Of a DNA stretch of 64,000 nucleotides, positions 1-64,000 are shown one piece after another. Below the pieces are notes generated by a model. The model saw only the letters and a list, made by a program, of their open reading frames with translations. It made no database searches and was not told the DNA's origin. The stretch covers positions 1 through 64,000 of the forward strand of contig LJZT01000007.1 of the NCBI GenBank assembly GCA_001314905.1, read 5' to 3'. This DNA comes from Phormidium sp. OSCR (lineage in GTDB: Bacteria > Cyanobacteriota > Cyanobacteriia > Cyanobacteriales > Geitlerinemataceae). Numbering within the stretch: position 1 is the stretch's first letter; each line of letters begins with the position of its first letter. Position numbers and translations under genes: made by a program.

Positions 1-110
1 CCCTATTCCCTATTCCCTATTCCCTATTCCCTATTCCCTATTCCCTATTCCCTATTCCCTATTCCCTATTCCCTATTCCCTATTCACTATTCACTATTCC
101 CTATTCCCTC
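1..110. repeat. Heptanucleotide tandem repeat (CCCTATT)n
   Basis: About 12 head-to-tail copies of the heptamer CCCTATT, then two CACTATT variants and two more CCCTATT-like units. Read on the other strand the unit is a rotation of GGGAATA, one of the heptamer units that recur between genes through this window. The array runs off the left edge, so its true length is unknown. The stop codon of the glycosyltransferase gene (TAG on the minus strand at 101-103) lies inside the last degenerate units. Confidence 0.95.
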
Positions 111-1918
111 ACCACCCCATTGCCATAAAGATATCTCGAACCCACGACCAATAGGGGATCTCCGGCATTGTCCGGGAGATTGCGGGTTAGGGGATCAGTG
201 GCGTCTGTTGCATCGCGCAGAAAGTCGGTGACAAAGACAACGGGGCGATCGCTCTGCCAGAGTTCTTGTAACTCCGCCGCCGACAGGTGATACGAAGGTC
301 TTGGCCCCGGAAAGTCGGGCAAAATCCGAGGTTCTCCGGCATCGCTGAGAACATAGACAATGCGATAGGCCAGGTCATCATGGCCCCAAACCCAACCGGG
401 GTCGAGGGTGGGAAATTCGGGAAATCGCTGTCCCTCGGGTCCGAGATAGAAACTCATGGCCCCGGCAACCCCGAGTTCGCGAGATCCTTCAAATACCCAA
501 ACGGTGGATTCGGGCAGTTGGGACTGGGCCTGGTTCATTAGAGGCTGTGAGGAGCGGATCTCGGCAAAGAGGCTAAAGCCTTGGATGATGATGACGTAGG
601 CGATCGCCATCGCCAGACTCAGACTCAGCCAACTGCCGATGGGTTGTCCTCGCAGCAGCAACAGTCCCGCCAAGACGGCCCCGAGGCCAACACTTAGCCC
701 TAAGGGACGGGCCAAGGACTCCATTTGTCGGGGGAGGGAGTCGAGGAGATTGACATCGAGGAGATTGGGGAGTTGCCAGAGGCCAATCAAGAGGGCGACT
801 CCTAGAGCCATCAGGGTGACAGCAGCCAGCCGCCCTCCCCAGCCGGTGGCAAGTCCTCGCCGTCCCTGGCCGGCAGTCCACCAGATGGCACAGAGGAGGA
901 TGAGAGGCGGCAGACTGGGCAAGCTGTAATAGAGGAGGCGGGAGGAGAGAGGCAGAAAAACGAGGATGGGCAGTAGGGCGGCGATCGCCAGCAGGAGCAA
1001 GCCGCTGCGTTGTTCCTGGCGCGATTGTTGTAAACTCACCCAAAACTGAACCAGGGTTTGGGGTAACACCAGGGACCAGGGCAAGGCCCAGACCAAAGTT
1101 ATCCCGAGATAGCCCAGGGCGCTGACTTGGGAGACGACGTAATCGCGGGGATAGCGGCGATCGGCGATGCGTTCTAGGTTCTCGTTGTTGACAAAATACT
1201 GCCAAAAGCCGGGATTAGCCCGTTCGACGGCGATCGCCCAGGGCAGAATCAGCAGCAACACTAGGGGAACGCCGAACCGAGGCATCAGTGTTTGAGTCAG
1301 CCGTCGCGGGGACTCAATCAGACTCATGACCAGTAGGGCGATGGCCGGAAACACCAACATAAACGGTCCCTTGGCCAAGATAATCAGGCCCAAGAACAGC
1401 CAAAACCCGAGTTTATAGAGTAGGTTCGTGGGAGAGACGGTGACACGCCAAAGACAATAGTAGAGGCTCATCAACAGCGACGACAGCAACAGATCGATGA
1501 GCAATTGGTGGCTAAAGATAAACCAACCACAGGCCGTCGCCAACATCAGGGCTGCGACTCGTCCGGTCAGAGGTGAGACTAATTGCCGCCCCCACTGCCA
1601 GACCACAAGGATGCCCAAAGCGCCCCCTAGGAGCAACGGGAAGCGGGCTGCAAACTCGTTGATGCCAAAAATGCTATAACTGAGCGCGATCGCCCAATAG
1701 AGTAAAGGAGGCTTGTTGAGATAGGGAGCGCCGTTGAGATAGGGGGTTGTCCAATCCTGCCGTAGCAGCATTTCTCGGGCGACTCCGGCAAAATGGCCTT
1801 CATGGGGGTCATAGAGTCCAAAGTCTCCTAGACCCCAGAATAATACTGCGATCGCCACCAGAAGACCTAGCAAATCCATCCAGGTGGGCGTAACGGGTTC
1901 AATTCGGTTTAATGACAC
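101..1918 (-). CDS. Membrane glycosyltransferase, GT39/ArnT-like
   Basis: 605 aa integral membrane protein of the ArnT/PMT-like (GT39) family, which transfers a sugar from a polyprenyl-phosphate donor to a lipid or protein on the outer face of the membrane. A first membrane helix (about 14-32) is followed by the acidic luminal loop YDPHEGHFAG (36-45) and the motif NKPPLLYW (68-75), both typical of the family. About ten further hydrophobic segments follow, then a soluble C-terminal domain of about 150 residues. The length is normal for the family. The last two codons and the stop are read from the edge of the heptamer repeat, so the original C-terminus may have been altered by repeat insertion. 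The acceptor substrate cannot be told from the sequence. The downstream neighbour in transcription direction lies outside the window. Confidence 0.85.
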   Translation of the reverse strand: MSLNRIEPVTPTWMDLLGLLVAIAVLFWGLGDFGLYDPHEGHFAGVAREMLLRQDWTTPYLNGAPYLNKPPLLYWAIALSYSIFGINEFAARFPLLLGGALGILVVWQWGRQLVSPLTGRVAALMLATACGWFIFSHQLLIDLLLSSLLMSLYYCLWRVTVSPTNLLYKLGFWLFLGLIILAKGPFMLVFPAIALLVMSLIESPRRLTQTLMPRFGVPLVLLLILPWAIAVERANPGFWQYFVNNENLERIADRRYPRDYVVSQVSALGYLGITLVWALPWSLVLPQTLVQFWVSLQQSRQEQRSGLLLLAIAALLPILVFLPLSSRLLYYSLPSLPPLILLCAIWWTAGQGRRGLATGWGGRLAAVTLMALGVALLIGLWQLPNLLDVNLLDSLPRQMESLARPLGLSVGLGAVLAGLLLLRGQPIGSWLSLSLAMAIAYVIIIQGFSLFAEIRSSQPLMNQAQSQLPESTVWVFEGSRELGVAGAMSFYLGPEGQRFPEFPTLDPGWVWGHDDLAYRIVYVLSDAGEPRILPDFPGPRPSYHLSAAELQELWQSDRPVVFVTDFLRDATDATDPLTRNLPDNAGDPLLVVGSRYLYGNGVVRE

Positions 1919-1925
1919 AGTTTAA

Positions 1926-3056
1926 CTAACGTAAGACGCGCAAAAATTCCCGAGCGATCGCGGCGATATGTTCAGCGCGATCGAGCCAATTGACGATACG
2001 GCGAGCATTGAAAAAATCCCGCCGCGCTCCCGAAATATGGTCATTCAAGGCATGACCCGTATAAGACCCATCTCGCATTCCCAAAACCAGTAAATCCGCT
2101 GCAATCTCTTGATTGGCGGCTAACTCAGGATTACCAATTAAGTCAATACCCAAACGACCCGCCCAATAGCGATAATTGGCTCGCCCAGTAATCTGAACAA
2201 AGCCTCGTCCCTTATAACGCGGACCATCTCCAGCATAGATATTGCCCAAATCTGATCGCCATTCATAGGCCCAACCGCTGGCTAATTCGGTCATCCATTT
2301 CCCTAAATGAGATTCATGTTCAGCGGTCGCTAAAACATAGGCAATCTGTCCTAAATCTGTGACACCATGATCTAAACACGCCGCCAAAATTAAGGGAACT
2401 GAATCACGAGCATAGACTCGAATATCAGGATAGGGAATTGAGGCGACAATACGAGAGATATCAAATTGAGAAACCGGCCCTTGACGTTCGGGTTCATAGA
2501 TGGTAACAGGTCTACTGACCAACGCCGACCAAGTATCTCGTCCCACCACTCCATCGACGACTAAGCCATTCAGCGATTGAAATCGTTTCACTCCCTCTTC
2601 CGTATTGTTCCCAAACTTACCATCGGCCAGTTCATCTTGGGGAAAGATGCGGGCTTCAATCAGCAATTCTTGCAGAACTTTCACCGCCTCAGCCAGTTCT
2701 GGATAATCAATCCCATCGCCTTTTTTTAAGACTGGATAACGCTCTAGGGGTTGAGGGGACGGGGATGGCGAGGGCGAGGGCGATGGAGACGGACTCCCTT
2801 GATTGAGTCCTAATTTGCTATCAATGGCGGCCCAAGTTTCTGCCCCAACAATCCCCGTCATACTTAGGTCATTCTGCATTTGAAAGACTTTGACGGCTTT
2901 CTCTAGGGCAGAGTCAAAGCGACCGTTAATGGGCTGACTGATGGGCAACAGCCTGAGTTTAATCATAATCCGTTGCAGGAGTTTGACGGGTTCGGTGAAC
3001 TCCTGAGAGTCAATTCCATCGCCGGGACGTAGCAGAGGACGTTTAACAACGGTCAT
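1926..3056 (-). CDS. Peptidoglycan-binding GH19-like lytic enzyme
   Basis: 376 aa. Two peptidoglycan-binding type 1 domains (about 8-82 and 108-182) are separated by a Ser-Pro repeat linker (88-101). A C-terminal glycoside hydrolase 19 (chitinase/lysozyme-like) domain spans about 195-376. The putative catalytic glutamate lies in AEHESH (245-250), and the substrate-cleft motif YKGRGFVQITG is at 281-291. The inferred role is cleavage of cell-wall or chitin-like glycan. No signal peptide is visible: the protein begins MTVVKRPLLRPG directly before the first binding domain, so export would need a non-classical route or a holin-like partner, and neither is seen nearby. The ORF ends 7 bp upstream of the glycosyltransferase start, so the two may be cotranscribed. 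Confidence 0.85.
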   Translation of the reverse strand: MTVVKRPLLRPGDGIDSQEFTEPVKLLQRIMIKLRLLPISQPINGRFDSALEKAVKVFQMQNDLSMTGIVGAETWAAIDSKLGLNQGSPSPSPSPSPSPSPQPLERYPVLKKGDGIDYPELAEAVKVLQELLIEARIFPQDELADGKFGNNTEEGVKRFQSLNGLVVDGVVGRDTWSALVSRPVTIYEPERQGPVSQFDISRIVASIPYPDIRVYARDSVPLILAACLDHGVTDLGQIAYVLATAEHESHLGKWMTELASGWAYEWRSDLGNIYAGDGPRYKGRGFVQITGRANYRYWAGRLGIDLIGNPELAANQEIAADLLVLGMRDGSYTGHALNDHISGARRDFFNARRIVNWLDRAEHIAAIAREFLRVLR

Positions 3057-3168
3057 GGTCGTTTAGGGTAGGTTAAGGAAACAGAAGGTTGGCAGGAATG
3101 TTAGCTGAAATTAGGGGCAACTCTGTGGCTGAGTTCGACTCATTCAACCCGTCTTCATACAAACATCA

Positions 3169-4224
3169 TTAATGCAAAATGGCGGCATCGGAGAGCCATT
3201 CAATATCGGGCGAGTCCCAGAGTTTACCATCTAGGGCCATTTGTTCGATGGAACTGGCTAAACGCAAGGCTCGTAGGGCTTGTTCACCGCCAACGGAGGG
3301 TTGATTTCCACCGCGAACACAGTTGACGAAATGTTCGAGTTCGGCATGAAGCGGCTCGATGTTACTGGTGCGAACTTTCTCAATCAGTCCATCCTGACGA
3401 TAAAGCACCTGGCCGTAGTCGGTGGAGGTGTTGGCGGTGGTTTGGCGGTGAATGAGAATTTCGTTGTTGAGGAAGTCTGCTTCGGTGAGGGAGGTTTGAC
3501 AGTGAGCGGCGATGGTGCGACGTTTGCGATGGGTGACTTTGCTGGCGGTTAGGGTGGCGATCGCCCCGTTGGCAAAGCCTAAATTGGCTGTGACATAATC
3601 GAGGTGAGGAGACCCGGAAATGCGACTGCCACTGGCTGAGAGTTTCATGACGCGATCGCCAATCAGTTCTAAGATCAGATCGATGTCATGAATCATCAAG
3701 TCCAAGACCACCGAGACATCGTTGGCGCGATCGGAATAGGGACTAAGACGATGGGCCTCTAAGGCCAGGACTTCCTCAGTTTTTAAGACTTTGCTCAGTT
3801 CTTGAAAGGCCGGATTGAAGCGTTCAATATGTCCCACCTGAAGAATACAGCCCGACTCCGCCGCCTGATTCACTAAGGATTCGGCTTCGGCCAGACTCGC
3901 GGCGATGGGCTTCTCGATCATCACATGAACCTGACTCTGCAAGCAATCCATGCCCACCGAATGATGTAACCGAGTCGGGACTGCTACACAAACCGCTTGT
4001 ACGTGGGGCAGTAAATCGCGATAATCCTCGAAGAACTTGACCCGATACTTACTGGCCGTATCTAAGCCGCGATCGACCTGAACATCAGCCACTCCAACCA
4101 ACTCAACATCTTTGAGAAGATTCAACACGCGGGTATGGTGTTGCCCCATATTCCCGACTCCGACTACCCCCATCCGGAGTGGTTCCGGTTGGTTCATCCC
4201 CGCCGTACTGTTCGGATAATTCAC
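3169..4224 (-). CDS. Gfo/Idh/MocA family NAD(P)-dependent oxidoreductase
   Basis: 351 aa. The N-terminal Rossmann fold has the dinucleotide-binding motif GVGNMG (22-27), and the family signature EKP is in VMIEKPIAAS (101-110). These identify a sugar or inositol dehydrogenase of the Gfo/Idh/MocA superfamily. The C-terminal alpha/beta domain is complete. The substrate is unknown; related cyanobacterial proteins are often annotated as UDP-sugar or N-acetylglucosamine-type dehydrogenases, which is inference here. An alternative start is the second Met (residue 10), closer to the Rossmann strand. The gene stands alone, with gaps of about 110 and 190 bp on either side. Confidence 0.85.
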   Translation of the reverse strand: MNYPNSTAGMNQPEPLRMGVVGVGNMGQHHTRVLNLLKDVELVGVADVQVDRGLDTASKYRVKFFEDYRDLLPHVQAVCVAVPTRLHHSVGMDCLQSQVHVMIEKPIAASLAEAESLVNQAAESGCILQVGHIERFNPAFQELSKVLKTEEVLALEAHRLSPYSDRANDVSVVLDLMIHDIDLILELIGDRVMKLSASGSRISGSPHLDYVTANLGFANGAIATLTASKVTHRKRRTIAAHCQTSLTEADFLNNEILIHRQTTANTSTDYGQVLYRQDGLIEKVRTSNIEPLHAELEHFVNCVRGGNQPSVGGEQALRALRLASSIEQMALDGKLWDSPDIEWLSDAAILH

Positions 4225-4363
4225 AAGTTAGACTCTGATGACGTGCATGGTGTGTCCTCTCTCAGTCCAAGGTGAGAGGCCCCCCCAGGTCCGCGATCGC
4301 GACCTGAAGCTACCCAGAATGGTATCACAACAGTTTCATTTCAGCCGTTGACCAACAGGAAAA

Positions 4364-4392
4364 CCCCGTTCCTCAAACGACGAGGAACGGGG
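4364..4392 (-). terminator. Rho-independent terminator of the tautomerase gene
   Basis: Perfect 11-bp inverted repeat CCCCGTTCCTC / GAGGAACGGGG with a 7-nt loop. On the minus strand it is followed by TTTT. It sits 24 bp beyond the stop codon of the minus-strand tautomerase gene, ahead of the Gfo/Idh/MocA gene. Confidence 0.85.
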
Positions 4393-4415
4393 AAGAGAAC
4401 CTGACTAAGAGTGAC

Positions 4416-4769
4416 TTAGCCAAAGGTAGAGCCATTCCAGCCCCACATCGCCCCTTTGGCATCAGCAAACTCAATATAAATCCGTTTCCCAGGGACCCCT
4501 AGCCGGTCTTCAATTTCTTGACAAAAATCAGCACTCATGGCGCTTGTCTGGGCTGAACTCATCGAGCCAATGCTTTTGACTTCGACAAAACAAACTGGGT
4601 CCAGAGTCCCGCCAAAGGTCATCGGCACATCGGCTTCAAAGGCCGTCATGACATAGGATTCTGATTTACCCAGATGCCCCGATAGCTTTGAGGATAGGAC
4701 TTGTAACATTCCTTCGACGGCAGCTTTATCGGGAGCGGGGGCAGAGGTTTTGACTTGAATTAAAGGCAT
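4416..4769 (-). CDS. MIF-like phenylpyruvate tautomerase family protein
   Basis: 117 aa, beginning MPLIQVKTSAPAP. The Pro directly after the initiator Met is the catalytic base of the tautomerase/macrophage migration inhibitory factor superfamily, which fixes the start at 4769. The reading frame stays open upstream into the heptamer repeat and would add 60 residues containing repeated VPCCLFP units. That extension is translation of repeat DNA and would bury the catalytic proline, so I reject it. The length and the C-terminal motif WGWNGSTFG agree with the cyanobacterial MIF-like family. Its physiological substrate is unknown. The next gene upstream is a flavin-reductase-like gene in the same direction, with the repeat array between them. 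Confidence 0.88.
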   Translation of the reverse strand: MPLIQVKTSAPAPDKAAVEGMLQVLSSKLSGHLGKSESYVMTAFEADVPMTFGGTLDPVCFVEVKSIGSMSSAQTSAMSADFCQEIEDRLGVPGKRIYIEFADAKGAMWGWNGSTFG

Positions 4770-4779
4770 GGGGGAAGAA

Positions 4780-4846
4780 GGGAACAGGGAACAGGGAACA
4801 GGGAATAGGCAACAGGGAACAGGGAATAGGCAACAGGGAACAGGGA
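4780..4846. repeat. Heptamer repeat array, GGGAACA/GGCAACA/GGGAATA units
   Basis: About nine heptamers of mixed type (GGGAACA, GGCAACA, GGGAATA) between the tautomerase and flavin-reductase-like genes, only about 10 bp from the tautomerase start codon. On the minus strand it occupies the position where the tautomerase ribosome-binding site would be expected. Confidence 0.92.
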
Positions 4847-4866
4847 TAACTTCTCTATCGGAGGAG

Positions 4867-5364
4867 TTAGCCACCGTAGTTCCAGCCGGTGCTTTCGAGG
4901 TCGAGAATTTCTCCTTCGCGGTGAACGCCTGCGGCGATGACTTCTCCAACGAAGACGGTATGATCTCCTTTCTCGACAGACCCGACTACCTGACATTCTA
5001 CATAGCCGAGAGAGTCCTTAATAATCGGACAACCGGTTTCGCCGGTGTAAAATTCGACATCCTCAAATTTGTTGCCGACGCGGCTTTGAGGTTTGAAGAA
5101 TTTTTGGGCTAGGTCTTTTTGCCCGAGTTCGAGGAAGCTGAGGCTGAACACGCCACTGGATTTGAGCATTTCGTGGGAACCGCTGTCATTTTTGACGCAG
5201 TTGACGATGAGTGGCGGTTCAAAGGAGGACTGCATCACCCAACTGGCGGTAAAGCCGTTGAGGTTATCGCTATTGATATCTTTTACACCGCAAATATAGA
5301 GGGCGTGAGGAATTTTGCGAAGTAGCGTTTTCTTGGCTGCTTTTTTGGTGTCGGTGTCTAGCAT
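4867..5364 (-). CDS. Flavin reductase-like (FMN-binding split barrel) protein
   Basis: 165 aa from the ATG at 5364 (MLDTDTKKAAKK). It has the flavin reductase-like fold: the segment GFTASWVMQSSFEPPLI (about 37-53) corresponds to the FMN-binding loop, and ECQV/HTVFVGEV near residues 125-140 form the later barrel strands. In cyanobacteria such domains occur alone or fused in diflavin flavoproteins; here the domain is alone. The frame is open upstream for 24 codons through heptamer repeat DNA ([15 protein letters not shown]), which is not a plausible N-terminus. The likely role is FMN-dependent reduction or oxygen scavenging; the substrate is unknown. Confidence 0.82.
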   Translation of the reverse strand: MLDTDTKKAAKKTLLRKIPHALYICGVKDINSDNLNGFTASWVMQSSFEPPLIVNCVKNDSGSHEMLKSSGVFSLSFLELGQKDLAQKFFKPQSRVGNKFEDVEFYTGETGCPIIKDSLGYVECQVVGSVEKGDHTVFVGEVIAAGVHREGEILDLESTGWNYGG

Positions 5365-5375
5365 GGTGGTTTTTG

Positions 5376-5446
5376 GGGAATAGGGAACAGGCAAGAGGCA
5401 AGAGGCAAGAGGCAAGAGGCAAGAGGCAAGAGGCAAAAGGCAAGAG
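5376..5446. repeat. Heptamer repeat array, mainly GGCAAGA
   Basis: About nine heptamers, changing from GGGAATA/GGGAACA at the left edge to a run of GGCAAGA with one GGCAAAA variant. It starts about 12 bp upstream of the flavin-reductase-like start codon and separates that gene from the DUF1997 gene. Confidence 0.92.
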
Positions 5447-5474
5447 CGGGGGCGCTCTCTCCTGGCAACAGGCC

Positions 5475-6062
5475 CTAGCTGCTTTGGATGTTGGGGGACA
5501 TTTTGGGCGAGAGGGATAGGGGCGTGTCTTGTTGAGTTTCGCCGGCCCAGGCTCGATAGTCGGCAATGAGATGACGGGTGAGCCGTTGTTTGACGGTATG
5601 TAACACGCTGGCGAGGAGCGTGTTACCTGTGGCATCGATAATGGGCTTGGGGGTTAGCCAGAGGGCCGGGGGCATATCCACGGCTACCTTGAGGTCTGCT
5701 TTCCCGTACAGGGTGGTTTTGCCGTTGTGGGTGTGGGGTTCGAGTCGCCCCACTAAGTCGAGGGAAAACCGCTGGTTGATGTATTCAACGCCGCGAATTT
5801 CACAGCCAACGGAGCGTAACCGCACGGTTCCTTGGGCATCGGCCCAAACTCGCATATCTACGGTTGGCTGAAGGGTCAGCATTAGGAAATGCAGGGGGCG
5901 CATTTTGAGGCGGAAACAGTCTGCACTCAGGACATCGACTCGACTGGGGTCAACTAGGGCGGTGACGAGCCGCTGAGGTTGCCGCAGGTAATGCTGAATG
6001 GGGATGGGTTGGTCGGGGACGGGAATTTCGACGGGGACAGAAGAGGTGAAGCGGCTACGCAT
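5475..6062 (-). CDS. DUF1997 domain protein
   Basis: 195 aa, similar over its length to the DUF1997 family found in cyanobacteria and plastids. The family is of unknown biochemical function and is thought to have a lipid-binding-like fold. Recognisable features are the FRLKMRPLHFLMLTLQPTVDMRVW region (about 50-74) and the stretch INQRFSLDLVGRLEP (about 95-109). No signal peptide or membrane segment is seen. It is followed downstream by the heptamer array and then the flavin-reductase-like gene. The 270-bp region upstream holds no gene. Confidence 0.8.
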   Translation of the reverse strand: MRSRFTSSVPVEIPVPDQPIPIQHYLRQPQRLVTALVDPSRVDVLSADCFRLKMRPLHFLMLTLQPTVDMRVWADAQGTVRLRSVGCEIRGVEYINQRFSLDLVGRLEPHTHNGKTTLYGKADLKVAVDMPPALWLTPKPIIDATGNTLLASVLHTVKQRLTRHLIADYRAWAGETQQDTPLSLSPKMSPNIQSS

Positions 6063-6334
6063 AACATCCGCAAAAAAGCAACATCAAATAAACGGTTCTT
6101 AACAAAATTATAGAATCAATCTGCCGCCACGGGTATCCCTCTCAGGTTAGATCCGGGCAGGGATAGCCAGTAAACGCTTTTACAGGAAAGGGTTTAGGCG
6201 ATTTTTCAGTGTTTTCCGATCCTACTGCACGGTTTAGGTTTCTTTGCCAAAACGTTACATTTTTTAGAGGCGATCGCCAAAACTTTAACAAACCTTCATC
6301 TTTCGCCTAATCCCGTCTCTGGCCCCTCTCTGGC

Positions 6335-6604
6335 TTAAAAGGCCTGAATCCAGGCTTTGACCTCATACTCGGTCCAGATGCCATGTTTCCAGTAGGGGTC
6401 ATTCTCAATCAGTTGCCGAACGCTGGCTTCGTCGTCGGCCTCATAGATGCCAAACACCTGGGTATTGTCGGCGGTGGGGCCGAGGGTGACGAGAATCCCG
6501 GCGTCTTTTTGCTGGGCCAGTCCGTCTAGGTGGGCTTGGCGATAGGGTTGTCGTTTGTCCAGGGCATTCTCGCAATAGCGGCCCCAAAGGATATATTTAG
6601 CCAT
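6335..6604 (-). CDS. YciI family protein
   Basis: 89 aa YciI-like ferredoxin-fold protein. The N-terminal MAKYILWGRYCENA strand, the central HLDGLAQQKDAGILVTLGPT segment with the family His-Asp-containing motif, and a C-terminal VKAWIQAF match the family. These small proteins are usually dimeric. Most have no assigned reaction, although some act as dehydrochlorinases. The start codon lies 27 bp downstream of the alpha/beta hydrolase stop on the same strand, so the two are probably one operon. Confidence 0.85.
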   Translation of the reverse strand: MAKYILWGRYCENALDKRQPYRQAHLDGLAQQKDAGILVTLGPTADNTQVFGIYEADDEASVRQLIENDPYWKHGIWTEYEVKAWIQAF

Positions 6605-6630
6605 GGTTCACGATCCGTTAGAGACAAGAT

Positions 6631-7560
6631 TTAGGTGGCCGATGCCTTACGCAGGAAGGGAATCAATCGTTTGCCCACATCGTCCGACCAATGTTCTTGG
6701 GGGTAATGGGCGGCTTCGGGAAGGCTGACAAAATCGCCATTCTCTAGTTGTTGACTGAAGGCTTGGGCCGGTTCAGGGGCCAACCAGGGGTCTACCATGC
6801 CCCAAATGACGAGGGTGGGTTGACTCCAAGACTGAAAACCTTGGCTAATTTCGCTCATGGCGGTCTTCAGTTGCAGATTTTGCAGGGTATAGAGAAGCGA
6901 TCGCCCGGAATCGGAGGTTTTGAGCCAGGGACGACGATAGACATCGAGATCTTCGTCGGGGATGACAAAGCCGCTACCGGCTTCGAGGGTGCGGTCGATG
7001 AGGAGGGGGTCTTGGGTCATCATGTCCCCGACGAGGGGAAAACTCATTTGTTTGAGTTTCCAGGGAAGTTTCGCCTCGGGGGAGAGGGGGGCGTTGAGGA
7101 TGGCGAGGCGGTCGATGCGATCGCGGTGGCGTAGGGCGTATTGTAGGCCGACGGACCCTAGGAAGCCCTGGACGACGAGGGAAATGCGATCGAGGTCCAT
7201 GGCGTCGAGAAAGCCCTGTAACGCCTCGATAAAGGCATCTGGGGTATAGGCAAAGTCTCGTTTTTGCGGTTTATGCGATCGCCCGAACCCTAGCCAATCT
7301 GGGGCAATTCCCTGAACTCCCTGACTGGCTAAATCGGGCAGTAAAGCACTCCAACTGTAGCCAAGGGAGGGTAAGCCATGAAGGAAGACCACTGGGGGGG
7401 CTGTGGGAGGATTGGGGGGATGCACCTCGCGGTAAAACCAATCCCCAGATGGAGTTGTAATAATTTTCTCGTCGACGGCCACAGTAATCTTAAGTAACGT
7501 TTTTAACAGTGCCGCAATCCAAAGGGGCGATCGCGTTCGTAGTATCTTAGCAAGCTTCAT
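6631..7560 (-). CDS. Alpha/beta hydrolase fold protein, altered nucleophile elbow
   Basis: 309 aa alpha/beta hydrolase. The oxyanion motif HGLPS is at 61-65. The acid is probably the Asp of WGMVDPWLAPE and the base the His of EAAHYPQEHW near the C-terminus. At the nucleophile elbow the sequence is LVVQGFLGSVG (128-138), so Gly132 stands where a Ser or Asp nucleophile would sit. From memory, cyanobacterial and plastid relatives share this VVQG form, so this is probably a family feature and not a mutation. The protein may have lost classical hydrolase chemistry or use another residue (for example Ser136). It is in a probable operon with the YciI gene. Confidence 0.82.
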   Translation of the reverse strand: MKLAKILRTRSPLWIAALLKTLLKITVAVDEKIITTPSGDWFYREVHPPNPPTAPPVVFLHGLPSLGYSWSALLPDLASQGVQGIAPDWLGFGRSHKPQKRDFAYTPDAFIEALQGFLDAMDLDRISLVVQGFLGSVGLQYALRHRDRIDRLAILNAPLSPEAKLPWKLKQMSFPLVGDMMTQDPLLIDRTLEAGSGFVIPDEDLDVYRRPWLKTSDSGRSLLYTLQNLQLKTAMSEISQGFQSWSQPTLVIWGMVDPWLAPEPAQAFSQQLENGDFVSLPEAAHYPQEHWSDDVGKRLIPFLRKASAT

Positions 7561-7622
7561 GACCTTGAGAAACCAAAATCCCTGATTGCCTGATTTCCTC
7601 CTGACGTTGAGTTCCCAAACAA

Positions 7623-7655
7623 AACAGCGCTCCCATAGAATGAGAACGCCGTGTT
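7623..7655 (-). terminator. Possible terminator after petA
   Basis: Bulged hairpin with pairing blocks AACA/TGTT, GCG/CGC and CTC/GAG around a short loop. On the minus strand it is followed by TTTTGTTT. It lies about 75 bp beyond the petA stop codon and is the only candidate end signal for petC-petA that I see. The bulges make it uncertain. Confidence 0.45.
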
Positions 7656-7730
7656 CATTAAATTAAACCAATAATCGATCGCGGTGAATTTTTAACTGCT
7701 ATCACATTGGTGCAAAAGCCAATTCGCTGC

Positions 7731-8726
7731 TTAAAATTCCATTTCAGCCGCTTGAACTTTCTCAACCTGTTTCTTCTTAAGAACCAGCATGATTTGAGCC
7801 AAAGCAACCAGAGCAAAGAAGCCTAACAAGCCTTGAATCCGGGCGGAACTTTGCAGAACAATTTCCGTATCTTTCTGACCAAAGCCGCCGACATTGGGAT
7901 CATTGGTGAGGGCATCACCGGCGGCCACAACATCACCAACCGAGGCCAACATCTCGGGACCCGGAGGAACCGACTCAACCACCTCAGACCCGTCCTCAGT
8001 GGTCAACGTGACCGTAAACCCACCCTCATCACTGGGTTCAATAGACTCAATGGTTCCGGCGTGTTGAGCTTTATAAGCAACGTTGTTGCTGTTATTACCG
8101 GCCGGATAGATTTGACCACGACCCCGGTTACCAGCGGCGTGAACCGAGTACTTACCGAAGTTAACGGAAGGATCGCGATTGGGGTCAGGAGACAGAACTG
8201 GGAAGACCAATTCCTGGTGTTCCTCACCCGGAAGGGGACCGACGAGAATGACATTCTCTTGGTCGGGGGTATAGGTTTGATAGAAAATGCCTTCGATTTC
8301 TTCCTTGAGGTCTTCAGGAATGCGATCGTCAGGAGCAATCTTGAAGCCTTCGGGGAGCATTAGTACCGCGCCGACATTCAAGCCAGCCTTACTACCATCC
8401 CCGAGAATTTGCTGTTTGGAGGTATCATAAGGAACCTTGATAACGGCCTTAAAGACGCTATCGGGAAGCACCGACTGAGGCACCTCAACATCCATGGCTT
8501 GTTCAGCCAGGTGACAGTTAGCGCAAACAATGCGCCCGGTGGCTTCACGAGGGGTTTCTGGAGCCGTTTGTTGAGCCCAGAAGGGGTAAGCGGCCGCTGC
8601 TTGAGGAACAAAGACATCACTGGCCACAAAAACAGCTACGGCTGCCAGAGTAACCAGGACGCCTTTCCTCACCAGGGTCATCAAAGGGGCGAACTGTTGG
8701 GTCGCCCAAGCACTAGAGTATTTCAT
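7731..8726 (-). CDS. petA: Cytochrome f
   Basis: 331 aa precursor of the c-type cytochrome subunit of the thylakoid b6f complex, which passes electrons from the Rieske protein to plastocyanin or cytochrome c6. An N-terminal signal peptide ends at AAAA, giving mature Tyr47 (YPFWAQQ), whose amino group is the known axial haem ligand in cytochrome f. The haem motif CANCH is at 68-72. The long lumenal domain is followed by a C-terminal membrane anchor ([19 protein letters not shown]) and a short Lys-rich stromal tail. I use the ATG at 8726 (MKYSSAW); a TTG 12 bp upstream is possible but less likely. It follows petC by about 85 bp, the standard cyanobacterial petC-petA operon. Confidence 0.97.
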
Positions 8727-8810
8727 CAATTGTGACAACGTTCTCTTCTCTCAATGGCTAGGGGAATTCTCAAAATTATCTCTCCCCGGCGGGGAGAGGT
8801 TGGGGGAGCG

Positions 8811-9353
8811 TTAAACCCACCAGGGGGTTTCCTGAGTGCGGAAGTCTTCTTCAGTCCACTCGGCGAGAACCACCTTGTCGTCCTCTGCCACATCCACATG
8901 CACTAATGCCAGAGACAGAGGCGCGGGACCGCGAACCACTTTACCCGCTTTGTTGTACTGAGACCCGTGACAGGGACAGATAAACTTCTCAGCACTGGCA
9001 TTCCAGGGAACCACACAGCCGAGGTGAGTGCAAATGGCGTTGAGGCCGTAATCGGCGATCGCCTGTTCACCTTCAACGACGATGTAGGTGGGGTCTCCTT
9101 TGAAGCCTTGAGTGAGGACGCGATCGCCCACATTGTGTTCAGCGAGGAAGCTCGTCGCTTTGACATCATTGCCGAGGGCATCTTTAGCGACAATCGTGCC
9201 ACCACTGCCACCACTCGACGGGGGGATAAAGTATTTAACGACGGGGTACAGCGCACCGAGAGCTGTTCCGGTAACTGCACCAAACGTCAGAAAGTTCATG
9301 AATTGCCGTCGTCCCATGGAGGGGACATCGGTTGAGCCGGAAGCCTGAGTCAT
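8811..9353 (-). CDS. petC: Cytochrome b6f Rieske iron-sulfur subunit
   Basis: 180 aa. The N-terminus has an Arg pair ([20 protein letters not shown], about 14-33) leading into the single membrane anchor, consistent with Tat-dependent insertion. A glycine-rich hinge (SSGGSGG, 46-52) follows. The 2Fe-2S ligands are in CTHLGC (108-113) and CPCHGS (126-131), giving two Cys and two His plus the disulfide pair. The length and both boxes are fully canonical. It heads the petC-petA operon and is transcribed away from the DUF3067 gene on the other strand. Confidence 0.97.
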
Positions 9354-9690
9354 GGAGCTATTTACGTATTATGGTTGTATCTGATTTTGCTTAACAAACG
9401 GTATCACCGTTTCATCTGCGCCCATTGCTGTGAGAACACCAAGCAGGACGCACACCGTTTGGGATTGTATCGGATCACGTGTCCCGTCGCGAGCAAAAAT
9501 AATGAAAATGGCGCAACACTTATTCATAATACCACGCAGGAGGGGCCAAAAAAGAGGGAGATTCCTTCGATTGAGCTTTTGGGAAAATCGCGACCAGGCT
9601 GGCCACAATCGATGAAGAAATGTAAAATACGAGCCATACCCTGCCCGAGCGATCGCGATCCGAGCCAGATGTCCGCCAGCAACGCCTCCC
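9354..9690. other. Divergent intergenic region petC / DUF3067
   Basis: 337 bp between petC (minus) and the DUF3067 gene (plus). It must hold promoters for both. Short reading frames cross it on both strands but have no recognisable family or ribosome-binding site. I could not fix a -10/-35 pair with confidence and saw no RNA gene. Confidence 0.6.
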
Positions 9691-10038
9691 ATGCCCAACC
9701 GCACCAACGAAAGCCAACCCATCGTGACTGGACCTGAGTTACACCAACTTCTACTGGACAAGTGGGGCTGTTCCTACGACCTGCAACTGCGCCGCAGCCA
9801 AGGCAAAATTTTCTTGCAGGTGATGTGGAAATACCTCGAACAAGCCTCATTTCCCCGTTCAGCCGACGATTATGCCCAACATCTTGAGCAGATTGCCGAA
9901 TATCTCAATGCTTGGAACAGTGCCGAGGTGATTCGTCAATATATCAGCGAGACTCGCGAACGGCCTCGCCTCGGTAAAGCCGTCAGCATTCCCATCGATC
10001 CCGGCCAACGGAGTTCCGAATGGTTTATAGACAATTAA
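9691..10038 (+). CDS. DUF3067 family protein
   Basis: 115 aa, matching the DUF3067 family of small soluble proteins conserved in cyanobacteria and some plastid lineages. The core GPELHQLLLDKWGCSYDLQLRR (about 15-36) and VMWKYLEQASFP (about 44-55) are the recognisable parts. Function is unknown. It is transcribed divergently from the cytochrome b6f genes petC-petA; if that arrangement is conserved it would hint at a photosynthetic electron-transport role (inference). There is no signal peptide or membrane segment. Confidence 0.8.
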   Translation: MPNRTNESQPIVTGPELHQLLLDKWGCSYDLQLRRSQGKIFLQVMWKYLEQASFPRSADDYAQHLEQIAEYLNAWNSAEVIRQYISETRERPRLGKAVSIPIDPGQRSSEWFIDN

Positions 10039-10086
10039 ACCTCCTGATACATCTCATCAACGCTCTGCAAGAGTTCATCTTGTGCT

Positions 10087-11880
10087 ATGTCAATGAGGTC
10101 AATCTTTAGCGTGCATCATCTACACCGACGTCTGAGCCGTCTACTGCCGCGTCTCCTGCTGCTCGTCTTATCCCTAATCACGGTTGTCACCCTCTCAACG
10201 GCTAGTCCCCAAAGCGTTGAGGGGCAAACTCCCCTACCGATTCCCCTCGATCCCCTACAACCGACAGAAAACACGGCCACCGTGCGCCTCAACGGACGGT
10301 CGGTTTTAGAGATTAGTTCACCGCCGTCCAATCTTGGCGAACCCCGCACGATTCCCCCGTTAGGAGAGCGGGTGCGTGAGGTTGAGCGCAAGTTGAGTCG
10401 TATTCTGGACGAGGGCTTCGATCCCGACTCCCTGCAAGTGAGCGCTCAACAAGATTGGAATACCAATCAATATGTGATCATCGCTCATGACGACGAGAAT
10501 CTGGGGTCTTGGGAAGAACCTGAAGAAATTGTCACGGTAACTGAGTTTGACGCTCAAGTGGCCGATCGCCGCCCCGAGGTTCTGGCTCAGGACTGGGCTG
10601 ATCAAATCGAGGAGGCCCTACGACTCGGGTATCAGGATCGTCTCCCGCAGGCCCGACAAGAACGCTGGCAGAAGGCTCTGGCTGTAGCGGCCATCATGGT
10701 TGTTCTCAGTCCAATCATTGCCCTGTTACAACGACGGGTCACGGGCCGTTACCAACAACTTTTACGACAACGACATCCTGAAGACTTGCAACCTCCAGAA
10801 GAGTCTCTAGCCCAAGAGAATGGCTCAGCGGGGATGGGAAGCCGAGTGCAGTTTCTGCGGGCGATGATGCCGCAAATTGTCTTAGAACGGCGCATCAGCC
10901 TGGTGATTTTGCTGCGGCGGGTGTTGCTGTTTGTGCAACTGGCCCTGTGGATTGGGGGAATTATCTGGATTCTGTCTCAGTTTCCCGAAACACGAGCCTA
11001 TGCAACCTGGTTGCAGAAGTTTCCGGTTCAGATTTTGGGGATTTGGCTATTTGTGGCGATCGCCAACAAACTAACGGATGTCTTTTTTGACAATATCTTG
11101 CAATCCTGGGTTGAACAGGAATCCCTCAATCCCACCGCCTCAAAACGCTTTATCCTCCGCGCTCCCACTTTAGCCGCCGCCTTAAAGGGAATGACGAGCT
11201 TCATTGCTGGCTTAATTGGGGTAATTTGGTTTTTAGCCCTGCAAAACTTCCCTCTCGATTCTCTGATTACCGGGGCGGGGATTTTCGGTGTGGCCTTGAC
11301 GATTGTTTTTCAGAATCTAATCAAAGACCTGATTAATGGGGTTCTCATTCTCTGGGAAGACCAATTTGCGGTGGGGGATGTGATTGATGTGGGCTATGGC
11401 CCCGGTTTTGTCGAATATATGAACCTGCGGGTGACTCGGATGCGGGGAGAAGGTGGCCGACTCAGTACGGTTCCCAATAGTCAAATTCAGGTGGTGCATA
11501 ATCTCAGCAAGGAATGGTCTCGGATTGACTTCCGGATTTGGATTAGTCATGATGCAGATGCGCTCGAAGCGATTCAGGTCATGCGTCAGACGATGGAGGA
11601 GATGCAAGCAGATCCCGATTGGACTGAGTCGATTATTGAGCCGACGATGTTAGCTGGGGTGGAAAATCTGGATGAACGAGGAACTCAACTACTGATGTGG
11701 ACGAAGACCAAACCTCTGCAACAATGGGCCGTAGAACGGGAGTATCGCCGTCGTCTGAAGCGGGCCTTTGAAGATGCGGGGATTTCTATTGCCATTCCTA
11801 AGCAGATGCTCTGGTTCAAAGAACCTCCGTTGGATGGGCGTGATGAGGACAATCACCACTCTCTCCCTCAGCCGAAATAA
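10087..11880 (+). CDS. MscS-family mechanosensitive ion channel protein
   Basis: 597 aa. An N-terminal signal or anchor (about 15-42) is followed by a predicted periplasmic domain of about 150 residues. Then come four or more membrane helices (about 200-220, 280-300, 315-335, 370-405) and a MscS beta domain with the pore-lining/beta junction IFGVALTIVFQNLIKDLINGVLI (about 399-421) and FAVGDVIDVGYG. It resembles the larger MscS proteins of cyanobacteria, which open under membrane tension to release solutes. The C-terminal alpha/beta domain is complete. It begins 48 bp after the DUF3067 gene on the same strand, so cotranscription is possible. Confidence 0.88.
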   Translation: MSMRSIFSVHHLHRRLSRLLPRLLLLVLSLITVVTLSTASPQSVEGQTPLPIPLDPLQPTENTATVRLNGRSVLEISSPPSNLGEPRTIPPLGERVREVERKLSRILDEGFDPDSLQVSAQQDWNTNQYVIIAHDDENLGSWEEPEEIVTVTEFDAQVADRRPEVLAQDWADQIEEALRLGYQDRLPQARQERWQKALAVAAIMVVLSPIIALLQRRVTGRYQQLLRQRHPEDLQPPEESLAQENGSAGMGSRVQFLRAMMPQIVLERRISLVILLRRVLLFVQLALWIGGIIWILSQFPETRAYATWLQKFPVQILGIWLFVAIANKLTDVFFDNILQSWVEQESLNPTASKRFILRAPTLAAALKGMTSFIAGLIGVIWFLALQNFPLDSLITGAGIFGVALTIVFQNLIKDLINGVLILWEDQFAVGDVIDVGYGPGFVEYMNLRVTRMRGEGGRLSTVPNSQIQVVHNLSKEWSRIDFRIWISHDADALEAIQVMRQTMEEMQADPDWTESIIEPTMLAGVENLDERGTQLLMWTKTKPLQQWAVEREYRRRLKRAFEDAGISIAIPKQMLWFKEPPLDGRDEDNHHSLPQPK

Positions 11881-11963
11881 GGCAAACCGTTTGTACTATT
11901 CGGGTTGGTTTGGCGGCGATCGCAAGCCAACTCTCACCTCAACCAATCAACTCAGGAGATATT

Positions 11964-12509
11964 ATGGGACTCAAACTTCATATTGGCGGCCAAGAACGCC
12001 ATCCCGACTGGAAAATTTTAGATATTGAGGAACGCCCTGAAGTCGATTTTGTGGGGGATGCTGCGGATTTAAGTCAATTTGAGGACAATTCTGTTGAAGC
12101 AATTTACGCCAGCCATGTGTTGGAGCATTTTCACCACAGTTTAAATAATGAGTTACTGGTGGCTCTAAGTGAATGGCATCGGGTGCTAGAACCCGGAGGG
12201 AAGTTATTTATTAGTGTCCCCAATCTACAAACTCTCTGCTGGCTCTATCTCAATCCCAATTTGATGGCTTTTGAACGGCTACATTTGATGAGCATTATGT
12301 TTGGGGGTCAAACGAATGAGTTTGATGTGCATCGGGTCGGCTTTGATTTTGAAACCTTGGCAATTTATTTAGAAGAAGTGGGGTTTGAGGAGTATGAGGA
12401 TTTGACGGAGTTTAATCTTTTCAAGGATTGCAGTAGTTTACGAATTATGGATACGTTAATTAGCCTGAATATGGCGGCAACAAAAACGGTGGATGACGAG
12501 GACGAGTAG
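11964..12509 (+). CDS. SAM-dependent methyltransferase-like protein
   Basis: 181 aa from the ATG at 11964, preceded by the good ribosome site AGGAG at 11954-11958. The frame is open further upstream but lacks such a site. It is a class I methyltransferase-like fold of the predicted SAM-dependent type: the acidic DIEERPEVDFVGDAADLSQF strand, then IYASHVLEHF, then WHRVLEPGGKLFISVPN, typical motifs of the family. The glycine-rich motif I is short and replaced by the LHIGGQ start, as in the subgroup often annotated near glycosyltransferases. The substrate is unknown. The C-terminus is acidic (VDDEDE). Confidence 0.78.
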   Translation: MGLKLHIGGQERHPDWKILDIEERPEVDFVGDAADLSQFEDNSVEAIYASHVLEHFHHSLNNELLVALSEWHRVLEPGGKLFISVPNLQTLCWLYLNPNLMAFERLHLMSIMFGGQTNEFDVHRVGFDFETLAIYLEEVGFEEYEDLTEFNLFKDCSSLRIMDTLISLNMAATKTVDDEDE

Positions 12510-12517
12510 GGCGATCG

Positions 12518-12569
12518 CTCCCTAAATTCGCTGCCTAAATTCGCTGCCTAAATTCGCTGCCTAAATTCG
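12518..12569. repeat. 13-bp tandem repeat, four copies
   Basis: Four head-to-tail copies of CTGCCTAAATTCG (first copy CTCCCTAAATTCG), starting 9 bp after the methyltransferase stop codon and beginning in the tail of a GCGATCGC site. A fifth partial unit follows. It is unrelated in sequence to the heptamer family. Confidence 0.92.
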
Positions 12570-12619
12570 CTCCCTCAAGACCCTACTCCCCTCAAAAAAG
12601 TTGGCCTAAGTTCGTCAAT

Positions 12620-13831
12620 TTAGGAGTTGTCCAGGTCTGGAAATAGGCGTTGACATTGCCATTGTCCGTCAACCTGTCGCCAGCGCAGTAACTGGTGAGC
12701 CGCAGCCCCGATCAGAGTACTCGATTGTCCGATCGCCGCTCGGGGAGCGATGGTAGCCAAAGAAATGGCCGTTTCGATGTCACACAGACCCCAGTTGACC
12801 AGATTGAGAGCGCCATCGAGGAGCGATCGCGTCGTTCCGGCCAGAGTTCCATCAGCCAGTCGTGCCGTGCCCTGTTTCACCTCGATTTGGCGGCAATCCC
12901 AGGGATAAACGCCGTCAGGAAGTCCCAGGGGTGCGAGAGCATCACTGACGAGAAATAGACGCTCAGGAGCGGCATTAAGCAACAGCTGTAACATCATCGG
13001 ACAGATATGTTCTCCATCGGCAATCACCCCACAGGAGATGCCCGATCGCAGCAAGGCCGCTCCCAACAGACCGGGTTCTCGGTGATGTAGGCCCGGCATA
13101 GCATTGAAGGCGTGAGTGATCATAGTGGCCCCTTGGTCAAACGCGTGATTCGCCTGGGCCGCCGTGGCCAAGGAATGGCCCAGACTGACGCGAATCCCGC
13201 GCCGTTGCAGCTCGGCGATGGCCTCTCCACCCGGGTCAAGTTCGGGGGCCAAGGTCATCAGGCTCACCGTCGCCGCAGCGGGGCCTAAGACTCGTTCGAG
13301 GTTATCTCGGGTTAGGGGCAACAAATACTCCTGGGGATGAGCGCCCCGTTTTTTGGGATTTAAACAGGGGCCTTCTAAATGGAGTCCTAGCACCTGAGCG
13401 GTTGTGGCTTGGGGGAGTTGGCTGGCCATGAACGTCTCAAAAGTGGCGATCGCCCGGCGAAACGTCTCAGGGGAGGTGGTGACGAGGGTAGGCAAATAGG
13501 CATCGACTCCCGCCTGCCAGAGATAGCGGCCGATGGCCGCTAACTGGGGTAGATGCTCCGGGGTCACATCAGGAAAAGCCAAGCCTAAAGCACCGTTAAT
13601 CTGGAGATCGCAACCTCCAAGGGAAATCCAGTCTTCACCGCAATCGAGATCGGTTCCTGGGGCATTCAGGGGGGGCTGTGGGGATGTTGCGGAGGGGGTT
13701 GGTATGGCTGAGGTGGGACGAATAGCTGTAATGCGTTGCGCGTCTAGGGCGATCGCCTGTTGTCTCCCGGAGGATGTCCCCTCGGGTCCCTTGTATCCCG
13801 GCACATTGCCCCGAATAATCGTTACAGCCAT
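12620..13831 (-). CDS. nagA: N-acetylglucosamine-6-phosphate deacetylase
   Basis: 403 aa amidohydrolase that would remove acetate from GlcNAc-6-phosphate in amino-sugar recycling. Motifs seen are [15 protein letters not shown] (the metal-ligand glutamate region), [21 protein letters not shown], and [13 protein letters not shown] (the catalytic Asp), in the family order. The N-terminal beta-sandwich strand contains a 20-30 residue Pro/Thr/Ser-rich insertion (about 33-60), so the N-terminus is looser than usual. The start is set at 13831 ([12 protein letters not shown]); a longer frame would run across the start of the divergent purE. The two start codons are only 34 bp apart. Confidence 0.9.
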
Positions 13832-13865
13832 TGTTTCACTTGAGTACGACTCAGCAATTCTATCA

Positions 13866-14402
13866 ATGACCACTAGCCCAAATCCCCCCCAAATCGGCAT
13901 CATTATGGGGAGCGATTCCGACCTGCCGACCCTGAACGCGGCCATCGAGATTTGCCAACAGTTTCAGGTCCCTCATGAGGTGGCGATCGTCTCGGCCCAC
14001 CGCACCCCCGAACGTCTGTTTGAGTACGCCAAAACCGCCCATGAGCGGGGTTTAAAAGTGATTATTGCCGGGGCCGGAGGAGCGGCCCATTTACCGGGGA
14101 TGGTGGCGTCCCTAACGCCGCTACCGGTGATTGGCGTTCCGGTAGCAACCCGCCATTTAGGGGGTCTCGACTCCCTCTATTCCATCGTGCAGATGCCTCG
14201 GGGGATTCCCGTGGCCACGGTGGCGATCGGCAATGCCCAAAATGCCGGGTTGCTGGCTATACAGATGTTAGCGAGTCAGGATATGGCCTTGTTGCAGCAG
14301 GTTCAACAGTATCGTCAAGACCTGAAAACATCGGTTCTCGACAAACAGGAGCGGCTCGACGAACTCGGTGCCGCCGCCTATCTACAGCAAAAAAATAGTT
14401 AG
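13866..14402 (+). CDS. purE: 5-(carboxyamino)imidazole ribonucleotide mutase
   Basis: 178 aa, class I PurE, which converts N5-CAIR to CAIR in de novo purine synthesis. The active-site loops GSDSDLPTL and [13 protein letters not shown] are present, along with the conserved [14 protein letters not shown] and GVPV segments. The length is standard. I choose the ATG at 13866 ([19 protein letters not shown]) because the frame, although open for 333 bp upstream, is there antisense to nagA. It is divergent from nagA with a 34-bp gap that must carry both promoters or overlapping leaders. Confidence 0.95.
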
Positions 14403-14712
14403 GCATACCTTCACCTAACCTGGCGATTCTGGCGGGAGTTTCCTTAAGAAACCGGCAAAAATCAGTAGGTTTTCCCAGAGATTCCCGGCGATCGCCAGCC
14501 AAATGTATTGTCTTATACAGAATAAACCCTACGAGAATTGGTGCAATCAGTGTGACTCAACCGCACAACTCCGCTTCTCAATCTCGACGGGAGCGCAAGG
14601 GTACACAAGCTTGAGCTTTGGACGCCATCAGAGATTGCCGAGTGTTCCCAGCGCGAGTGTGCTGTGTCGGAAACCGATCCGTTTACTTAAATCTCAATCC
14701 AAAGTCTAAAAC
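14403..14712. other. Regulatory region upstream of amt1
   Basis: 310 bp between purE and the ammonium transporter gene. It carries the NtcA box described separately, and hence the leader of amt1 is about 150 nt if transcription starts about 40 nt after the box centre. A 68-codon reading frame in it has no recognisable homology and I regard it as leader sequence. Confidence 0.65.
14505..14518 (+). promoter_or_regulatory. NtcA-binding box (GTA-N8-TAC) upstream of amt1
   Basis: GTATTGTCTTATAC matches the NtcA consensus GTA-N8-TAC exactly. In cyanobacteria NtcA activates nitrogen-assimilation genes, including amt1, when 2-oxoglutarate is high, usually from a box about 22 bp upstream of a TAN3T -10 element. 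At the expected distance here I see only TGCAAT (14542-14547), a weak -10. The gene start is 195 bp downstream. Confidence 0.8.
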
Positions 14713-16233
14713 ATGACATCTAAGATTACCCTCAGATCACGACCTGGAGCTTCACCGAAGCGAGTTCGCGGCAGCAACCGTGACTCAGCCTTGGTTAAAC
14801 TCCTGACCCTTGGCCGCCGAGTTCCCATCTATTGGCTCGCTTGTATTCCCTTAACAGCTTTAATTTTAGGCGTTTGGGATTTAGCGGCAACGGCCGCAGA
14901 CCCCCAAGGGATTGAAGTTCTCGAAGAGGTTGACGCTGCCTACGTTCAAGGTGTTCTCAACACCGTTTGGATTCTCGTCGCCTCGGTTTTAGTTATTTTC
15001 ATGAACGCCGGTTTCGGAATGCTTGAAACCGGGATGTGTCGTCAGAAAAATGCCGTCAACATCCTCTCAAAGAACCTGATTGTCTTTGCCCTAGCGACAA
15101 TTGCCTACTGGGCGATCGGATTTTCCCTCATGTATGGTGAAGGGGCCACCGGCGAAGGCTCGACCGCCTTCATCGGCTTCGGCGGTTGGTTCCTCAGCAG
15201 TGGAGACCCCGCCACCTACGGACTTGATCCCTTCCCCGGTGGTCTGCCGATTTCGGTCTCCTTCTTATTCCAGGTGGCCTTTGCTGCAACCGCCGCCACC
15301 ATTGTCTCGGGGGCTGTGGCGGAACGGATTAAATACGATGCTTTCCTCATTTTCAGCCTCTTGCTGACCGGAATTTTCTACCCCATTTCTGGCCACTGGG
15401 TTTGGTCAGGGAATGGAATGCTGACCTCCTTTGGTCCTGAAGGTGCTTGGTCTTTTGGAGACTTCGCCGGTTCAACGGTGGTTCACTCCGTCGGTGGTTG
15501 GGCCGCCTTAGTGGGGGCTTCGATTCTCGGGCCTCGAATGGGTAAATATGAAGATGGTCAACCCCGTGCGATTCCCGGTCATAACCTCAGTCTGGCAACC
15601 CTCGGTTGTCTGATTCTCTGGATTGGCTGGTTTGGCTTCAACCCCGGTTCTGAGTTAGCGGCTACATCCAATATCGCTTACATTGCTGTCACCACAAACT
15701 TAGCTGCGGCAGCGGGTGGGGTAACAGGAACCTTTACCTCCTGGTTCCGCGATGGCAAGCCAGACCTCTCGATGACCATTAACGGTATCTTAGCGGGATT
15801 GGTTGCGATTACCGCCGGTTGTAATGTCATGCCCTACTGGGGAGCGGCTCTCACCGGTGCGATTGGCGGGATTCTGGTTGTCTTTGCGGTCTCCTTCTTT
15901 GACCGTGTTGTCAAAATCGACGACCCTGTTGGTGCGATTTCGGTTCACCTGGTTAACGGTATTTGGGGAACCCTCGCCGTGGGCATCTTCGGCGGTGGAA
16001 ACTTCATCGCTCAACTGATTGGTGTCCTCACCATTGGCGGTTTCACCGTTGTTCTAAGTTTCATCTGTTGGTATGCCGTGGCGGCGATTCTCGGTGGTAT
16101 CCGCGTCGGTGAGGAAGAAGAGTTCAACGGACTCGACATTGGCGAACATGGCATGGAAGCGTATCATGGTTTCCTCAAGGAAACGGCCATGGGCGGAATG
16201 TCCTCGTCGAAGCCGAGCGGTATGCCCCAATAG
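14713..16233 (+). CDS. amt1: Ammonium transporter
   Basis: 506 aa Amt/Mep/Rh family channel for ammonium uptake. A basic N-terminal segment (about 1-36) leads to a first hydrophobic segment that may be a cleaved signal, then the eleven-helix Amt fold. Family signatures are [16 protein letters not shown], the phenylalanine gate region [33 protein letters not shown] (first pore His), [12 protein letters not shown], and [13 protein letters not shown] (second pore His). The cytosolic tail has the conserved [18 protein letters not shown], the region through which GlnK/PII-type proteins act on Amt. An exact NtcA box lies upstream. A hairpin terminator follows 52 bp after the stop. No glnB/glnK gene is adjacent. 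Confidence 0.95.
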
Positions 16234-16285
16234 TTTGGCATCGTTGATTCGATTGAATTTCGCTTAATTCGCTTTAATTCCCCTG

Positions 16286-16326
16286 AACAACCGGTTTCAC
16301 GTTTCACTGTGGAGCCGGTTGTTTCT
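16286..16326 (+). terminator. Terminator after amt1
   Basis: Nine-bp inverted repeat AACAACCGG / CCGGTTGTT with a 20-nt loop, followed by a short T-rich stretch (TTTCTAT). It lies about 50 bp downstream of the amt1 stop codon. Confidence 0.68.
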
Positions 16327-16333
16327 ATGATAT

Positions 16334-16430
16334 GGCAACAGGCAATAGGCAATAGGCAATAGGCATAACCCACCCCTAACCCCTCCCAAGAGGGGATGGC
16401 AACAGGCAATAGGCAACAGGCAATAGGCAT
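16334..16430. repeat. Heptamer repeats GGCAATA/GGCAACA split by a palindromic element
   Basis: Two clusters of four or five heptamers (GGCAACA, GGCAATA) at 16334-16365 and 16397-16430. The palindromic element copy at 16367-16395 is inserted cleanly between them, suggesting the element entered a pre-existing heptamer array or that both expand together. Confidence 0.9.
16367..16395 (-). repeat. Palindromic interspersed element, copy 1
   Basis: Reverse-orientation copy of the recurring unit: AACCCACCCCT, spacer, then the CCCCTCCC-AA-GAGGGG hairpin. Forward copies elsewhere read CCCCTCC..GGAGGGG..GGGTGGGTT. Confidence 0.85.
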
Positions 16431-16431
16431 G

Positions 16432-16460
16432 ACCCACCCCTAACCCCTCCGGTGGAGGGG
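16432..16460 (-). repeat. Palindromic interspersed element, copy 2
   Basis: ACCCACCCCTAACCCCTCCGGTGGAGGGG type copy in reverse orientation, 37 bp after copy 1. The hairpin arms are CCCCTCC and GGAGGGG with a short loop. Confidence 0.85.
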
Positions 16461-16462
16461 AG

Positions 16463-16490
16463 AACCCACCCCTGCCCCTCCCAAGAGGGG
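16463..16490 (-). repeat. Palindromic interspersed element, copy 3
   Basis: Third reverse-orientation copy, directly abutting copy 2 with a 2-bp spacer, with hairpin CCCCTCCC-AA-GAGGGG. Confidence 0.85.
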
Positions 16491-16772
16491 AAAGAGGTAG
16501 GGGATTCTCTCCCAACTCAGAGTGTCAATCTAGCAATCGAAGATTGCTATAAATAAAAAAATAGACAGTTAATGATGGATAAGGTCTAACAGTTAGACTA
16601 TCTTCAAGCCTATATTGTAGGTTCTAGCATCATCCTATTTCATGTGTCTATCTGTCCTCTATTCCCTGTTCCCTGCACCGCACTGAGCCTGTCGAAGTGT
16701 TCCCTTTTGCCTTTTGCCTTCTCCTCGCCATAACGCACAATGAAAGTTGCACCTGTCTTGCGATGATAGCCT

Positions 16773-17612
16773 GTGTCTAGAGTATCGAAGCCTATCCCAG
16801 CCTGGGGCATTCTCTCCTTGGTGACGAATGGCATGTTGTTGGTGGCCGTGGCGATTCTGATTGGACGGCAACAGTCTGAACCGTCTTTGCCAGTACGCGA
16901 TGGTAATACCTTGGCCACTGTCGAGACGAGTCCCACTCCTAGTCCAACGGTTCAGCCAACAGCGTCCCCTCGGCCAAAGTTGGAGCAAGTCCCCCGTGCT
17001 ACCTATCAGGATTGGCTTGAACGGTTGGAAGACGATGCTGAGGCGATCGCCGCCGCTTCCCCAGAACGCCTCTATGTGTTAGCGGGAGACTCAATTAGTC
17101 TTAGTTTTCCCGAGCGGTTACTCCCCCTCGATGTCACTTGGCTCAATCAGGGGATTTCGGGGGAAGGGTCCCAGGGACTCTATGAACGGCTGCCGTTGCT
17201 CGATAACACTCGCCCTGATAAGATTTTTGTGATGATTGGCATCAATGATCTGCTGCGGGGAGAAGACGACGAGACGATTTTGGAAAATCACCGCAAAATC
17301 ATCAAAGATATCCTCTGGATTCATCCCAATACTGAGGTTGTGGTTCAGTCGATTTTGCCTCATAGTGGCGAGGATGCCACCTGGGAGGGACGGGAGAAAC
17401 TGCGAGATCTCCCCAATCAACGCATCCAACGACTCAACGAACGCTTAGCGGCGATCGCCCAAGTTGAAGGGGCCACCTATCTCAACCTCTATCCCCTATT
17501 TAGCAACGAAGCCGGTTATCTCAAAGCCGAGTTCACCACCGATGGACTACACCTGAATGAACAGGGATATGAACTCTGGCGTATGGCTTTGATTATTGCG
17601 GAGACGTTGTGA
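16773..17612 (+). CDS. SGNH/GDSL-type hydrolase, membrane-anchored
   Basis: 279 aa, starting with GTG (16773). An N-terminal hydrophobic anchor (about 11-31) is followed by a Pro/Thr/Ser-rich linker (about 50-70), then an SGNH hydrolase domain. It shows block I GDSIS (nucleophile Ser), block III GINDL (Asn) and block V DGLHLNEQGY (Asp and His). The predicted activity is an esterase or lipase-like acylhydrolase on the outer side of the membrane, possibly on cell-envelope glycans. No strong ribosome site precedes the GTG. The next in-frame Met is inside the anchor (residue 21), so the GTG start is preferred. It is flanked on both sides by heptamer repeats. Confidence 0.85.
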   Translation: MSRVSKPIPAWGILSLVTNGMLLVAVAILIGRQQSEPSLPVRDGNTLATVETSPTPSPTVQPTASPRPKLEQVPRATYQDWLERLEDDAEAIAAASPERLYVLAGDSISLSFPERLLPLDVTWLNQGISGEGSQGLYERLPLLDNTRPDKIFVMIGINDLLRGEDDETILENHRKIIKDILWIHPNTEVVVQSILPHSGEDATWEGREKLRDLPNQRIQRLNERLAAIAQVEGATYLNLYPLFSNEAGYLKAEFTTDGLHLNEQGYELWRMALIIAETL

Positions 17613-17720
17613 AATAGGGAATAGGGAATAGTGAATAGTGAATAGTGAATAGTGAATAGGGATAACCCACCCCTGGCCTCTCGCAAGCAAGAGGGGAAGG
17701 GAATCGGGAATAGGGAATTG
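17613..17720. repeat. Heptamer repeats GGGAATA/GTGAATA with palindromic element copy 4
   Basis: From directly after the hydrolase stop codon: GGGAATA units, four or five GTGAATA units, another GGGAT edge (to about 17662), then a reverse-orientation palindromic element (17664-17696, slightly diverged with a GCAAGCAA insertion), then two more GGGAATA-like units. Confidence 0.88.
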
Positions 17721-17816
17721 CCATAAGCTTCCGTTAACTCGGTACAATGACACCATCTCGGAAATTTAACCGAAAATTGACCAACTACCGAATCGCCAAC
17801 CCCCATTCAATTAACT

Positions 17817-19031
17817 ATGGATACTAAAGCCTTTAAACGTTCCCTGCAAAAATCAGACAACTATCACCGTCGTGGCTTTGGACATGAGGTTGAAGTTGAA
17901 GGACTCCTGCAAACCGAATATCAGAGCGATCTGATTGGTGAGATTCGTGCTAACCAGAACCGCCTCGAACGAGATCAGGTCACCATTCGTCTAGCTGAGG
18001 CCTTTGGCTTTTGTTGGGGAGTTGAGCGGGCCGTGGCGATCGCCTACGAAACCCGCAGCCACTTCCCCAGTGAGCGGATCTGGATCACCAACGAAATTAT
18101 CCATAATCCCGGTGTCAACCAACGGCTACGGGAAATGAATGTCGGATTCATCGAAGTGATCGATGGCGAAAAAGACTTTTCCGGCGTTCAAAAAGGCGAT
18201 GTGGTGATTCTTCCCGCCTTCGGGGCCACGGTTCAAGAAATGCAGCTTCTCGATGAACGGGGTTGCACCATTGTTGACACCACTTGTCCCTGGGTGTCCA
18301 AGGTTTGGAACAGTGTTGAAAAACACAAGCGACGCAACCACACCTCGATTGTTCATGGTAAGTACAAACATGAGGAAACCCTAGCCACCACCTCATTTGC
18401 CGAGAAATATCTGGTGGTTTTGAACCTCAAAGAAGCCGAGTATGTGGCCAACTACATTCTCCAGGGTGGTGACAAAGCTGAATTTATGGACAAGTTCCAA
18501 AACGCCCATTCCGAAGGCTTTGACCCCGATCGCGACCTCGATTGTGTGGGAATTGCCAATCAAACCACGATGCTGAAAAGCGAAACGGAACAAATTGGCA
18601 AACTCTTCGAGCGCACCATGTTACAAAAATATGGGCCAACGGAGTTAAACCAGCATTTCATGTCGTTTAATACCATCTGTGATGCCACCCAAGAGCGTCA
18701 AGATGCCATGTTGCAATTAGTAGAAGAAGACTTGGATTTGATTGTGGTCATTGGCGGTTTTAACTCGTCTAATACCACTCATTTACAAGAGATTGCGATC
18801 GAGCGAGAGATTCCTTCCTATCACATCGATTCTGCCGATCGCATTGGCCCAGGAAATCGCATTGAACATAAACCCTTGGAACAGGATGAACTAGAAATCA
18901 CCGACAATTGGCTTCCCGAGGGTCATCTCGTCGTGGGGATTACCTCGGGGGCCTCAACGCCGGATAAATCCGTCGAAGAGACGATTGAAAAAATCCTACA
19001 TCTCAAAGCCAGGGTTGCTGTTAATCGTTAA
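17817..19031 (+). CDS. ispH: 4-hydroxy-3-methylbut-2-enyl diphosphate reductase
   Basis: 404 aa, the long cyanobacterial/plant form of IspH, final enzyme of the MEP pathway making IPP and DMAPP. The three cluster-ligand cysteines are in [22 protein letters not shown] and [11 protein letters not shown]. The conserved substrate motifs [32 protein letters not shown] and [10 protein letters not shown] are present. The N-terminal extension of about 60 residues ([11 protein letters not shown]..) is typical of this clade. The isoprenoids would feed carotenoids, the phytyl chain of chlorophyll and quinones. It stands alone between two repeat blocks. Confidence 0.97.
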
Positions 19032-19061
19032 TTGTTAATCACAATTTAGGAAACAGCAGGT

Positions 19062-19115
19062 GATATTCCCTGTTCCCTGTTCCCTTCCCCTCCTGGGAGG
19101 GGCCAGGGGTGGGTT
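19062..19115. repeat. Heptamer repeats followed by palindromic element, copy 5
   Basis: Three TTCCCTG (GGGAACA family) units at 19062-19085, then a forward-orientation palindromic element (19087-19115: CCCCTCC-TGG-GAGGGG-CCA-GGGGTGGGTT). It sits between the convergent ispH and DUF1822 genes and may act as their terminator. Confidence 0.85.
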
Positions 19116-19137
19116 ATCCGGTGTTCCCTAGTCCCTC

Positions 19138-20127
19138 CTAAAATGAAAATGTCTCAACTAAACTTACTGTATTTCGTTGTAGCTTTAGTTTGAAAACTTC
19201 TTCGGGTTCAACACTAAACTCTAAACGTAATACCGAGGTTCCGCGAGCCTGAGTTTGCATGATAACCGTATCCATGTCATCAAGAATCATCAGACTTAAA
19301 TCCGAAGGAAGAGCAGCACCTAGGGGGGGGATAAGTCGGACTCGCACATCAATTTCTTCGTCACTGAGAGGATAGACACCTACTTCTAGAGCGATGGTAT
19401 GTCCATCACTAAATTGAAGACGCTTGGCTCGTTGAATCGTCGGTTGAGTTGAGGGAGTGCGGAAGGCGATCGCCGCAACCTGTGCCGTATCTTGAGTCAT
19501 AAATTCCGCAGATAGAGGCTCCCAATCCGGAGTAAACTGATCCGCAAACCAGTCCCGCAAACAAATCAAAGATGTCGGGGTTAAGGCGTTTTTTAAAACA
19601 ACAAAAAGCCGCTCAAGGCTCTGCCAGTTGTCCAGAGTTGTTAACTCTGATGATAAGGTTTTGCGGAAGCCAAGAAGATACGCTTCTTCCTCAGTTGGAC
19701 TAAAGCCAACAGCCACATAGCCGAGGCGATTGTTTAAGGCTTCGGAAGAGGTTTGTACGGTTAATGTTTTAGGGTGATTATAGACGAGATCTAAGTTGGC
19801 GATCGCCGGCTCAACTAAAACACATTCTAACCCTGCCAATCCAGGAATTGGGAGTTCAGCGACATCAGCCAGTAATTGCTCAATAGGATGGCAAAATCCA
19901 CTGGCTGTTACATCTGTTGTAATCCCCATACAATCCGTATAAAAATGGACAGCATAGAGCGCCAAAACCTGGCGATAGATACGTTTCGCCTTAGCAGAAT
20001 TGGAGTATCGTTGACTACAGCTGGTCGCCACCTGGCGCTGCTGTTGGGTCAACGGAACGGTAAATATCAGATTCGTTGTCATTGGGTTAACAGACTCGTG
20101 TTCGAGGTTGCCAAAATTAAAAATCAT
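19138..20127 (-). CDS. DUF1822 family protein
   Basis: 329 aa cyanobacterial DUF1822 protein of unknown function. The C-terminal region contains the family-typical EVGVYPLSDEEIDVRVRLIPP and TQARGTSVLRLEFSVEPEEVFKLKL. The central part has LGYVAVGFSPTEEEAYLLGF. No signal peptide or membrane helix is seen. Its start overlaps the stop of the upstream sigma-factor-like gene by 4 bp (ATGA), so translation is probably coupled. In other cyanobacteria DUF1822 genes are commonly next to such sigma-like genes (recalled), which suggests an anti-sigma or effector function (inference). Confidence 0.82.
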   Translation of the reverse strand: MIFNFGNLEHESVNPMTTNLIFTVPLTQQQRQVATSCSQRYSNSAKAKRIYRQVLALYAVHFYTDCMGITTDVTASGFCHPIEQLLADVAELPIPGLAGLECVLVEPAIANLDLVYNHPKTLTVQTSSEALNNRLGYVAVGFSPTEEEAYLLGFRKTLSSELTTLDNWQSLERLFVVLKNALTPTSLICLRDWFADQFTPDWEPLSAEFMTQDTAQVAAIAFRTPSTQPTIQRAKRLQFSDGHTIALEVGVYPLSDEEIDVRVRLIPPLGAALPSDLSLMILDDMDTVIMQTQARGTSVLRLEFSVEPEEVFKLKLQRNTVSLVETFSF

Positions 20128-20774
20128 AATGAGTGGGTCTTGCGAATTGAGGTTTCAATATAGGGTGCAAGGCGACGCAGAGAGGTGTGATAAAACGTGC
20201 TTAGAGTTGACATTTTAATTGAAAACTCTGCCGATATCTCTTGCCATTGATAGCCATCCAACCGTCTTAAGACCAGTTTCTGAAAGTTGACTTCAGGATA
20301 TTTAGGCAGACAGCATTCTCGAAATAAGCCATCAACATCATCCTCAAGACATTCACGAACCAACTCAGATAAAAAGGGTTTGTCATCTCCCAACACTATA
20401 GCCCATTGTGATTTTGAGACCAGGCGTTCCTCAAACGGCTCCATCACAACCGGTTTATTGTTTCTCCTTCTTTGGTCCGATACCTCTCGAAAAAAACGGC
20501 GTTCCAATAGCATATTGGCCCATCGCATTACCGAGGCTAACTTGATGTCATACTCATCAATCGATCTACAAATGTAGTAAAACAAACTTTGTAGAGCTTC
20601 AGCGCGGTAATCGTGATATCGATCCGGAGATAAGCCAATTCCAGAAGGATAGATCAGACGACCCGAATGAATCATTCCGTTAATGAGTCGAGTCAGTGCA
20701 ACCTGTCGAGCCTGGCTTCCGGGAGGGTTCCCTTGTGCGTCTAAAGCGAGTTCATTCAACTGTTCGTCATCCAT
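20124..20774 (-). CDS. Sigma-70-like regulator paired with DUF1822
   Basis: 216 aa. The C-terminal section has a sigma region 4-like helix-turn-helix (YQWQEISAEFSIKMSTLSTFYHTSLRRL, about 174-201). The N-terminal helical part resembles sigma region 2 (YHDYRAEALQSLFYYICRSIDEYD, about 53-76, then VMRWANMLLERRFFREVSDQRRR). It is shorter and more diverged than ECF sigma factors and is best called a sigma-factor-like protein. Coupled by a 4-bp overlap with the DUF1822 gene downstream. Whether it binds RNA polymerase cannot be told from the sequence. Confidence 0.75.
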   Translation of the reverse strand: MDDEQLNELALDAQGNPPGSQARQVALTRLINGMIHSGRLIYPSGIGLSPDRYHDYRAEALQSLFYYICRSIDEYDIKLASVMRWANMLLERRFFREVSDQRRRNNKPVVMEPFEERLVSKSQWAIVLGDDKPFLSELVRECLEDDVDGLFRECCLPKYPEVNFQKLVLRRLDGYQWQEISAEFSIKMSTLSTFYHTSLRRLAPYIETSIRKTHSL

Positions 20775-21097
20775 AGTTGGGGTCTATCGGACGCCTGGGA
20801 GTCACAGCAGACACCGCAAATCTCTAACTCAAAGACCAATTCGATGAGTTATGGGATTCCTCGGCGGACTATGACATTTGTCGAGATTCTCTGGGGTGTT
20901 CCTAAATCTGTCGCTTTCAGAGGACGATTTTTACGGGAATCCGAGAAAATTGTTACAAAAATTCATAAATCCTGATGCAAAGTTGTAGGTCGAGGTGGCG
21001 GGAATGCTAGGCTAAATGGGGATTTAGGGAAAATACAGAAAATTATCCGTAAATTTTATTGACATTTATATTTTTTTGTGCTAAAGGAGGCATATCA
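20775..21097. other. Divergent intergenic region, sigma-like gene / lipoprotein gene
   Basis: 323 bp that must hold promoters for both divergent genes. The right part is AT-rich and ends in the very strong ribosome site AAAGGAGG (21083-21090), 7 bp before the lipoprotein ATG. I see no RNA gene or recognisable operator. Confidence 0.6.
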
Positions 21098-21883
21098 ATG
21101 AGACAAATTTCGGTTCAAAAGACTCAAATAAGGACTCAACTCTGGCTGTTGGCGATCGCCAGTCCCTTAATTCTGCTCAACGGTTGTCAGACCCCATCGT
21201 CGGGGAATCTCTCCCAGGACACCCCAACCCCCGAAGTACAGGAAGACTCCCGTAATTCCCAAACCGAGCCAGCCTCGCAAACCGCACTCAACACCCCCGT
21301 TAGTGAGGAGTCCCCAGAGGAATTGTTAGCCGAGTCCTCATCCGACAATCAGGAGCCACCCCTGACAGACGTAGCCGAGGGAGTGACAGACTCGAATCCA
21401 AACTCCAATCCGGAAACAGCAGAACCTGCACCCCTATTTTCCGAGGTTCTGCAACAGGTAAAATCTACCACCGAGATTCCGATTCGGCTTCCGAGCGAGA
21501 TTCCCCTGACTGACCATGACGAACTTCCCATCTACGTCGAAGCCGAAGCTGACGCAGACAGCTACCAAATCTATCTATCCCTCGCTCCCGACTGTCGAGG
21601 CGCCACCGCCTGTTCCTATGGCTTCTTCGCCGCCAGACGCACCACAGAAGACGACTATTACGGAGTCGGGGAAGAGTTCCAAGAGAGCATTCCCCTCGAT
21701 AACGGACTCACAGGGGACTTTAACCCCATGATGTGTGGTGCATCCTGTTCCCCCCCAGTCATTGAATGGTCCCAGGAGGGAGTTCGCTATCGTATTGCAC
21801 TCAAAGGCGTGAGCGGCGATGACGAGGCGGCCTTAGATAGCTTACAAGCCTTAGCCAACTCGGCGATCGCCACTCAACCCTAA
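21098..21883 (+). CDS. Lipoprotein of unknown function
   Basis: 261 aa. An N-terminal lipoprotein signal peptide (IRTQLWLLAIASPLILLNGC) ends in the lipobox LNGC, so Cys is the predicted lipidated residue (about 29). An acidic, Ser/Thr/Glu/Pro-rich low-complexity linker of about 85 residues follows, then a compact C-terminal domain (about 120-261) with paired cysteines (DCRGATACSYG and MCGASC) that may form disulfides. The start is supported by AAAGGAGG 7 bp upstream. I do not recognise the C-terminal domain; its YGFFAARR and DSLQALANSA segments suggest a small globular fold. The gene converges on the RTX gene with an 18-bp gap. Confidence 0.78.
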   Translation: MRQISVQKTQIRTQLWLLAIASPLILLNGCQTPSSGNLSQDTPTPEVQEDSRNSQTEPASQTALNTPVSEESPEELLAESSSDNQEPPLTDVAEGVTDSNPNSNPETAEPAPLFSEVLQQVKSTTEIPIRLPSEIPLTDHDELPIYVEAEADADSYQIYLSLAPDCRGATACSYGFFAARRTTEDDYYGVGEEFQESIPLDNGLTGDFNPMMCGASCSPPVIEWSQEGVRYRIALKGVSGDDEAALDSLQALANSAIATQP

Positions 21884-21901
21884 CCCGTCATCCCAAACCC
21901 G

Positions 21902-23461
21902 TCACGATGTCCAGCCAACAGCAGATGTACTCACCACCTGAGTCAAATCCGGGGTAATCTCGACCGTGTAATCAAACGGAGACTCAAGGCTCGTATCAAC
22001 GCGAGTCATCGCCGAACCGTCAGGATTGCGGGGACTGAAAAAGGACTCCGCACTGACGACGAGATTTCCCGCATCGTTACTGGTAATATCCGTCACCGTC
22101 AGGGTGTTGCTATTCCCATTACTCAACACCGCCGAGAGATAGGCTGCATCCACGAGATCCCCCGTGGCGGGGTCAATGCGACCTAACACCCCGACTTTCG
22201 CACCCCCACCGGCGCCATAACTCCTGAGCCAGTTCTGAGTCGCATCTCCCGAGGCTCGTCGCCAATCCTCACTGGGAGTTCCTTGAGTTCCATCGGTACT
22301 AAAGACACCATAGAGACGGGTTCCATCCCAGAACAATCCCAAACCCCGTCCATCAGCACCCGTGGACTCATAATCAGTGCGAACCCAGTTGTTATCGGGG
22401 TTTTCACTATCAAAACTGGCAATAATCGGGTCTTGGTTATTGCCAGTTTCCTGCCAGAATCCAATATAAATCGTTTGACTTCCCAGAGTTAGGCGTTGTG
22501 CATCCGAGGCGGCGATGGTGGCTTCGTCGGTGTTGGGAGTAAACTGGACTGCACTAGAACTAATGGCCGCTGGGAGAGGAGAGAGGGGGTCATCGGGAGT
22601 ATCATCTGCGAGTCCCAAATCGGGGTCGTTGTCGAGATCGAAATCGAAGTCCAGCAAATCCGGTTCATCCGTATCTACATTGATATCGAGTTGAACAGCG
22701 GGGTCACTGATATCGTTGAGAATTGCCAGAAAGTCCCCACTGGTGCGATCGCGAATCACCGTATCGCCAGCAAACTCCCCCTCACCCGCCAGAAACTCCA
22801 GACGCTCTGGGGTCAATCCTTCAAACAAGGCCAAAGAATCCTGATTCGGCGTATAGTCGACAATCAAATCCGCCTGAGCGAGTTCAGAATTTCCCATCCC
22901 TGGCCTGAGAACAAAGGTATTCGCACCCTCTCCCCCAATCAAAGTATCAGAACCCGAACCACTATCGAGAGTATCATTACCCAAATCCCCACTCAGGAGA
23001 TGATTCCCCGCCTCAGCCAAAAGCCAATCATCTCCCTGGCCACCATAGAGACTATCCTCTCCTGACCCCGCATAGAGGGTATCATTTCCCTGATTACCAA
23101 ACAAGAAATTCTCACCCTGGCGACCTTGAATCAAATCATCATCCGCCGCACCCACCAGAGTATCGTTACCGGCACCACCTCGTAGAGTATCATTACCAAA
23201 ATCGCCACTGAGCAGGTTATTTCCCACCTGAGCAAAGAGGAGATCGTTATTTTGTCCCCCATACACCGCATCTTGTCCGTCCCCCGCTGCGAGGACATCA
23301 TCACCAGTCGCTCCAAATATCCAGTTATCTCCGCCAACTCCGGCGATGGTATCAGTTCCCGCCGTTCCCAGAATCAGTTGACTGTCGGAGTTTCCCGCAA
23401 AGGGATTATCGCTGTTGTCGAGGGTGACAACAGTCAGGGTGTTGAGATCAAATGAAAGCAT
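21902..23461 (-). CDS. RTX calcium-binding repeat protein, short paralog
   Basis: 519 aa. A short N-terminal segment (DLNTLTVVTLDNSDNPFAG) leads into hemolysin-type calcium-binding nonapeptide repeats (about 30-190; units such as GGAGNDTLVG and GSGEDSLYGG). An IVDYTPNQDSLALFEGL segment follows, then an acidic linker (VDTDEPDLLDFDFDLDNDPD) and a C-terminal domain of about 210 residues. The C-terminal domain is nearly the same as in the next gene upstream (ADGRGLGLFWDGTRLYGVFS; SEDWRRASGD; GGGAKVGVLGRIDP). RTX proteins of this kind are normally exported by type I secretion without a cleaved signal. No secretion genes are in the window. This and the next gene are tandem duplicates. Confidence 0.88.
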   Translation of the reverse strand: MLSFDLNTLTVVTLDNSDNPFAGNSDSQLILGTAGTDTIAGVGGDNWIFGATGDDVLAAGDGQDAVYGGQNNDLLFAQVGNNLLSGDFGNDTLRGGAGNDTLVGAADDDLIQGRQGENFLFGNQGNDTLYAGSGEDSLYGGQGDDWLLAEAGNHLLSGDLGNDTLDSGSGSDTLIGGEGANTFVLRPGMGNSELAQADLIVDYTPNQDSLALFEGLTPERLEFLAGEGEFAGDTVIRDRTSGDFLAILNDISDPAVQLDINVDTDEPDLLDFDFDLDNDPDLGLADDTPDDPLSPLPAAISSSAVQFTPNTDEATIAASDAQRLTLGSQTIYIGFWQETGNNQDPIIASFDSENPDNNWVRTDYESTGADGRGLGLFWDGTRLYGVFSTDGTQGTPSEDWRRASGDATQNWLRSYGAGGGAKVGVLGRIDPATGDLVDAAYLSAVLSNGNSNTLTVTDITSNDAGNLVVSAESFFSPRNPDGSAMTRVDTSLESPFDYTVEITPDLTQVVSTSAVGWTS

Positions 23462-23522
23462 AGGAGTTTACGCTGAATTAAGAGGTAGATGCACAGCCAC
23501 AGAGGCTAAACCGCAGTCTAAC

Positions 23523-25544
23523 TTATTCCCAACCCACCGCAGAAGTGCTAATGACAGTCTTGAGATCGGAGGTCATCTCAACGGTGTAGTCAAAGGGAGA
23601 ACCGGAGCTAGTATCGACAGCAGTCATGCGAGAACCATCGGGATTACGGGGACTGAACCAGGATTTCGCACTCACCACGAGATTTCCAGCTTCATTAGTA
23701 GTAACATCGGTAATTTCCAGGCTGTTGCTTTCCCCATTGCTTTTCCGAGCCGAGAGATAGGCTGCATCGAGGAGTTCTCCGCTACTGGGGTCAATTCGAC
23801 CTAAAACTCCTACTTTTGCACCCCCACCTGAACCATAATTGCGTAGCCAGCTTTGGGTGACATCTCCCGAGGCTCGTCGCCAGTCTTCACTGGTGCTTCC
23901 TTGGGTTCCATCGGTTGCAAAGACTCCATAGAGACTGGTTCCATCCCAGAACAGTCCGTAGCCGCGTCCATCGGCTCCGGTAGCTTCATAATCGGTGCGA
24001 ACCCAGTTGTTGTCAGGGTTTTCGCTGTCGAAGCTGGCGATGATGGGGTCTTGGTTGTTACCTCCTTTTTGCCATACGCCAATGTAAATGGTTTGGCTTC
24101 CTAGGGTGATGTGGGGTACGTCTGATGCGGCGAGGGTGGCTTCATCGGTGTCAGGATCGAATTTTTTGACGCTCGATGTAATCACCGCCGGGATGGGAGT
24201 TTCTTCTTCTACAGGAGTTTCTTCTTCAACTGGGGTTTCTTCCTCAACTGGGGTTTCCTCCTCGACGGGAGTTTCTTCCTCAACTGGGGTTTCCTCTTCT
24301 ACAGGAGTTTCTTCCTCGACGGGAGTTTCTTCTTCTACAGGAGTTTCTTCCTCAACTGGGGTTTCTTCCTCAACGGGAGTTTCTTCCTCAACTGGGGTTT
24401 CCTCCTCAACGGGGGTTTCTTCCTCAACGGGGGTTTCTTCTTCTACAGGAGTCTCCGCAACGGGAGGTTCTTCGAGTTCAGGTTCAGACTGAATCTCCTC
24501 TGACGCGATATCTTCGTCCATTCCCACATCCAGATTGGGAGCATCGAGATCGCTTTCCATCTGAATCTCTAAAGGATTGCTAACTTGCTTGAGAATAGCA
24601 AGATAGTCTCCTGTTTGACGATCGCGAATCAACGTATCCCCCAAATAATCGCCATCACCGGCCAGGAACTCCAGGCGATCGCCATGCAAGCCTCCCATCA
24701 ACAACAGAGAATCCTCAGTGGTCTGAAAATCAGCAATCACATCAGCATCCGAGACATTCATCCCCCCAATATTGGACGTTAAAACAAAGATATCTTGTCC
24801 AACTCCCCCATGCAGGGTATTCTCTCCTCGACTTCCATAGAGAGTATCATCCCCCAAATCACCATAAATTAGGTCGTCTCCCAACCCTCCCATGAGGAAA
24901 TCATTACCATTTTCGCCAAAAACTGTATCATTTCCACGTCCAGCAAAAACCGTATCATCCCTCTGTCCGCCCAAAATCAAATTATTGCCAGATCTTGCAG
25001 AAATATAGTTATTGCCATCTCCGCCATCGAGGGTATCATCGCCTTGTCCACCGTAGAGAGTATCATCCCCAAAATCGCCGCTGAGTAGGTTATTTCCCCT
25101 CTCGGCACGAATCAGGTCATTCCCCTGTCCGCCATACATTGAATCATTGCCATTGCCACTGTCAAGAATATCATTACCTTGATTGCCGAACATGATGTTA
25201 TCGCCATTTCGTCCCTGGATCACATCATCTCCAGCCCCTCCTAGCAGTGTATCTTCGCCAAGTCCCCCCGAGAGAGTATCAGCGCCAAAATCGCCACTTA
25301 ATAGATTATTTCCATCATTGACAAGCAGGACATCATTATGCTGTCCACCATAAATCACATCATGTCCAGATCCGCCATGAATCACATCTTCACCGACTCC
25401 GCCAAACACCCAATTATTGCCACCAACCGCAAAAACTGTGTCGTGACCAATTCCTGCCACAATCAGTTGATTGTCGCCATTTCCCGTAAATTGGCTCGTG
25501 GTGTCATCGAGGCTGACCAGTGCAACAGAATTGAGATCTAACAT
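23523..25544 (-). CDS. RTX calcium-binding repeat protein, long paralog with TPVEEE repeats
   Basis: 673 aa from the ATG at 25544 (MLDLNSVALVSLDD), chosen because it aligns with the start of the paralog downstream; the frame is open for 63 more codons without similarity. RTX repeats (about 35-270; GGQGNDLIRAERGNN, GGLGDDLIYG) form more units than in the short paralog. Then come a DVIADFQTTEDSLLL segment, an acidic linker with 14 copies of the hexapeptide TPVEEE, and the shared C-terminal domain of about 210 residues ending in TSAVGWE. Likely secreted by a type I system and calcium-stabilised. The linker repeat is an exact 18-bp tandem array, so its length may vary between strains. Confidence 0.88.
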   Translation of the reverse strand: MLDLNSVALVSLDDTTSQFTGNGDNQLIVAGIGHDTVFAVGGNNWVFGGVGEDVIHGGSGHDVIYGGQHNDVLLVNDGNNLLSGDFGADTLSGGLGEDTLLGGAGDDVIQGRNGDNIMFGNQGNDILDSGNGNDSMYGGQGNDLIRAERGNNLLSGDFGDDTLYGGQGDDTLDGGDGNNYISARSGNNLILGGQRDDTVFAGRGNDTVFGENGNDFLMGGLGDDLIYGDLGDDTLYGSRGENTLHGGVGQDIFVLTSNIGGMNVSDADVIADFQTTEDSLLLMGGLHGDRLEFLAGDGDYLGDTLIRDRQTGDYLAILKQVSNPLEIQMESDLDAPNLDVGMDEDIASEEIQSEPELEEPPVAETPVEEETPVEEETPVEEETPVEEETPVEEETPVEEETPVEEETPVEEETPVEEETPVEEETPVEEETPVEEETPVEEETPVEEETPIPAVITSSVKKFDPDTDEATLAASDVPHITLGSQTIYIGVWQKGGNNQDPIIASFDSENPDNNWVRTDYEATGADGRGYGLFWDGTSLYGVFATDGTQGSTSEDWRRASGDVTQSWLRNYGSGGGAKVGVLGRIDPSSGELLDAAYLSARKSNGESNSLEITDVTTNEAGNLVVSAKSWFSPRNPDGSRMTAVDTSSGSPFDYTVEMTSDLKTVISTSAVGWE
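24196..24447 (-). repeat. 18-bp coding tandem repeat (14 units, TPVEEE)
   Basis: 252 bp, 14 units of 18 bp inside the long RTX gene, encoding TPVEEE each time. The units differ at synonymous positions (for example CTCAACTGG, TCTACAGG, CTCGACGG variants on the plus strand), so the peptide is kept although the DNA has drifted. That argues for selection on the linker. Confidence 0.95.
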
Positions 25545-25996
25545 AGGAATAAATCGGTAAACTGCAAAATGTGAACAGTGAATCTTGGTAAAGTCCGGGA
25601 TATCTAGGTTCCTCAGAGGAGATTCCCGAGAGGTTCTTCTCCTGGTCACTTGTTTACATTTACAGAGATTCCCAAAATTTGTCCGGAGTTGTAGTCTATT
25701 TTTTTGATGTTTTGAAACTGCCAAAATTATCAAAAAAAATTAACTAGAAATACTGTTGATTCTCGGTTTGACTTATAAATAACCCACTAAAATTAAGAGG
25801 ATTCACGGATATTAAATAACAAAAAATCAACTAATCAAAGCTGGGCAAAAAACATCAGTAATTGCACGGATTTTTCGGCGATCGCCTCCAAAAGACCACG
25901 CAAACGCCGCCAATCCTCCAACCTCGGCCGCGATCGCAGCCCAGACAACTGCGATACACTGTGGACTCAGTGACCAGTCTGAAGCGAGGAATCCCG
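25545..25996. other. Divergent intergenic region, RTX gene / speA
   Basis: 452 bp, strongly AT-rich in its centre (about 25670-25850), which is unlike most of the window. It must contain the promoter of the RTX gene (minus) and of speA (plus). The speA frame is open from 25862, but that part looks non-coding. No repeat array or RNA gene is seen. Confidence 0.6.
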
Positions 25997-27955
25997 ATGG
26001 TTGATTCAGCCCCATCCCCCATGCGTGAACGGTTTAGCGACAATGGGACCCAATCCGAGACGCCCCAGGCCCCCTGGACAATCGAAGATAGCGAAGATCT
26101 CTATCGCATCCGGGGTTGGGGCGATCCCTACTTCGGGATTAACTCCGCCGGCCATGTCACCGTCTCCCCCCAGGGCGATCGCGGCGGTTCCCTGGACCTC
26201 TATGAACTGGTTGAAGCCCTGAAAAAGCGCAACCTAGAACTCCCGCTACTACTGCGCTTCAGCGATATTCTCGAAGACCGAATCGAACGGATTAACGCCT
26301 GTTTCGCCAAGGCGATCGCCCGCTACAACTACCCCGGAGTCTATCGCGGCGTCTTTCCCGTCAAATGCAACCAGCAACGCCACATCATCGAAGACTTAGT
26401 GCGATTCGGCGCCCCCCATCACTTCGGCTTAGAAGCCGGTTCCAAACCCGAACTCCTCATCGCCTTAGCCAGCCTCAAAACCGCGAGTTCCCTTCTCATC
26501 TGCAACGGCTACAAGGATCGCGGCTATATCGAAACCGCCATGTTAGCCACGCGCCTAGGCCAACAGCCGATTATTGTCCTCGAACAACCCGAAGAAGTCC
26601 AATTAGTCATTTCCGTCAGTCAACAGTTAGGAATTAAACCCGTGGTGGGGGTTCGGGCCAAACTCAGTGCAAAAGGAATTGGCCGCTGGGGGGGTTCAAG
26701 TGGCGATCGCGCCAAATTCGGCCTCACCATTCCCGAAATCATCACCGCCGTCGAACAGTTACGCCAAGCCAATCTTCTCGATAGCTTACAACTGCTGCAC
26801 TACCACATCGGCTCACAAATCTCCTCCATCAGCGCCATCAAAGACGCCATCCGAGAAGCCAGCCAAATCTATGTCGAACTGGCCCAACTCGGGGCCAACA
26901 TGGCCTATCTCGACGTAGGAGGCGGCTTAGGCGTGGATTACGACGGTTCAAAAACCGACTTCTACGCCTCCAAAAACTACAATATGCAGAATTACGCCAA
27001 TGACATCGTGGCGGAAGTCAAAGAAGCCTGCGAAGAGAAACAACAAGCCGCACCCACCCTCATTAGTGAAAGTGGCCGGGCGATCGCCTCCCACCACTCC
27101 ATCCTGATTTTTAACGTCCTCGGAAGCAGTGACGCACCCTCGGGGATTCCTGAACCCAGCCCCGACAAAGAACATCTGATTCTACGCAACCTGCGGGAAA
27201 CCTACGACTCCATTACCCCAGAAACCTACCAAGAAGCCTATCACGACGCGATTCAATTCAAAGACGAAGCCAGCAGCCTCTTTAGTTTCGGCTATCTCAG
27301 CCTCACCGAACGGGCCAACGCCGAACAACTCTATTGGGCCTGTTGTCGCAAAATCTATGACATTGTTCGCCAACAAAGCGAAGTTCCCACAGAACTCGAA
27401 GTCCTCGAAAAAACCCTAGCCTCGATTTACTACGCCAACCTCTCCATTTTCCGATCCGCCCCCGACAGTTGGGCGATCGAGCAACTCTTTCCCATTCTCC
27501 CCATCCACCGTCTCAACGAAGAACCCAGTTTACGGGGAACCCTGGCCGATCTCACCTGCGACAGTGACGGAAAAATCGATCGCTTCATCGATCGCCTACA
27601 AGCCAAATCCATCCTAGAACTGCATCCCCTCAAGCCGGACGAACCCTATTATCTCGGAATGTTCCTCGTGGGGGCCTATCAAGAAATTATGGGAAATCTC
27701 CATAATCTCTTTGGCGACACCAACGCCGTCCACATCCATCTCACCCCCAATGGCTACGACATTGAACATCTCGTCAAGGGAAACACCATGACGGAGGTGT
27801 TGGAATATGTCGAATACAACGGCAAGGATTTACTCGAAAACATCCGCAAAGCCTCTGAAGCGGCCCTACAATCGGGCAAAATCTCGATTGAGGAGTCTCA
27901 GCGGCTGTTGCAGAACTATGAACAGAGTTTGCGTAGCTATACCTATTTAACGTAA
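25997..27955 (+). CDS. speA: Biosynthetic arginine decarboxylase
   Basis: 652 aa, PLP-dependent arginine decarboxylase (fold III) that makes agmatine, the first step of putrescine/spermidine synthesis. The PLP lysine is in FPVKCNQQRHI; DVGGGLGVDYDG binds the cofactor phosphate; SESGRAIASHHS and the C-terminal HIHLTPNGYDIEHLVKG complete the active site. The N-terminal WTIEDSEDLYRIRGWGDPYF is typical. I choose the ATG at 25997 (MVDSAPSPMRERF), preceded by GAGGA at 25985-25989; the frame is open upstream without similarity. A strong terminator follows. Argininosuccinate genes are not nearby, but argB lies 3 kb downstream. Confidence 0.96.
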   Translation: MVDSAPSPMRERFSDNGTQSETPQAPWTIEDSEDLYRIRGWGDPYFGINSAGHVTVSPQGDRGGSLDLYELVEALKKRNLELPLLLRFSDILEDRIERINACFAKAIARYNYPGVYRGVFPVKCNQQRHIIEDLVRFGAPHHFGLEAGSKPELLIALASLKTASSLLICNGYKDRGYIETAMLATRLGQQPIIVLEQPEEVQLVISVSQQLGIKPVVGVRAKLSAKGIGRWGGSSGDRAKFGLTIPEIITAVEQLRQANLLDSLQLLHYHIGSQISSISAIKDAIREASQIYVELAQLGANMAYLDVGGGLGVDYDGSKTDFYASKNYNMQNYANDIVAEVKEACEEKQQAAPTLISESGRAIASHHSILIFNVLGSSDAPSGIPEPSPDKEHLILRNLRETYDSITPETYQEAYHDAIQFKDEASSLFSFGYLSLTERANAEQLYWACCRKIYDIVRQQSEVPTELEVLEKTLASIYYANLSIFRSAPDSWAIEQLFPILPIHRLNEEPSLRGTLADLTCDSDGKIDRFIDRLQAKSILELHPLKPDEPYYLGMFLVGAYQEIMGNLHNLFGDTNAVHIHLTPNGYDIEHLVKGNTMTEVLEYVEYNGKDLLENIRKASEAALQSGKISIEESQRLLQNYEQSLRSYTYLT

Positions 27956-28003
27956 GTTAGTTAATAGTTAATAGTTAATAGTTAATAGTGAATAGTGAAT
28001 AAC
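27956..28003. repeat. Heptamer repeat array GTTAATA/GTGAATA
   Basis: Six units of GTTAATA/GTGAATA beginning within a few bases of the speA stop codon and running up to the speA terminator. Confidence 0.9.
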
Positions 28004-28007
28004 TTGG

Positions 28008-28033
28008 GGGCGTACTACCAGTACGCCCTTTTT
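28008..28033 (+). terminator. Rho-independent terminator of speA
   Basis: Perfect 9-bp stem GGGCGTACT / AGTACGCCC with a 3-nt loop followed by TTTTT. It lies between the convergent speA and hrcA genes. On the other strand there is no T run, so it serves speA. Confidence 0.92.
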
Positions 28034-28059
28034 GTTCTGGACTTCGCAACGCTTAACTT

Positions 28060-29157
28060 TTAACTGTCTAGGGTACTCAGTTGGTTGGAGAGGTAGTCGG
28101 CGGCGGCTTGGACCATGGTGATGGCCCCGTCGTAGGTCATGCGGGTGGGACCGAGGAGGCTGAGACTTCCGACTGCTTGGGAGCCTCGGCGATAGGTGGC
28201 CGAGACAAGGGTACACGATCGGATGGGTTCGAGGGGATTCTCTGAACCAATGCGGACATTGACACGGCGATCGCTCCTTGAGAGTTCCGACGGTTCAAAC
28301 ATCAGGGGAAACAGTTGTTCTTGTTCCTCTTCGAGAAGTTGTACCAGAGACTGGATCTGTTGCAACTCGGTAAACTCGGGCTGTCGGAGAACTTCGGCTA
28401 AGCCACTGATGGCCATGGGGCTAATGGTAGGAGGTTCGAGGCGTTGGGCCAAGTCCACAAACAGGGTTTTGAGGCTGTCGGCGTAGCGTTGGAATTGGCG
28501 ATCGAGTTCGCCCCAATCTAAGGCCGCTAAATCGGCGATGGTTTTCCCTCGTAACTGACTGTTGAGGAAATTGGAGAGGATTTGTAGTTCGCGCTCGAGA
28601 ATCTCAGGATCGAGGTCTTCCTCAGTCCCCTCACCGGAACTGGGACCACTCATCAACATCGATTGGGTTTGATAGGCATCGGTGACCACAATCAGCATCA
28701 CCTGACCGGGGTCAACTTGCAACAGTTGTAAATGGCGCAAACTGGCGGTGTGAAGTTGCGGGAGGGAGATGAGGGTAATATAGCCGCTGAGGGTCGAGAG
28801 AATTTGCGTCGCCCCACGTAACACCGCTTCAAGACTCCAGGTTTCCCAATTGAGGCGTTCTGCAAATAGCCGTTGGGCGCGATCGGCGAGGGTATCGGAA
28901 GGGGTCATCAAATAGTCCACATAGACGCGATACCCGAAATCCGAGGGAACTCGCCCGGCGGAGGTATGGGGTTGATACAACATCCCCGCTTTTTCGAGAA
29001 GTCCCATTCCTGAGCGAATGGTGGCAGAACTTACACTGAGATTATAGTCATCCACGAGGGATTTAGAGCCGACCGGTTCCGCCGTCGCAATGTAGTGACG
29101 GACGGTCGCCCAGAGAATCTGTTGTTGTCGATCCGTTAACGCGAATTGCCCAGTCAT
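28060..29157 (-). CDS. hrcA: Heat-inducible transcription repressor HrcA
   Basis: 365 aa repressor that binds CIRCE operators of groEL-type genes. The N-terminal winged helix (ALTDRQQQILWATVRHYIATAEPVGSKSLVDDY, about 4-37, with the recognition helix around SSATIRSGMGLLEKAG) is canonical, as is the DYLMTPSDTL linker. The C-terminal GAF-like dimerisation domain ends in LGPTRMTYDGAITMVQ, a family signature. Length is slightly above the usual 340-350. No heat-shock genes are adjacent, and I did not find a CIRCE element upstream. Confidence 0.93.
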   Translation of the reverse strand: MTGQFALTDRQQQILWATVRHYIATAEPVGSKSLVDDYNLSVSSATIRSGMGLLEKAGMLYQPHTSAGRVPSDFGYRVYVDYLMTPSDTLADRAQRLFAERLNWETWSLEAVLRGATQILSTLSGYITLISLPQLHTASLRHLQLLQVDPGQVMLIVVTDAYQTQSMLMSGPSSGEGTEEDLDPEILERELQILSNFLNSQLRGKTIADLAALDWGELDRQFQRYADSLKTLFVDLAQRLEPPTISPMAISGLAEVLRQPEFTELQQIQSLVQLLEEEQEQLFPLMFEPSELSRSDRRVNVRIGSENPLEPIRSCTLVSATYRRGSQAVGSLSLLGPTRMTYDGAITMVQAAADYLSNQLSTLDS

Positions 29158-29349
29158 TGATATCTGTGCCTAAGGTCTTGGTTGTAACGCCGGTAATCTT
29201 AAAAAAGGTTTTATGTTGTCCCTATCATAGACTGAGAGTTCCGATATGGGGGTTCAGGAAGAACGATCGCCGCCGAGGGTCAGGCTTTTCGCGATCGCCA
29301 AACCTCGATACACTGATGAGGCACAATCAGGCACTGTCCAAGCCAATCC

Positions 29350-29928
29350 ATGTCCGTTACCGATCGCCTACAAGGACTGAATATCTATCTAATTGGCATG
29401 ATGGGATCGGGGAAGAGTACCACCGGAACTCACCTCGCTCGTCAGCTTCACTATCGCTATTTTGACACTGATACCTTGATTGAACAGGTCGCGGGCCAGT
29501 CCGTCGGCGACATCTTCGCCCAAGAGGGGGAAGCAGCATTCCGACAACTCGAATCTCAGGTTCTCTGCGAGTTGTCCGCCTATCAGCGGTCTGTGATTTC
29601 CACGGGGGGCGGAATTGTGGTGGAGTTAAGCAACTGGGGCTTTTTACGTTGCGGCCTCGTCGTCTGGTTAGATGTCAGCCCAGATCTGCTGTTTCAACGT
29701 CTCCAGGCCGATCAGACTCGTCCTCTGTTGCAGACGGCCAATCCCCGTCAGACCCTAGAGACCATTTTAGACGAGCGGCGATCGCGTTACCAACAAGCCG
29801 ATTTACGCATCGAAGTCACCGCCGCCGATAGCCCAGAAGACGTCAGCCAACGGATTCTCGCCACCATCCCCCAAGTGGTGAAGGCCAAGTCCACCCCATC
29901 CGAAACCGCCAATGGGACTTACACTTAA
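29350..29928 (+). CDS. aroK: Shikimate kinase
   Basis: 192 aa. Phosphorylates shikimate in aromatic amino acid and chorismate synthesis. The P-loop GMMGSGKST (16-24), the shikimate-binding FDTDTLIEQ, the Walker-like STGGGIV and the lid region RPLLQ are all present. A C-terminal tail of about 20 residues runs past the usual end. The last 17 bp overlap the start of the next gene, a putative methyltransferase, suggesting translational coupling. Confidence 0.95.
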   Translation: MSVTDRLQGLNIYLIGMMGSGKSTTGTHLARQLHYRYFDTDTLIEQVAGQSVGDIFAQEGEAAFRQLESQVLCELSAYQRSVISTGGGIVVELSNWGFLRCGLVVWLDVSPDLLFQRLQADQTRPLLQTANPRQTLETILDERRSRYQQADLRIEVTAADSPEDVSQRILATIPQVVKAKSTPSETANGTYT

Positions 29929-30601
29929 ACAGGTTGTTCCCTGGGGGCGATCGCTGGCCGACTACCGCCAAATGTTCGCCCTAACCGACGCTGATTTAGC
30001 AGGGTCAATCCTCGACTCTGCGGCGGGGCCATCGAGTTTCAACGCCGAAGCCACGGCCCAAGGAACCTCAGTGATCTCGTGTGATCCCATCTATCAGTTT
30101 TCCGTCGCCGAGATTCAGCAACGGATTCAGCAGACCTATCCTAAAATTATTGAGGCCTTAGACGATAACCGCGATCGCTTCGTCTGGGACAACTTCAGCA
30201 GCCCCCAGCATCTCGGGGAGGTCCGTCTGGCCACCATGGATCGCTTTTTGGCGGATTTCCCCCAAGGAATCGCCCAAAAACGCTATCTAACCCAGACACT
30301 ACCACAACTCTCCTTCGAGACGGGTCAATTCGACCTGGCCCTCTGTGGCCATCTCCTGTTTAGCTATTCCGAACAACTTGACCTCGACTTTCACCTCAAC
30401 GCCATCCAGGAACTGGCCCGCGTCGCCCGAGAGGTACGAATTTTCCCAATTGTGACCAACTTCGCCGGAGACATCTCTCCCCATTTAGATCCCATCCTGG
30501 CCCAACTCCCCCAGGCTGGCTATACTCTCAAAGTTGAAACCGTCCCCTACGAGTTTCAGCGCGGCGGAAAGCAAATGTTACGGATATTCCCCGCCCAGTA
30601 G
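29912..30601 (+). CDS. Putative class I SAM-dependent methyltransferase
   Basis: 229 aa. The Rossmann-like core has the motif I region ILDSAAGPSSFNAEA (about 33-47), a motif II acidic end in VISCDPIYQF, and a motif IV-like DLALCGHLLFSYSEQLD, followed by a helix and RIFPIV strand. This order fits a class I methyltransferase. Substrate unknown. The 17-bp overlap with aroK suggests that the two genes are cotranscribed, but there is no clear pathway link. Confidence 0.72.
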   Translation: MGLTLKQVVPWGRSLADYRQMFALTDADLAGSILDSAAGPSSFNAEATAQGTSVISCDPIYQFSVAEIQQRIQQTYPKIIEALDDNRDRFVWDNFSSPQHLGEVRLATMDRFLADFPQGIAQKRYLTQTLPQLSFETGQFDLALCGHLLFSYSEQLDLDFHLNAIQELARVAREVRIFPIVTNFAGDISPHLDPILAQLPQAGYTLKVETVPYEFQRGGKQMLRIFPAQ

Positions 30602-30738
30602 CGCCATTTCTGCCCCATAACTGTTCACCAATAACCGTTTCACGACCCCCTTAAGGGTTAACTATTAACGTTGCAGGGCAACCACAAACCCCGAAGAGAA
30701 AGGACGTACCTTTCCTTTATAGTCCCCCCTACGTCTTT

Positions 30739-30837
30739 CCCCTCCTGGGAGGGGTGCCCGGAGGGCGGGGTGGGTTATCCGGTGTTCCCTGTTCCCCGTT
30801 CCCTGTTCCCTGTTCCCTGTTCCCTGTTCCCTATTCC
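30739..30837. repeat. Palindromic element copy 6 plus heptamer repeats before argB
   Basis: Forward-orientation palindromic element (30739-30776: CCCCTCC-TGG-GAGGGG followed by TGCCCGGAGGGCGGGGTGGGTT), then about seven TTCCCTG heptamers (30781-30837). The array ends 5 bp before the argB start codon, so it contains the whole potential ribosome-binding region of argB. Confidence 0.9.
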
Positions 30838-30842
30838 CCAAA

Positions 30843-31760
30843 ATGCCAAACGAACGCAAAGATCTCCGAGAAGCCGACGCCACCCGAGTTCAAGTTCTCA
30901 GCGAAGCCCTCCCCTATATCCAGCAATTCGCCGGACGGACAGTGGTGATTAAATATGGTGGGGCAGCCATGAAGGACTCCCAACTGAAAGATAAAGTGGT
31001 TCGGGATGTGGTGTTCCTCTCCTGTGTGGGACTGCGGCCCGTGGTGGTTCACGGCGGCGGCCCAGAAATCAACACCTGGCTAGAGAAACTCAACATCGAA
31101 CCCCAGTTCAAAGATGGTTTGCGAGTCACAGACGCCGCCACCATGGATGTGGTGGAAATGGTTTTAGTCGGACGAGTCAACAAGGAACTCGTCGCCCTCA
31201 TCAACGCCGCTGGCGGCCAAGCGGTGGGACTCTGTGGCAAGGATGGGAATTTGATTCAAGCCCGCCCCCAGGGGCAAGAGGGGATTGGCTTTGTCGGGGA
31301 AGTGGCCTCGGTGAATCCCTCGCTGATTGAGTCGTTGGTTGCAAGCGGATATGTCCCGGTGGTGTCGAGTGTGGCAGCCGATGAACATGGCCAAGCCTAT
31401 AATGTCAATGCCGATACGGTGGCCGGCGAGATTGCGGCGGCGTTGGGGGCGGAAAAACTGATTCTGTTAACGGATACGGCGGGAATCCTCAAGGATTATC
31501 ACGACCCCAGTACCTTAATTTATAGTTTGAACATCCAAGAAGCCCGCCAGTTAATTGATGACGGAATTGTGGCGGGGGGCATGATTCCTAAGGTCAATTG
31601 TTGTGTGCGATCGCTGGCCCAAGGTGTGGGCGCTGCCCATATTTTGGATGGACGCATCCCCCATGCGTTACTGTTAGAAATTTTCACGGATTCGGGGATT
31701 GGTTCGATGATTGTTGCTTCGGATTATAGTCGTTCGATTTGGGAGTTGAGTCGGGAGTAA
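30843..31760 (+). CDS. argB: Acetylglutamate kinase
   Basis: 305 aa amino-acid kinase family enzyme that phosphorylates N-acetylglutamate in arginine synthesis. The substrate loops KYGGAAM (about 38-44), VVHGGGPEI (about 68-76), and ATP-site motifs LLTDTAGIL and [10 protein letters not shown] are complete. In cyanobacteria NAGK is activated by PII (GlnB) and feedback-inhibited by arginine, and the N-terminal helix (about 10-28) and C-terminal signature [11 protein letters not shown] required for that are present. Oddly, no Shine-Dalgarno sequence precedes the ATG; the upstream 60 bp is heptamer repeat DNA. Repeat DNA also starts directly after the stop. Confidence 0.96.
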
Positions 31761-31831
31761 GGCAAGAGGCAAGAGGCAAGAGGCAAGAGGCAGAACCCAC
31801 CCCGCCCTCCGGGCACCCCTCCCAGGAGGGG
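31760..31831. repeat. Heptamer GGCAAGA array plus palindromic element, copy 7
   Basis: Four or five GGCAAGA units starting at the argB stop codon, then a reverse-orientation palindromic element (31794-31831). argB is therefore bracketed by the same two repeat types in opposite orientation. Confidence 0.9.
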
Positions 31832-31912
31832 AAGATGTCGTGGGGGCGAAAAATTTTTCGCCCCTACATTGGCCATTTGGTTGAAAATTGTCAGAAGGCA
31901 CTACAATTTTTT

Positions 31913-33580
31913 CTAAAAGCGTTCGCGGATCATAAAAATAAGGAGAGATTTCAGGAAAAAGAATGCTGATAGTCCGGAAATGCAAAAGGCAATAAACGCC
32001 GCAATTGGGTAAGTTCCTGAGAGAAAAACAGCACCGGAAAGAATAGAAAATCCTGTGATACAGGCATAGACTAATACCGTTAACATGAGTTGAATCCGCT
32101 GCATTTGTCGCTCAAGTTCTGGGGAATTGGTGCGGAATTGAAACTCGCCTCGTTCGAGTCGTCCCTCAAGTTCTCGTAGTAACACTTCTGCCCGACTGGG
32201 GCGATTAAAGCGTTGATTGATAAAGCCTTTGGCTTGACGGGTAATCTCACCAAATACCTGTCCTCGTCCACTTTGATTTTCCACCACCAACGTTTTAACA
32301 AAGGGTTTAGCACAACCAATTAGGCTATATTGACTGTCTAATGTGCGGGCAATGCCATCGAGGGTTCCTAGGGCTTTTAAGACAAAGGTCATTTGGGCGG
32401 GAAGTCGGAACGGTTGCTGTTCAAACATGGTGTAGAGTTCCCGTTTGAGTTGGCCAAATTCCTGAAATTCAATGGGGCGATCGCGAAAGCGATCTAAGGC
32501 AAATTGCACCAGATTTCGCACGGGAGTCATGTCTGAGAGTTCCTCAACTAATCCCATGGAAATGAGCGTTTCTAGGACTTCATCGGTGTCTTTGCGCAAG
32601 ACAGCAAAGAAACTTCGCGTCATTTCGGTTTGATTGAGGGAGTTAATCTCGGACATCATGCCAAAGTCATAGAAAATAATCTGTCCCTCTGGGGTGACAG
32701 CCATATTTCCCGGATGCGGATCGGTATGAAAAAAGCCATCGATTAACAGTTGTTTGAGATAGCAGCCAATCCCCATAACGTTGAGTTCCCGGAGATTGAT
32801 ACCAATGGATTCTAAGGTTTCTTTGTCATTGATTTTAATCCCAGGCAGATATTCAAGGGTTAGGACTTTTGAGGTGGTATAACGCCAATAGACTTTCGGC
32901 ACTAAGATGGTTTCTGAATCCTCAAAGTTACTCCGAAAGCGCTCGGCATTTTTGCCTTCATGAATATAGTCTATTTCTTCGTAAATATAGGTTCTAAATT
33001 CGTTGTAAATCGATTCTAGGTCATATTTACGAGTCCAATGAAATAAACGCTCAGCTAAAACAACCTGTTGATAGAGAACTTGAAAGTCTAAATTAAAGAG
33101 TTTTTCTAAACCCGGTCGCTGCACTTTTACAACGACATCTTCTCCCGTGTGGAGACGAGCTTTGTGAACCTGTCCTAAACTGGCGGCCGCAATGGGATGA
33201 TAATCAAAATCCCGATAAAGGCTATGGAGGGAATTTTTGAGTTCTGTCTCAATCAGGGCGATCGCCTCATCGGAGGAAAACGGGGGAACTTTATCTTGTA
33301 GTTGCGAGAGGGCGCGGATATATTCGAGGGGTAATAAGTCCCCCCGCGTCGAGAGGGCCTGACCGATTTTAATAAAGGTTGGCCCCAAATCGAGGAGCGT
33401 ATTCACCAACCACTGGGCGCGACGTTGACGATGTTTGGAATCACGTTTTCCCCGCAGGCGATCGCAGCCGAGAAACCACAACAGCTTGGCCGTCGCCGCA
33501 AAAATTTCCACCTGGCGGGCGAACAGGGAGCCTCGGGTGCGTTGCCAACGCAAGGGTTTCGGAGATGCTTTCACTAACAT
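31913..33580 (-). CDS. ABC1/UbiB (AarF) family protein kinase-like protein
   Basis: 555 aa UbiB/ABC1 atypical kinase-like ATPase. Key motifs in order: the KxGQ-type IKIGQALSTRGDLLP (about 72-86), the A-rich nucleotide loop AAASLGQVHKA, VVKVQRPG with the kinase lysine, HTDPHPGNMAV catalytic loop, and DFGMM metal-binding motif. Two C-terminal membrane helices (about 500-550) end the protein. Family members support quinone synthesis (ubiquinone, and in cyanobacteria and plastids prenylquinone metabolism or stress response). No quinone-pathway genes are adjacent. Divergent from comB. Confidence 0.9.
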   Translation of the reverse strand: MLVKASPKPLRWQRTRGSLFARQVEIFAATAKLLWFLGCDRLRGKRDSKHRQRRAQWLVNTLLDLGPTFIKIGQALSTRGDLLPLEYIRALSQLQDKVPPFSSDEAIALIETELKNSLHSLYRDFDYHPIAAASLGQVHKARLHTGEDVVVKVQRPGLEKLFNLDFQVLYQQVVLAERLFHWTRKYDLESIYNEFRTYIYEEIDYIHEGKNAERFRSNFEDSETILVPKVYWRYTTSKVLTLEYLPGIKINDKETLESIGINLRELNVMGIGCYLKQLLIDGFFHTDPHPGNMAVTPEGQIIFYDFGMMSEINSLNQTEMTRSFFAVLRKDTDEVLETLISMGLVEELSDMTPVRNLVQFALDRFRDRPIEFQEFGQLKRELYTMFEQQPFRLPAQMTFVLKALGTLDGIARTLDSQYSLIGCAKPFVKTLVVENQSGRGQVFGEITRQAKGFINQRFNRPSRAEVLLRELEGRLERGEFQFRTNSPELERQMQRIQLMLTVLVYACITGFSILSGAVFLSGTYPIAAFIAFCISGLSAFFFLKSLLIFMIRERF

Positions 33581-33751
33581 AGACGGGGATCGAGCGAGGG
33601 GATAGATGGATTAAAACGGCTCAGACCGCTGAGGGGTCCATCTCTCGCCAACGGTTCTTTCAAAACAGGTTGCACTATAGGAAGTTTAGGCGAAAATTGC
33701 CCTCAATAGGAGGTCACAGGGATTTCATTGGCATGAACACATCCTGATAGG

Positions 33752-34528
33752 ATGAAGGGCGTTGTTGATGTCAAATTACCCCCAATTGCTGTGAAGGTTT
33801 ATTGTTATCACACTCCCGAACTTACCCCGGTTGAGCCAATCCCCGCCTGTGCGGTGGCCATCGATGTTCTCCGGGCCACCACCACCATCGCCACAGTCCT
33901 CGCGGCTGGAGCCGAAGCGGTACAAGCCTTTAGCGATATCGATAAACTCATGGCGGCCAGCGACGGCTGGGACCCCTCAAAACGCTTACGAGCGGGGGAA
34001 CGGGGCGGTGCCAGGGTGGAGGGCTGCGATTTTGGCAATTCCCCCCTCGAATATGAGCGCGATCGCGTCTCAGGCTGTCGTCTATTCCTCAGTACCACCA
34101 ACGGAACTCGCGCCCTGCAACGGGTTGAAGCCGCGCCGATTCTCCTGACAGCGGCTTTAGTTAATCGCCGGGCCGTGGTGGAGTTTTTGGTCCAAAATCG
34201 ACCGGAAACGGTCTATTTGGTGGGGTCTGGCTGGCAAGGGAGTTACTCCCTAGAGGATACGGTCTGTGCGGGAGCAATTGTCGCCAGTCTGCTGGAGTCG
34301 GGGTCTTTCAACCTGGGGGAACTGGCGGGAAATGATGAAACGGTGGCCGCCTTGGCGTTATATGAACAATGGCGCGATCGCCTGGTGGACTTGATGGCGA
34401 TCGCCAGTCACGGCCAACGCCTGTTACGACTCAACTGTAACGCCGATTTAGAGTATTGCGCCCAGGAAGATATCCTCGATGTCTTACCGCGACAACAAGA
34501 CCCCGGAGTTTTGACCGCCCACACCTAG
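33752..34528 (+). CDS. comB: 2-phosphosulfolactate phosphatase
   Basis: 258 aa ComB-family phosphatase. The conserved core includes [49 protein letters not shown] and the C-terminal [11 protein letters not shown]. The enzyme removes phosphate from 2-phosphosulfolactate. Cyanobacteria carry it without the rest of coenzyme M synthesis, so sulfolactate or a side function is inferred. A GTG at 33791 gives [13 protein letters not shown], which matches the usual family N-terminus better than the ATG at 33752; the start is therefore open. The stop codon is the first TAG of a 13-bp tandem repeat. Confidence 0.9.
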
Positions 34529-34564
34529 CCCCAAACCCTAGCCCCAAACCCTAGCCCCAAACCC
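34526..34564. repeat. 13-bp tandem repeat TAGCCCCAAACCC, three copies
   Basis: Three exact copies of a 13-mer, the first one starting with the comB stop codon TAG. Each copy therefore supplies another TAG: the second and third are in shifted frames because 13 is not a multiple of 3. Confidence 0.92.
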
Positions 34565-34622
34565 TAGGCTACGATAAAATGCAAGATTCAGCGACTGTCT
34601 TGATTGAGAGTATTGAGTAATA

Positions 34623-35858
34623 ATGGCAACGATTAACGAGAATTACCTAAAACTGAAAGCGGGCTATTTATTCCCAGAAATTGCCCGTCGTGTGGCGGCG
34701 TTTACTGAGGCAAACCCCGATGCCCCGATTATTAAATTGGGCATTGGCGATGTCACGGAACCCCTGCCGAACGCCTGTTTAGAAGCCATGTCGAAGGCGG
34801 TAGCGGAAATGGGCGATCGCGCCACGTTCAAAGGCTATGGCCCCGAACAAGGCTATGGTTGGCTACGGGAGAAAATCGCCGCCCAAGATTTTCAAGCCCG
34901 CAATTGTGACATTGATGCGTCGGAAGTTTTTGTCTCCGATGGGGCAAAATGTGACACAGGAAATATCCTCGATATTTTTGGCAAAGATAATCGTATTGCT
35001 GTCACCGACCCCGTCTATCCCGTCTATGTGGATACCAACGTTATGGCCGGACATACCGGCCCCGCTAACGACGATGGGAAATATGAGGGCTTAGTCTATA
35101 TGCCCATTTCAGCGGACAACAATTTTACCGCCGAAATTCCCTCGGAAAAAGTGGATTTGGTCTATCTTTGTTTCCCCAACAACCCCACCGGGGCAACGGC
35201 AACGAAAGAGCATTTAAAAGCCTGGGTCGATTACGCACGGGAACATCAAGCGATTATCTTGTTTGATGCCGCTTATGAAGCCTTCATTACCGACCCCAGT
35301 TTGCCCCATTCTATCTATGAAATTGAAGGGGCTAAAGATTGCGCGATCGAGTTCCGGTCCTTCTCCAAAAATGCCGGGTTTACGGGGACTCGTTGCGCCT
35401 ACACCGTGGTTCCCAAAACCCTAACGGCCAAAACATCTAGCGGGGAAACCGTGCAACTGCATCAACTCTGGAATCGTCGCCAATCTACTAAGTTCAACGG
35501 TGTTTCCTACATCGTGCAACGGGGGGCAGAAGCGGTCTATTCCGAGGCAGGACAGGGGCAAATCAAGGCGTTAGTGGGCTTTTACTTGGAAAACGCTAAA
35601 ATCATCTGCGATCGCCTCAGCAACGCCGGTTTAACGGTCTATGGTGGTGTGAATGCACCCTATGTCTGGGTGAAAACCCCCAATGGCCTATCCAGTTGGG
35701 AGTTCTTCGATAAACTCCTGCAAACGGCCAATGTTGTGGGAACACCGGGTTCTGGCTTTGGGGCCGCCGGTGAAGGCTATTTCCGCATTTCGGCTTTTAA
35801 CAGCCGCGTCAATGTCGAAGAAGCGATGACTCGTGTGACGCAAAACTTCAAGGTTTAA
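34623..35858 (+). CDS. dapL: LL-diaminopimelate aminotransferase
   Basis: 411 aa PLP-dependent fold I aminotransferase that makes LL-diaminopimelate directly from tetrahydrodipicolinate, the lysine/peptidoglycan route used by cyanobacteria and plants. The N-terminal [24 protein letters not shown] is the family signature. The PLP lysine is in [14 protein letters not shown]. The conserved [11 protein letters not shown] and DAAYEAFI segments are present. Length is exactly typical. It follows comB by about 95 bp and ends in a terminator. Confidence 0.96.
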
Positions 35859-35885
35859 CTGAAAGGTTTAACTGATTCGACTCCT

Positions 35886-35952
35886 AGCCGGGTTTCTCCA
35901 TCATGGATCTTGCATTATGGCTCGATTGACTGATGTGGGAACCCGGCTTTTT
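35886..35952 (+). terminator. Terminator after dapL
   Basis: Nine-bp perfect inverted repeat AGCCGGGTT / AACCCGGCT separated by 45 nt and followed by TTTTT. The long loop is unusual, but the stem and T run are strong. It lies 28 bp after the dapL stop codon. Confidence 0.72.
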
Positions 35953-36061
35953 ACTGGGTTGCGGCCAGCGATGTAAAGTTTTGTCACAAAAAACGGCAAT
36001 TTACGTAAAACTCGCCCCCTTAAACCGACAGACTAAGGACAGGGTTTTAAGCGAGTGATCC

Positions 36062-37483
36062 ATGGTTCCCACATCTCCTGCATCTGATCGAGTATCTCCC
36101 ACCCCAGCTATTGCCGACGAGTGGATTTGTCCCGATATTCGTCCTTACTGGCAACTCGCCAAAGTAAAACAGGATAGCCGCGTTGTCTTGCGGTGTCCCC
36201 AATCGGGCGATCGCCACCTCTTCTCAGACGTCGAAGGCTATGCCCTACGCTACTTCACGGGCAAATATAGCATCCGAAACATCCAAAACCGCTGTCAGGC
36301 TGAGTTCACCCTTGTGGATAGCCAACTGGTGGTACAGCTAATTCAAAAACTCATCCGTAAAGGGATTCTCGCTCTCGATACCTTGCCAACCGAGAATCGC
36401 CCTCAACTCAAACCGGAGGTGCAATGGGTCAAAAATGCCGATGGTTACTGGATTTTGCGTAACCGAGGCGATCGCACCTACCTACAAGTGGCCCCCAAAG
36501 ACCAAGCGGCGATCGTCGCCTACCTCAACGGAGACAAACCCAACGTCTCCCCCGCCAAACTCCAGCAACTCCTACAACTGCTGGCCAGGACGGGAATGTT
36601 AGAGGGAACCACTCCCCCGAAACCGCCCAGGGGCAAGTTCAACCCCATGCAACTGCTATTTTTCAAAGTTCCCCTGTTCAACCCCGATGCCTGGCTGAAC
36701 CGACATATCAACAAACTACGCTGGATTTGGACCAAAGGAACGGCCTGGCTCCTCATCGCCTTTCTGGTGGCCTCCCTCATCGTCGGTATCTCTGAATCGG
36801 CCAATATGGCTCATTGGGGGATGCAACTGTGGAGTCAGCAGGGAGGACAGCTAATGATTCCTTTTGTCTTGTTGATTATGGCGGTCGTCTCCATTCACGA
36901 ACTCGGCCATAGCTTCACCCTCAAACATTATGGTGGCATTGTTCCAGAAATTGGTCTGTTGTTCATGTGTCTCTTTCCCGCCGCCTATACCAATACCAGT
37001 GACTCCTATTGCTTATCCCGTTGGCAACGGATTCAGGTGGTCGGGGCCGGGGTTCTCACTCAACTCATTATCGCCGCGATCGCCCTCTGGTTATGGCAAT
37101 TCGCCGTCGAAGGCAGTTGGTTGTCTACCAGTAGCTATCTGCTGATGATGGCGGCCCTGTTAACGGTGGCCCTTAACCTCAATCCTCTGGCCAAATTCGA
37201 TGGGTATCACCTGGCTGTGGCGGTGACGGGAATTAACAATCTACGCAGCCGGTCTTTCACCTTTTATAAACGACTCTTGAGCGGCCAAACTCGCCGGGAA
37301 CGACCCAGTGATGCCCGAGTGTTGGCCCTCTATGCTCCTCTGAGCCTACTTTATATTTCGATGGTATTTGGCCTGTTGTTCTTGCGACTTGGGGACTGGA
37401 CGCTGACGAACATTCCGGCGATCGCCCTGACGCTGATTACCCTCTGGGCGATCTATTTTTTCCTAATGCCTGATCCAGCTTAA
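36062..37483 (+). CDS. Membrane-embedded M50-family (site-2 protease-like) metalloprotease
   Basis: 473 aa. The N-terminal half (about 20-190) is soluble and contains a PqqD-like winged helix (LFSDVEGYALRYFTGKYSIRNIQ, about 58-80). The C-terminal half has six or so membrane helices with the zinc motif HELGH (about 280-284, SIHELGHSFTLKHYGG) and the second metal motif NLNPLAKFDGYH (about 378-389). This arrangement occurs in peptidase M50 proteins of cyanobacteria and in proteins associated with secretion of peptide products. Here no HlyD-type or precursor peptide gene is adjacent. Substrate unknown. Confidence 0.85.
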   Translation: MVPTSPASDRVSPTPAIADEWICPDIRPYWQLAKVKQDSRVVLRCPQSGDRHLFSDVEGYALRYFTGKYSIRNIQNRCQAEFTLVDSQLVVQLIQKLIRKGILALDTLPTENRPQLKPEVQWVKNADGYWILRNRGDRTYLQVAPKDQAAIVAYLNGDKPNVSPAKLQQLLQLLARTGMLEGTTPPKPPRGKFNPMQLLFFKVPLFNPDAWLNRHINKLRWIWTKGTAWLLIAFLVASLIVGISESANMAHWGMQLWSQQGGQLMIPFVLLIMAVVSIHELGHSFTLKHYGGIVPEIGLLFMCLFPAAYTNTSDSYCLSRWQRIQVVGAGVLTQLIIAAIALWLWQFAVEGSWLSTSSYLLMMAALLTVALNLNPLAKFDGYHLAVAVTGINNLRSRSFTFYKRLLSGQTRRERPSDARVLALYAPLSLLYISMVFGLLFLRLGDWTLTNIPAIALTLITLWAIYFFLMPDPA

Positions 37484-37552
37484 AGCCTTAATCTCTTAAG
37501 CAGATCGCAGTCTTGTTGCAACGAGATAAGCCGTCAAATTTTCAGCACTAGA

Positions 37553-37580
37553 AAGACTGGCCCCCTCGGGAGCCAGTCTT
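37553..37580. terminator. Hairpin between convergent genes
   Basis: Nine-bp perfect stem AAGACTGGC / GCCAGTCTT with a 10-nt loop between the convergent M50 and arsS genes. Neither side has a clean T run, so it may be a bidirectional terminator or an mRNA 3' end stabiliser. Confidence 0.6.
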
Positions 37581-37590
37581 CTCAACAGGA

Positions 37591-38601
37591 TTAAGACTCC
37601 GTTAATGCACCACCACAACTCGAACCACATCCCGCCGTACAGCCATAACAATAATCCCGAGTTTGAATCTGTTCAATGACATCCAAACTCCCCGCCTGCA
37701 ACAACCGTCGTACCGTTAACCGTTCCCCCGTCGCCGCGACAGCGTCAACTCCCTCCATCTGGTTAAAATCACAATCATAGATATTCCCCAGATAATCGAC
37801 CGAAAGCTGATTACGACACATCACCCCCGCCACTGTTGCCGAGTTAAAATTCGCTTCCAAAAAAGCTGTATAAGACTCATGTAGATGCTGACGTTGCAAA
37901 AACTGTTTAGTCCGTCCAATGGGTAAATTGGTAATCGTCAAAAGATTGTTAAACTCAATGCCAAACTGTTCGCCCAAATGAGCCTTATAAGCGGCTTCTA
38001 ATTTTTGCTGAGGGGGAGGAAGTCTAAACTCATCTTCAGACCAAGGCATCGGTGGATTATAGACTAAATCTAAGCTCAACTCTGGGTTGCGTCCATATCC
38101 CAATCGGTTGAGCCATTGCAGGGCGCGAATCGACTCATCAAACACGCCATTTCCGCGCATTTTATCGACATTATCTGCTAAGTAACAAGGAAGGGAGGCG
38201 ACCACTCGAAGCTGATTTTGAGCGAAATACTCTGGCATATTTTCATAGCCAGGAACAAAGTAAATGGTCAAATTAGAGCGAACAATGACCTCTTTACCGT
38301 TGGCTTTTGCAGCTTCAACTAAGGGTTTAAACCCTTCGTGCATTTCCGGTGCTCCGCCGGTTAAATCTAAGGTTTCAATTTGGGGAAATTGCTCAATTAA
38401 GGTGACTAAATCTTGCCAAGTTGCTCGCGAAATCTCTTCGGTTCGCTTCGGGCCGGCTTCGACATGACAATGGCTACAGGCGAGATTGCAGCGTTTACCG
38501 AGATTTACCTGCAAGACTGAGATTTTTTGTTTGCTTAAGGGAGTGTCAAGTTTGTGATGAAATGGGGTAATGGTTTGAGAGCGAGTGGGAGTTTGTACCA
38601 T
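37591..38601 (-). CDS. arsS: Arsenosugar biosynthesis radical SAM protein ArsS
   Basis: 336 aa radical SAM enzyme. The 4Fe-4S motif is in KRCNLACSHCHVEAGP (CxxxCxxC), followed by the GGAPEMH SAM-binding motif and C-terminal Cys-rich CYGCTAGCGSSCGGAL, the auxiliary signature of ArsS. ArsS adds the 5'-deoxyadenosyl group to dimethylarsenite on the way to arsenosugars. I use the ATG at 38601; the TTG 9 bp upstream is possible. The methyltransferase ArsM that makes the substrate is encoded directly upstream on the same strand, although a hairpin terminator lies between them. In some organisms the C-terminal region has a selenocysteine; here it ends in an ordinary stop after ALTES. Confidence 0.9.
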   Translation of the reverse strand: MVQTPTRSQTITPFHHKLDTPLSKQKISVLQVNLGKRCNLACSHCHVEAGPKRTEEISRATWQDLVTLIEQFPQIETLDLTGGAPEMHEGFKPLVEAAKANGKEVIVRSNLTIYFVPGYENMPEYFAQNQLRVVASLPCYLADNVDKMRGNGVFDESIRALQWLNRLGYGRNPELSLDLVYNPPMPWSEDEFRLPPPQQKLEAAYKAHLGEQFGIEFNNLLTITNLPIGRTKQFLQRQHLHESYTAFLEANFNSATVAGVMCRNQLSVDYLGNIYDCDFNQMEGVDAVAATGERLTVRRLLQAGSLDVIEQIQTRDYCYGCTAGCGSSCGGALTES

Positions 38602-38653
38602 GAAGGGCAAAAGATATTAGTTTTTCAAGTTAGATGTTCAAACAGGGAAAAAT

Positions 38654-38678
38654 GGGTGAGTTACGGGAGTTCTCACCC
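38654..38678 (-). terminator. Terminator after arsM
   Basis: Seven-bp perfect inverted repeat GGGTGAG / CTCACCC with an 11-nt loop. On the minus strand it is followed by ATTTTTCC. It lies 17 bp after the arsM stop, ahead of arsS, so arsM and arsS may be only partly cotranscribed. Confidence 0.65.
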
Positions 38679-38695
38679 TTAGGTTGACATCTAAA

Positions 38696-39700
38696 CTAGG
38701 AACAGCAAGATTGTTTAGGGGTAGATGAGGGGTCAGAGGATTGCGATCGCACCCTTGACGGTTTAGCCGTCGCTTTGGCGGTTCCTTTATAGGCGCGAAC
38801 TGTCAGCGATCGAAACTCAATTCCCTCGACCACTTGCCAAGGTTCTTCCTGACGAGTAAGAACTTCAACATCACGAAATCCTACCTGCTCGAACTTTTTA
38901 GGAAACTCAGCTTCCTGGAATGCTCCAGCAATGCAACCACTCCACAAGTCGGGGTCATTGAGAATTGTATCGCTGGGGAACTGGTCACTGACAATATCGG
39001 AAATAACCGCTCGTCCACCGGGTTTGAGAACGCGGAAAATCTCTTGGAAAAGCTGCTGTTTGTCCCGAGGACGCACTAAGTTTAGGACACAGTTGGAGAC
39101 TACCACATCAAGGCTATTGTCGGCGATGAGAGGCGTTTCTCGGCGGATGCGATCGCAGGCTTGCTCAAACTCAGACAAGTCCTCTAAATTGTGAATCGGA
39201 TGTTCACTCAGCCAATCCTGAACCTGCTGCATATCTAGGGCTAAATCTTGAATTTTACCCTTGACAAATGACAGATTTTGATAGCCAATTTTCTCGGACA
39301 TCTCATCTTGATACTTGCGAGCTAGGGCCAGCATCTTGTCATTGAAATCAACCCCAATCACCGACCCGTTAGCACCAACTTTTTGCGAGAGGATGTAACA
39401 GATTTTTCCAGCCCCTGAACCTAAGTCTAAGACCGTTTCCCCAGCCTGGACATACTGAGAGGGGTCGCCGCAACCATAGTCTTTCTGCAAAATTTCTTGG
39501 GGAATCAGCTTCAGATAGGTGGTGTCATACTCAGTGGGACAACATAAACTCGGCTGAACTTGGTCGGCTCCCGCTTGATAGCGCTCTAGCACCACCTGTT
39601 CGACATCATAGGTCTTAGAAGCCGTCTCGGAAGCGGTCTTAGAAGCTGTCTCAGAACGGTCTGGACGCAAGGTTGAGGGTGTGTTTGGGGTTTGAGTCAT
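38696..39700 (-). CDS. arsM: Arsenite S-adenosylmethionine methyltransferase ArsM
   Basis: 334 aa. SAM motif I VLDLGSGAGKICYIL and the acidic IGVDFNDKMLALA are clear. The family cysteines that bind As(III) are in QPSLCCPTEYD, VSNCVLNLV and WSGCIAGAF; the last two correspond to the conserved pair of ArsM enzymes. It would methylate arsenite in steps to mono-, di- and trimethylarsenicals. I use the ATG at 39700 (MTQTPNTP); the longer frame has no similarity. The N-terminus carries short repeats of ETASKT. The C-terminus has a Cys pair (QSCCS), as in many cyanobacterial ArsM proteins. Confidence 0.92.
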   Translation of the reverse strand: MTQTPNTPSTLRPDRSETASKTASETASKTYDVEQVVLERYQAGADQVQPSLCCPTEYDTTYLKLIPQEILQKDYGCGDPSQYVQAGETVLDLGSGAGKICYILSQKVGANGSVIGVDFNDKMLALARKYQDEMSEKIGYQNLSFVKGKIQDLALDMQQVQDWLSEHPIHNLEDLSEFEQACDRIRRETPLIADNSLDVVVSNCVLNLVRPRDKQQLFQEIFRVLKPGGRAVISDIVSDQFPSDTILNDPDLWSGCIAGAFQEAEFPKKFEQVGFRDVEVLTRQEEPWQVVEGIEFRSLTVRAYKGTAKATAKPSRVRSQSSDPSSTPKQSCCS

Positions 39701-39925
39701 AATCCAACAATCAGGTCTGTCTTTGTACTGTATCGCGATCGCCCCAAGATGTGATGACGGATAGGGTCTATCTTTGGGGGCCATCTTGGCATCTATCTTC
39801 ACTACGTGGCTTCGCCAACATCGGATTTTCAGCGCTCATCACGAGTCGGTCAAGTCTGACTGAGCAGAGATCCCCCACGCCCTAAAATAGAATCAGCCTC
39901 ACTGCTCACGTTCAAGTCCCTGGCC

Positions 39926-40645
39926 ATGCGTATTCTCCTCGTTGATGACGAAATTGAACTAACCACTCCTCTCTCACGAGCCTTACAACGAGAAGGCTAC
40001 GACATTGACGTGGCGTTCACGGGACGAGACGGCCTGAAGCTGGCGGCCCAACATCAGTATGATTTATTGGTCTTAGACTGGATGCTCCCCGAATCCTCCG
40101 GTTTAGAGGTTTGTCAGGAGCGGCGATCGCATGGAGACACCACCCCAGTCCTGTTCCTCACCGCCAAAGATACTCTCGATGACCGAGTTCTAGGACTCGA
40201 CGCAGGGGCCGATGACTATCTCGTGAAACCCTTTGAACTGCGAGAACTCCTGGCTCGGGTGCGGGCCTTACTGCGGCGATCGCCCCATTGGGACGGCGAT
40301 CAGGACCCGCTGCGCGACTCAACCTCAACCGCCCCAACCCCGACCAAACAACGGTTACAGGTCGCCGATCTCACACTCGACCTCGACAACCAACTGGCCC
40401 ATCGTCAGGAACGTACCATCGAGCTATCGAGTAAAGAACTACGGCTACTGGCCTATTTCATGAGCCATCCCGGACAACTCCTAACCCACCAACAAATCCA
40501 CGATTATCTCTGGGATGGCGATCGTCCCCCCAGCAGCAACGTCCTGGCCGCCTCAATTCGTCTGCTACGCCGCAAACTCTCCATTTCCGGCGAACCTCCC
40601 CTGATTCACACCGTTTACGGCAAAGGCTATCGCTTCGGTGAATAG
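39926..40645 (+). CDS. rppA: OmpR-family response regulator, RppA-like
   Basis: 239 aa. The receiver domain (1-120) has the acidic pair DDE (7-9), phospho-acceptor Asp in LLVLDWMLPE (about 51), and YLVKPFELRELLARV with Lys. The DNA-binding winged helix of OmpR type follows (about 145-238; SSKELRLLAYFM, NVLAASIRLLRRKL, IHTVYGKGYRF). The receiver resembles RppA/NrsR-type regulators of cyanobacteria that respond to redox or metal; the assignment is from memory and tentative. The kinase gene usually next to it is not seen here: the gene that follows is an unrelated, convergent histidine kinase. Divergent from arsM across a 225-bp region. Confidence 0.82.
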   Translation: MRILLVDDEIELTTPLSRALQREGYDIDVAFTGRDGLKLAAQHQYDLLVLDWMLPESSGLEVCQERRSHGDTTPVLFLTAKDTLDDRVLGLDAGADDYLVKPFELRELLARVRALLRRSPHWDGDQDPLRDSTSTAPTPTKQRLQVADLTLDLDNQLAHRQERTIELSSKELRLLAYFMSHPGQLLTHQQIHDYLWDGDRPPSSNVLAASIRLLRRKLSISGEPPLIHTVYGKGYRFGE

Positions 40646-40660
40646 TCCCCTAAGAGGGCC

Positions 40661-40790
40661 TCTTGCCTCTTGCCTTCCCCTCCACCGGAGGGGTGCCCGG
40701 AGGGCGGGGTGGGTTATGCCTCTTGCCTTCTTCCCCCTGTTCCGGTGTTCCCTGTTCCCTATTCCCTGTTCCGAAGTTCCCTACTCCCCT
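40661..40790. repeat. Heptamer repeats with palindromic element, copy 8
   Basis: CTCTTGC heptamers (GGCAAGA family, 40661-40675), a forward-orientation palindromic element (40677-40715), further CTCTTGC units, then TTCCCTG/TTCCCTA units to about 40790. The stop codon of the histidine kinase (minus strand, 40789-40791) lies at the right edge. Confidence 0.88.
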
Positions 40791-43700
40791 ACAAATCCAA
40801 ATCTGGCTGACGTAGAGGAATCTGCATAAAGAACTCCGTTCCCGTGCCTACTTCTGACTCACACCAAATCCGTCCCTGGTGTTTCTCAACAATGATTTGA
40901 TAGCCAATCGAGAGACCTAACCCTGTTCCTTTACCAACGGACTTGGTGGTAAAGAAAGGATCAAACAGTTTCTCTAGCATTTCTGACTTAATCCCTGGTC
41001 CATTGTCGCGAATCCGAATTGTCACACGGTCAGGGGTGATACAGTTCTTCGCGCCGTTCGTTAAGCCACTACAAGTTTTCTCCGTACAAATGGTGATTGT
41101 GGGCGTCTCGGAAGACTGCGGACTACGCAATCCATAATCCTCGACAGCATCGATCGCATTGGCGATGATGTTCATAAACACCTGATTGAGCAAGCCGGGG
41201 AAACAGTCCACCTTGGGCAAGTCCCCATAATACTTAATCACGCGAATCGGGGCCAGTTCTCCTTTACCCTTGAGGCGGTTATGGAGAATCAACAGGGTGC
41301 TTTCAATCCCCTCATGGATATCGACGGCCTTGACATCGGCCTCATCAAGCCGTGAGAAGTTCCGCAGTGAGACGACAATCTGACGGATACGCTCGGCCCC
41401 CATTTTCATCGAATCGATTAACTTGGGTAAGTCTTCTTCGAGAAATTCTAGGTCAATATCCTCGATTTCGTCCTCAATCTCCTCGGGAGGATTGGGAATA
41501 TGGCGTTGATAGAGGTCAATCAACCCCAGTAAGTCTTCGACATAGGTACTGGCGTGGCTGATATTACCGGTAATGAAGTTCACGGGATTGTTGATTTCAT
41601 GGGCAATCCCGGCCACCATCTGTCCTAAACTGGACATTTTCTCATGTTGGATTAACTGGGCCTCGGTTTGCTTGAGATGTTCCATAGCCTCTTGCAGTTG
41701 ACGGGCCTGGGTTTGGGCCGCCAGGGCCGCCGCGCAGGTTTTGGCGTAGAGTTCGGCCTGATCGATGGCGATCGCCAACTGATCGACCACCGCCTGCAAC
41801 AGTTCCACCTCATTATCATTCCAAATGCGGCCACTGCCATGACTACAGGCGATCGCCCCAAACTGTCCAGAGCGAGTTCCCAAGGGTAAAATCAACTGGG
41901 CCTTAACATCTAACGGTTCTAAAAAGGCTCGTGTCTCCTCATCGGCCTGATCGAGATTATTCAACTGCACCGTTTCCAATTGCCAAATTTTAGGAACGAG
42001 CCGTTCGGCCTGAGACATAAAGCTTTCGCCCAAAAAGCTGGGAATCTCTTTCGCACAAGCTTCATGAGTCACCGCTAAGGTCAGGGGAGACTCACCTTGT
42101 CCTGAACACCAGAGATAATAACAGCGGTCAATTTGCAGCAGACTACGAATTTCATGAACCGCCGTATCCAAGATTGTATCGAGATCGAGGGAATTGCGAA
42201 TCTGCCCGGCCAGGCGAAACAGGAGGGACTTACGGCGATTGACGAGGGCCTCACGCGCCCAGGAGCGATCGACTGACAAGCCGATGGTACTTGAGAGCCA
42301 ATCTAAAACGCTGACAGCATCTTCAGTCCAGGGATGACAGCCACAAATCAATAGCGCTCCTAATAGGCGTTCTTCGACAATGAGTGGATAGAGAACCAAT
42401 CCCTGAATGTTCTGGTCTTTGGCCCATGCTGTTAGCTTCTGCACATCGAGAATCGACGGATCGAAGCCTGCGTCTGGCCCAGTGGCGGCTACATCTGAGA
42501 GAATATCTTGGCCAATGCGATCGAGGCGATTATTGATATAGGGTTCGCGAGTATCCGCCACCCAACCCAACAGAGATTCCTCTAAGACTGTTGTTGTGGG
42601 AAATAGATCCTCCGGGAGAGGATCTCCGGTGCGGTTGTGTTGCACCAATGTCAGAGGTTTTTCGCTGCAATCAAAGGTGGTTGTATCGGGGTCATCGGCT
42701 TGAACCAGCCAAATTCCTACGGTTTTCGCATGTAGATGGGTCAACAGGGCCTGAATGCTGCGATCGAGGCTTTCATCGAGGGTCTGACTTTGAGCCAGAG
42801 CGCTACTGACACAACCGACGAGAGTCGAGAGGTGGCTTTGCTCAAGCAAGACCGTCTCATTTTTTTTGTATTGGGTGACATCCCGAAAATAAATCGATAG
42901 CCGTTGGGGTTCCGGGTGCAGCCGCACTTCGAGCCAGATTCCCAGAGGCTCGTAGTATTCCTCGAAATGGCGGCAGGTTTGGCTTTCAAAGGCGGCGTGA
43001 CATTCTTGCGCGAAGACAGATTCAATCAAATCGGGGAAGGTTTCCCAGAGATGGGTGTCTACGACCTCATTACGGCGGATATTCCAGAGTTTTTCGGCGC
43101 GGCGGTTGACGTAGAGAATGCGCCACTGGCGATCGACGGCGAAAAAGGCCTCGGTAATCGTCTCTAGGATGCTAAAGCGATTGGGGGTTTCATCCTGGGA
43201 AAAGCCAGAGATCTCATCGGGGGATGATCTGGCCGCTGTCTTGGCGGGGAGGGGTAAATGATAGGGATTTTTGGCTAGGGGAACTGCACCGAGATAATGC
43301 TGCTGGCTGCGGCTATCTTGCCAGGGAGAGCGTTGAAAATAGGTGCCAAAGTCCCGTAATGCTCGTAGCGATCGCGTCGCTTGGCGGCTGAGAGTCGCCA
43401 GAGCTTTGCGCTGAGTTAAGTCGAGCTGACGCGGTTTATAGTCCAGAACACAGAGGGTTCCCACGGTGGTTCCTTTGGGACTCACCAGGGGCATCCCACA
43501 ATAGAAGCGATAGTGGGGATAACTGTCAATGAAGGGGCGATCGCTCAACTGAGGCTGTTGGCTTAAGTCTTCGATCACCGTCAGGCGATCGCGATCGAGG
43601 GTTATTTCACACAGATCGATGCAAAGGCCAAACTGCTCCGGCGCAATTCCCAACGCCGCCTTAATCCAACAGCGATATTGGCCAGGGGCGGTTTCCCCTA

Positions 43701-43887
43701 ACCCTTGGCCAGCAGTCGATCGCATCCCGTTGCTAAAGACGATCGCCGCAACCGGAGCTTGGCAGATATAAGTGGCAAGTCGTGCGAGATCTTTGAACGC
43801 CTCATTGGGGTGTTCGTCAAACGCACAGGACGCTTCGGGCATGGCAACCTCTAACAATGCACGGGATGGATGGGGCTGAGCTAACAT
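40789..43887 (-). CDS. Multi-sensor histidine kinase (GAF-PAS-GAF-GAF-HisKA-HATPase)
   Basis: 1032 aa, soluble. Domains in order: GAF-like domain (about 12-180; [15 protein letters not shown]), PAS domain (about 245-345; [22 protein letters not shown]), a second GAF (about 355-550), a third GAF (about 560-735), a coiled coil, HisKA with the phospho-His in [13 protein letters not shown], and HATPase_c with N box [12 protein letters not shown]1 DNGPGI and G2 [15 protein letters not shown] typical large cyanobacterial light/redox/nitrogen sensor. No conserved bilin Cys is clear in the GAF domains. ATG at 43887 is preferred to the TTG 21 bp upstream. A CheY-like regulator lies about 780 bp away on the other strand, which may be its partner (inference). 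Confidence 0.9.
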
Positions 43888-44245
43888 AACAGTTGCCTCG
43901 ACTGACAAGTAGAGCCATCAGGGGGTTAATCACGTTGTCTAGCTGAACCTGAAACTCTCGTTGCAACTAAATTTCGTGAATGGGTGTCTCGAACGCTCAT
44001 CAGCAGTAGATTGCGATCCTGTACCAGTTCAAGAGACGATGACGGGTTTGGCCCAGGGACACCCCTCAAACTCACCGATTGATCTACCTTTATCGTATCG
44101 AGGAACCCGGCCTTGGTCGCCCTACCTCTCTAGTTTACCTGATTGTCTTTAGATTTCCTAAAGATTTAATGAAATGCAAGAGTTGCTTTTTCGGTCAATT
44201 CTTGCTTGGCGCTTCCCACAAATGACCGTAGGATTACTTACTCAG

Positions 44246-44401
44246 AACTCCGACTCTAATACCATTTTTCGAAATCAGTTGCTATACATTAACGCCGGGG
44301 GAGGGCCAACAGCCGTCCCCTCTTGGGAGGGGTTAGGGGTGGGTTCCCCTACAGAACTCTATAGCACGACAGCCAAGAAAATTGGTATAAACTCCGACTC
44401 T
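44246..44401. mobile_element. MITE-like element with 12-bp flanking direct repeats
   Basis: Core of about 130 bp bounded by near-perfect terminal inverted repeats: ATACCATTTTTC at 44259-44270 and GAAAATTGGTAT at 44377-44388 (11 of 12 bases complementary). Exact 12-bp direct repeats AACTCCGACTCT lie immediately outside (44246-44257 and 44390-44401) and look like a target-site duplication. The core carries a copy of the palindromic interspersed element (44317-44345). No coding capacity. The structure is that of a non-autonomous transposable element; the mobilising transposase is not in the window. Confidence 0.7.
44317..44345 (+). repeat. Palindromic interspersed element, copy 10
   Basis: Forward copy CCCCTCTTGGGAGGGG..GGGGTGGGTT inside the MITE-like element, the only copy in the window not next to heptamer repeats. 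Confidence 0.85.
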
Positions 44402-44666
44402 GAACTCAAAGTATTAAAAAAAATTAAAATTGAGAACCTTAGCTCAAGTCCAGCCGAGACGAAAAGAGATCTCAAGTTTTAAAAAGCTTTTCACTGAGGC
44501 GGCTCAAAAATTGTTACCATGGCCACATAAACTGTTAAACCCTAGCCGATCGCACCTCCATCCCGACTCCGATTGAGGAGATAGGTGTCCCCCGTACCAT
44601 CCTTAAATTCGCTGCAATCAGGACTTGCGATCGCCGCAACTGGGACGTCCCTCTTGAGAGAACGCC

Positions 44667-45080
44667 ATGTCTGTCAACGCCTTCAACTCCCCCACCATTC
44701 TCGCGGTCGACGACAGTCCAGTGATGCAAAAAACCATCCAACGGACTTTAGAAAACCACTACCGCGTCATCCTAGCCGACAACGCCCTAGATGCCCTTAG
44801 CACCATCTATCACGAACGCATCGCCGTTGTCCTCCTCGATGTGTCCATGCCCGACATTGATGGTTTAGAAATGTGTCGAACCGTCAGAAGCCTGCCCCAG
44901 TTTGCCGATTTGCCCATCATCATGCTAACGGCCCGGGACAAAGCCTTCGACAAAGTCAAAGGTCATCTGGCCGGCGCGACCGAATATCTTACCAAACCCT
45001 TTGATGGAGAACAACTCCTAGACCTCGTCGGGAAATATAGCCATCAGCCCCAACCCCAACCCTCATCCTCAGGTAGCTAA
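44667..45080 (+). CDS. Single-domain response regulator receiver (CheY-like)
   Basis: 137 aa. Receiver fold with acidic AVDDSP, phospho-acceptor Asp in VVLLDVSMPDIDG (about 55), MLTARD with conserved Thr and YLTKPFDGEQLL with Lys. The C-terminus is a short Gln/Pro/Ser tail (HQPQPQPSSSGS). There is no output domain, so it would act by protein contact, as PatA/CheY types do. It lies opposite the large histidine kinase and upstream of small membrane-protein genes. Confidence 0.88.
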   Translation: MSVNAFNSPTILAVDDSPVMQKTIQRTLENHYRVILADNALDALSTIYHERIAVVLLDVSMPDIDGLEMCRTVRSLPQFADLPIIMLTARDKAFDKVKGHLAGATEYLTKPFDGEQLLDLVGKYSHQPQPQPSSSGS

Positions 45081-45100
45081 CGCCAATGTCTTAGAATACC

Positions 45101-45118
45101 CTTAAGCCATGGCTTAAG
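45101..45118. promoter_or_regulatory. Perfect 18-bp palindrome
   Basis: CTTAAGCCATGGCTTAAG is a perfect 18-bp palindrome between the receiver gene and the next small ORF. It could be a protein-binding site or an mRNA 3' hairpin with a small loop; there is no T run. Confidence 0.45.
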
Positions 45119-45138
45119 TCCCTAACCCGACAACTGTG

Positions 45139-45417
45139 ATGAGCAACCTCTTCCCCGACCCCTTCAATGGTGGTCCCAATCCCTTCAACGATACCCCAGG
45201 ACTGTCCAACGACCCCGTTTACCAAAACTCCGAACCTCCCGAGGGAGAATTTCCCGAAAACGCCATCCAGCGTAGCGACAAGACCGCCTCAATCCTACGC
45301 CGCTACTTCAGTATTCTTGTTCTGGGGGGACTCGTGCTGGGCCTGATTTTGTCCATCGGCGTCATCCGAGTCATTCAGCATTTTGGTCTCAACGACGCCC
45401 CTGTACAAGTCGATTAG
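45139..45417 (+). CDS. Small single-pass membrane protein, unknown
   Basis: 92 aa. The N-terminal 55 residues are polar and Pro/Asn-rich (FPDPFNGGPNPFNDTPGLSN). One membrane helix follows (about 62-82, ILVLGGLVLGLILSIGVIRVI) and then a short tail. ATG at 45139 (MSNLFPDP) is preferred to the GTG one codon before. The sequence looks like a cytosolic-tail, single-pass thylakoid or plasma membrane protein; I do not recognise a family. It is followed by another small membrane protein gene on the same strand. Confidence 0.65.
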   Translation: MSNLFPDPFNGGPNPFNDTPGLSNDPVYQNSEPPEGEFPENAIQRSDKTASILRRYFSILVLGGLVLGLILSIGVIRVIQHFGLNDAPVQVD

Positions 45418-45542
45418 GGCAAATTTGGCTAAACTAGACCTAACACGCAGCTCTCCATCCCAGGGCCGACTCACCCCGGCCAGGTCGGAGTTAGCTCGTC
45501 ATCTCTTCCCTTACAGACCTGCACCTTGATCGACATACCATC

Positions 45543-45734
45543 ATGAAACTACTACTGTTTGTCCTCATCGTTGTTTACGCCGGCGGCGTCTGGAAATTCT
45601 GGCAAGGCTTCCACCGCACCAGCTTCGAGAGAGGGATTGGCAATCAAATCGCCCTCTCCCTCATGTGGCCCGTTCTCTACATTGGCAACAAGTCCTATCG
45701 TCAAAACTTTACCAAAGCCCTCAAAGGGCGCTAA
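45543..45734 (+). CDS. Small membrane protein, unknown
   Basis: 63 aa with an N-terminal membrane helix (KLLLFVLIVVYAGGVWKFW, 2-20) and a second amphipathic or hydrophobic segment (IALSLMWPVLYI). Similar short proteins are conserved in many filamentous cyanobacteria, without known function (recalled). Basic C-terminus NFTKALKGR. It lies 48 bp upstream of the methyltransferase gene, perhaps in one operon. Confidence 0.65.
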   Translation: MKLLLFVLIVVYAGGVWKFWQGFHRTSFERGIGNQIALSLMWPVLYIGNKSYRQNFTKALKGR

Positions 45735-45782
45735 TTCCCGAGTTTTAAGTCCCCCAGTCTGGAGTCGTTACCGTCAATCCTC

Positions 45783-46460
45783 GTGAGCCAAATTCCCCTC
45801 AGCGATCGCCTCGCCCAACTCTCCGCGCGGTACAATCGAGACTATCGTGGCGACCCCTTCGAGGTTCCCGCCGAAGTCGAATCCCTCGATCTATTTCCCG
45901 ACTGGGCCGCTGGCAAACTTCAGCAGCGGATTGCCTCCCCCTTTTGGGACCTGGCCAAACCCAAAAAAAATCAACGCTGTCTCGATCTCGGCTGCGGGGT
46001 TAGTTTCCTAATTTACCCCTGGATTACTTGGGAAGCTCTCTTCTATGGGCGCGATATCAGCACAGTCGCCTGTGAGGCCCTCAAATCCCGCGCCCCACAA
46101 CTCAACTCCAAACTCTTCAAAGGCGTCACCGTCGGTGGCGCTCACTTCCTAGAAGACTACGACGCCAACTTCTTCGACCTCGTTATTGCCACCGGGGTCA
46201 GTTGCTACTTTCCCCTCGACTATTGGCAGCGGGTGATCGAAGCCGTGCAAACCGTCCTCAAACCCGGTGGCCAGTTTGTCTTTGATGTCCTCAACCCCGA
46301 AGCGCCTCTGGCTGAAGATTGGGCCATCCTAGAAACCTATCTCGGCAGTGAGGTCTTTCTCGAACCCCTCAGCGACTGGGAGCGTTTGTTTAACGCCAAA
46401 AGCCAAAAGGTCAGCCGTCGCCCTGGGGAGTTGTTTATGCTCTACAAACTCGCATTCTAA
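45783..46460 (+). CDS. Class I SAM-dependent methyltransferase
   Basis: 225 aa, starting with GTG (MSQIPLSDRLAQLSARY). Motif I CLDLGCGVSFLIYPW (about 66-80), the acidic region after it, a motif IV-like FFDLVIATGVSCYF and a motif V-like VLKPGGQFVFDVLNP are clear. There is no indication of the substrate. Neighbours are the small membrane-protein genes upstream and the MCP-like gene converging downstream. Confidence 0.78.
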   Translation: MSQIPLSDRLAQLSARYNRDYRGDPFEVPAEVESLDLFPDWAAGKLQQRIASPFWDLAKPKKNQRCLDLGCGVSFLIYPWITWEALFYGRDISTVACEALKSRAPQLNSKLFKGVTVGGAHFLEDYDANFFDLVIATGVSCYFPLDYWQRVIEAVQTVLKPGGQFVFDVLNPEAPLAEDWAILETYLGSEVFLEPLSDWERLFNAKSQKVSRRPGELFMLYKLAF

Positions 46461-46494
46461 CCCTGAAGGCATTAACCCTTAAGAGCATTCAAGA

Positions 46495-48195
46495 TCAGGT
46501 CACATCATCGAGGGCGTGCAACGTTTGCACTAGAGACTCAATTTCCTGAGCCTGGTGGTGGTTCACCTGAGCAATACGATTCGTCGTCTGGGCCACAGCC
46601 TGAATTGACGTTTGAACCGTTGCAAAGACTTCAGCCGTTTCACCGGCAACGCGCACCCCAGAATCGGCCGTTTCTGTGCCTAACTGCGTCGCCGTCGAAG
46701 TCGAGCGAATCGCCGTTTGAATCTCAGTACTCAGATGACGAATCCGCTCGGCCGACTGATGACTCTGATCCGCCAGTTTACGAATTTCGGCCGCCACCAC
46801 TGCAAAGCCTTTCCCCTTCTCTCCGGCCCGCACCGCTTCAACGGCCGCATTGAGGGCCAACATATTGGTCTGTGAAGCTACATCCCCCACTAGCCGAGCA
46901 ATGACCCCGATGCGATCGGTACTCTCATTTAATCGCTGCATCTCCTCTAAAATGTCTTGAATCTGTTGCCGCAGGGCCTGGGTCCCCGAAAGGGCATTAG
47001 CCACATCCTCGGCTCCTTGATGGACCAACTTCAAGGCCTCCTTAGAGGTTGATTCAGCTTGTTCAGATTGATCAGAGACCTCACGGGCCGAAGAGCGCAG
47101 TCGTTCAATCTGCTCCATGGCCGCCTGGAGATATTGCTCTTTTTTACCTTGCTGTTCTAAGGCGGCATTTTTCAGGGCCAGCAATTCTTGAGTTTCATTG
47201 AGTTGCCGTTCCAAGTCTTCAGTTTGCACGATCGCCTGTCCCGCCAAGGGCCGCAACAACAGCACCATCACCCCACTGCCAACCAGAGTCAGGATCACAA
47301 TCACCCCAGCCAGGTTACGGATATCCTCCATGATGCCCTGATAAAGTTCCTGGCTGTCGAGTTTGACGGCCAAGGCCCAGTCATGATTGGGCAGTCGCAG
47401 GCTGGCGATCGCAATCTCCCCTTGGCTTGTTTCCACTAAACGCAGTTGGGCCTCCTCAGCCACGGCCTCGGCCAAGGCCTGCTCAAACTCCCCTTGATGC
47501 TCAAGTTCTCCCCTGTCAAAAAACAATTCACTTCCGCCATTCCCTTGCCGGCCTAAGACAATGGTCCCACTGTCGCCCAGCTGTTGCCCTTGCTGGCTTA
47601 AACTCTCCAAATTGGCAATCTCAAATAACACCAAATCTGTCCCCACCCGTTGCCCTTGCCCATTGAGAATGGGAGCAGCTGCGAGCAGTGCATACTGACC
47701 ACTCTCCAATTGGAAAGGAGAACCCAGTTGGGCGCGTTGAGCCGATGACTCGGGAATCATCCAGGCGGTTCTGGGAATCGTTCGCCCGACCTGCACCGCT
47801 AGATTATTATTAGCATCGAGACGCGTAATCCCGAGAATTTCGGGGGACTGCTGCAGGGCATCCCCTAAAATCCCTTGATTACTGGCCACAAATGGCTCTC
47901 GCTCGAGTTCACCGCGATTATAGGCTTCGAGTTCTTGGCGAGCGCGAGTGCGACTGGCCACCTGCATGGCAATATCCGTCAGGCGGGAGAGAATTTCCTG
48001 CACCGTTCGACCATGAGTGGTCGCCGCAAATTCTAAGTTGCGCTGTTCTCCCTCTTTGAGTCGTTCGGACAGGGGAAAGATGGCCACCAGAGCAACTAAG
48101 GCCCCGATGATAAAAATCCCCACTGCTGATGTACTGACTAAATAGCGTTGAAACTGTTTGGTATTCATGGCGTGTGCCATTGGGGGATTTTCCAT
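46495..48195 (-). CDS. Methyl-accepting chemotaxis-like transducer
   Basis: 566 aa. N-terminal membrane helix (about 19-39), a periplasmic sensor of about 270 residues (a double-Cache-type fold is likely), second membrane helix (about 297-320), a short coiled coil in place of a clear HAMP, and an MCP signalling domain with the hairpin tip [33 protein letters not shown]. In cyanobacteria such proteins control phototaxis and gliding through CheA/PilJ-like systems; the absence of adjacent che genes makes the partner unknown. ATG at 48195 ([10 protein letters not shown]) is chosen; later ATGs at residues 6 and 10 are also possible. Confidence 0.85.
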
Positions 48196-48508
48196 AGAGC
48201 ATCTCAATAAGAATGGATTCAACCCGTTATAGAACAAGGCCGCTCATCTCAGAAATTCTCTCACGTCAATTCTCAAGAGTCCAACCACTCAAGTCGAGAT
48301 GCTCCCATATTGACCATGGTTCCAACTTGGAGAAATCTAGCGGGCCAAAAACCAGGCCAGCAAGAGAGGGCGAACACAGTTCGGCGATCGCTCGCCGACC
48401 CTAAAGGTACGCCCCTTCCTCTTGCCTCTTGCCATCCCCTCCACCGGAGGGGTGCCCGGAGGGCGGGGTGGGTTCTTCCTCTTGCCTCTTGCCTCTTGCC
48501 TCTTGCCT
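48196..48508. other. Intergenic region with heptamer repeats and palindromic element, copy 9
   Basis: 313 bp between the MCP-like gene and the Get3-like gene, both minus. 48196-48400 has no recognisable feature beyond the promoter region of the MCP gene. From 48416 a heptamer/palindrome block fills the rest. Confidence 0.75.
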
Positions 48509-48510
48509 CT
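48416..48510. repeat. Heptamer repeats CTCTTGC with palindromic element, copy 9
   Basis: Two or three CTCTTGC units, a forward-orientation palindromic element (48436-48474), then about five CTCTTGC units ending at 48510. The stop codon of the Get3-like gene (48509-48511) uses the last two bases of the array. Confidence 0.9.
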
Positions 48511-49681
48511 AACTAAACTGAATCCTCAAATAATCTTCATCCATTTTTGCCCCCGAAGGTTGTAGAGCCGCCAGAGCTTGAGGCAAAACCAAATTACGGC
48601 GGTGATTGCCGATGCAAATGTTTAACTCGTCGCCCGTTTTCGAGAGTTGAATTTTGTCCTTGGTGATGCCCGGTAAATATAACTCCAGACGATAAATTCC
48701 CTCTTCCTGGAAAACGCGAATTGTATTTTCTTTGTAATAGACTTGGCTAGGGTCTTCGTCGCCATAGAGAGTTTCCCGCAACCGTTGCAATGCCTCCATG
48801 CCACACATTTCTTCGGAGTATAAAGGAACTTCTTTTACCGGCAAGGGGTGGAAGTTTTCGTGAATTTCTTGCTTATAAACCTGCTGTTGTTCCTTCCAGC
48901 GCAAGAAAAAGGGATCGGTGACATTGTCCGGTAGAATGCGGTTGGCAATCACTAAATCTGTAGCCACATTGTAGAGACTTAAATAGGCGTGAGCGCGTAG
49001 AGACTCTTTAATCACCATTCGCTCCGGGTTCATCACCAGACGAACCGTGGTTTGGCTGTTGTCGGTGAGGACTTTTTCTAGGGCTTCAATTTGCTCGTAA
49101 AATTCATAGGGTGCATCCATCACGGCGCGATCGGGCAGAGAGAACCCCGCGAGAGGTTTAAACAACGGCTCAACCAAGGGACGTAGCGCCACGGAAAGAC
49201 CCTGTAACGGCTTGTAAAACCGTCTCATATACCAGCCCCCCACTTCCGGCAAACTCAACAGCCTCAGAGCCGTTCCCGTGGGGGCAGAGTCAACGATCAA
49301 GACATCATATTCGCCCTCATCGTAGTGGCGTTTCATCCGCACCAAGCCAAAAATCTCATCCATCCCTGGCAGAATAGCCAGTTCTTCGGCTTGCACCCCT
49401 TCTAAGCCTCGGGCTTGCAGAACTTCAGTAATGTATTTCTGAACCGAACCCCAGTTCTCCGCTAACTCAACCAACGCGTCTAACTCTGCCCCCCAGAGGT
49501 TCTCTTGAATCAGACGGGGTTCATGGCTGAGTTCTTGATCGAAACTATCGGCTAGGGAGTGAGCCGGATCGGTGCTGAGAACCAGGGTTCGATAGCCCTT
49601 TTGGGCGCATTGCAGTCCGGTGGCGGCGGCGACTGAGGTTTTGCCTACGCCACCTTTGCCAGTCATGAGGATAATTCGCAT
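48509..49681 (-). CDS. Get3/ArsA-family ATPase with C-terminal HSP20-like domain
   Basis: 390 aa. The P-loop [10 protein letters not shown] (7-16) is the deviant Walker A of the ArsA/Get3/TRC40 family; the switch I region [12 protein letters not shown] and the A-type [14 protein letters not shown] (about 128-141) are complete. After about residue 315 a beta-sandwich HSP20-like domain follows ([31 protein letters not shown]), as in the ArsA-HSP20 architecture of cyanobacteria and plastid homologs. The role could be membrane-protein targeting or metal export; ArsA-type Cys ligands are not obvious (a lone MCGME), so targeting-factor-like function is more likely. Note that it is 9 kb from the arsenic genes. 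Confidence 0.88.
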
Positions 49682-49797
49682 TGTCGGGGTGAGTCCTTAA
49701 ATTCTGAGAAGTGCTACACATTTGTTTACCTTTGTTTACCTTAACGTTTTTTGGCAGCGGCTGCGTCCATCACCTGCTAGAGATGATTTAGAGAGGG

Positions 49798-50202
49798 TTA
49801 AATCTTGGGCTGAGAGGGGGGGGAAGCGAAGGGCAAATGTTGTCGTAGCACCTGCCAGGGGGAACAATGCCAGTAGTCGAGATGACGGCTGATTTTCCCT
49901 TCGCTGTTGACGGTTAGCTCGCTCCAGCCGGGGATGGAGATGCGAGGGAACCAGGGTAGGGGGGTGTTCCAGCTTAACGTCCAATCGCTGCGGATGCGAT
50001 CGCCCTCTTGGCGGAGATCATGCAACTCCAGATGCACCGCCTTAAACCAGGTGGCGATGAAGTGAATGTTCTGACGATAGCGATCGCAGCCACGAAATTC
50101 ATTGAGCGGATCTTTAAAATAGACATCCTCAGCATAGATCTCGTAAGTCTGATTCTCAGGGAAGCGTTGGTAATCCTGGCGGAGAATATCAAGAAGCGTC
50201 AT
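49798..50202 (-). CDS. DUF2358 family protein
   Basis: 134 aa with the NTF2-like fold typical of DUF2358 in cyanobacteria and plastids: YEIYAEDVYFKDPLNEFRG (about 20-38), then DWTLSWNTPLPWFPRISIPGWSEL and the C-terminal RHLDYWHCSPWQVLRQHLPF. Function unknown. The upstream promoter region is shared with the divergent plastocyanin gene (about 120 bp between starts). Confidence 0.82.
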   Translation of the reverse strand: MTLLDILRQDYQRFPENQTYEIYAEDVYFKDPLNEFRGCDRYRQNIHFIATWFKAVHLELHDLRQEGDRIRSDWTLSWNTPLPWFPRISIPGWSELTVNSEGKISRHLDYWHCSPWQVLRQHLPFASPPSQPKI

Positions 50203-50324
50203 CAGGGGGCCTCAAGCGAGAAGGAAAAAGAAATTTGACAGCTTGTCACTGCGATCGTACATTTTCCTTTACAATAATGACTGTGACGCTCCGTCATAGA
50301 TGATTGAGATTGGCAAATAAAATA

Positions 50325-50717
50325 ATGTCGAACCGTTTAATTCAAGCTTTCTTTGCAGTTGTGCTGGTCATCAGCAGCTTCGCGATGTCCGTGGCTCCCG
50401 CTGCGGCCGCAGATGTCACCATTAAAATGGGTGCCGACAACGGGATGTTAGCCTTCGACCCGCCCACCGTAGAAGTCAGCCCTGGAGACACCGTCCATTG
50501 GGTGATTAACAAACTTCCTCCCCATAACGTTGTCTTTGACGAAGCCAACTCCGCCGATGCTGGTGTTGCCAAACAACTGTCTAACACCAAGTTAGCCTAC
50601 TCCGCCGGTGATGGCTACGATGTAACCATTCCCGACGATGCCACCCCTGGAACCTACAACTACTTCTGCACCCCTCACCGTGGCGCAGGTATGGTTGGCA
50701 AACTGGTCATCAAATAG
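50325..50717 (+). CDS. petE: Plastocyanin
   Basis: 130 aa blue-copper protein carrying electrons from cytochrome f to photosystem I in the thylakoid lumen. Signal peptide with hydrophobic core (LIQAFFAVVLVISSFAMS) and cleavage at APAAAA; the mature part begins about ADVTIKMG. The copper ligands are His in LPPHNVVFD, and Cys, His and Met in NYFCTPHRGAGMVG. ATG at 50325 (MSNRLIQ) fits plastocyanin precursors; an upstream in-frame TTG gives 7 extra residues. A strong terminator follows 91 bp later. Together with petC-petA the window encodes several parts of the b6f-to-PSI route. Confidence 0.96.
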   Translation: MSNRLIQAFFAVVLVISSFAMSVAPAAAADVTIKMGADNGMLAFDPPTVEVSPGDTVHWVINKLPPHNVVFDEANSADAGVAKQLSNTKLAYSAGDGYDVTIPDDATPGTYNYFCTPHRGAGMVGKLVIK

Positions 50718-50747
50718 GTCAACCATAGGTTCCATCGCTGTACCAAC

Positions 50748-50801
50748 CAGAGGCTAAGACTGAGATAATTATCCGAACAATGACCTGAGTCTCAGCCTCT
50801 G
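50748..50801. terminator. Long hairpin after petE
   Basis: CAGAGGCT / AGCCTCTG arms (8 bp) with inner complementary AGACT/AGTCT segments make a long bulged hairpin just ahead of the intrinsic terminator. It may stabilise the 3' end of the petE transcript. Confidence 0.6.
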
Positions 50802-50807
50802 TGTTAG

Positions 50808-50836
50808 CCCTCAATCTCCCGATTGGGGGTTTTTTG
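50808..50836 (+). terminator. Rho-independent terminator of petE, inside the opposite coding end
   Basis: Nine-bp stem CCCTCAATC / GATTGGGGG with one wobble pair and a 4-nt loop, followed by TTTTTT. The hairpin starts 3 bp before the stop codon of the convergent symporter gene, so most of it encodes the symporter C-terminus (NPQSGD) on the other strand. Confidence 0.88.
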
Positions 50837-52340
50837 CTTGGGCCAGGCTCTCACGCCGTTCTCGCAGTCGTAGGATCACCGTTTCCTGAAGTTCGCGAGT
50901 CACGGGATAGTGGTACATCAGTAGCAAGCCAATCATCAATAACAATGCTGGAAGTGGCCCAACTACCAAACGAATGGCAAACAGGGCCGACTCCGGTTGC
51001 GGGGGAATCGGTTCTCCAGGCAAGGATTCGACAAACCCCGACAATTCTAAAATAATCCCAGCGAACCAGATTCCTAGGGCTAGGCCGGTTTTTTGCAGAA
51101 AGACCATCAAGGCGTAAAACGTCCCCTGGCGTTGCTCGCCGGTGTTGAGTTCATCCAAGTCTGTGACGTCCGTTAACATCGACCAAGGAATCAGATAGGC
51201 CGTCGAGACTCCCAACCCAGCTAAGGCACAGAGGATATAGAGCAAATCCACGCGATCGCTCGGCAGGAAAAATAATAAGATCTGAGCCACAATCCAGCCC
51301 ATCATGCCCGCAAAATAGGCCCGTTTGCGTCCATACTTGTAGCTGATCCAATTCCAGAACACCAAAGCCAGCATCGCTGTCCCTTGAACCACCAGAGCGA
51401 CGCTAAAGTAAGAATCCATCTCCATATAACTGACGGCATAGTAGGGGATAATTGCCGCCGTCAGTTGAAACGAGAGCCAGGAACAGAGATAAATCCCGAT
51501 GACATACCAAAACGGGCGACTTTGTAGCACATCCTTAAACTGAACCCAAATTGACCCCGAGGGCCGCAGATCCAACTCTGATCCCGGTGATGCCGCTCTC
51601 TGACGAGGATCAAAGGCCGTGGGATCGGTGGTTCCCCAAACACACCAGTAGATGGGTAAGACTGAGAGAACTGCACAAACTCCTCCTAAACTCAGATATT
51701 GGGCAATACTGTCATCAGGAAACTGCATGGCAAAAAATTGCCCCAAGGCCAAGGCCAGAATACTGCCACCAATGGAAAACAAGAAGCGGTAACTGGTGAG
51801 GCTGGTGCGTTCATCGTAGTCTCGGCTCAATTCTGGGGTGAGAGCTGTATAAGGCAACGTCACCGCCGAGGAGACGGCGTTGAAGATAATACTGATGATG
51901 GTGTAATAGATAAAACGCCCCCATTGGTTCAGTCCTGGGTCTTCGCTGAAGGTGGGGACAATCCAGTAGAGGAAGAAAAAGACCCCAAAGGGAATCGAGG
52001 CCACTAACATCCAGGAATGGCGGCGACCCCAACGGGAGCGGGTACGATCGCTGAGGTAGCCAATAATCGGATCATTAACCGCATCCCAAACTTTACCAAT
52101 CAACAACACCGTTCCCGCCAGAGCCGGACGGAGGTTCGCCACATTGGTCAGGAAAATCAAGAACGAGAAGGCCAGCAAAGTGGCCGTAATGCCGGCCCCG
52201 GCATCTCCGGCCCCGTAGGCTAGTTTAGTTTTAAAGCTTAGGGATTTATGATTAGGCCTTGTTGGTGGCTCAGTCGATTCGTCGTGCATTGGCTCGTCGT
52301 GCATTGATAGAGAAAGGGCATCGTGTATGGCATTGGCCAT
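50811..52340 (-). CDS. GPH-family sugar:cation symporter
   Basis: 509 aa, 12 membrane helices, of the glycoside-pentoside-hexuronide:cation symporter (MelB-like) family in the MFS fold. The signature GKVWDAVNDPIIGYLSDRTRSRWGRRH (about 80-106) has the cation-site Asp residues and the R-rich loop. LTDVTDLDELNTGEQRQGTFYA is the second family motif. It would import an oligosaccharide or sulfoquinovose-like sugar with Na+ or H+; the substrate is unknown. The N-terminus has a small tandem duplication MHDEPMHDES; a start at the second or third Met is possible. Confidence 0.88.
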   Translation of the reverse strand: MANAIHDALSLSMHDEPMHDESTEPPTRPNHKSLSFKTKLAYGAGDAGAGITATLLAFSFLIFLTNVANLRPALAGTVLLIGKVWDAVNDPIIGYLSDRTRSRWGRRHSWMLVASIPFGVFFFLYWIVPTFSEDPGLNQWGRFIYYTIISIIFNAVSSAVTLPYTALTPELSRDYDERTSLTSYRFLFSIGGSILALALGQFFAMQFPDDSIAQYLSLGGVCAVLSVLPIYWCVWGTTDPTAFDPRQRAASPGSELDLRPSGSIWVQFKDVLQSRPFWYVIGIYLCSWLSFQLTAAIIPYYAVSYMEMDSYFSVALVVQGTAMLALVFWNWISYKYGRKRAYFAGMMGWIVAQILLFFLPSDRVDLLYILCALAGLGVSTAYLIPWSMLTDVTDLDELNTGEQRQGTFYALMVFLQKTGLALGIWFAGIILELSGFVESLPGEPIPPQPESALFAIRLVVGPLPALLLMIGLLLMYHYPVTRELQETVILRLRERRESLAQAKNPQSGD

Positions 52341-52474
52341 TCTAGGCGATCGCCTAGCCCCACCCGGTCAAGGGGGGGTCGCCATAGCCAATTGTCCCCA
52401 CCCCGGCCGCTGAACAAGCCGAGACTGAACAGCCAATCTCGGCCAATCCGTTGGAATGGAATCAACCTGAAACG

Positions 52475-53614
52475 ATGCCACCCTTGCGATCGCAAAACGC
52501 CCCAACTCACCGCCGCTTCCGTTGGCCCTGGGCCATCATACTCATACTGGCCGGCCTCTGTTGGCTTCCCTCATTCCCGGCGGCTTCAGTCACCTCCTCT
52601 TTCACAGACGCGACCCCCCTGCGAGTGGTCACGCGACCCCTTGCCCCCCTGGTCATCGAAGACAATGGCCAATATCAAGGCTTTGTCATTGATCTCTGGC
52701 AGGAAATCAGCCGTCGCCTCACTATCCCCTACGCGATCGACTCCGTTGACAGCGTTGAGACGTTGCTGGAGATGGTGGAGTCGAACCAGGCCAATATTGG
52801 CATTGGGGCCATCAGCATCACCGCCGAACGGGAACAACGCCTTGATTTCTCGCAACCGATTCTTGAGTCAGGCTTACAGATTCTCGTATCTGGGCAGAAT
52901 CAAGGATTGTTGGGACAAATTCAACAAAGCGCCCTAAGCATTATCTCTTCGCCCACCTTCTACGGGGCCATCGCTGTGTTTATTGTGATTCTGTTGCTGG
53001 TGGCTCATCTAATCTGGTTACTGGAACATCGGCATAATCCCGATTTTCCGCGACCCTATGCTTTGGGAATTTGGGAGGCCTTCTGGTGGGCCGCTGTCAC
53101 TGTGACCACTGTCGGCTATGGGGACAAAACCCCGAAACGACCTCTAGGAAAATTGGTGGCCCTGTTCTGGATGTGTGCCGGCTATTTTGTCTTTGGCTAT
53201 TTCATTGCCAGCATGACCACCATTTTCACCGTGGATGGCTTGCAGGGAGCAATTCAGTCGGTCGATGACTTGGCCGGGCGACGGGTGGCGACGGTTGAAG
53301 CCAGTACCGCCGCCGATTTTTTGGCCAACAGCCCCGCGATTCCCGTAGAATATGCCGACCCAGAACAGATGTATCAGGCTTTGCAACGAGGGGAAGTTGA
53401 GGCGATCGTTTATGATGCTCCCGTGTTGCAGCATTATGCCAGCCGTGAGGGCAATCCGGGGCAACTCGTGGGCGGGATCTTTGAGCGTCAGTTCTATGGC
53501 TTTGCGGTTCCGATCAATAGTCCCTACCTGAAGGCGATTAATGTGGCTCTCCTGCGGACGATTGAGGATGGAACCTATGAACGCTTGCGAGAGTTATGGT
53601 TTGGAGACGCTTGA
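52475..53614 (+). CDS. GluR0-like ionotropic glutamate receptor channel
   Basis: 379 aa. Signal/anchor (about 19-42), then the ligand-binding lobe S1 of the periplasmic substrate-binding protein type (about 50-155; ISITAEREQRLDFSQP), a potassium-channel core with M1 (about 165-190), pore loop with selectivity filter TVGYGDKTP (about 216-224), and M2 (about 235-260), then lobe S2 (about 265-379; TVEASTAADF, ALQRGEVEAIVYDAP). Same order as prokaryotic GluR0: the K+-selective filter and absence of a third helix. Ligand might be glutamate or another amino acid. ATG at 52475 is preferred to TTG at 52451. Confidence 0.9.
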   Translation: MPPLRSQNAPTHRRFRWPWAIILILAGLCWLPSFPAASVTSSFTDATPLRVVTRPLAPLVIEDNGQYQGFVIDLWQEISRRLTIPYAIDSVDSVETLLEMVESNQANIGIGAISITAEREQRLDFSQPILESGLQILVSGQNQGLLGQIQQSALSIISSPTFYGAIAVFIVILLLVAHLIWLLEHRHNPDFPRPYALGIWEAFWWAAVTVTTVGYGDKTPKRPLGKLVALFWMCAGYFVFGYFIASMTTIFTVDGLQGAIQSVDDLAGRRVATVEASTAADFLANSPAIPVEYADPEQMYQALQRGEVEAIVYDAPVLQHYASREGNPGQLVGGIFERQFYGFAVPINSPYLKAINVALLRTIEDGTYERLRELWFGDA

Positions 53615-53632
53615 GCGACCGTTGAGCGCCGT

Positions 53633-54295
53633 TCACGACGTTCGTTGGTATTCCAAGCAGAGCGTGGGGCGGTTGGTTCCGCTGGGGCGGTGACGCTGAA
53701 CTTCTTGCAGGCCGTGTTGAGAAATCTGTTGCAGTTCGCTCTCTGAGAGGGGCCAAGGAGGTCCATCGGGTTCAGCCTCGTCTTCGCGAATATTGGTAAT
53801 CAGAAATAGGGTTCCGTTGGGGGCCAGGAATTGGCAAATGGCGCGTAGGGTTGGCTGACGAACCTTCAGGGGGAGGGCTTGAATGGTGCGACATTCAAAG
53901 ACGAGATCAAACGCTTGTGAATGAGTTTGGGCAAACTCGAATAAGTCGGCCACTTGATAATTTACTGAGGAGTTGGGGAATCGTTCTTTACACCAGGCGA
54001 TCGCCGTCGGGGAGATATCAAAGGCTGTCACCTGATACCCCTGTTCGGCCAAGGCTTCGGCATCATCGCCTAAGCCACAGCCAACCACTAAGGCTCGTTG
54101 GGAGGAATTGGGGCCACGCTGATCCAACCAGGCCAGCAAATGGGGGTTCGGCTGCATCAGCGCCCAAGGAATGGCATCGGCTTCCCCCTCAGCGGTGGTG
54201 TACACCTGCTCAAACCAACGGGATGGATTGGCATCTTCTGTTGCTTTGGTGGCGATGTTACGAATATACTCCCGGCGGGATTGAGGCTCAGACAT
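53633..54295 (-). CDS. TPMT-like SAM-dependent methyltransferase
   Basis: 220 aa class I methyltransferase. Motif I ALVVGCGLGDDAEALAEQG (about 68-86), acidic VTAFDISPTAI, FDLVFECRTIQALP and the LAPNGTLFLITN segment are present. The FECRTIQA segment and overall size resemble thiopurine S-methyltransferase-type enzymes, which methylate S, Se or halide substrates; the assignment is tentative. It converges on the GluR0-like gene, with an 18-bp gap. Confidence 0.78.
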   Translation of the reverse strand: MSEPQSRREYIRNIATKATEDANPSRWFEQVYTTAEGEADAIPWALMQPNPHLLAWLDQRGPNSSQRALVVGCGLGDDAEALAEQGYQVTAFDISPTAIAWCKERFPNSSVNYQVADLFEFAQTHSQAFDLVFECRTIQALPLKVRQPTLRAICQFLAPNGTLFLITNIREDEAEPDGPPWPLSESELQQISQHGLQEVQRHRPSGTNRPTLCLEYQRTS

Positions 54296-54481
54296 GGTGG
54301 ATTTTCTTGAATAATCAACTTATTGAGTATACAAATTGACCCGGCCAATGGATTGTTCAAAATAGCGATCGCCGTCAAACCCCAATTCCTACGCCAGCCT
54401 CTGAATCAGGCGTGAGGTCAGTCACACCAAAGCTCAATGAATCGGTCACAGTAGAAGGACTCGCTCAACTCTCCTGAGATT

Positions 54482-56323
54482 ATGGCCATACCTCTGACCG
54501 TTGAACCACCAGGACGGACTCCCCGAAGTCTTCTATCTGTACTTCTATCTATGAGCATTTTGCGGGCGATCTCCATGTCCATTGGTGTTGCCCTATCACT
54601 CCTGAGCGTCCCCAGTTCAGCCCTCGGGCAATCCTTTCGAGACACCTCAGACCATTGGGGAGGCGATTGTATCAGCAAACTGGCTGCCGAGAACGCCCTC
54701 AATGGATATCCCGATGGCAGCTTTCGCCCCAATCATCCTGTCACCCGGGCGGAGTTTGCGGTTCTCATGCTGAATAGCTTTCCCGACGTGAGAGCGCGAT
54801 ATCAAGATGAACCTGAGTTTAGAGATCTCTCCAGGGATCATTGGGCTTATTCGAGCATCCAAACAGCCTATCGCAAGGGGATTTTTGTCGGCTATCGGGA
54901 TCAAACCTTCCGGGCCGATCAATCCATTACTCGTATCGAAGCCCTGGCCATTCTCTCGACTCTAATTCGCCGGCCGTCTCACCAGCGTTATCGAGAGCGA
55001 GGGTTGGCGATTCCCCCCAATCCTCAGCAAGTCCTGGCTGAGATGGTCCAAGATGCTCAAGAGACTCCCGATTGGGCGCAAGAGGCGGCCAGTGCGGCGG
55101 CGGCGAGTTTTTTAATTGTCGATTATCCCAACGGACAACGATTACGACCCCAAGCGGCCAGTACTCGGGCTGAGATTGCGGCCTTTTTATGTCAATCTCG
55201 GGATTGGCATGGTTTGGTTCCCATCGCGGCGGTGGCCGGGAATCAGCATTTTTCGGGCCATCCTGGGTTTGCGATCGTGCAGGAGGCGACGATCCGAGGC
55301 CAAGCGGCTTGGTTTGACCGCCAACGAGAGAGGGTGGTTCGACCGGTTCCCCCTGCTGGCTGGCAGGTACAAGAACTCGGAGATCTGGCCGAGGAGCGGC
55401 TGGCGGCTCTGTTTGAGGATGAGTCGGGAACTCGGCGTTGGGGCTATTTTGATGACGAGGGTCAGTTGGCGATCGCCCCTGAGTTTAGCAGTGCGGCTGA
55501 ATTTTCTGAAGGTCTCGCGGCGGTCTCACAACAGGGCCAGTATGGGTTTATTGATGCTACGGGTCAGATCGTCATTCCGGCCCAATTTGAGGCGGTTCAA
55601 CCCTTCCGTGAAGGGCTGGCCGCCGTCCGTCGCCAGGGACAATGGGGCTTTATCGATCGCAGCGGCCAAGAGGTCATCGCGCCCCAATTCGTCGCCGTTG
55701 CCCCTTTTTCTGAGGGGTTAGCCCGCATTGAAACTCGCTCTGGTAACCAGAGTCACTATGGCTTTATCGATCGCAACGGCCAAGCGGTGATGGCGGCCCG
55801 GTTCAAGGAGGCTCGCTCCTTTTCTGAGGGCTTAGCTGCCGTCTGTGTTGAGGATCGAGATAGCGGACTAGACCGTTGTGGGTACATCAATCCCCAAGGA
55901 GATTGGGTCATTGAGGGAACCCTGGGCCTCGGGGGCGACTTTTCATCAGGGGTTGCCGCTATCCGTCGCCTTCAGAGGGGTTCTCGTGTCGAAGTTGGCT
56001 ATAGCGATCGCAACGGCCACTGGGAAATCGCCCCAGAATCACTGACGCAGGAGTTAGGTGGCGTCGCCCGAGACTTGGGAACCTTCGTGGATGGATTTGC
56101 CAGCCTCCGGGTTGGGGAAAACGCCGGAATCATCGATCGCCAAGGTCGTTTGGTGGTTCCCCTCAAGTTTTCAGCCATTGGCGAGATGGCTCAGGGCTAT
56201 GCACGAGTTCACTATGGCGGTATTTGGGTGAGCTATGTCGGCGGCTATGATCATTCTGCGATGCCGTTCTACCAAACGAATTTGGAAAGTGGACGCTGGG
56301 GATATATCAAACTCCCAGATTAG
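54482..56323 (+). CDS. SLH-domain protein with WG repeats
   Basis: 613 aa. N-terminal signal peptide (about 20-49). Three S-layer homology domains follow (about 51-97, 112-160 and 195-240: FRDTSDHWGGDCISKLAAEN, DLSRDHWAYSSIQTAYRKG, PDWAQEAASAAAASFLI). Then come WG repeats from about 310 to the end, each about 35 residues with a G-(Y/F)-(I/F)-D core, as in WGYFDDEGQLAIAPEF, YGFIDATGQIVIPAQF and WGFIDRSGQEVIAPQF. SLH domains suggest binding to the cell wall or outer membrane; WG repeats form beta-rich platforms of unknown partner. Proteins with both are cyanobacterial in style. The start could also be the Met at residue 24. Confidence 0.87.
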   Translation: MAIPLTVEPPGRTPRSLLSVLLSMSILRAISMSIGVALSLLSVPSSALGQSFRDTSDHWGGDCISKLAAENALNGYPDGSFRPNHPVTRAEFAVLMLNSFPDVRARYQDEPEFRDLSRDHWAYSSIQTAYRKGIFVGYRDQTFRADQSITRIEALAILSTLIRRPSHQRYRERGLAIPPNPQQVLAEMVQDAQETPDWAQEAASAAAASFLIVDYPNGQRLRPQAASTRAEIAAFLCQSRDWHGLVPIAAVAGNQHFSGHPGFAIVQEATIRGQAAWFDRQRERVVRPVPPAGWQVQELGDLAEERLAALFEDESGTRRWGYFDDEGQLAIAPEFSSAAEFSEGLAAVSQQGQYGFIDATGQIVIPAQFEAVQPFREGLAAVRRQGQWGFIDRSGQEVIAPQFVAVAPFSEGLARIETRSGNQSHYGFIDRNGQAVMAARFKEARSFSEGLAAVCVEDRDSGLDRCGYINPQGDWVIEGTLGLGGDFSSGVAAIRRLQRGSRVEVGYSDRNGHWEIAPESLTQELGGVARDLGTFVDGFASLRVGENAGIIDRQGRLVVPLKFSAIGEMAQGYARVHYGGIWVSYVGGYDHSAMPFYQTNLESGRWGYIKLPD

Positions 56324-56401
56324 TCGCTGAGACAATGGCTTGTAGAATGAGCTAATAAACTATAACCCCCCAGGGGCTTCGCTTGACCGAGCTACTCCGA
56401 T

Positions 56402-57427
56402 ATGACGACCACTTCCCCGCCTCCGACGACTATGCCGGATATTGAACGACGGATTCGCCAGGCGATCGCCCCGTCGCAGTTACGTCAATGGTTAACCCTC
56501 AATCCAACTCGGGCTTATCGGGATATCATCCTGGACTGGTTGGGAATTGGTCTCGGTTTGGCGATCGCCGCTCAATTCCAGACTCTTTGGAGTTATGCGA
56601 TCGCCATCCTCATCATCGGCAACCGTCAATATGCCCTCTTTATCCTGGCCCATGATGCCATTCATGGGGCCTTGCATCCCAATCGTCGTCTCAATGACAG
56701 CCTAGCCCGCTGGTTGGTCTATGGTCCGATGTTTATGGCCCTAGAGGATGCCCGTCGCAATCATCTGCAACACCATCGCCACATGGGAACCCCGGCTGAT
56801 CCCGATCGCTATCTCCATACCTTCGAGGGTAAAAACTCTCCTTTTGCCTTTCTCCTCTACTGTTCGGGCCTGGCCACCTTCGGCAAAACGGTTCTCAAAG
56901 TCACTCCCTTTGGACTCATGACATCGAGGAGACTGCCGACCCCGACCTCTAACACTGGGGCCACCCCGCCTCAAAACCCACTCAAAGACTACGTTAAACA
57001 GCGCTTGCCGGTTTTGATTTGGCAGCCGCTACTCATTTGGCTATTTTGGCTCTCTCCGCTGCCAATTTGGGCGTATTTGCTGCTCTGGGTGTTTCCTATT
57101 TATGCCCTGGTCTTTGTTCCCGATGAAATTCGCGCTTTTTGCGATCATGGGGTTCTGCGTCATCCCGCCAGTAGCGGTGATTCTCTGCGGTTGGTGTCCT
57201 TCCGTCCCCCCCTCTGGGAAGCGGCGATGTTTGCTCCCCATCATATGCACTATCACGCTGAACATCATCTCTGGCCGGCCATTCCCCACTACAAGTTACA
57301 CTTGGCTCATGGTGCGGTGCGCGATCGCCGGGAAATCACGGTTCGCCCCAGTTACCTGGGGTTTCTCTGGCGGGTGGTGCGATCGCTGCCTCTGACGGAC
57401 AAAACAGCAGTTATTTCGGGAAACTAG
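56402..57427 (+). CDS. Fatty acid desaturase-family membrane enzyme
   Basis: 341 aa membrane di-iron enzyme. His boxes: HDAIH (about 83-87), HLQHHRHM (about 117-124) and HMHYHAEHHLWP (about 280-291), in the spacing of the fatty acid desaturase/hydroxylase superfamily. Four or more membrane helices surround them. It could desaturate an acyl lipid or act on another hydrophobic substrate. The next gene, a methyltransferase, starts 5 bp after its stop, so the two form an operon and may act in one lipid or natural-product pathway (inference). Confidence 0.82.
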   Translation: MTTTSPPPTTMPDIERRIRQAIAPSQLRQWLTLNPTRAYRDIILDWLGIGLGLAIAAQFQTLWSYAIAILIIGNRQYALFILAHDAIHGALHPNRRLNDSLARWLVYGPMFMALEDARRNHLQHHRHMGTPADPDRYLHTFEGKNSPFAFLLYCSGLATFGKTVLKVTPFGLMTSRRLPTPTSNTGATPPQNPLKDYVKQRLPVLIWQPLLIWLFWLSPLPIWAYLLLWVFPIYALVFVPDEIRAFCDHGVLRHPASSGDSLRLVSFRPPLWEAAMFAPHHMHYHAEHHLWPAIPHYKLHLAHGAVRDRREITVRPSYLGFLWRVVRSLPLTDKTAVISGN

Positions 57428-57432
57428 GGGAT

Positions 57433-58437
57433 GTGGTACGGCTGAATCTACAACAAGAATTTGTCTCTTGTGGCGTGTGTGGTAGTGATCGCTGGCATCC
57501 CTACGCCAGTGGCCAGGACTATGAATACGATACTTCAGGGGATATCTTTCAGATTGTCCAATGTCGTCAGTGTAGCCACCGCTATCTCAACCCACGGCCG
57601 GTTACAGCGGAACTTCCTCGCATCTATCCCCCCCATTACTATGCCTATAACTACGATCAGGCCATTCACCCTGTGGCTTTACGAGCCAAGGATTGGTTAG
57701 ATCGTGGTAAAGTGCAAGGCTGGATTGGCGATCGCCTCCGTCAACCTCACCCAAACCGTAGAACGTCCCCCGAGAAAGCCTTGCGGGTTCTCGATGTTGG
57801 CTGTGGGAACGGACGCTATCTCAAGCGGTTACATCATCTGGGTTTAGCGAAACATAACTTGTTTGGCGTGGAAATGAATCAAGAGGCTATTCATCACCTC
57901 AACGACGAGGGATTCCAAGGCTATTACGGACGTTTAGAAGCTGTCGCCTCAGAATTGCCCGAGAATAGCTTTGATGTGATTGTTTTGTTGCAAGTTCTCG
58001 AACACGTCGCCAATCCGGCTCAAATTATCCAGATTTTAGCCCAACTTCTCCGCCCCGGTGGCCGCTTAATTTTAGAAACGCCCAATATCGAGGGTTGGGA
58101 TGCGCAACTCTTTAATCAGGGCTATTGGGGAGGCTATCACTTTCCCCGTCACTGGCATTTATTTAACCGCAAAACCTTAGAGCGACTCTTTCGTGATGCG
58201 GGACTCGAGCCGGTTCACTTTCGCTCCTTACCCTCCCACGCTTTTTGGATTCTCTCCTATCACCATTGGTTCAAACATCAGCTGCACTGGCCGCACTTGG
58301 CAAAAACCTTTAATCCGTTGCAAAACATTCCTTTACTCAGTGTATTTACTAGCTTTGATTTAGTACGGGGTAAATTCGGCTTTTCGACATCCAACATTCA
58401 GGCGATCGCCCATAAACCTGATCCTGATTTGGGTTAA
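57433..58437 (+). CDS. Zinc-ribbon class I SAM-dependent methyltransferase
   Basis: 334 aa, starting with GTG. The N-terminal zinc-finger-like element CGVCG ... QCRQCSHRYLNPRP (about 13-57) is followed by a class I methyltransferase core: VLDVGCGNGRYLKRL (motif I, about 116-130), VEMNQEAI, FDVIVLLQVLEHVANP and LLRPGGRLILETPN. A C-terminal extension (LERLFRDAGLEPVHFRSLPS and beyond) belongs to the methyltransferase 11/23 group used in lipid, sugar and O-antigen modification. In an operon with the desaturase. Just after the stop codon a short 11-bp repeat GGGTTAAATTT occurs twice. Confidence 0.82.
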   Translation: MVRLNLQQEFVSCGVCGSDRWHPYASGQDYEYDTSGDIFQIVQCRQCSHRYLNPRPVTAELPRIYPPHYYAYNYDQAIHPVALRAKDWLDRGKVQGWIGDRLRQPHPNRRTSPEKALRVLDVGCGNGRYLKRLHHLGLAKHNLFGVEMNQEAIHHLNDEGFQGYYGRLEAVASELPENSFDVIVLLQVLEHVANPAQIIQILAQLLRPGGRLILETPNIEGWDAQLFNQGYWGGYHFPRHWHLFNRKTLERLFRDAGLEPVHFRSLPSHAFWILSYHHWFKHQLHWPHLAKTFNPLQNIPLLSVFTSFDLVRGKFGFSTSNIQAIAHKPDPDLG

Positions 58438-58726
58438 ATTTGGGTTAAATTTCACATTAAGCTTAGGTTAAATTTTGGAAAGGGTTTCTGGTCTTAGATT
58501 ACAGAGTTTTTAGCCAGTCCCGGATTCCAAGACAATTACCGTAGAATAGGTCAGAATTGAAGTGAGCGATCGCGCGTTATCGCTCAGCCAGACGATAGCC
58601 CTAAACTCAACGTATCTCACTGTTTCAACCGTATCCTAGAGATTTCGACGCGATCGCAGGGTGTTCACAACCGGGTATAGGGTGTGGCTACGGTTCATTG
58701 TTTCTTGTTAATTGTTCATTGCTATC

Positions 58727-60073
58727 ATGCTAGAAATCGAAGGTATTTCTGACATTTATGGAAGTTCGCTGGACAGCTTAAATCTCAACTCAAAACTGCA
58801 AGACTTAGCCCTAGAAAGCTTTAGTCTTGACATTGAAGTTCCCGGAAGCTTTTTAGTTCAGCAATTCAATCAAAACCCCTTGCTTCCCGGCGCAATTCTT
58901 CTAAAAAACAATAAATTTTTTGGCATGATTTCTCGTCGAAAATGCCTAGAAATCATGAGTCGTCCCTATGGGATTGAGCTCTTCTACCACCGTCCCATCC
59001 AATGTCTCTATGACTTTGTAAAAACTGACCATCTCTCCTATCCCGGCGACAGCGACATTTTCACAGCCGCGCGTCAATGTTTGCAGCGATCGCCAGCCAA
59101 CCTCTACGAACCCATCATTGTCATTCTCAGAGATGGCTCTCACCATCTCCTCGACGTTCATAAACTTCTCATCGCCCAATCCCAACTCTATGAAATCGCC
59201 AGTCAACTCCTAGAACAACGCCGTAAAGAACTCGATCGCGCCAATGCCGAAGTTCAAGAACTCAACGAACGTCTAAAAGCCGAAAACCTGCGTCTGAGTA
59301 GCGAAGTTCACATCGCGCACCAATTACAACAAATGCTACTACCAACAGACCAAGAACTCGCGCAAATCCAAGACCTAGACATCGCCGCTTACATGGAACC
59401 CGCCGCCGAAGTGGGCGGAGACTACTACGACATCCTACCCCATGCCAACGGCGTTAGAATCGGCATTGGTGACGTCACCGGCCATGGCCTCGAAAGCGGT
59501 GTTTTCACCATCATGGTGCAAACGGCCATCCGCACCCTTCTGTCGGCCGAAGAAACCGATCCGGTTCGCTTCCTCAGCATCCTCAACCAAACCATCTACG
59601 ACAACGTCGAACGGATGAACTCTGATCGCAACCTCACCCTAAGTCTAATTGACTACAACCAAGGGCAACTGCAACTGAGCGGCCAACATGAAGAAGCCAT
59701 CCTACTGCGGCAAGACGGCTCCCTCGAACGGATTGATACCCTAGATCTCGGATTTCCCATCGGACTCGACAACGACATCGACGCCTTCATCCACCCGATT
59801 CAACGAAACCTCGAGCCTGGAGAAACCCTGATCCTCTACACCGACGGCATTACCGAAGCCGAAGCCCCCAACGGGGACTTCTACGGCATCGAGCGTCTGT
59901 GTCACATTGCCCGTCAATATGCCCATTGCAACGCCCAAGGAATCCAAGACGCGATCATTAAACACCTAAAAGATTATATCAACGGTCACAAAATATACGA
60001 CGACATCACCCTATTAGTGTTAAAACGGAAGCTTCAGGGTAAACCGTCACACCATACCCAACCCCAAACATAA
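58727..60073 (+). CDS. PP2C/SpoIIE phosphatase with N-terminal CBS-like sensor
   Basis: 448 aa. The N-terminal 150 residues show a CBS-domain-like pair (LLKNNKFFGMISRRKCLEIM; IIVILRDGSHHLLDVHKLLI). A coiled coil (about 155-198, LNERLKAENLRLSSEV) leads to the PP2C/SpoIIE catalytic domain (about 200-448): EVGGDYYDI, IGDVTGHGLESG, YTDGITEAE and YDDITLLVL hold the metal-binding Asp residues. Predicted to dephosphorylate a STAS-type protein. Soluble. ATG at 58727 preferred to the TTG 15 bp upstream. The catalytic domain is closely similar to that of the following Amt fusion. Confidence 0.88.
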   Translation: MLEIEGISDIYGSSLDSLNLNSKLQDLALESFSLDIEVPGSFLVQQFNQNPLLPGAILLKNNKFFGMISRRKCLEIMSRPYGIELFYHRPIQCLYDFVKTDHLSYPGDSDIFTAARQCLQRSPANLYEPIIVILRDGSHHLLDVHKLLIAQSQLYEIASQLLEQRRKELDRANAEVQELNERLKAENLRLSSEVHIAHQLQQMLLPTDQELAQIQDLDIAAYMEPAAEVGGDYYDILPHANGVRIGIGDVTGHGLESGVFTIMVQTAIRTLLSAEETDPVRFLSILNQTIYDNVERMNSDRNLTLSLIDYNQGQLQLSGQHEEAILLRQDGSLERIDTLDLGFPIGLDNDIDAFIHPIQRNLEPGETLILYTDGITEAEAPNGDFYGIERLCHIARQYAHCNAQGIQDAIIKHLKDYINGHKIYDDITLLVLKRKLQGKPSHHTQPQT

Positions 60074-60177
60074 CAGCGGCAGACTCAACAGGCGATCGAT
60101 GCGCCTACCGTGACGGGGGGCGGATTGTGTGTCACAATTTAACCTGAATTTAACTGAACCTTGCCTGTTTGCTAACT

Positions 60178-62742
60178 GTGATTTCCTTGAGCGTGTTCTC
60201 ACTCGTGTTCTCGATCGTACAACCACATGGGAGTGAGGGGAGCAGTTACCCAGTGTTCGATATTCTGTGGGTTCTAGTTTGTGCCGGTTTAGTCTTCCTG
60301 ATGCAGCCGGGGTTCATGTGCCTCGAATCAGGACTAACACGCTCAAAAAATAGCATTAACGTTGCCGTAAAAAACTTTGCCGACTTTGGCATTTCGGTCT
60401 GTCTGTTTTGGGCCTTCGGCTACGCCCTCATGTTCGGCTCCTCCATCCTCGGCTGGCTGGGACAAAACAGTTTTTTTTTGGCGGTGGACAACGATCCCAA
60501 ACTGGCCGCCTTCTTTCTCTTTCAAGCGATGTTTTGTGGAACCGCCACCACCATCGTCTCGGGAGCCGTCGCTGAACGAATTAAGTTTGGCACCTATCTC
60601 GCCGTGGCCTGTCTCACCTCAGGGCTAATCTACCCAATCTTTGGTCATTGGGCCTGGAACCTAAAAGTCTCTGGCTTAGCCGGCGGTTGGCTCGGACAAC
60701 TCGGCTTTGTCGACCTCGCCGGGAGTACCGTCGTCCATAGTATCGGCGGTTGGATCTCCCTGGCGGTTCTGTTGGTCATCGGCCCCCGCGTGGGGCGCTT
60801 CCTCCCCGACGGAACCCCGCAAAAAATCCAAGGGTCGAATTTACCCTTATCTGTCTTGGGAACCATGCTCCTCTGGCTGGGTTGGCTCGGCTTTAATGGA
60901 GGCAGTACCCTGGCCTTCAACGATCGCGTCGCGGCAATCATGGTGCATACGGTTCTGGCCGGAGTCGCTGGGATGATTACCGCCACCTTCTACAGTTGGT
61001 CCCGCCATCGCGTCCCGGAAGTTGAACTGCTCCTCAATGGCTCCCTGGGGGGTCTCGTCTCCATTACCGCCTCCTGTGATGTCGTCACCACCTCCGGCGC
61101 GGTTGTCATCGGCATTGGTGGCGGTCTAGTGACGCTCCTGGTTAGTTCCCTCCTCAAGCGCTTTCGCATTGACGACGCCGTTGATGCGGTTCCCGTTCAC
61201 CTCGGTGGTGGTATTTGGGGAACCCTGGCTGTGGCCATTTTTGGCGATGTCGAGCTGTTGGGAACCGGACTGAGCCACGGAGAACAGTTTTTAGTGCAAC
61301 TGCTGGCGGTTCTGGTGGCGGGCCTGTGGGCCTTTGGCATCACTTACCCCCTATTGCGCTTTTGCCATTCACGAGTTCCCCTGCGCGTCTCCCCGGAAGA
61401 TGAGGAGATGGGGTTAAACGTCTCCGAACATCGCGCCAAAACCGAAATCTATGATCTGTTCCAGGTGATGGAGTCGCAAGCGCAAAACCAAGATTTGAGT
61501 TTGCGGGTTCCCGTTGAACCCTTCACCGAAGTTGGACAAATCGCCAAACGCTACAACCAGGTGATGGAAGCCCTCGAAGATGCTGTCAACCGCACCAATG
61601 CCATTGTTAACACCGCCAGCGATGCGATTTTGACCTTTACCCCCGATGGCTTGAAAATCACCAACGCAAACCCCAGTACAGAGGCGATTTTTGGCTATCC
61701 GCGCCAGAAAATTCTCGGACAATCCCTCATGTCTTTGATTGATTGGGATGCCAGTTCTCAGAAGGCAGACCCTCTGCCTCGTCTATTACTCGAAGGACGG
61801 GCCGAACTGGTGGGCCGGCGGGCCGGTGGAAACGGGATTCCCCTGGAAGGGACGGCTACTAAGGTCTGTGTGGGAGACCATTCGTTCTATACCGCCATTT
61901 TCCGGGATATTTCTGAGCGTAAGCAAGCTGAAACAGCTCTGGCTCAGGCTAACGAAGAAATTACCCTTCTCAACGATCGCCTGCAAGCGGAAAACCTCCG
62001 CCTGGGGGCAGAATTGGACATCACCCGTCGTCTGCAAAAGATGTTGCTGCCCAAGAATCGGGAACTCAAGGCGGTGATGGGGTTAGAGATTTCTGGCTAT
62101 ATGGAGCCGGCCACGGAAGTCGGAGGCGACTACTACGACGTTCTCTGTCACGATGGTGGCGTCAAAATTGGCATTGGCGATGTCACCGGCCATGGTCTCG
62201 AAAGTGGGATGCTGATGTTGATGGTACAAACAGCGGTGCGGACGCTGTTGGAGAATGATGAGGTCGATCCCAAACAGTTCCTCAATACCCTCAATCGCAC
62301 CATTTACGGCAACGTACAACGCATGGACTCTGATCGCCACCTCACCTTAGCTTTACTGGACTACCGCGATGGGGAAATTCGCCTGAGTGGCCAGCATGAA
62401 GAAACGATTGTTGTCCGCGCTACGGGGGAGATTGAGCGGATTGACACCATCGATTTGGGCTTCCCCATTGGCTTGGAGGCCAATATCAGTGAGTTCATCG
62501 ATGAGAAACTCCTCAAACTCGATTCGGGCGATGTGGTGGTGTTATATACCGACGGGATTACCGAAGCCGAAGACGAGCAAGGCCGCTTCTATGGGATTGA
62601 ACGACTCTGCGATGTTGTGCGACACTATTTGCGTGAACCCGCTGAGATCATTCGACGGGCAGCCATTGAAGACCTACGCCGTCATATTGGGCGACAAAGG
62701 GTTTACGATGATATTACTTTGTTAGTAATGAAACAAAAGTAG
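60178..62742 (+). CDS. Ammonium transporter-PAS-PP2C phosphatase fusion (ammonium sensor)
   Basis: About 854 aa from GTG at 60178; TTG at 60169 is the other possibility, and there is no early ATG. Residues 25-405 are a complete Amt fold: PGFMCLESGLTRSKNSINV, gate Phe in [21 protein letters not shown] (about 119), Asp179 and twin-His 1 (H187) in [24 protein letters not shown], and twin-His 2 (H341) in VPVHLGGGIWGTLA. Residues 406-430 (EDEEMGLNVSEHRAKTEIYDL) correspond to the Amt cytosolic tail. Then follow a linker that may be HAMP-like (about 430-470), a PAS domain (about 473-585), coiled coil and a PP2C/SpoIIE domain (about 600-854; EVGGDYYDVL, GDVTGHGLESG, YTDGITEAE, YDDITLLVM). I infer a receptor that couples ammonium passage or binding to phosphatase activity. 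Confidence 0.9.
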   Translation: MISLSVFSLVFSIVQPHGSEGSSYPVFDILWVLVCAGLVFLMQPGFMCLESGLTRSKNSINVAVKNFADFGISVCLFWAFGYALMFGSSILGWLGQNSFFLAVDNDPKLAAFFLFQAMFCGTATTIVSGAVAERIKFGTYLAVACLTSGLIYPIFGHWAWNLKVSGLAGGWLGQLGFVDLAGSTVVHSIGGWISLAVLLVIGPRVGRFLPDGTPQKIQGSNLPLSVLGTMLLWLGWLGFNGGSTLAFNDRVAAIMVHTVLAGVAGMITATFYSWSRHRVPEVELLLNGSLGGLVSITASCDVVTTSGAVVIGIGGGLVTLLVSSLLKRFRIDDAVDAVPVHLGGGIWGTLAVAIFGDVELLGTGLSHGEQFLVQLLAVLVAGLWAFGITYPLLRFCHSRVPLRVSPEDEEMGLNVSEHRAKTEIYDLFQVMESQAQNQDLSLRVPVEPFTEVGQIAKRYNQVMEALEDAVNRTNAIVNTASDAILTFTPDGLKITNANPSTEAIFGYPRQKILGQSLMSLIDWDASSQKADPLPRLLLEGRAELVGRRAGGNGIPLEGTATKVCVGDHSFYTAIFRDISERKQAETALAQANEEITLLNDRLQAENLRLGAELDITRRLQKMLLPKNRELKAVMGLEISGYMEPATEVGGDYYDVLCHDGGVKIGIGDVTGHGLESGMLMLMVQTAVRTLLENDEVDPKQFLNTLNRTIYGNVQRMDSDRHLTLALLDYRDGEIRLSGQHEETIVVRATGEIERIDTIDLGFPIGLEANISEFIDEKLLKLDSGDVVVLYTDGITEAEDEQGRFYGIERLCDVVRHYLREPAEIIRRAAIEDLRRHIGRQRVYDDITLLVMKQK

Positions 62743-62765
62743 CTTCTTCGGGAGTCTTGGCAGAT

Positions 62766-63347
62766 ATGACGCAAATTTTCGGGGACTATTGTGAGGGTGA
62801 GCCAAATAGCCCAGAGTTTTTAATTATTGGCTTTTCCCCCAGTTCGGTTCCTCTGAAACAACGTTGGCGCAATAATGGACTGTCGGCAGATTTTATGGCC
62901 GACTATTTGACGACGTTCTTTTTGGGCAATGAGGACAACCCGGCGTCGATGCGCCGTCAGGCAGAAATAAAGAGTGCGGTGGGGTTCATCGCGAATGAAC
63001 TTTTGGAAAATGCGATGAAGTTCACCGATGAACGCTCGGCGTTTCCCATTAGCATTCAATTACAACTTCATCCAAACCATTTGATGTTTTTTACGACCAA
63101 TAGTGTTGAACCGGAGAAAATTGCTCAGTTTCAAACTTATCTTGAGGAACTCACGTCTTGCGATCCGGAGGAAATGTATGTCCGTCAGTTGGAGAAAAAT
63201 GCCCTAGAGGACACGGGTACCAGTTCTCGTTTGGGATATCTGACGATGATGAGTGATTACATGGCCCGTTTAGGTTGGAAGTTTGAGACGGTTCAGAAAG
63301 ATCCTGAAGTTGTTGCGGTGACAACAATGGTTCAGCTTCCGGTTTAA
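62766..63347 (+). CDS. HATPase-type protein kinase/anti-sigma component (SiaB/slr1658-like)
   Basis: 193 aa. The ATP-binding N-box ELLENAMKFTDE (78-89) marks a GHKL-type ATPase fold. The later G-box is not canonical (EDTGTSSRLGYLTMMSDY), as in small serine-kinase families related to SiaB. I recall cyanobacterial relatives named after slr1658 that occur with STAS proteins. Predicted to phosphorylate the STAS protein encoded 230 bp downstream, or to bind it. ATG at 62766 is chosen, with GGGAG at 62750-62754; a TTG 9 bp upstream is possible. It starts 23 bp after the Amt-PP2C stop, so the two are cotranscribed. Confidence 0.78.
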   Translation: MTQIFGDYCEGEPNSPEFLIIGFSPSSVPLKQRWRNNGLSADFMADYLTTFFLGNEDNPASMRRQAEIKSAVGFIANELLENAMKFTDERSAFPISIQLQLHPNHLMFFTTNSVEPEKIAQFQTYLEELTSCDPEEMYVRQLEKNALEDTGTSSRLGYLTMMSDYMARLGWKFETVQKDPEVVAVTTMVQLPV

Positions 63348-63576
63348 GGAACGGTTCCCGACTCCCTTGATCAACTTCGGCTCGGCCCTAGGTCTCGGGC
63401 CTGTGGAAGGTTCTCCTAGGGGCGTCCCGCTGGGGTATTCCTGGCCTATTCATGGCATAGTAAAGATAGGTCAGCTTAAAGATACCAACTTTGCTAGGTT
63501 TGGGGAAGTCGAGGAGGCGATCGCCGCCTCATTCGGTAAAGGAGGGTTTCTCCTCTGTTCACGTTAACAGTGCATT

Positions 63577-63924
63577 ATGGAAATTAAGACGGACGATTAT
63601 TGTATTTGCTACGACCCGGAGACGACGACGGTATCCTGTCAAGGTTCACTCCGACTCAGTGGAATGGCTGAATATGCTCCCATTGCGGAACTTCTCGATG
63701 AGGTCGCAAGTCGAGAGCAATCGCCGGTGGTTCTCGATTTACAAGGGCTAGAATTTCTCAATAGTTCGGGCATTAGTATGCTCTCGAAATTTGTGATTAA
63801 GGTTCGCCATAAAAAAACTGTGACGATGATTGTCCGTGGCTCGAAAGGGATTCCCTGGCAAGGAAAATCTTTGAAAAATTTACAACGGTTAATGCCATCT
63901 CTCACCCTAGAATGGGACGAGTAG
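63577..63924 (+). CDS. STAS-domain anti-sigma-factor antagonist (slr1659-like)
   Basis: 115 aa. STAS fold with the phosphosite loop VVLDLQGLEFLNSSGISML (51-69): the Ser pair 63/64 matches the Ser that is phosphorylated in SpoIIAA-type proteins. The C-terminal MIVRGSKGIPWQGKSLKNLQRL is typical of the group. It is the expected substrate of the upstream kinase and the two phosphatases. 230 bp separate it from the kinase gene, enough for a separate promoter, but all four genes run in the same direction. Confidence 0.82.
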   Translation: MEIKTDDYCICYDPETTTVSCQGSLRLSGMAEYAPIAELLDEVASREQSPVVLDLQGLEFLNSSGISMLSKFVIKVRHKKTVTMIVRGSKGIPWQGKSLKNLQRLMPSLTLEWDE

Positions 63925-63935
63925 GTCGAAACCCA

Positions 63936-63954
63936 GCAACTCTGATTGAGTTGC
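63936..63954 (+). terminator. Weak hairpin after the STAS gene
   Basis: Seven-bp perfect stem GCAACTC / GAGTTGC with a 5-nt loop, 12 bp after the stop codon of the STAS gene. There is no T run, so it may not terminate transcription. Confidence 0.35.
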
Positions 63955-64000
63955 CCTTGGAAAATCTCTCATCACAGTGATACGATGGGGGTCTGTCTAA

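Follow-up and report, generated by a model that had tools for sequence, protein, structure and literature searches.

Does a short, non-coding element lying between two bacterial genes represent a mobile unit and, if so, what length of target does it duplicate, and can it account for the spread of the palindromic repeat that it carries? These questions are raised by a locus at positions 44246-44401 of the window, the stretch of 64,000 nucleotides that was analysed here, taken from a draft genome (G000) of 4.69 Mb in 187 contigs. The locus is intergenic and is flanked by two divergent genes, of which the minus-strand one encodes a GAF/PAS histidine kinase and the plus-strand one a response regulator. 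A sequence-only reading had regarded it as a recently inserted miniature inverted-repeat transposable element (MITE) bounded by 12-bp target duplications, which had captured a palindromic repeat and might explain how that repeat family travels. Our analysis retains the transposon and its carriage of the palindrome, and corrects the length of the duplication and the role as a vehicle. In the account that we consider highly probable, a 128-bp non-autonomous MITE, which duplicates a 3-bp TNA target, entered a pre-existing tandem repeat, and its palindrome derives from a single ancient capture, after which the composite has been mobile as a unit.

Structure of the element

The features of the locus are as follows.

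44246-44257, plus strand: unit 1, on the left side of the insertion, of a 13-bp tandem repeat (AACTCCGACTCTA followed by AACTCCGACTCT) presumed to predate it
44257-44259, no strand: left 3-bp target-site duplication, TAA (TNA/TNA flanks throughout the family)
44260-44387, plus strand: MITE proper, TACC...GGTA, 128 bp, non-coding (boundaries from the TNA duplications across the family)
44260-44270, plus strand: left terminal inverted repeat, TACCATTTTTC, with weaker similarity out to about 30 bp
44303-44314, plus strand: left arm of the central palindrome that belongs to the MITE itself, GGGCCAACAGCC (consensus GGGCGAACAGCC), forming the left junction of the embedded repeat; assigned on the basis of a plain copy in genome G004 that reads GGGCGAACAGCCGTTCGCCCC
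44315-44345, plus strand: embedded SDR-like palindromic repeat, 31 nt, GTCCCCTCTTGGGAGGGGTTAGGGGTGGGTT, whose junctions are shared by the composites throughout the genus
44346-44352, plus strand: right arm of the MITE's central palindrome, CCCCTAC
44377-44387, minus strand: right terminal inverted repeat, TACCAATTTTC
44388-44390, no strand: right 3-bp target-site duplication, TAA (TNA/TNA flanks throughout the family)
44390-44401, plus strand: unit 2 of the tandem repeat presumed to predate the insertion, on its right side

The near-perfect inverted ends described in the sequence-only reading are borne out, with 11 of 12 positions identical between ATACCATTTTTC (44259-44270) and ATACCAATTTTC (minus strand, 44377-44388), and both the exact 12-mer AACTCCGACTCT, at 44246-44257 and again at 44390-44401, and the embedded palindrome are where it had placed them. 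The element has no coding capacity and contains no gene; the sole listed open reading frame that spans it, a 102-aa frame that both starts and ends outside the element, looks like a chance occurrence.

A dispersed family with empty orthologous sites

The search for further ends that had been suggested for this locus was productive. The end motif ATACCAWTTTTC has 22 matches in the genome against 1 for a reversed control, and thus the MITE ends are not a product of chance; TNA precedes 17 of these 22 sites. All seven genomes of the genus contain the family, as does one genome (G009) from another genus of the same taxonomic family, and several of these have dozens of matches. Within its own genome, the window MITE is 89% identical to a copy on contig C33, which carries extra sequence ahead of the palindrome, and about 74-83% identical to the composite copies of sister species. 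Searches of plasmids, phages and viral contigs with the MITE gave no match, and a search of Rfam assigned it to no family. A sister form of 105 bp is represented by at least eight copies that are 99-100% identical, seven of them at contig ends: contigs C11, C36, C74, C95, C110, C158 and C164 terminate 96-99 bp into such near-identical copies, so that recent MITE copies have probably broken the assembly.

The orthologous site was compared in two relatives, G005 and G002, whose names we infer to be Phormidium willei BDU 130791 and Phormidium sp. SL48-SHIP, respectively (a further sister genome, G003, is probably Geitlerinema sp. P-1104). The check for an empty site proposed in the sequence-only reading gave the same answer in each, as the element is absent from both. 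The identification of a non-coding, non-autonomous transposon therefore stands: the element is a MITE, with shared inverted ends, a target duplication of constant length, no coding capacity, multiple copies and an orthologous site that is empty in relatives.

It could be argued that such a sequence is no transposon but a static hairpin repeat whose copies arose by recombination or slippage inside repeat tracts. The element does sit in a repeat tract, and in its plain form it shows good RNA folding (z = -4.9). Nevertheless, fixed ends, identical TNA triplets at unrelated sites, empty sites in relatives and near-identical dispersed copies all run against this explanation, which is largely refuted by the TNA duplications and which we regard as barely credible.

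The length of the target duplication

Complete copies carry TAA, TTA or, in rare cases, TGA as the direct repeat immediately next to TACC...GGTA. A script run over the fetched loci returned 47 candidate copies with identical TNA flanks, and identical flank triplets of any kind numbered 48, compared with 20.8 expected when partners were shuffled and a maximum of 35 in 10,000 shuffles; some of the end pairings in this tally are spurious and reduce the fraction, but leave the conclusion intact. When a single reading was taken per locus, identical triplets were found at about 7 of 10 copies in the genome of the window copy and at 17 of the 18 copies scored in G009, whilst most copies in the sister species also carry identical TNA triplets. 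No long direct repeat accompanies any other copy, a single 4-bp case being a spurious pairing. The target duplication of the family is consequently 3 bp (TNA) and not 12 bp, contrary to the sequence-only reading.

How, then, did the two 12-mers arise? Excision of the element together with one TAA leaves AACTCCGACTCTA-AACTCCGACTCT, a 13-bp tandem repeat in which the target TAA straddles the junction. The most suitable reading of the 12-mers is that a 13-bp tandem repeat was present before insertion and that they represent two of its units; this repeat is intact in none of the relatives compared. Alternatively, the MITE could itself create a 12-bp duplication, in which case the 12-mers would have been made by the insertion in the window. 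Duplications of this length are made by some IS4-family elements, and an exact 12-bp repeat does closely flank the ends. The empty sites bear on this choice in different ways. In G005, whose flanks are 88-92% identical to the window locus, the empty tract is of about the same length, contains two similar units and reads TCTAA where the element would insert; the alignment favours the TNA model, scoring 196.6 with the element and TAA removed and 181.7 with the element and 12 bp removed, and TCTAA lies at the insertion point in both aligned sequences. The tract of G002 falls short of the length expected under either model and, taken alone, scores higher with the 12-bp model (192.2, against 181.8 for the TNA model); we read it as a contraction of an unstable repeat that is ambiguous by itself. 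The empty sites alone are thus insufficient, and the length is decided by the evidence of the family. A 12-bp duplication would be the only genuine abutting repeat longer than 3 bp, would have to accommodate a full-length tract of two similar units in G005, and would make the TAA kept on both sides a coincidence; we judge it unlikely.

The embedded palindrome

Composite copies in G000, G001, G002, G004, G005 and G006 share the junctions AACAGCC/RTCCCC and GGGTT/CCCC (the slash marking the border of the palindrome), and some 16-20 composites across the genus have identical junctions. This constancy indicates that MITE and palindrome transpose together. In G004, a plain MITE has the sequence AACAGCC-GTTCG-CCCC and a right half nearly the same as that of the composite. 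From these sequence comparisons, the capture appears to be old and was probably one event before the genus diversified, with the composite transposed afterwards. The proposal that the element had captured the palindrome therefore survives in so far as the two are carried together, but the capture is not specific to the window copy, being common across the genus.

The palindrome itself is far more widely distributed. Exact matches to a 25-bp part of it occur at other positions of the window, against 0.00 expected in shuffles; two further copies, at 16369-16393 and 19089-19113, both lie in heptamer-type tandem repeats. The genome holds at least 60 distinct contexts, and the 60 examined form a sample that may favour close matches. 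In 38 of these the palindrome lies in heptamer repeats, for the most part (CTCTTGC)n, and the junctions are mostly the constant TTGCC/ATCCCC...GGGTTAT/GCC. Four lie within other palindromes of the GGGGCGAA..CCCCTAC type, three in MITEs and one more in a truncated MITE on contig C71, the remainder being found elsewhere, several in TCCCTRT heptamers. On the same contig (C71:12178-12301, locus L003), the palindromic repeat is also found in a tandem array with a period of about 30 bp.

These counts bear directly on the suggestion that the palindromic repeat family travels chiefly by means of the MITE. The composite subfamily has indeed moved as a unit in several genomes. However, with about 4 of 60 contexts in a MITE and 38 in heptamer repeats, where the junctions are mostly constant, the MITE is a minor vehicle, and it is very unlikely that the travels of the family are explained in this way. 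A tentative proposal, which we consider possible but somewhat short of probable, is that the 31-nt palindrome is itself mobile and enters hairpin tips and a fixed point in heptamer repeats, the central hairpin of the MITE being one such landing site.

Candidate partners and insertions into the family

Searches of five genomes for the end motifs, together with searches for transposases of three Pfam families, yielded no autonomous element with matching ends, which leaves the insertion sequence anticipated by the sequence-only reading without a counterpart in the genomes searched. Loci of PF01609 examined in G000, G001, G004 and G009 are without MITE-type ends, except for one MITE that hosts an IS4-family insertion, whilst the genus lacks transposases of the ISAzo13 (PF07592) and DDE_Tnp_4 (PF13359) types. 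In the genome of the window copy, none of the end-like sites with at most one mismatch is paired with an inverted end at the spacing of an insertion sequence; beside the sites inspected, the largest open reading frames were, by eye, not transposase-like.

Apparent candidates were rejected on inspection. A 1231-bp element in G004, with ends matching those of the MITE, had the appearance of a parent but is a MITE copy split by an IS1-family element with ends GGCACTGGT and an 8-bp duplication, TTCGGCTA; this insertion (C1:3493955-3495185; L125 200-1560) lies in the central palindrome of the MITE and is apparently frameshifted. A 1560-bp end pair in G001 is similarly a MITE split by an IS4-family element with a 10-bp duplication, ACCCTTGTGG, and the ends in G009 that have no listed partner belong to MITEs with truncated or altered right ends.

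The IS4-family insertion sequence encodes 443 aa in 1447 bp, has the ends CACTGGTGTCAAGTTAAGG and occurs at G001 loci L179, L181, L184, L188, L192, L196, L200 and L203, and also at L130. In each of the eight copies inspected, its 10-bp duplication can be read as belonging to a palindromic repeat (ACCCTTGTGG, a close variant or its complement in seven and CCCACCCCTA in one). This element seems to target these palindromes.

A proposed history

The observations can be arranged in a model in which a DDE-type transposase, acting in trans, would recognise the TACCAWTTTTC ends and the MITE would insert, with TNA duplication, at a TAA joining two units of a short degenerate tandem repeat. Earlier, in a common ancestor, the 31-nt palindrome would have replaced, once, the tip (about GTTCG) of the MITE central hairpin GGGCGAACAGCCGTTCGCCCC. 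Since that capture the composite would have transposed as a unit, and the palindrome may have spread mainly by its own route, into the tips of other palindromes and into tandemly repeated heptamers. The resulting order of nested insertions runs from the plain to the composite MITE, with solo palindromes, fixed in their junctions, beside them. In a group of strains that has several complete genomes, this order allows tests of how a repeat of about 30 nt moves. The locus also offers a caution, as a long direct repeat at one copy of a transposon can be a pre-existing tandem repeat, which is revealed only by the rest of the family.

Comparison with known systems

Nezha is a cyanobacterial MITE (Zhou et al. 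2008, as cited in PMC10969869 and PMC3733652). As far as these citing accounts describe it, it shares with other bacterial MITEs and with the present family a short, non-coding structure, terminal inverted repeats, a target duplication, many copies and the lack of its own transposase; the likeness drawn here is one of general features. A 3-bp TNA duplication is characteristic of the IS1031 subgroup of the IS5 family (PMC12016507) and is also made by the present MITE. The duplication thus fits this subgroup, but the ends do not, an IS1031-subgroup example having GA-type ends (GAACCTGTCTAGTATCT) and the present MITE ending in TACCA, and no transposase with matching ends was found. The palindrome, in turn, invites comparison with REP/REPIN sequences, which are short dispersed extragenic palindromes that act as landing sites for insertion sequences (PMC3116915, PMC3733652). 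The present repeat is likewise a short dispersed palindrome, but is without an obvious GTAG or CGTC terminal tag.

A further likeness, by description, is to the small dispersed repeats (SDR) of Nostoc. These are, in an account reportedly given by Elhai et al. in 2008, very small palindromic repeats found in heptamer tandem repeats and minitransposons. The present palindrome is similarly small and dispersed, and resides in heptamer repeats and a minitransposon, but it is about 31 nt long, SDR-type palindromes being of roughly 20-30 nt, and comes from another cyanobacterial lineage. The element is a new family member of the cyanobacterial MITEs that hosts an SDR-like repeat, an ordinary but well-resolved case.
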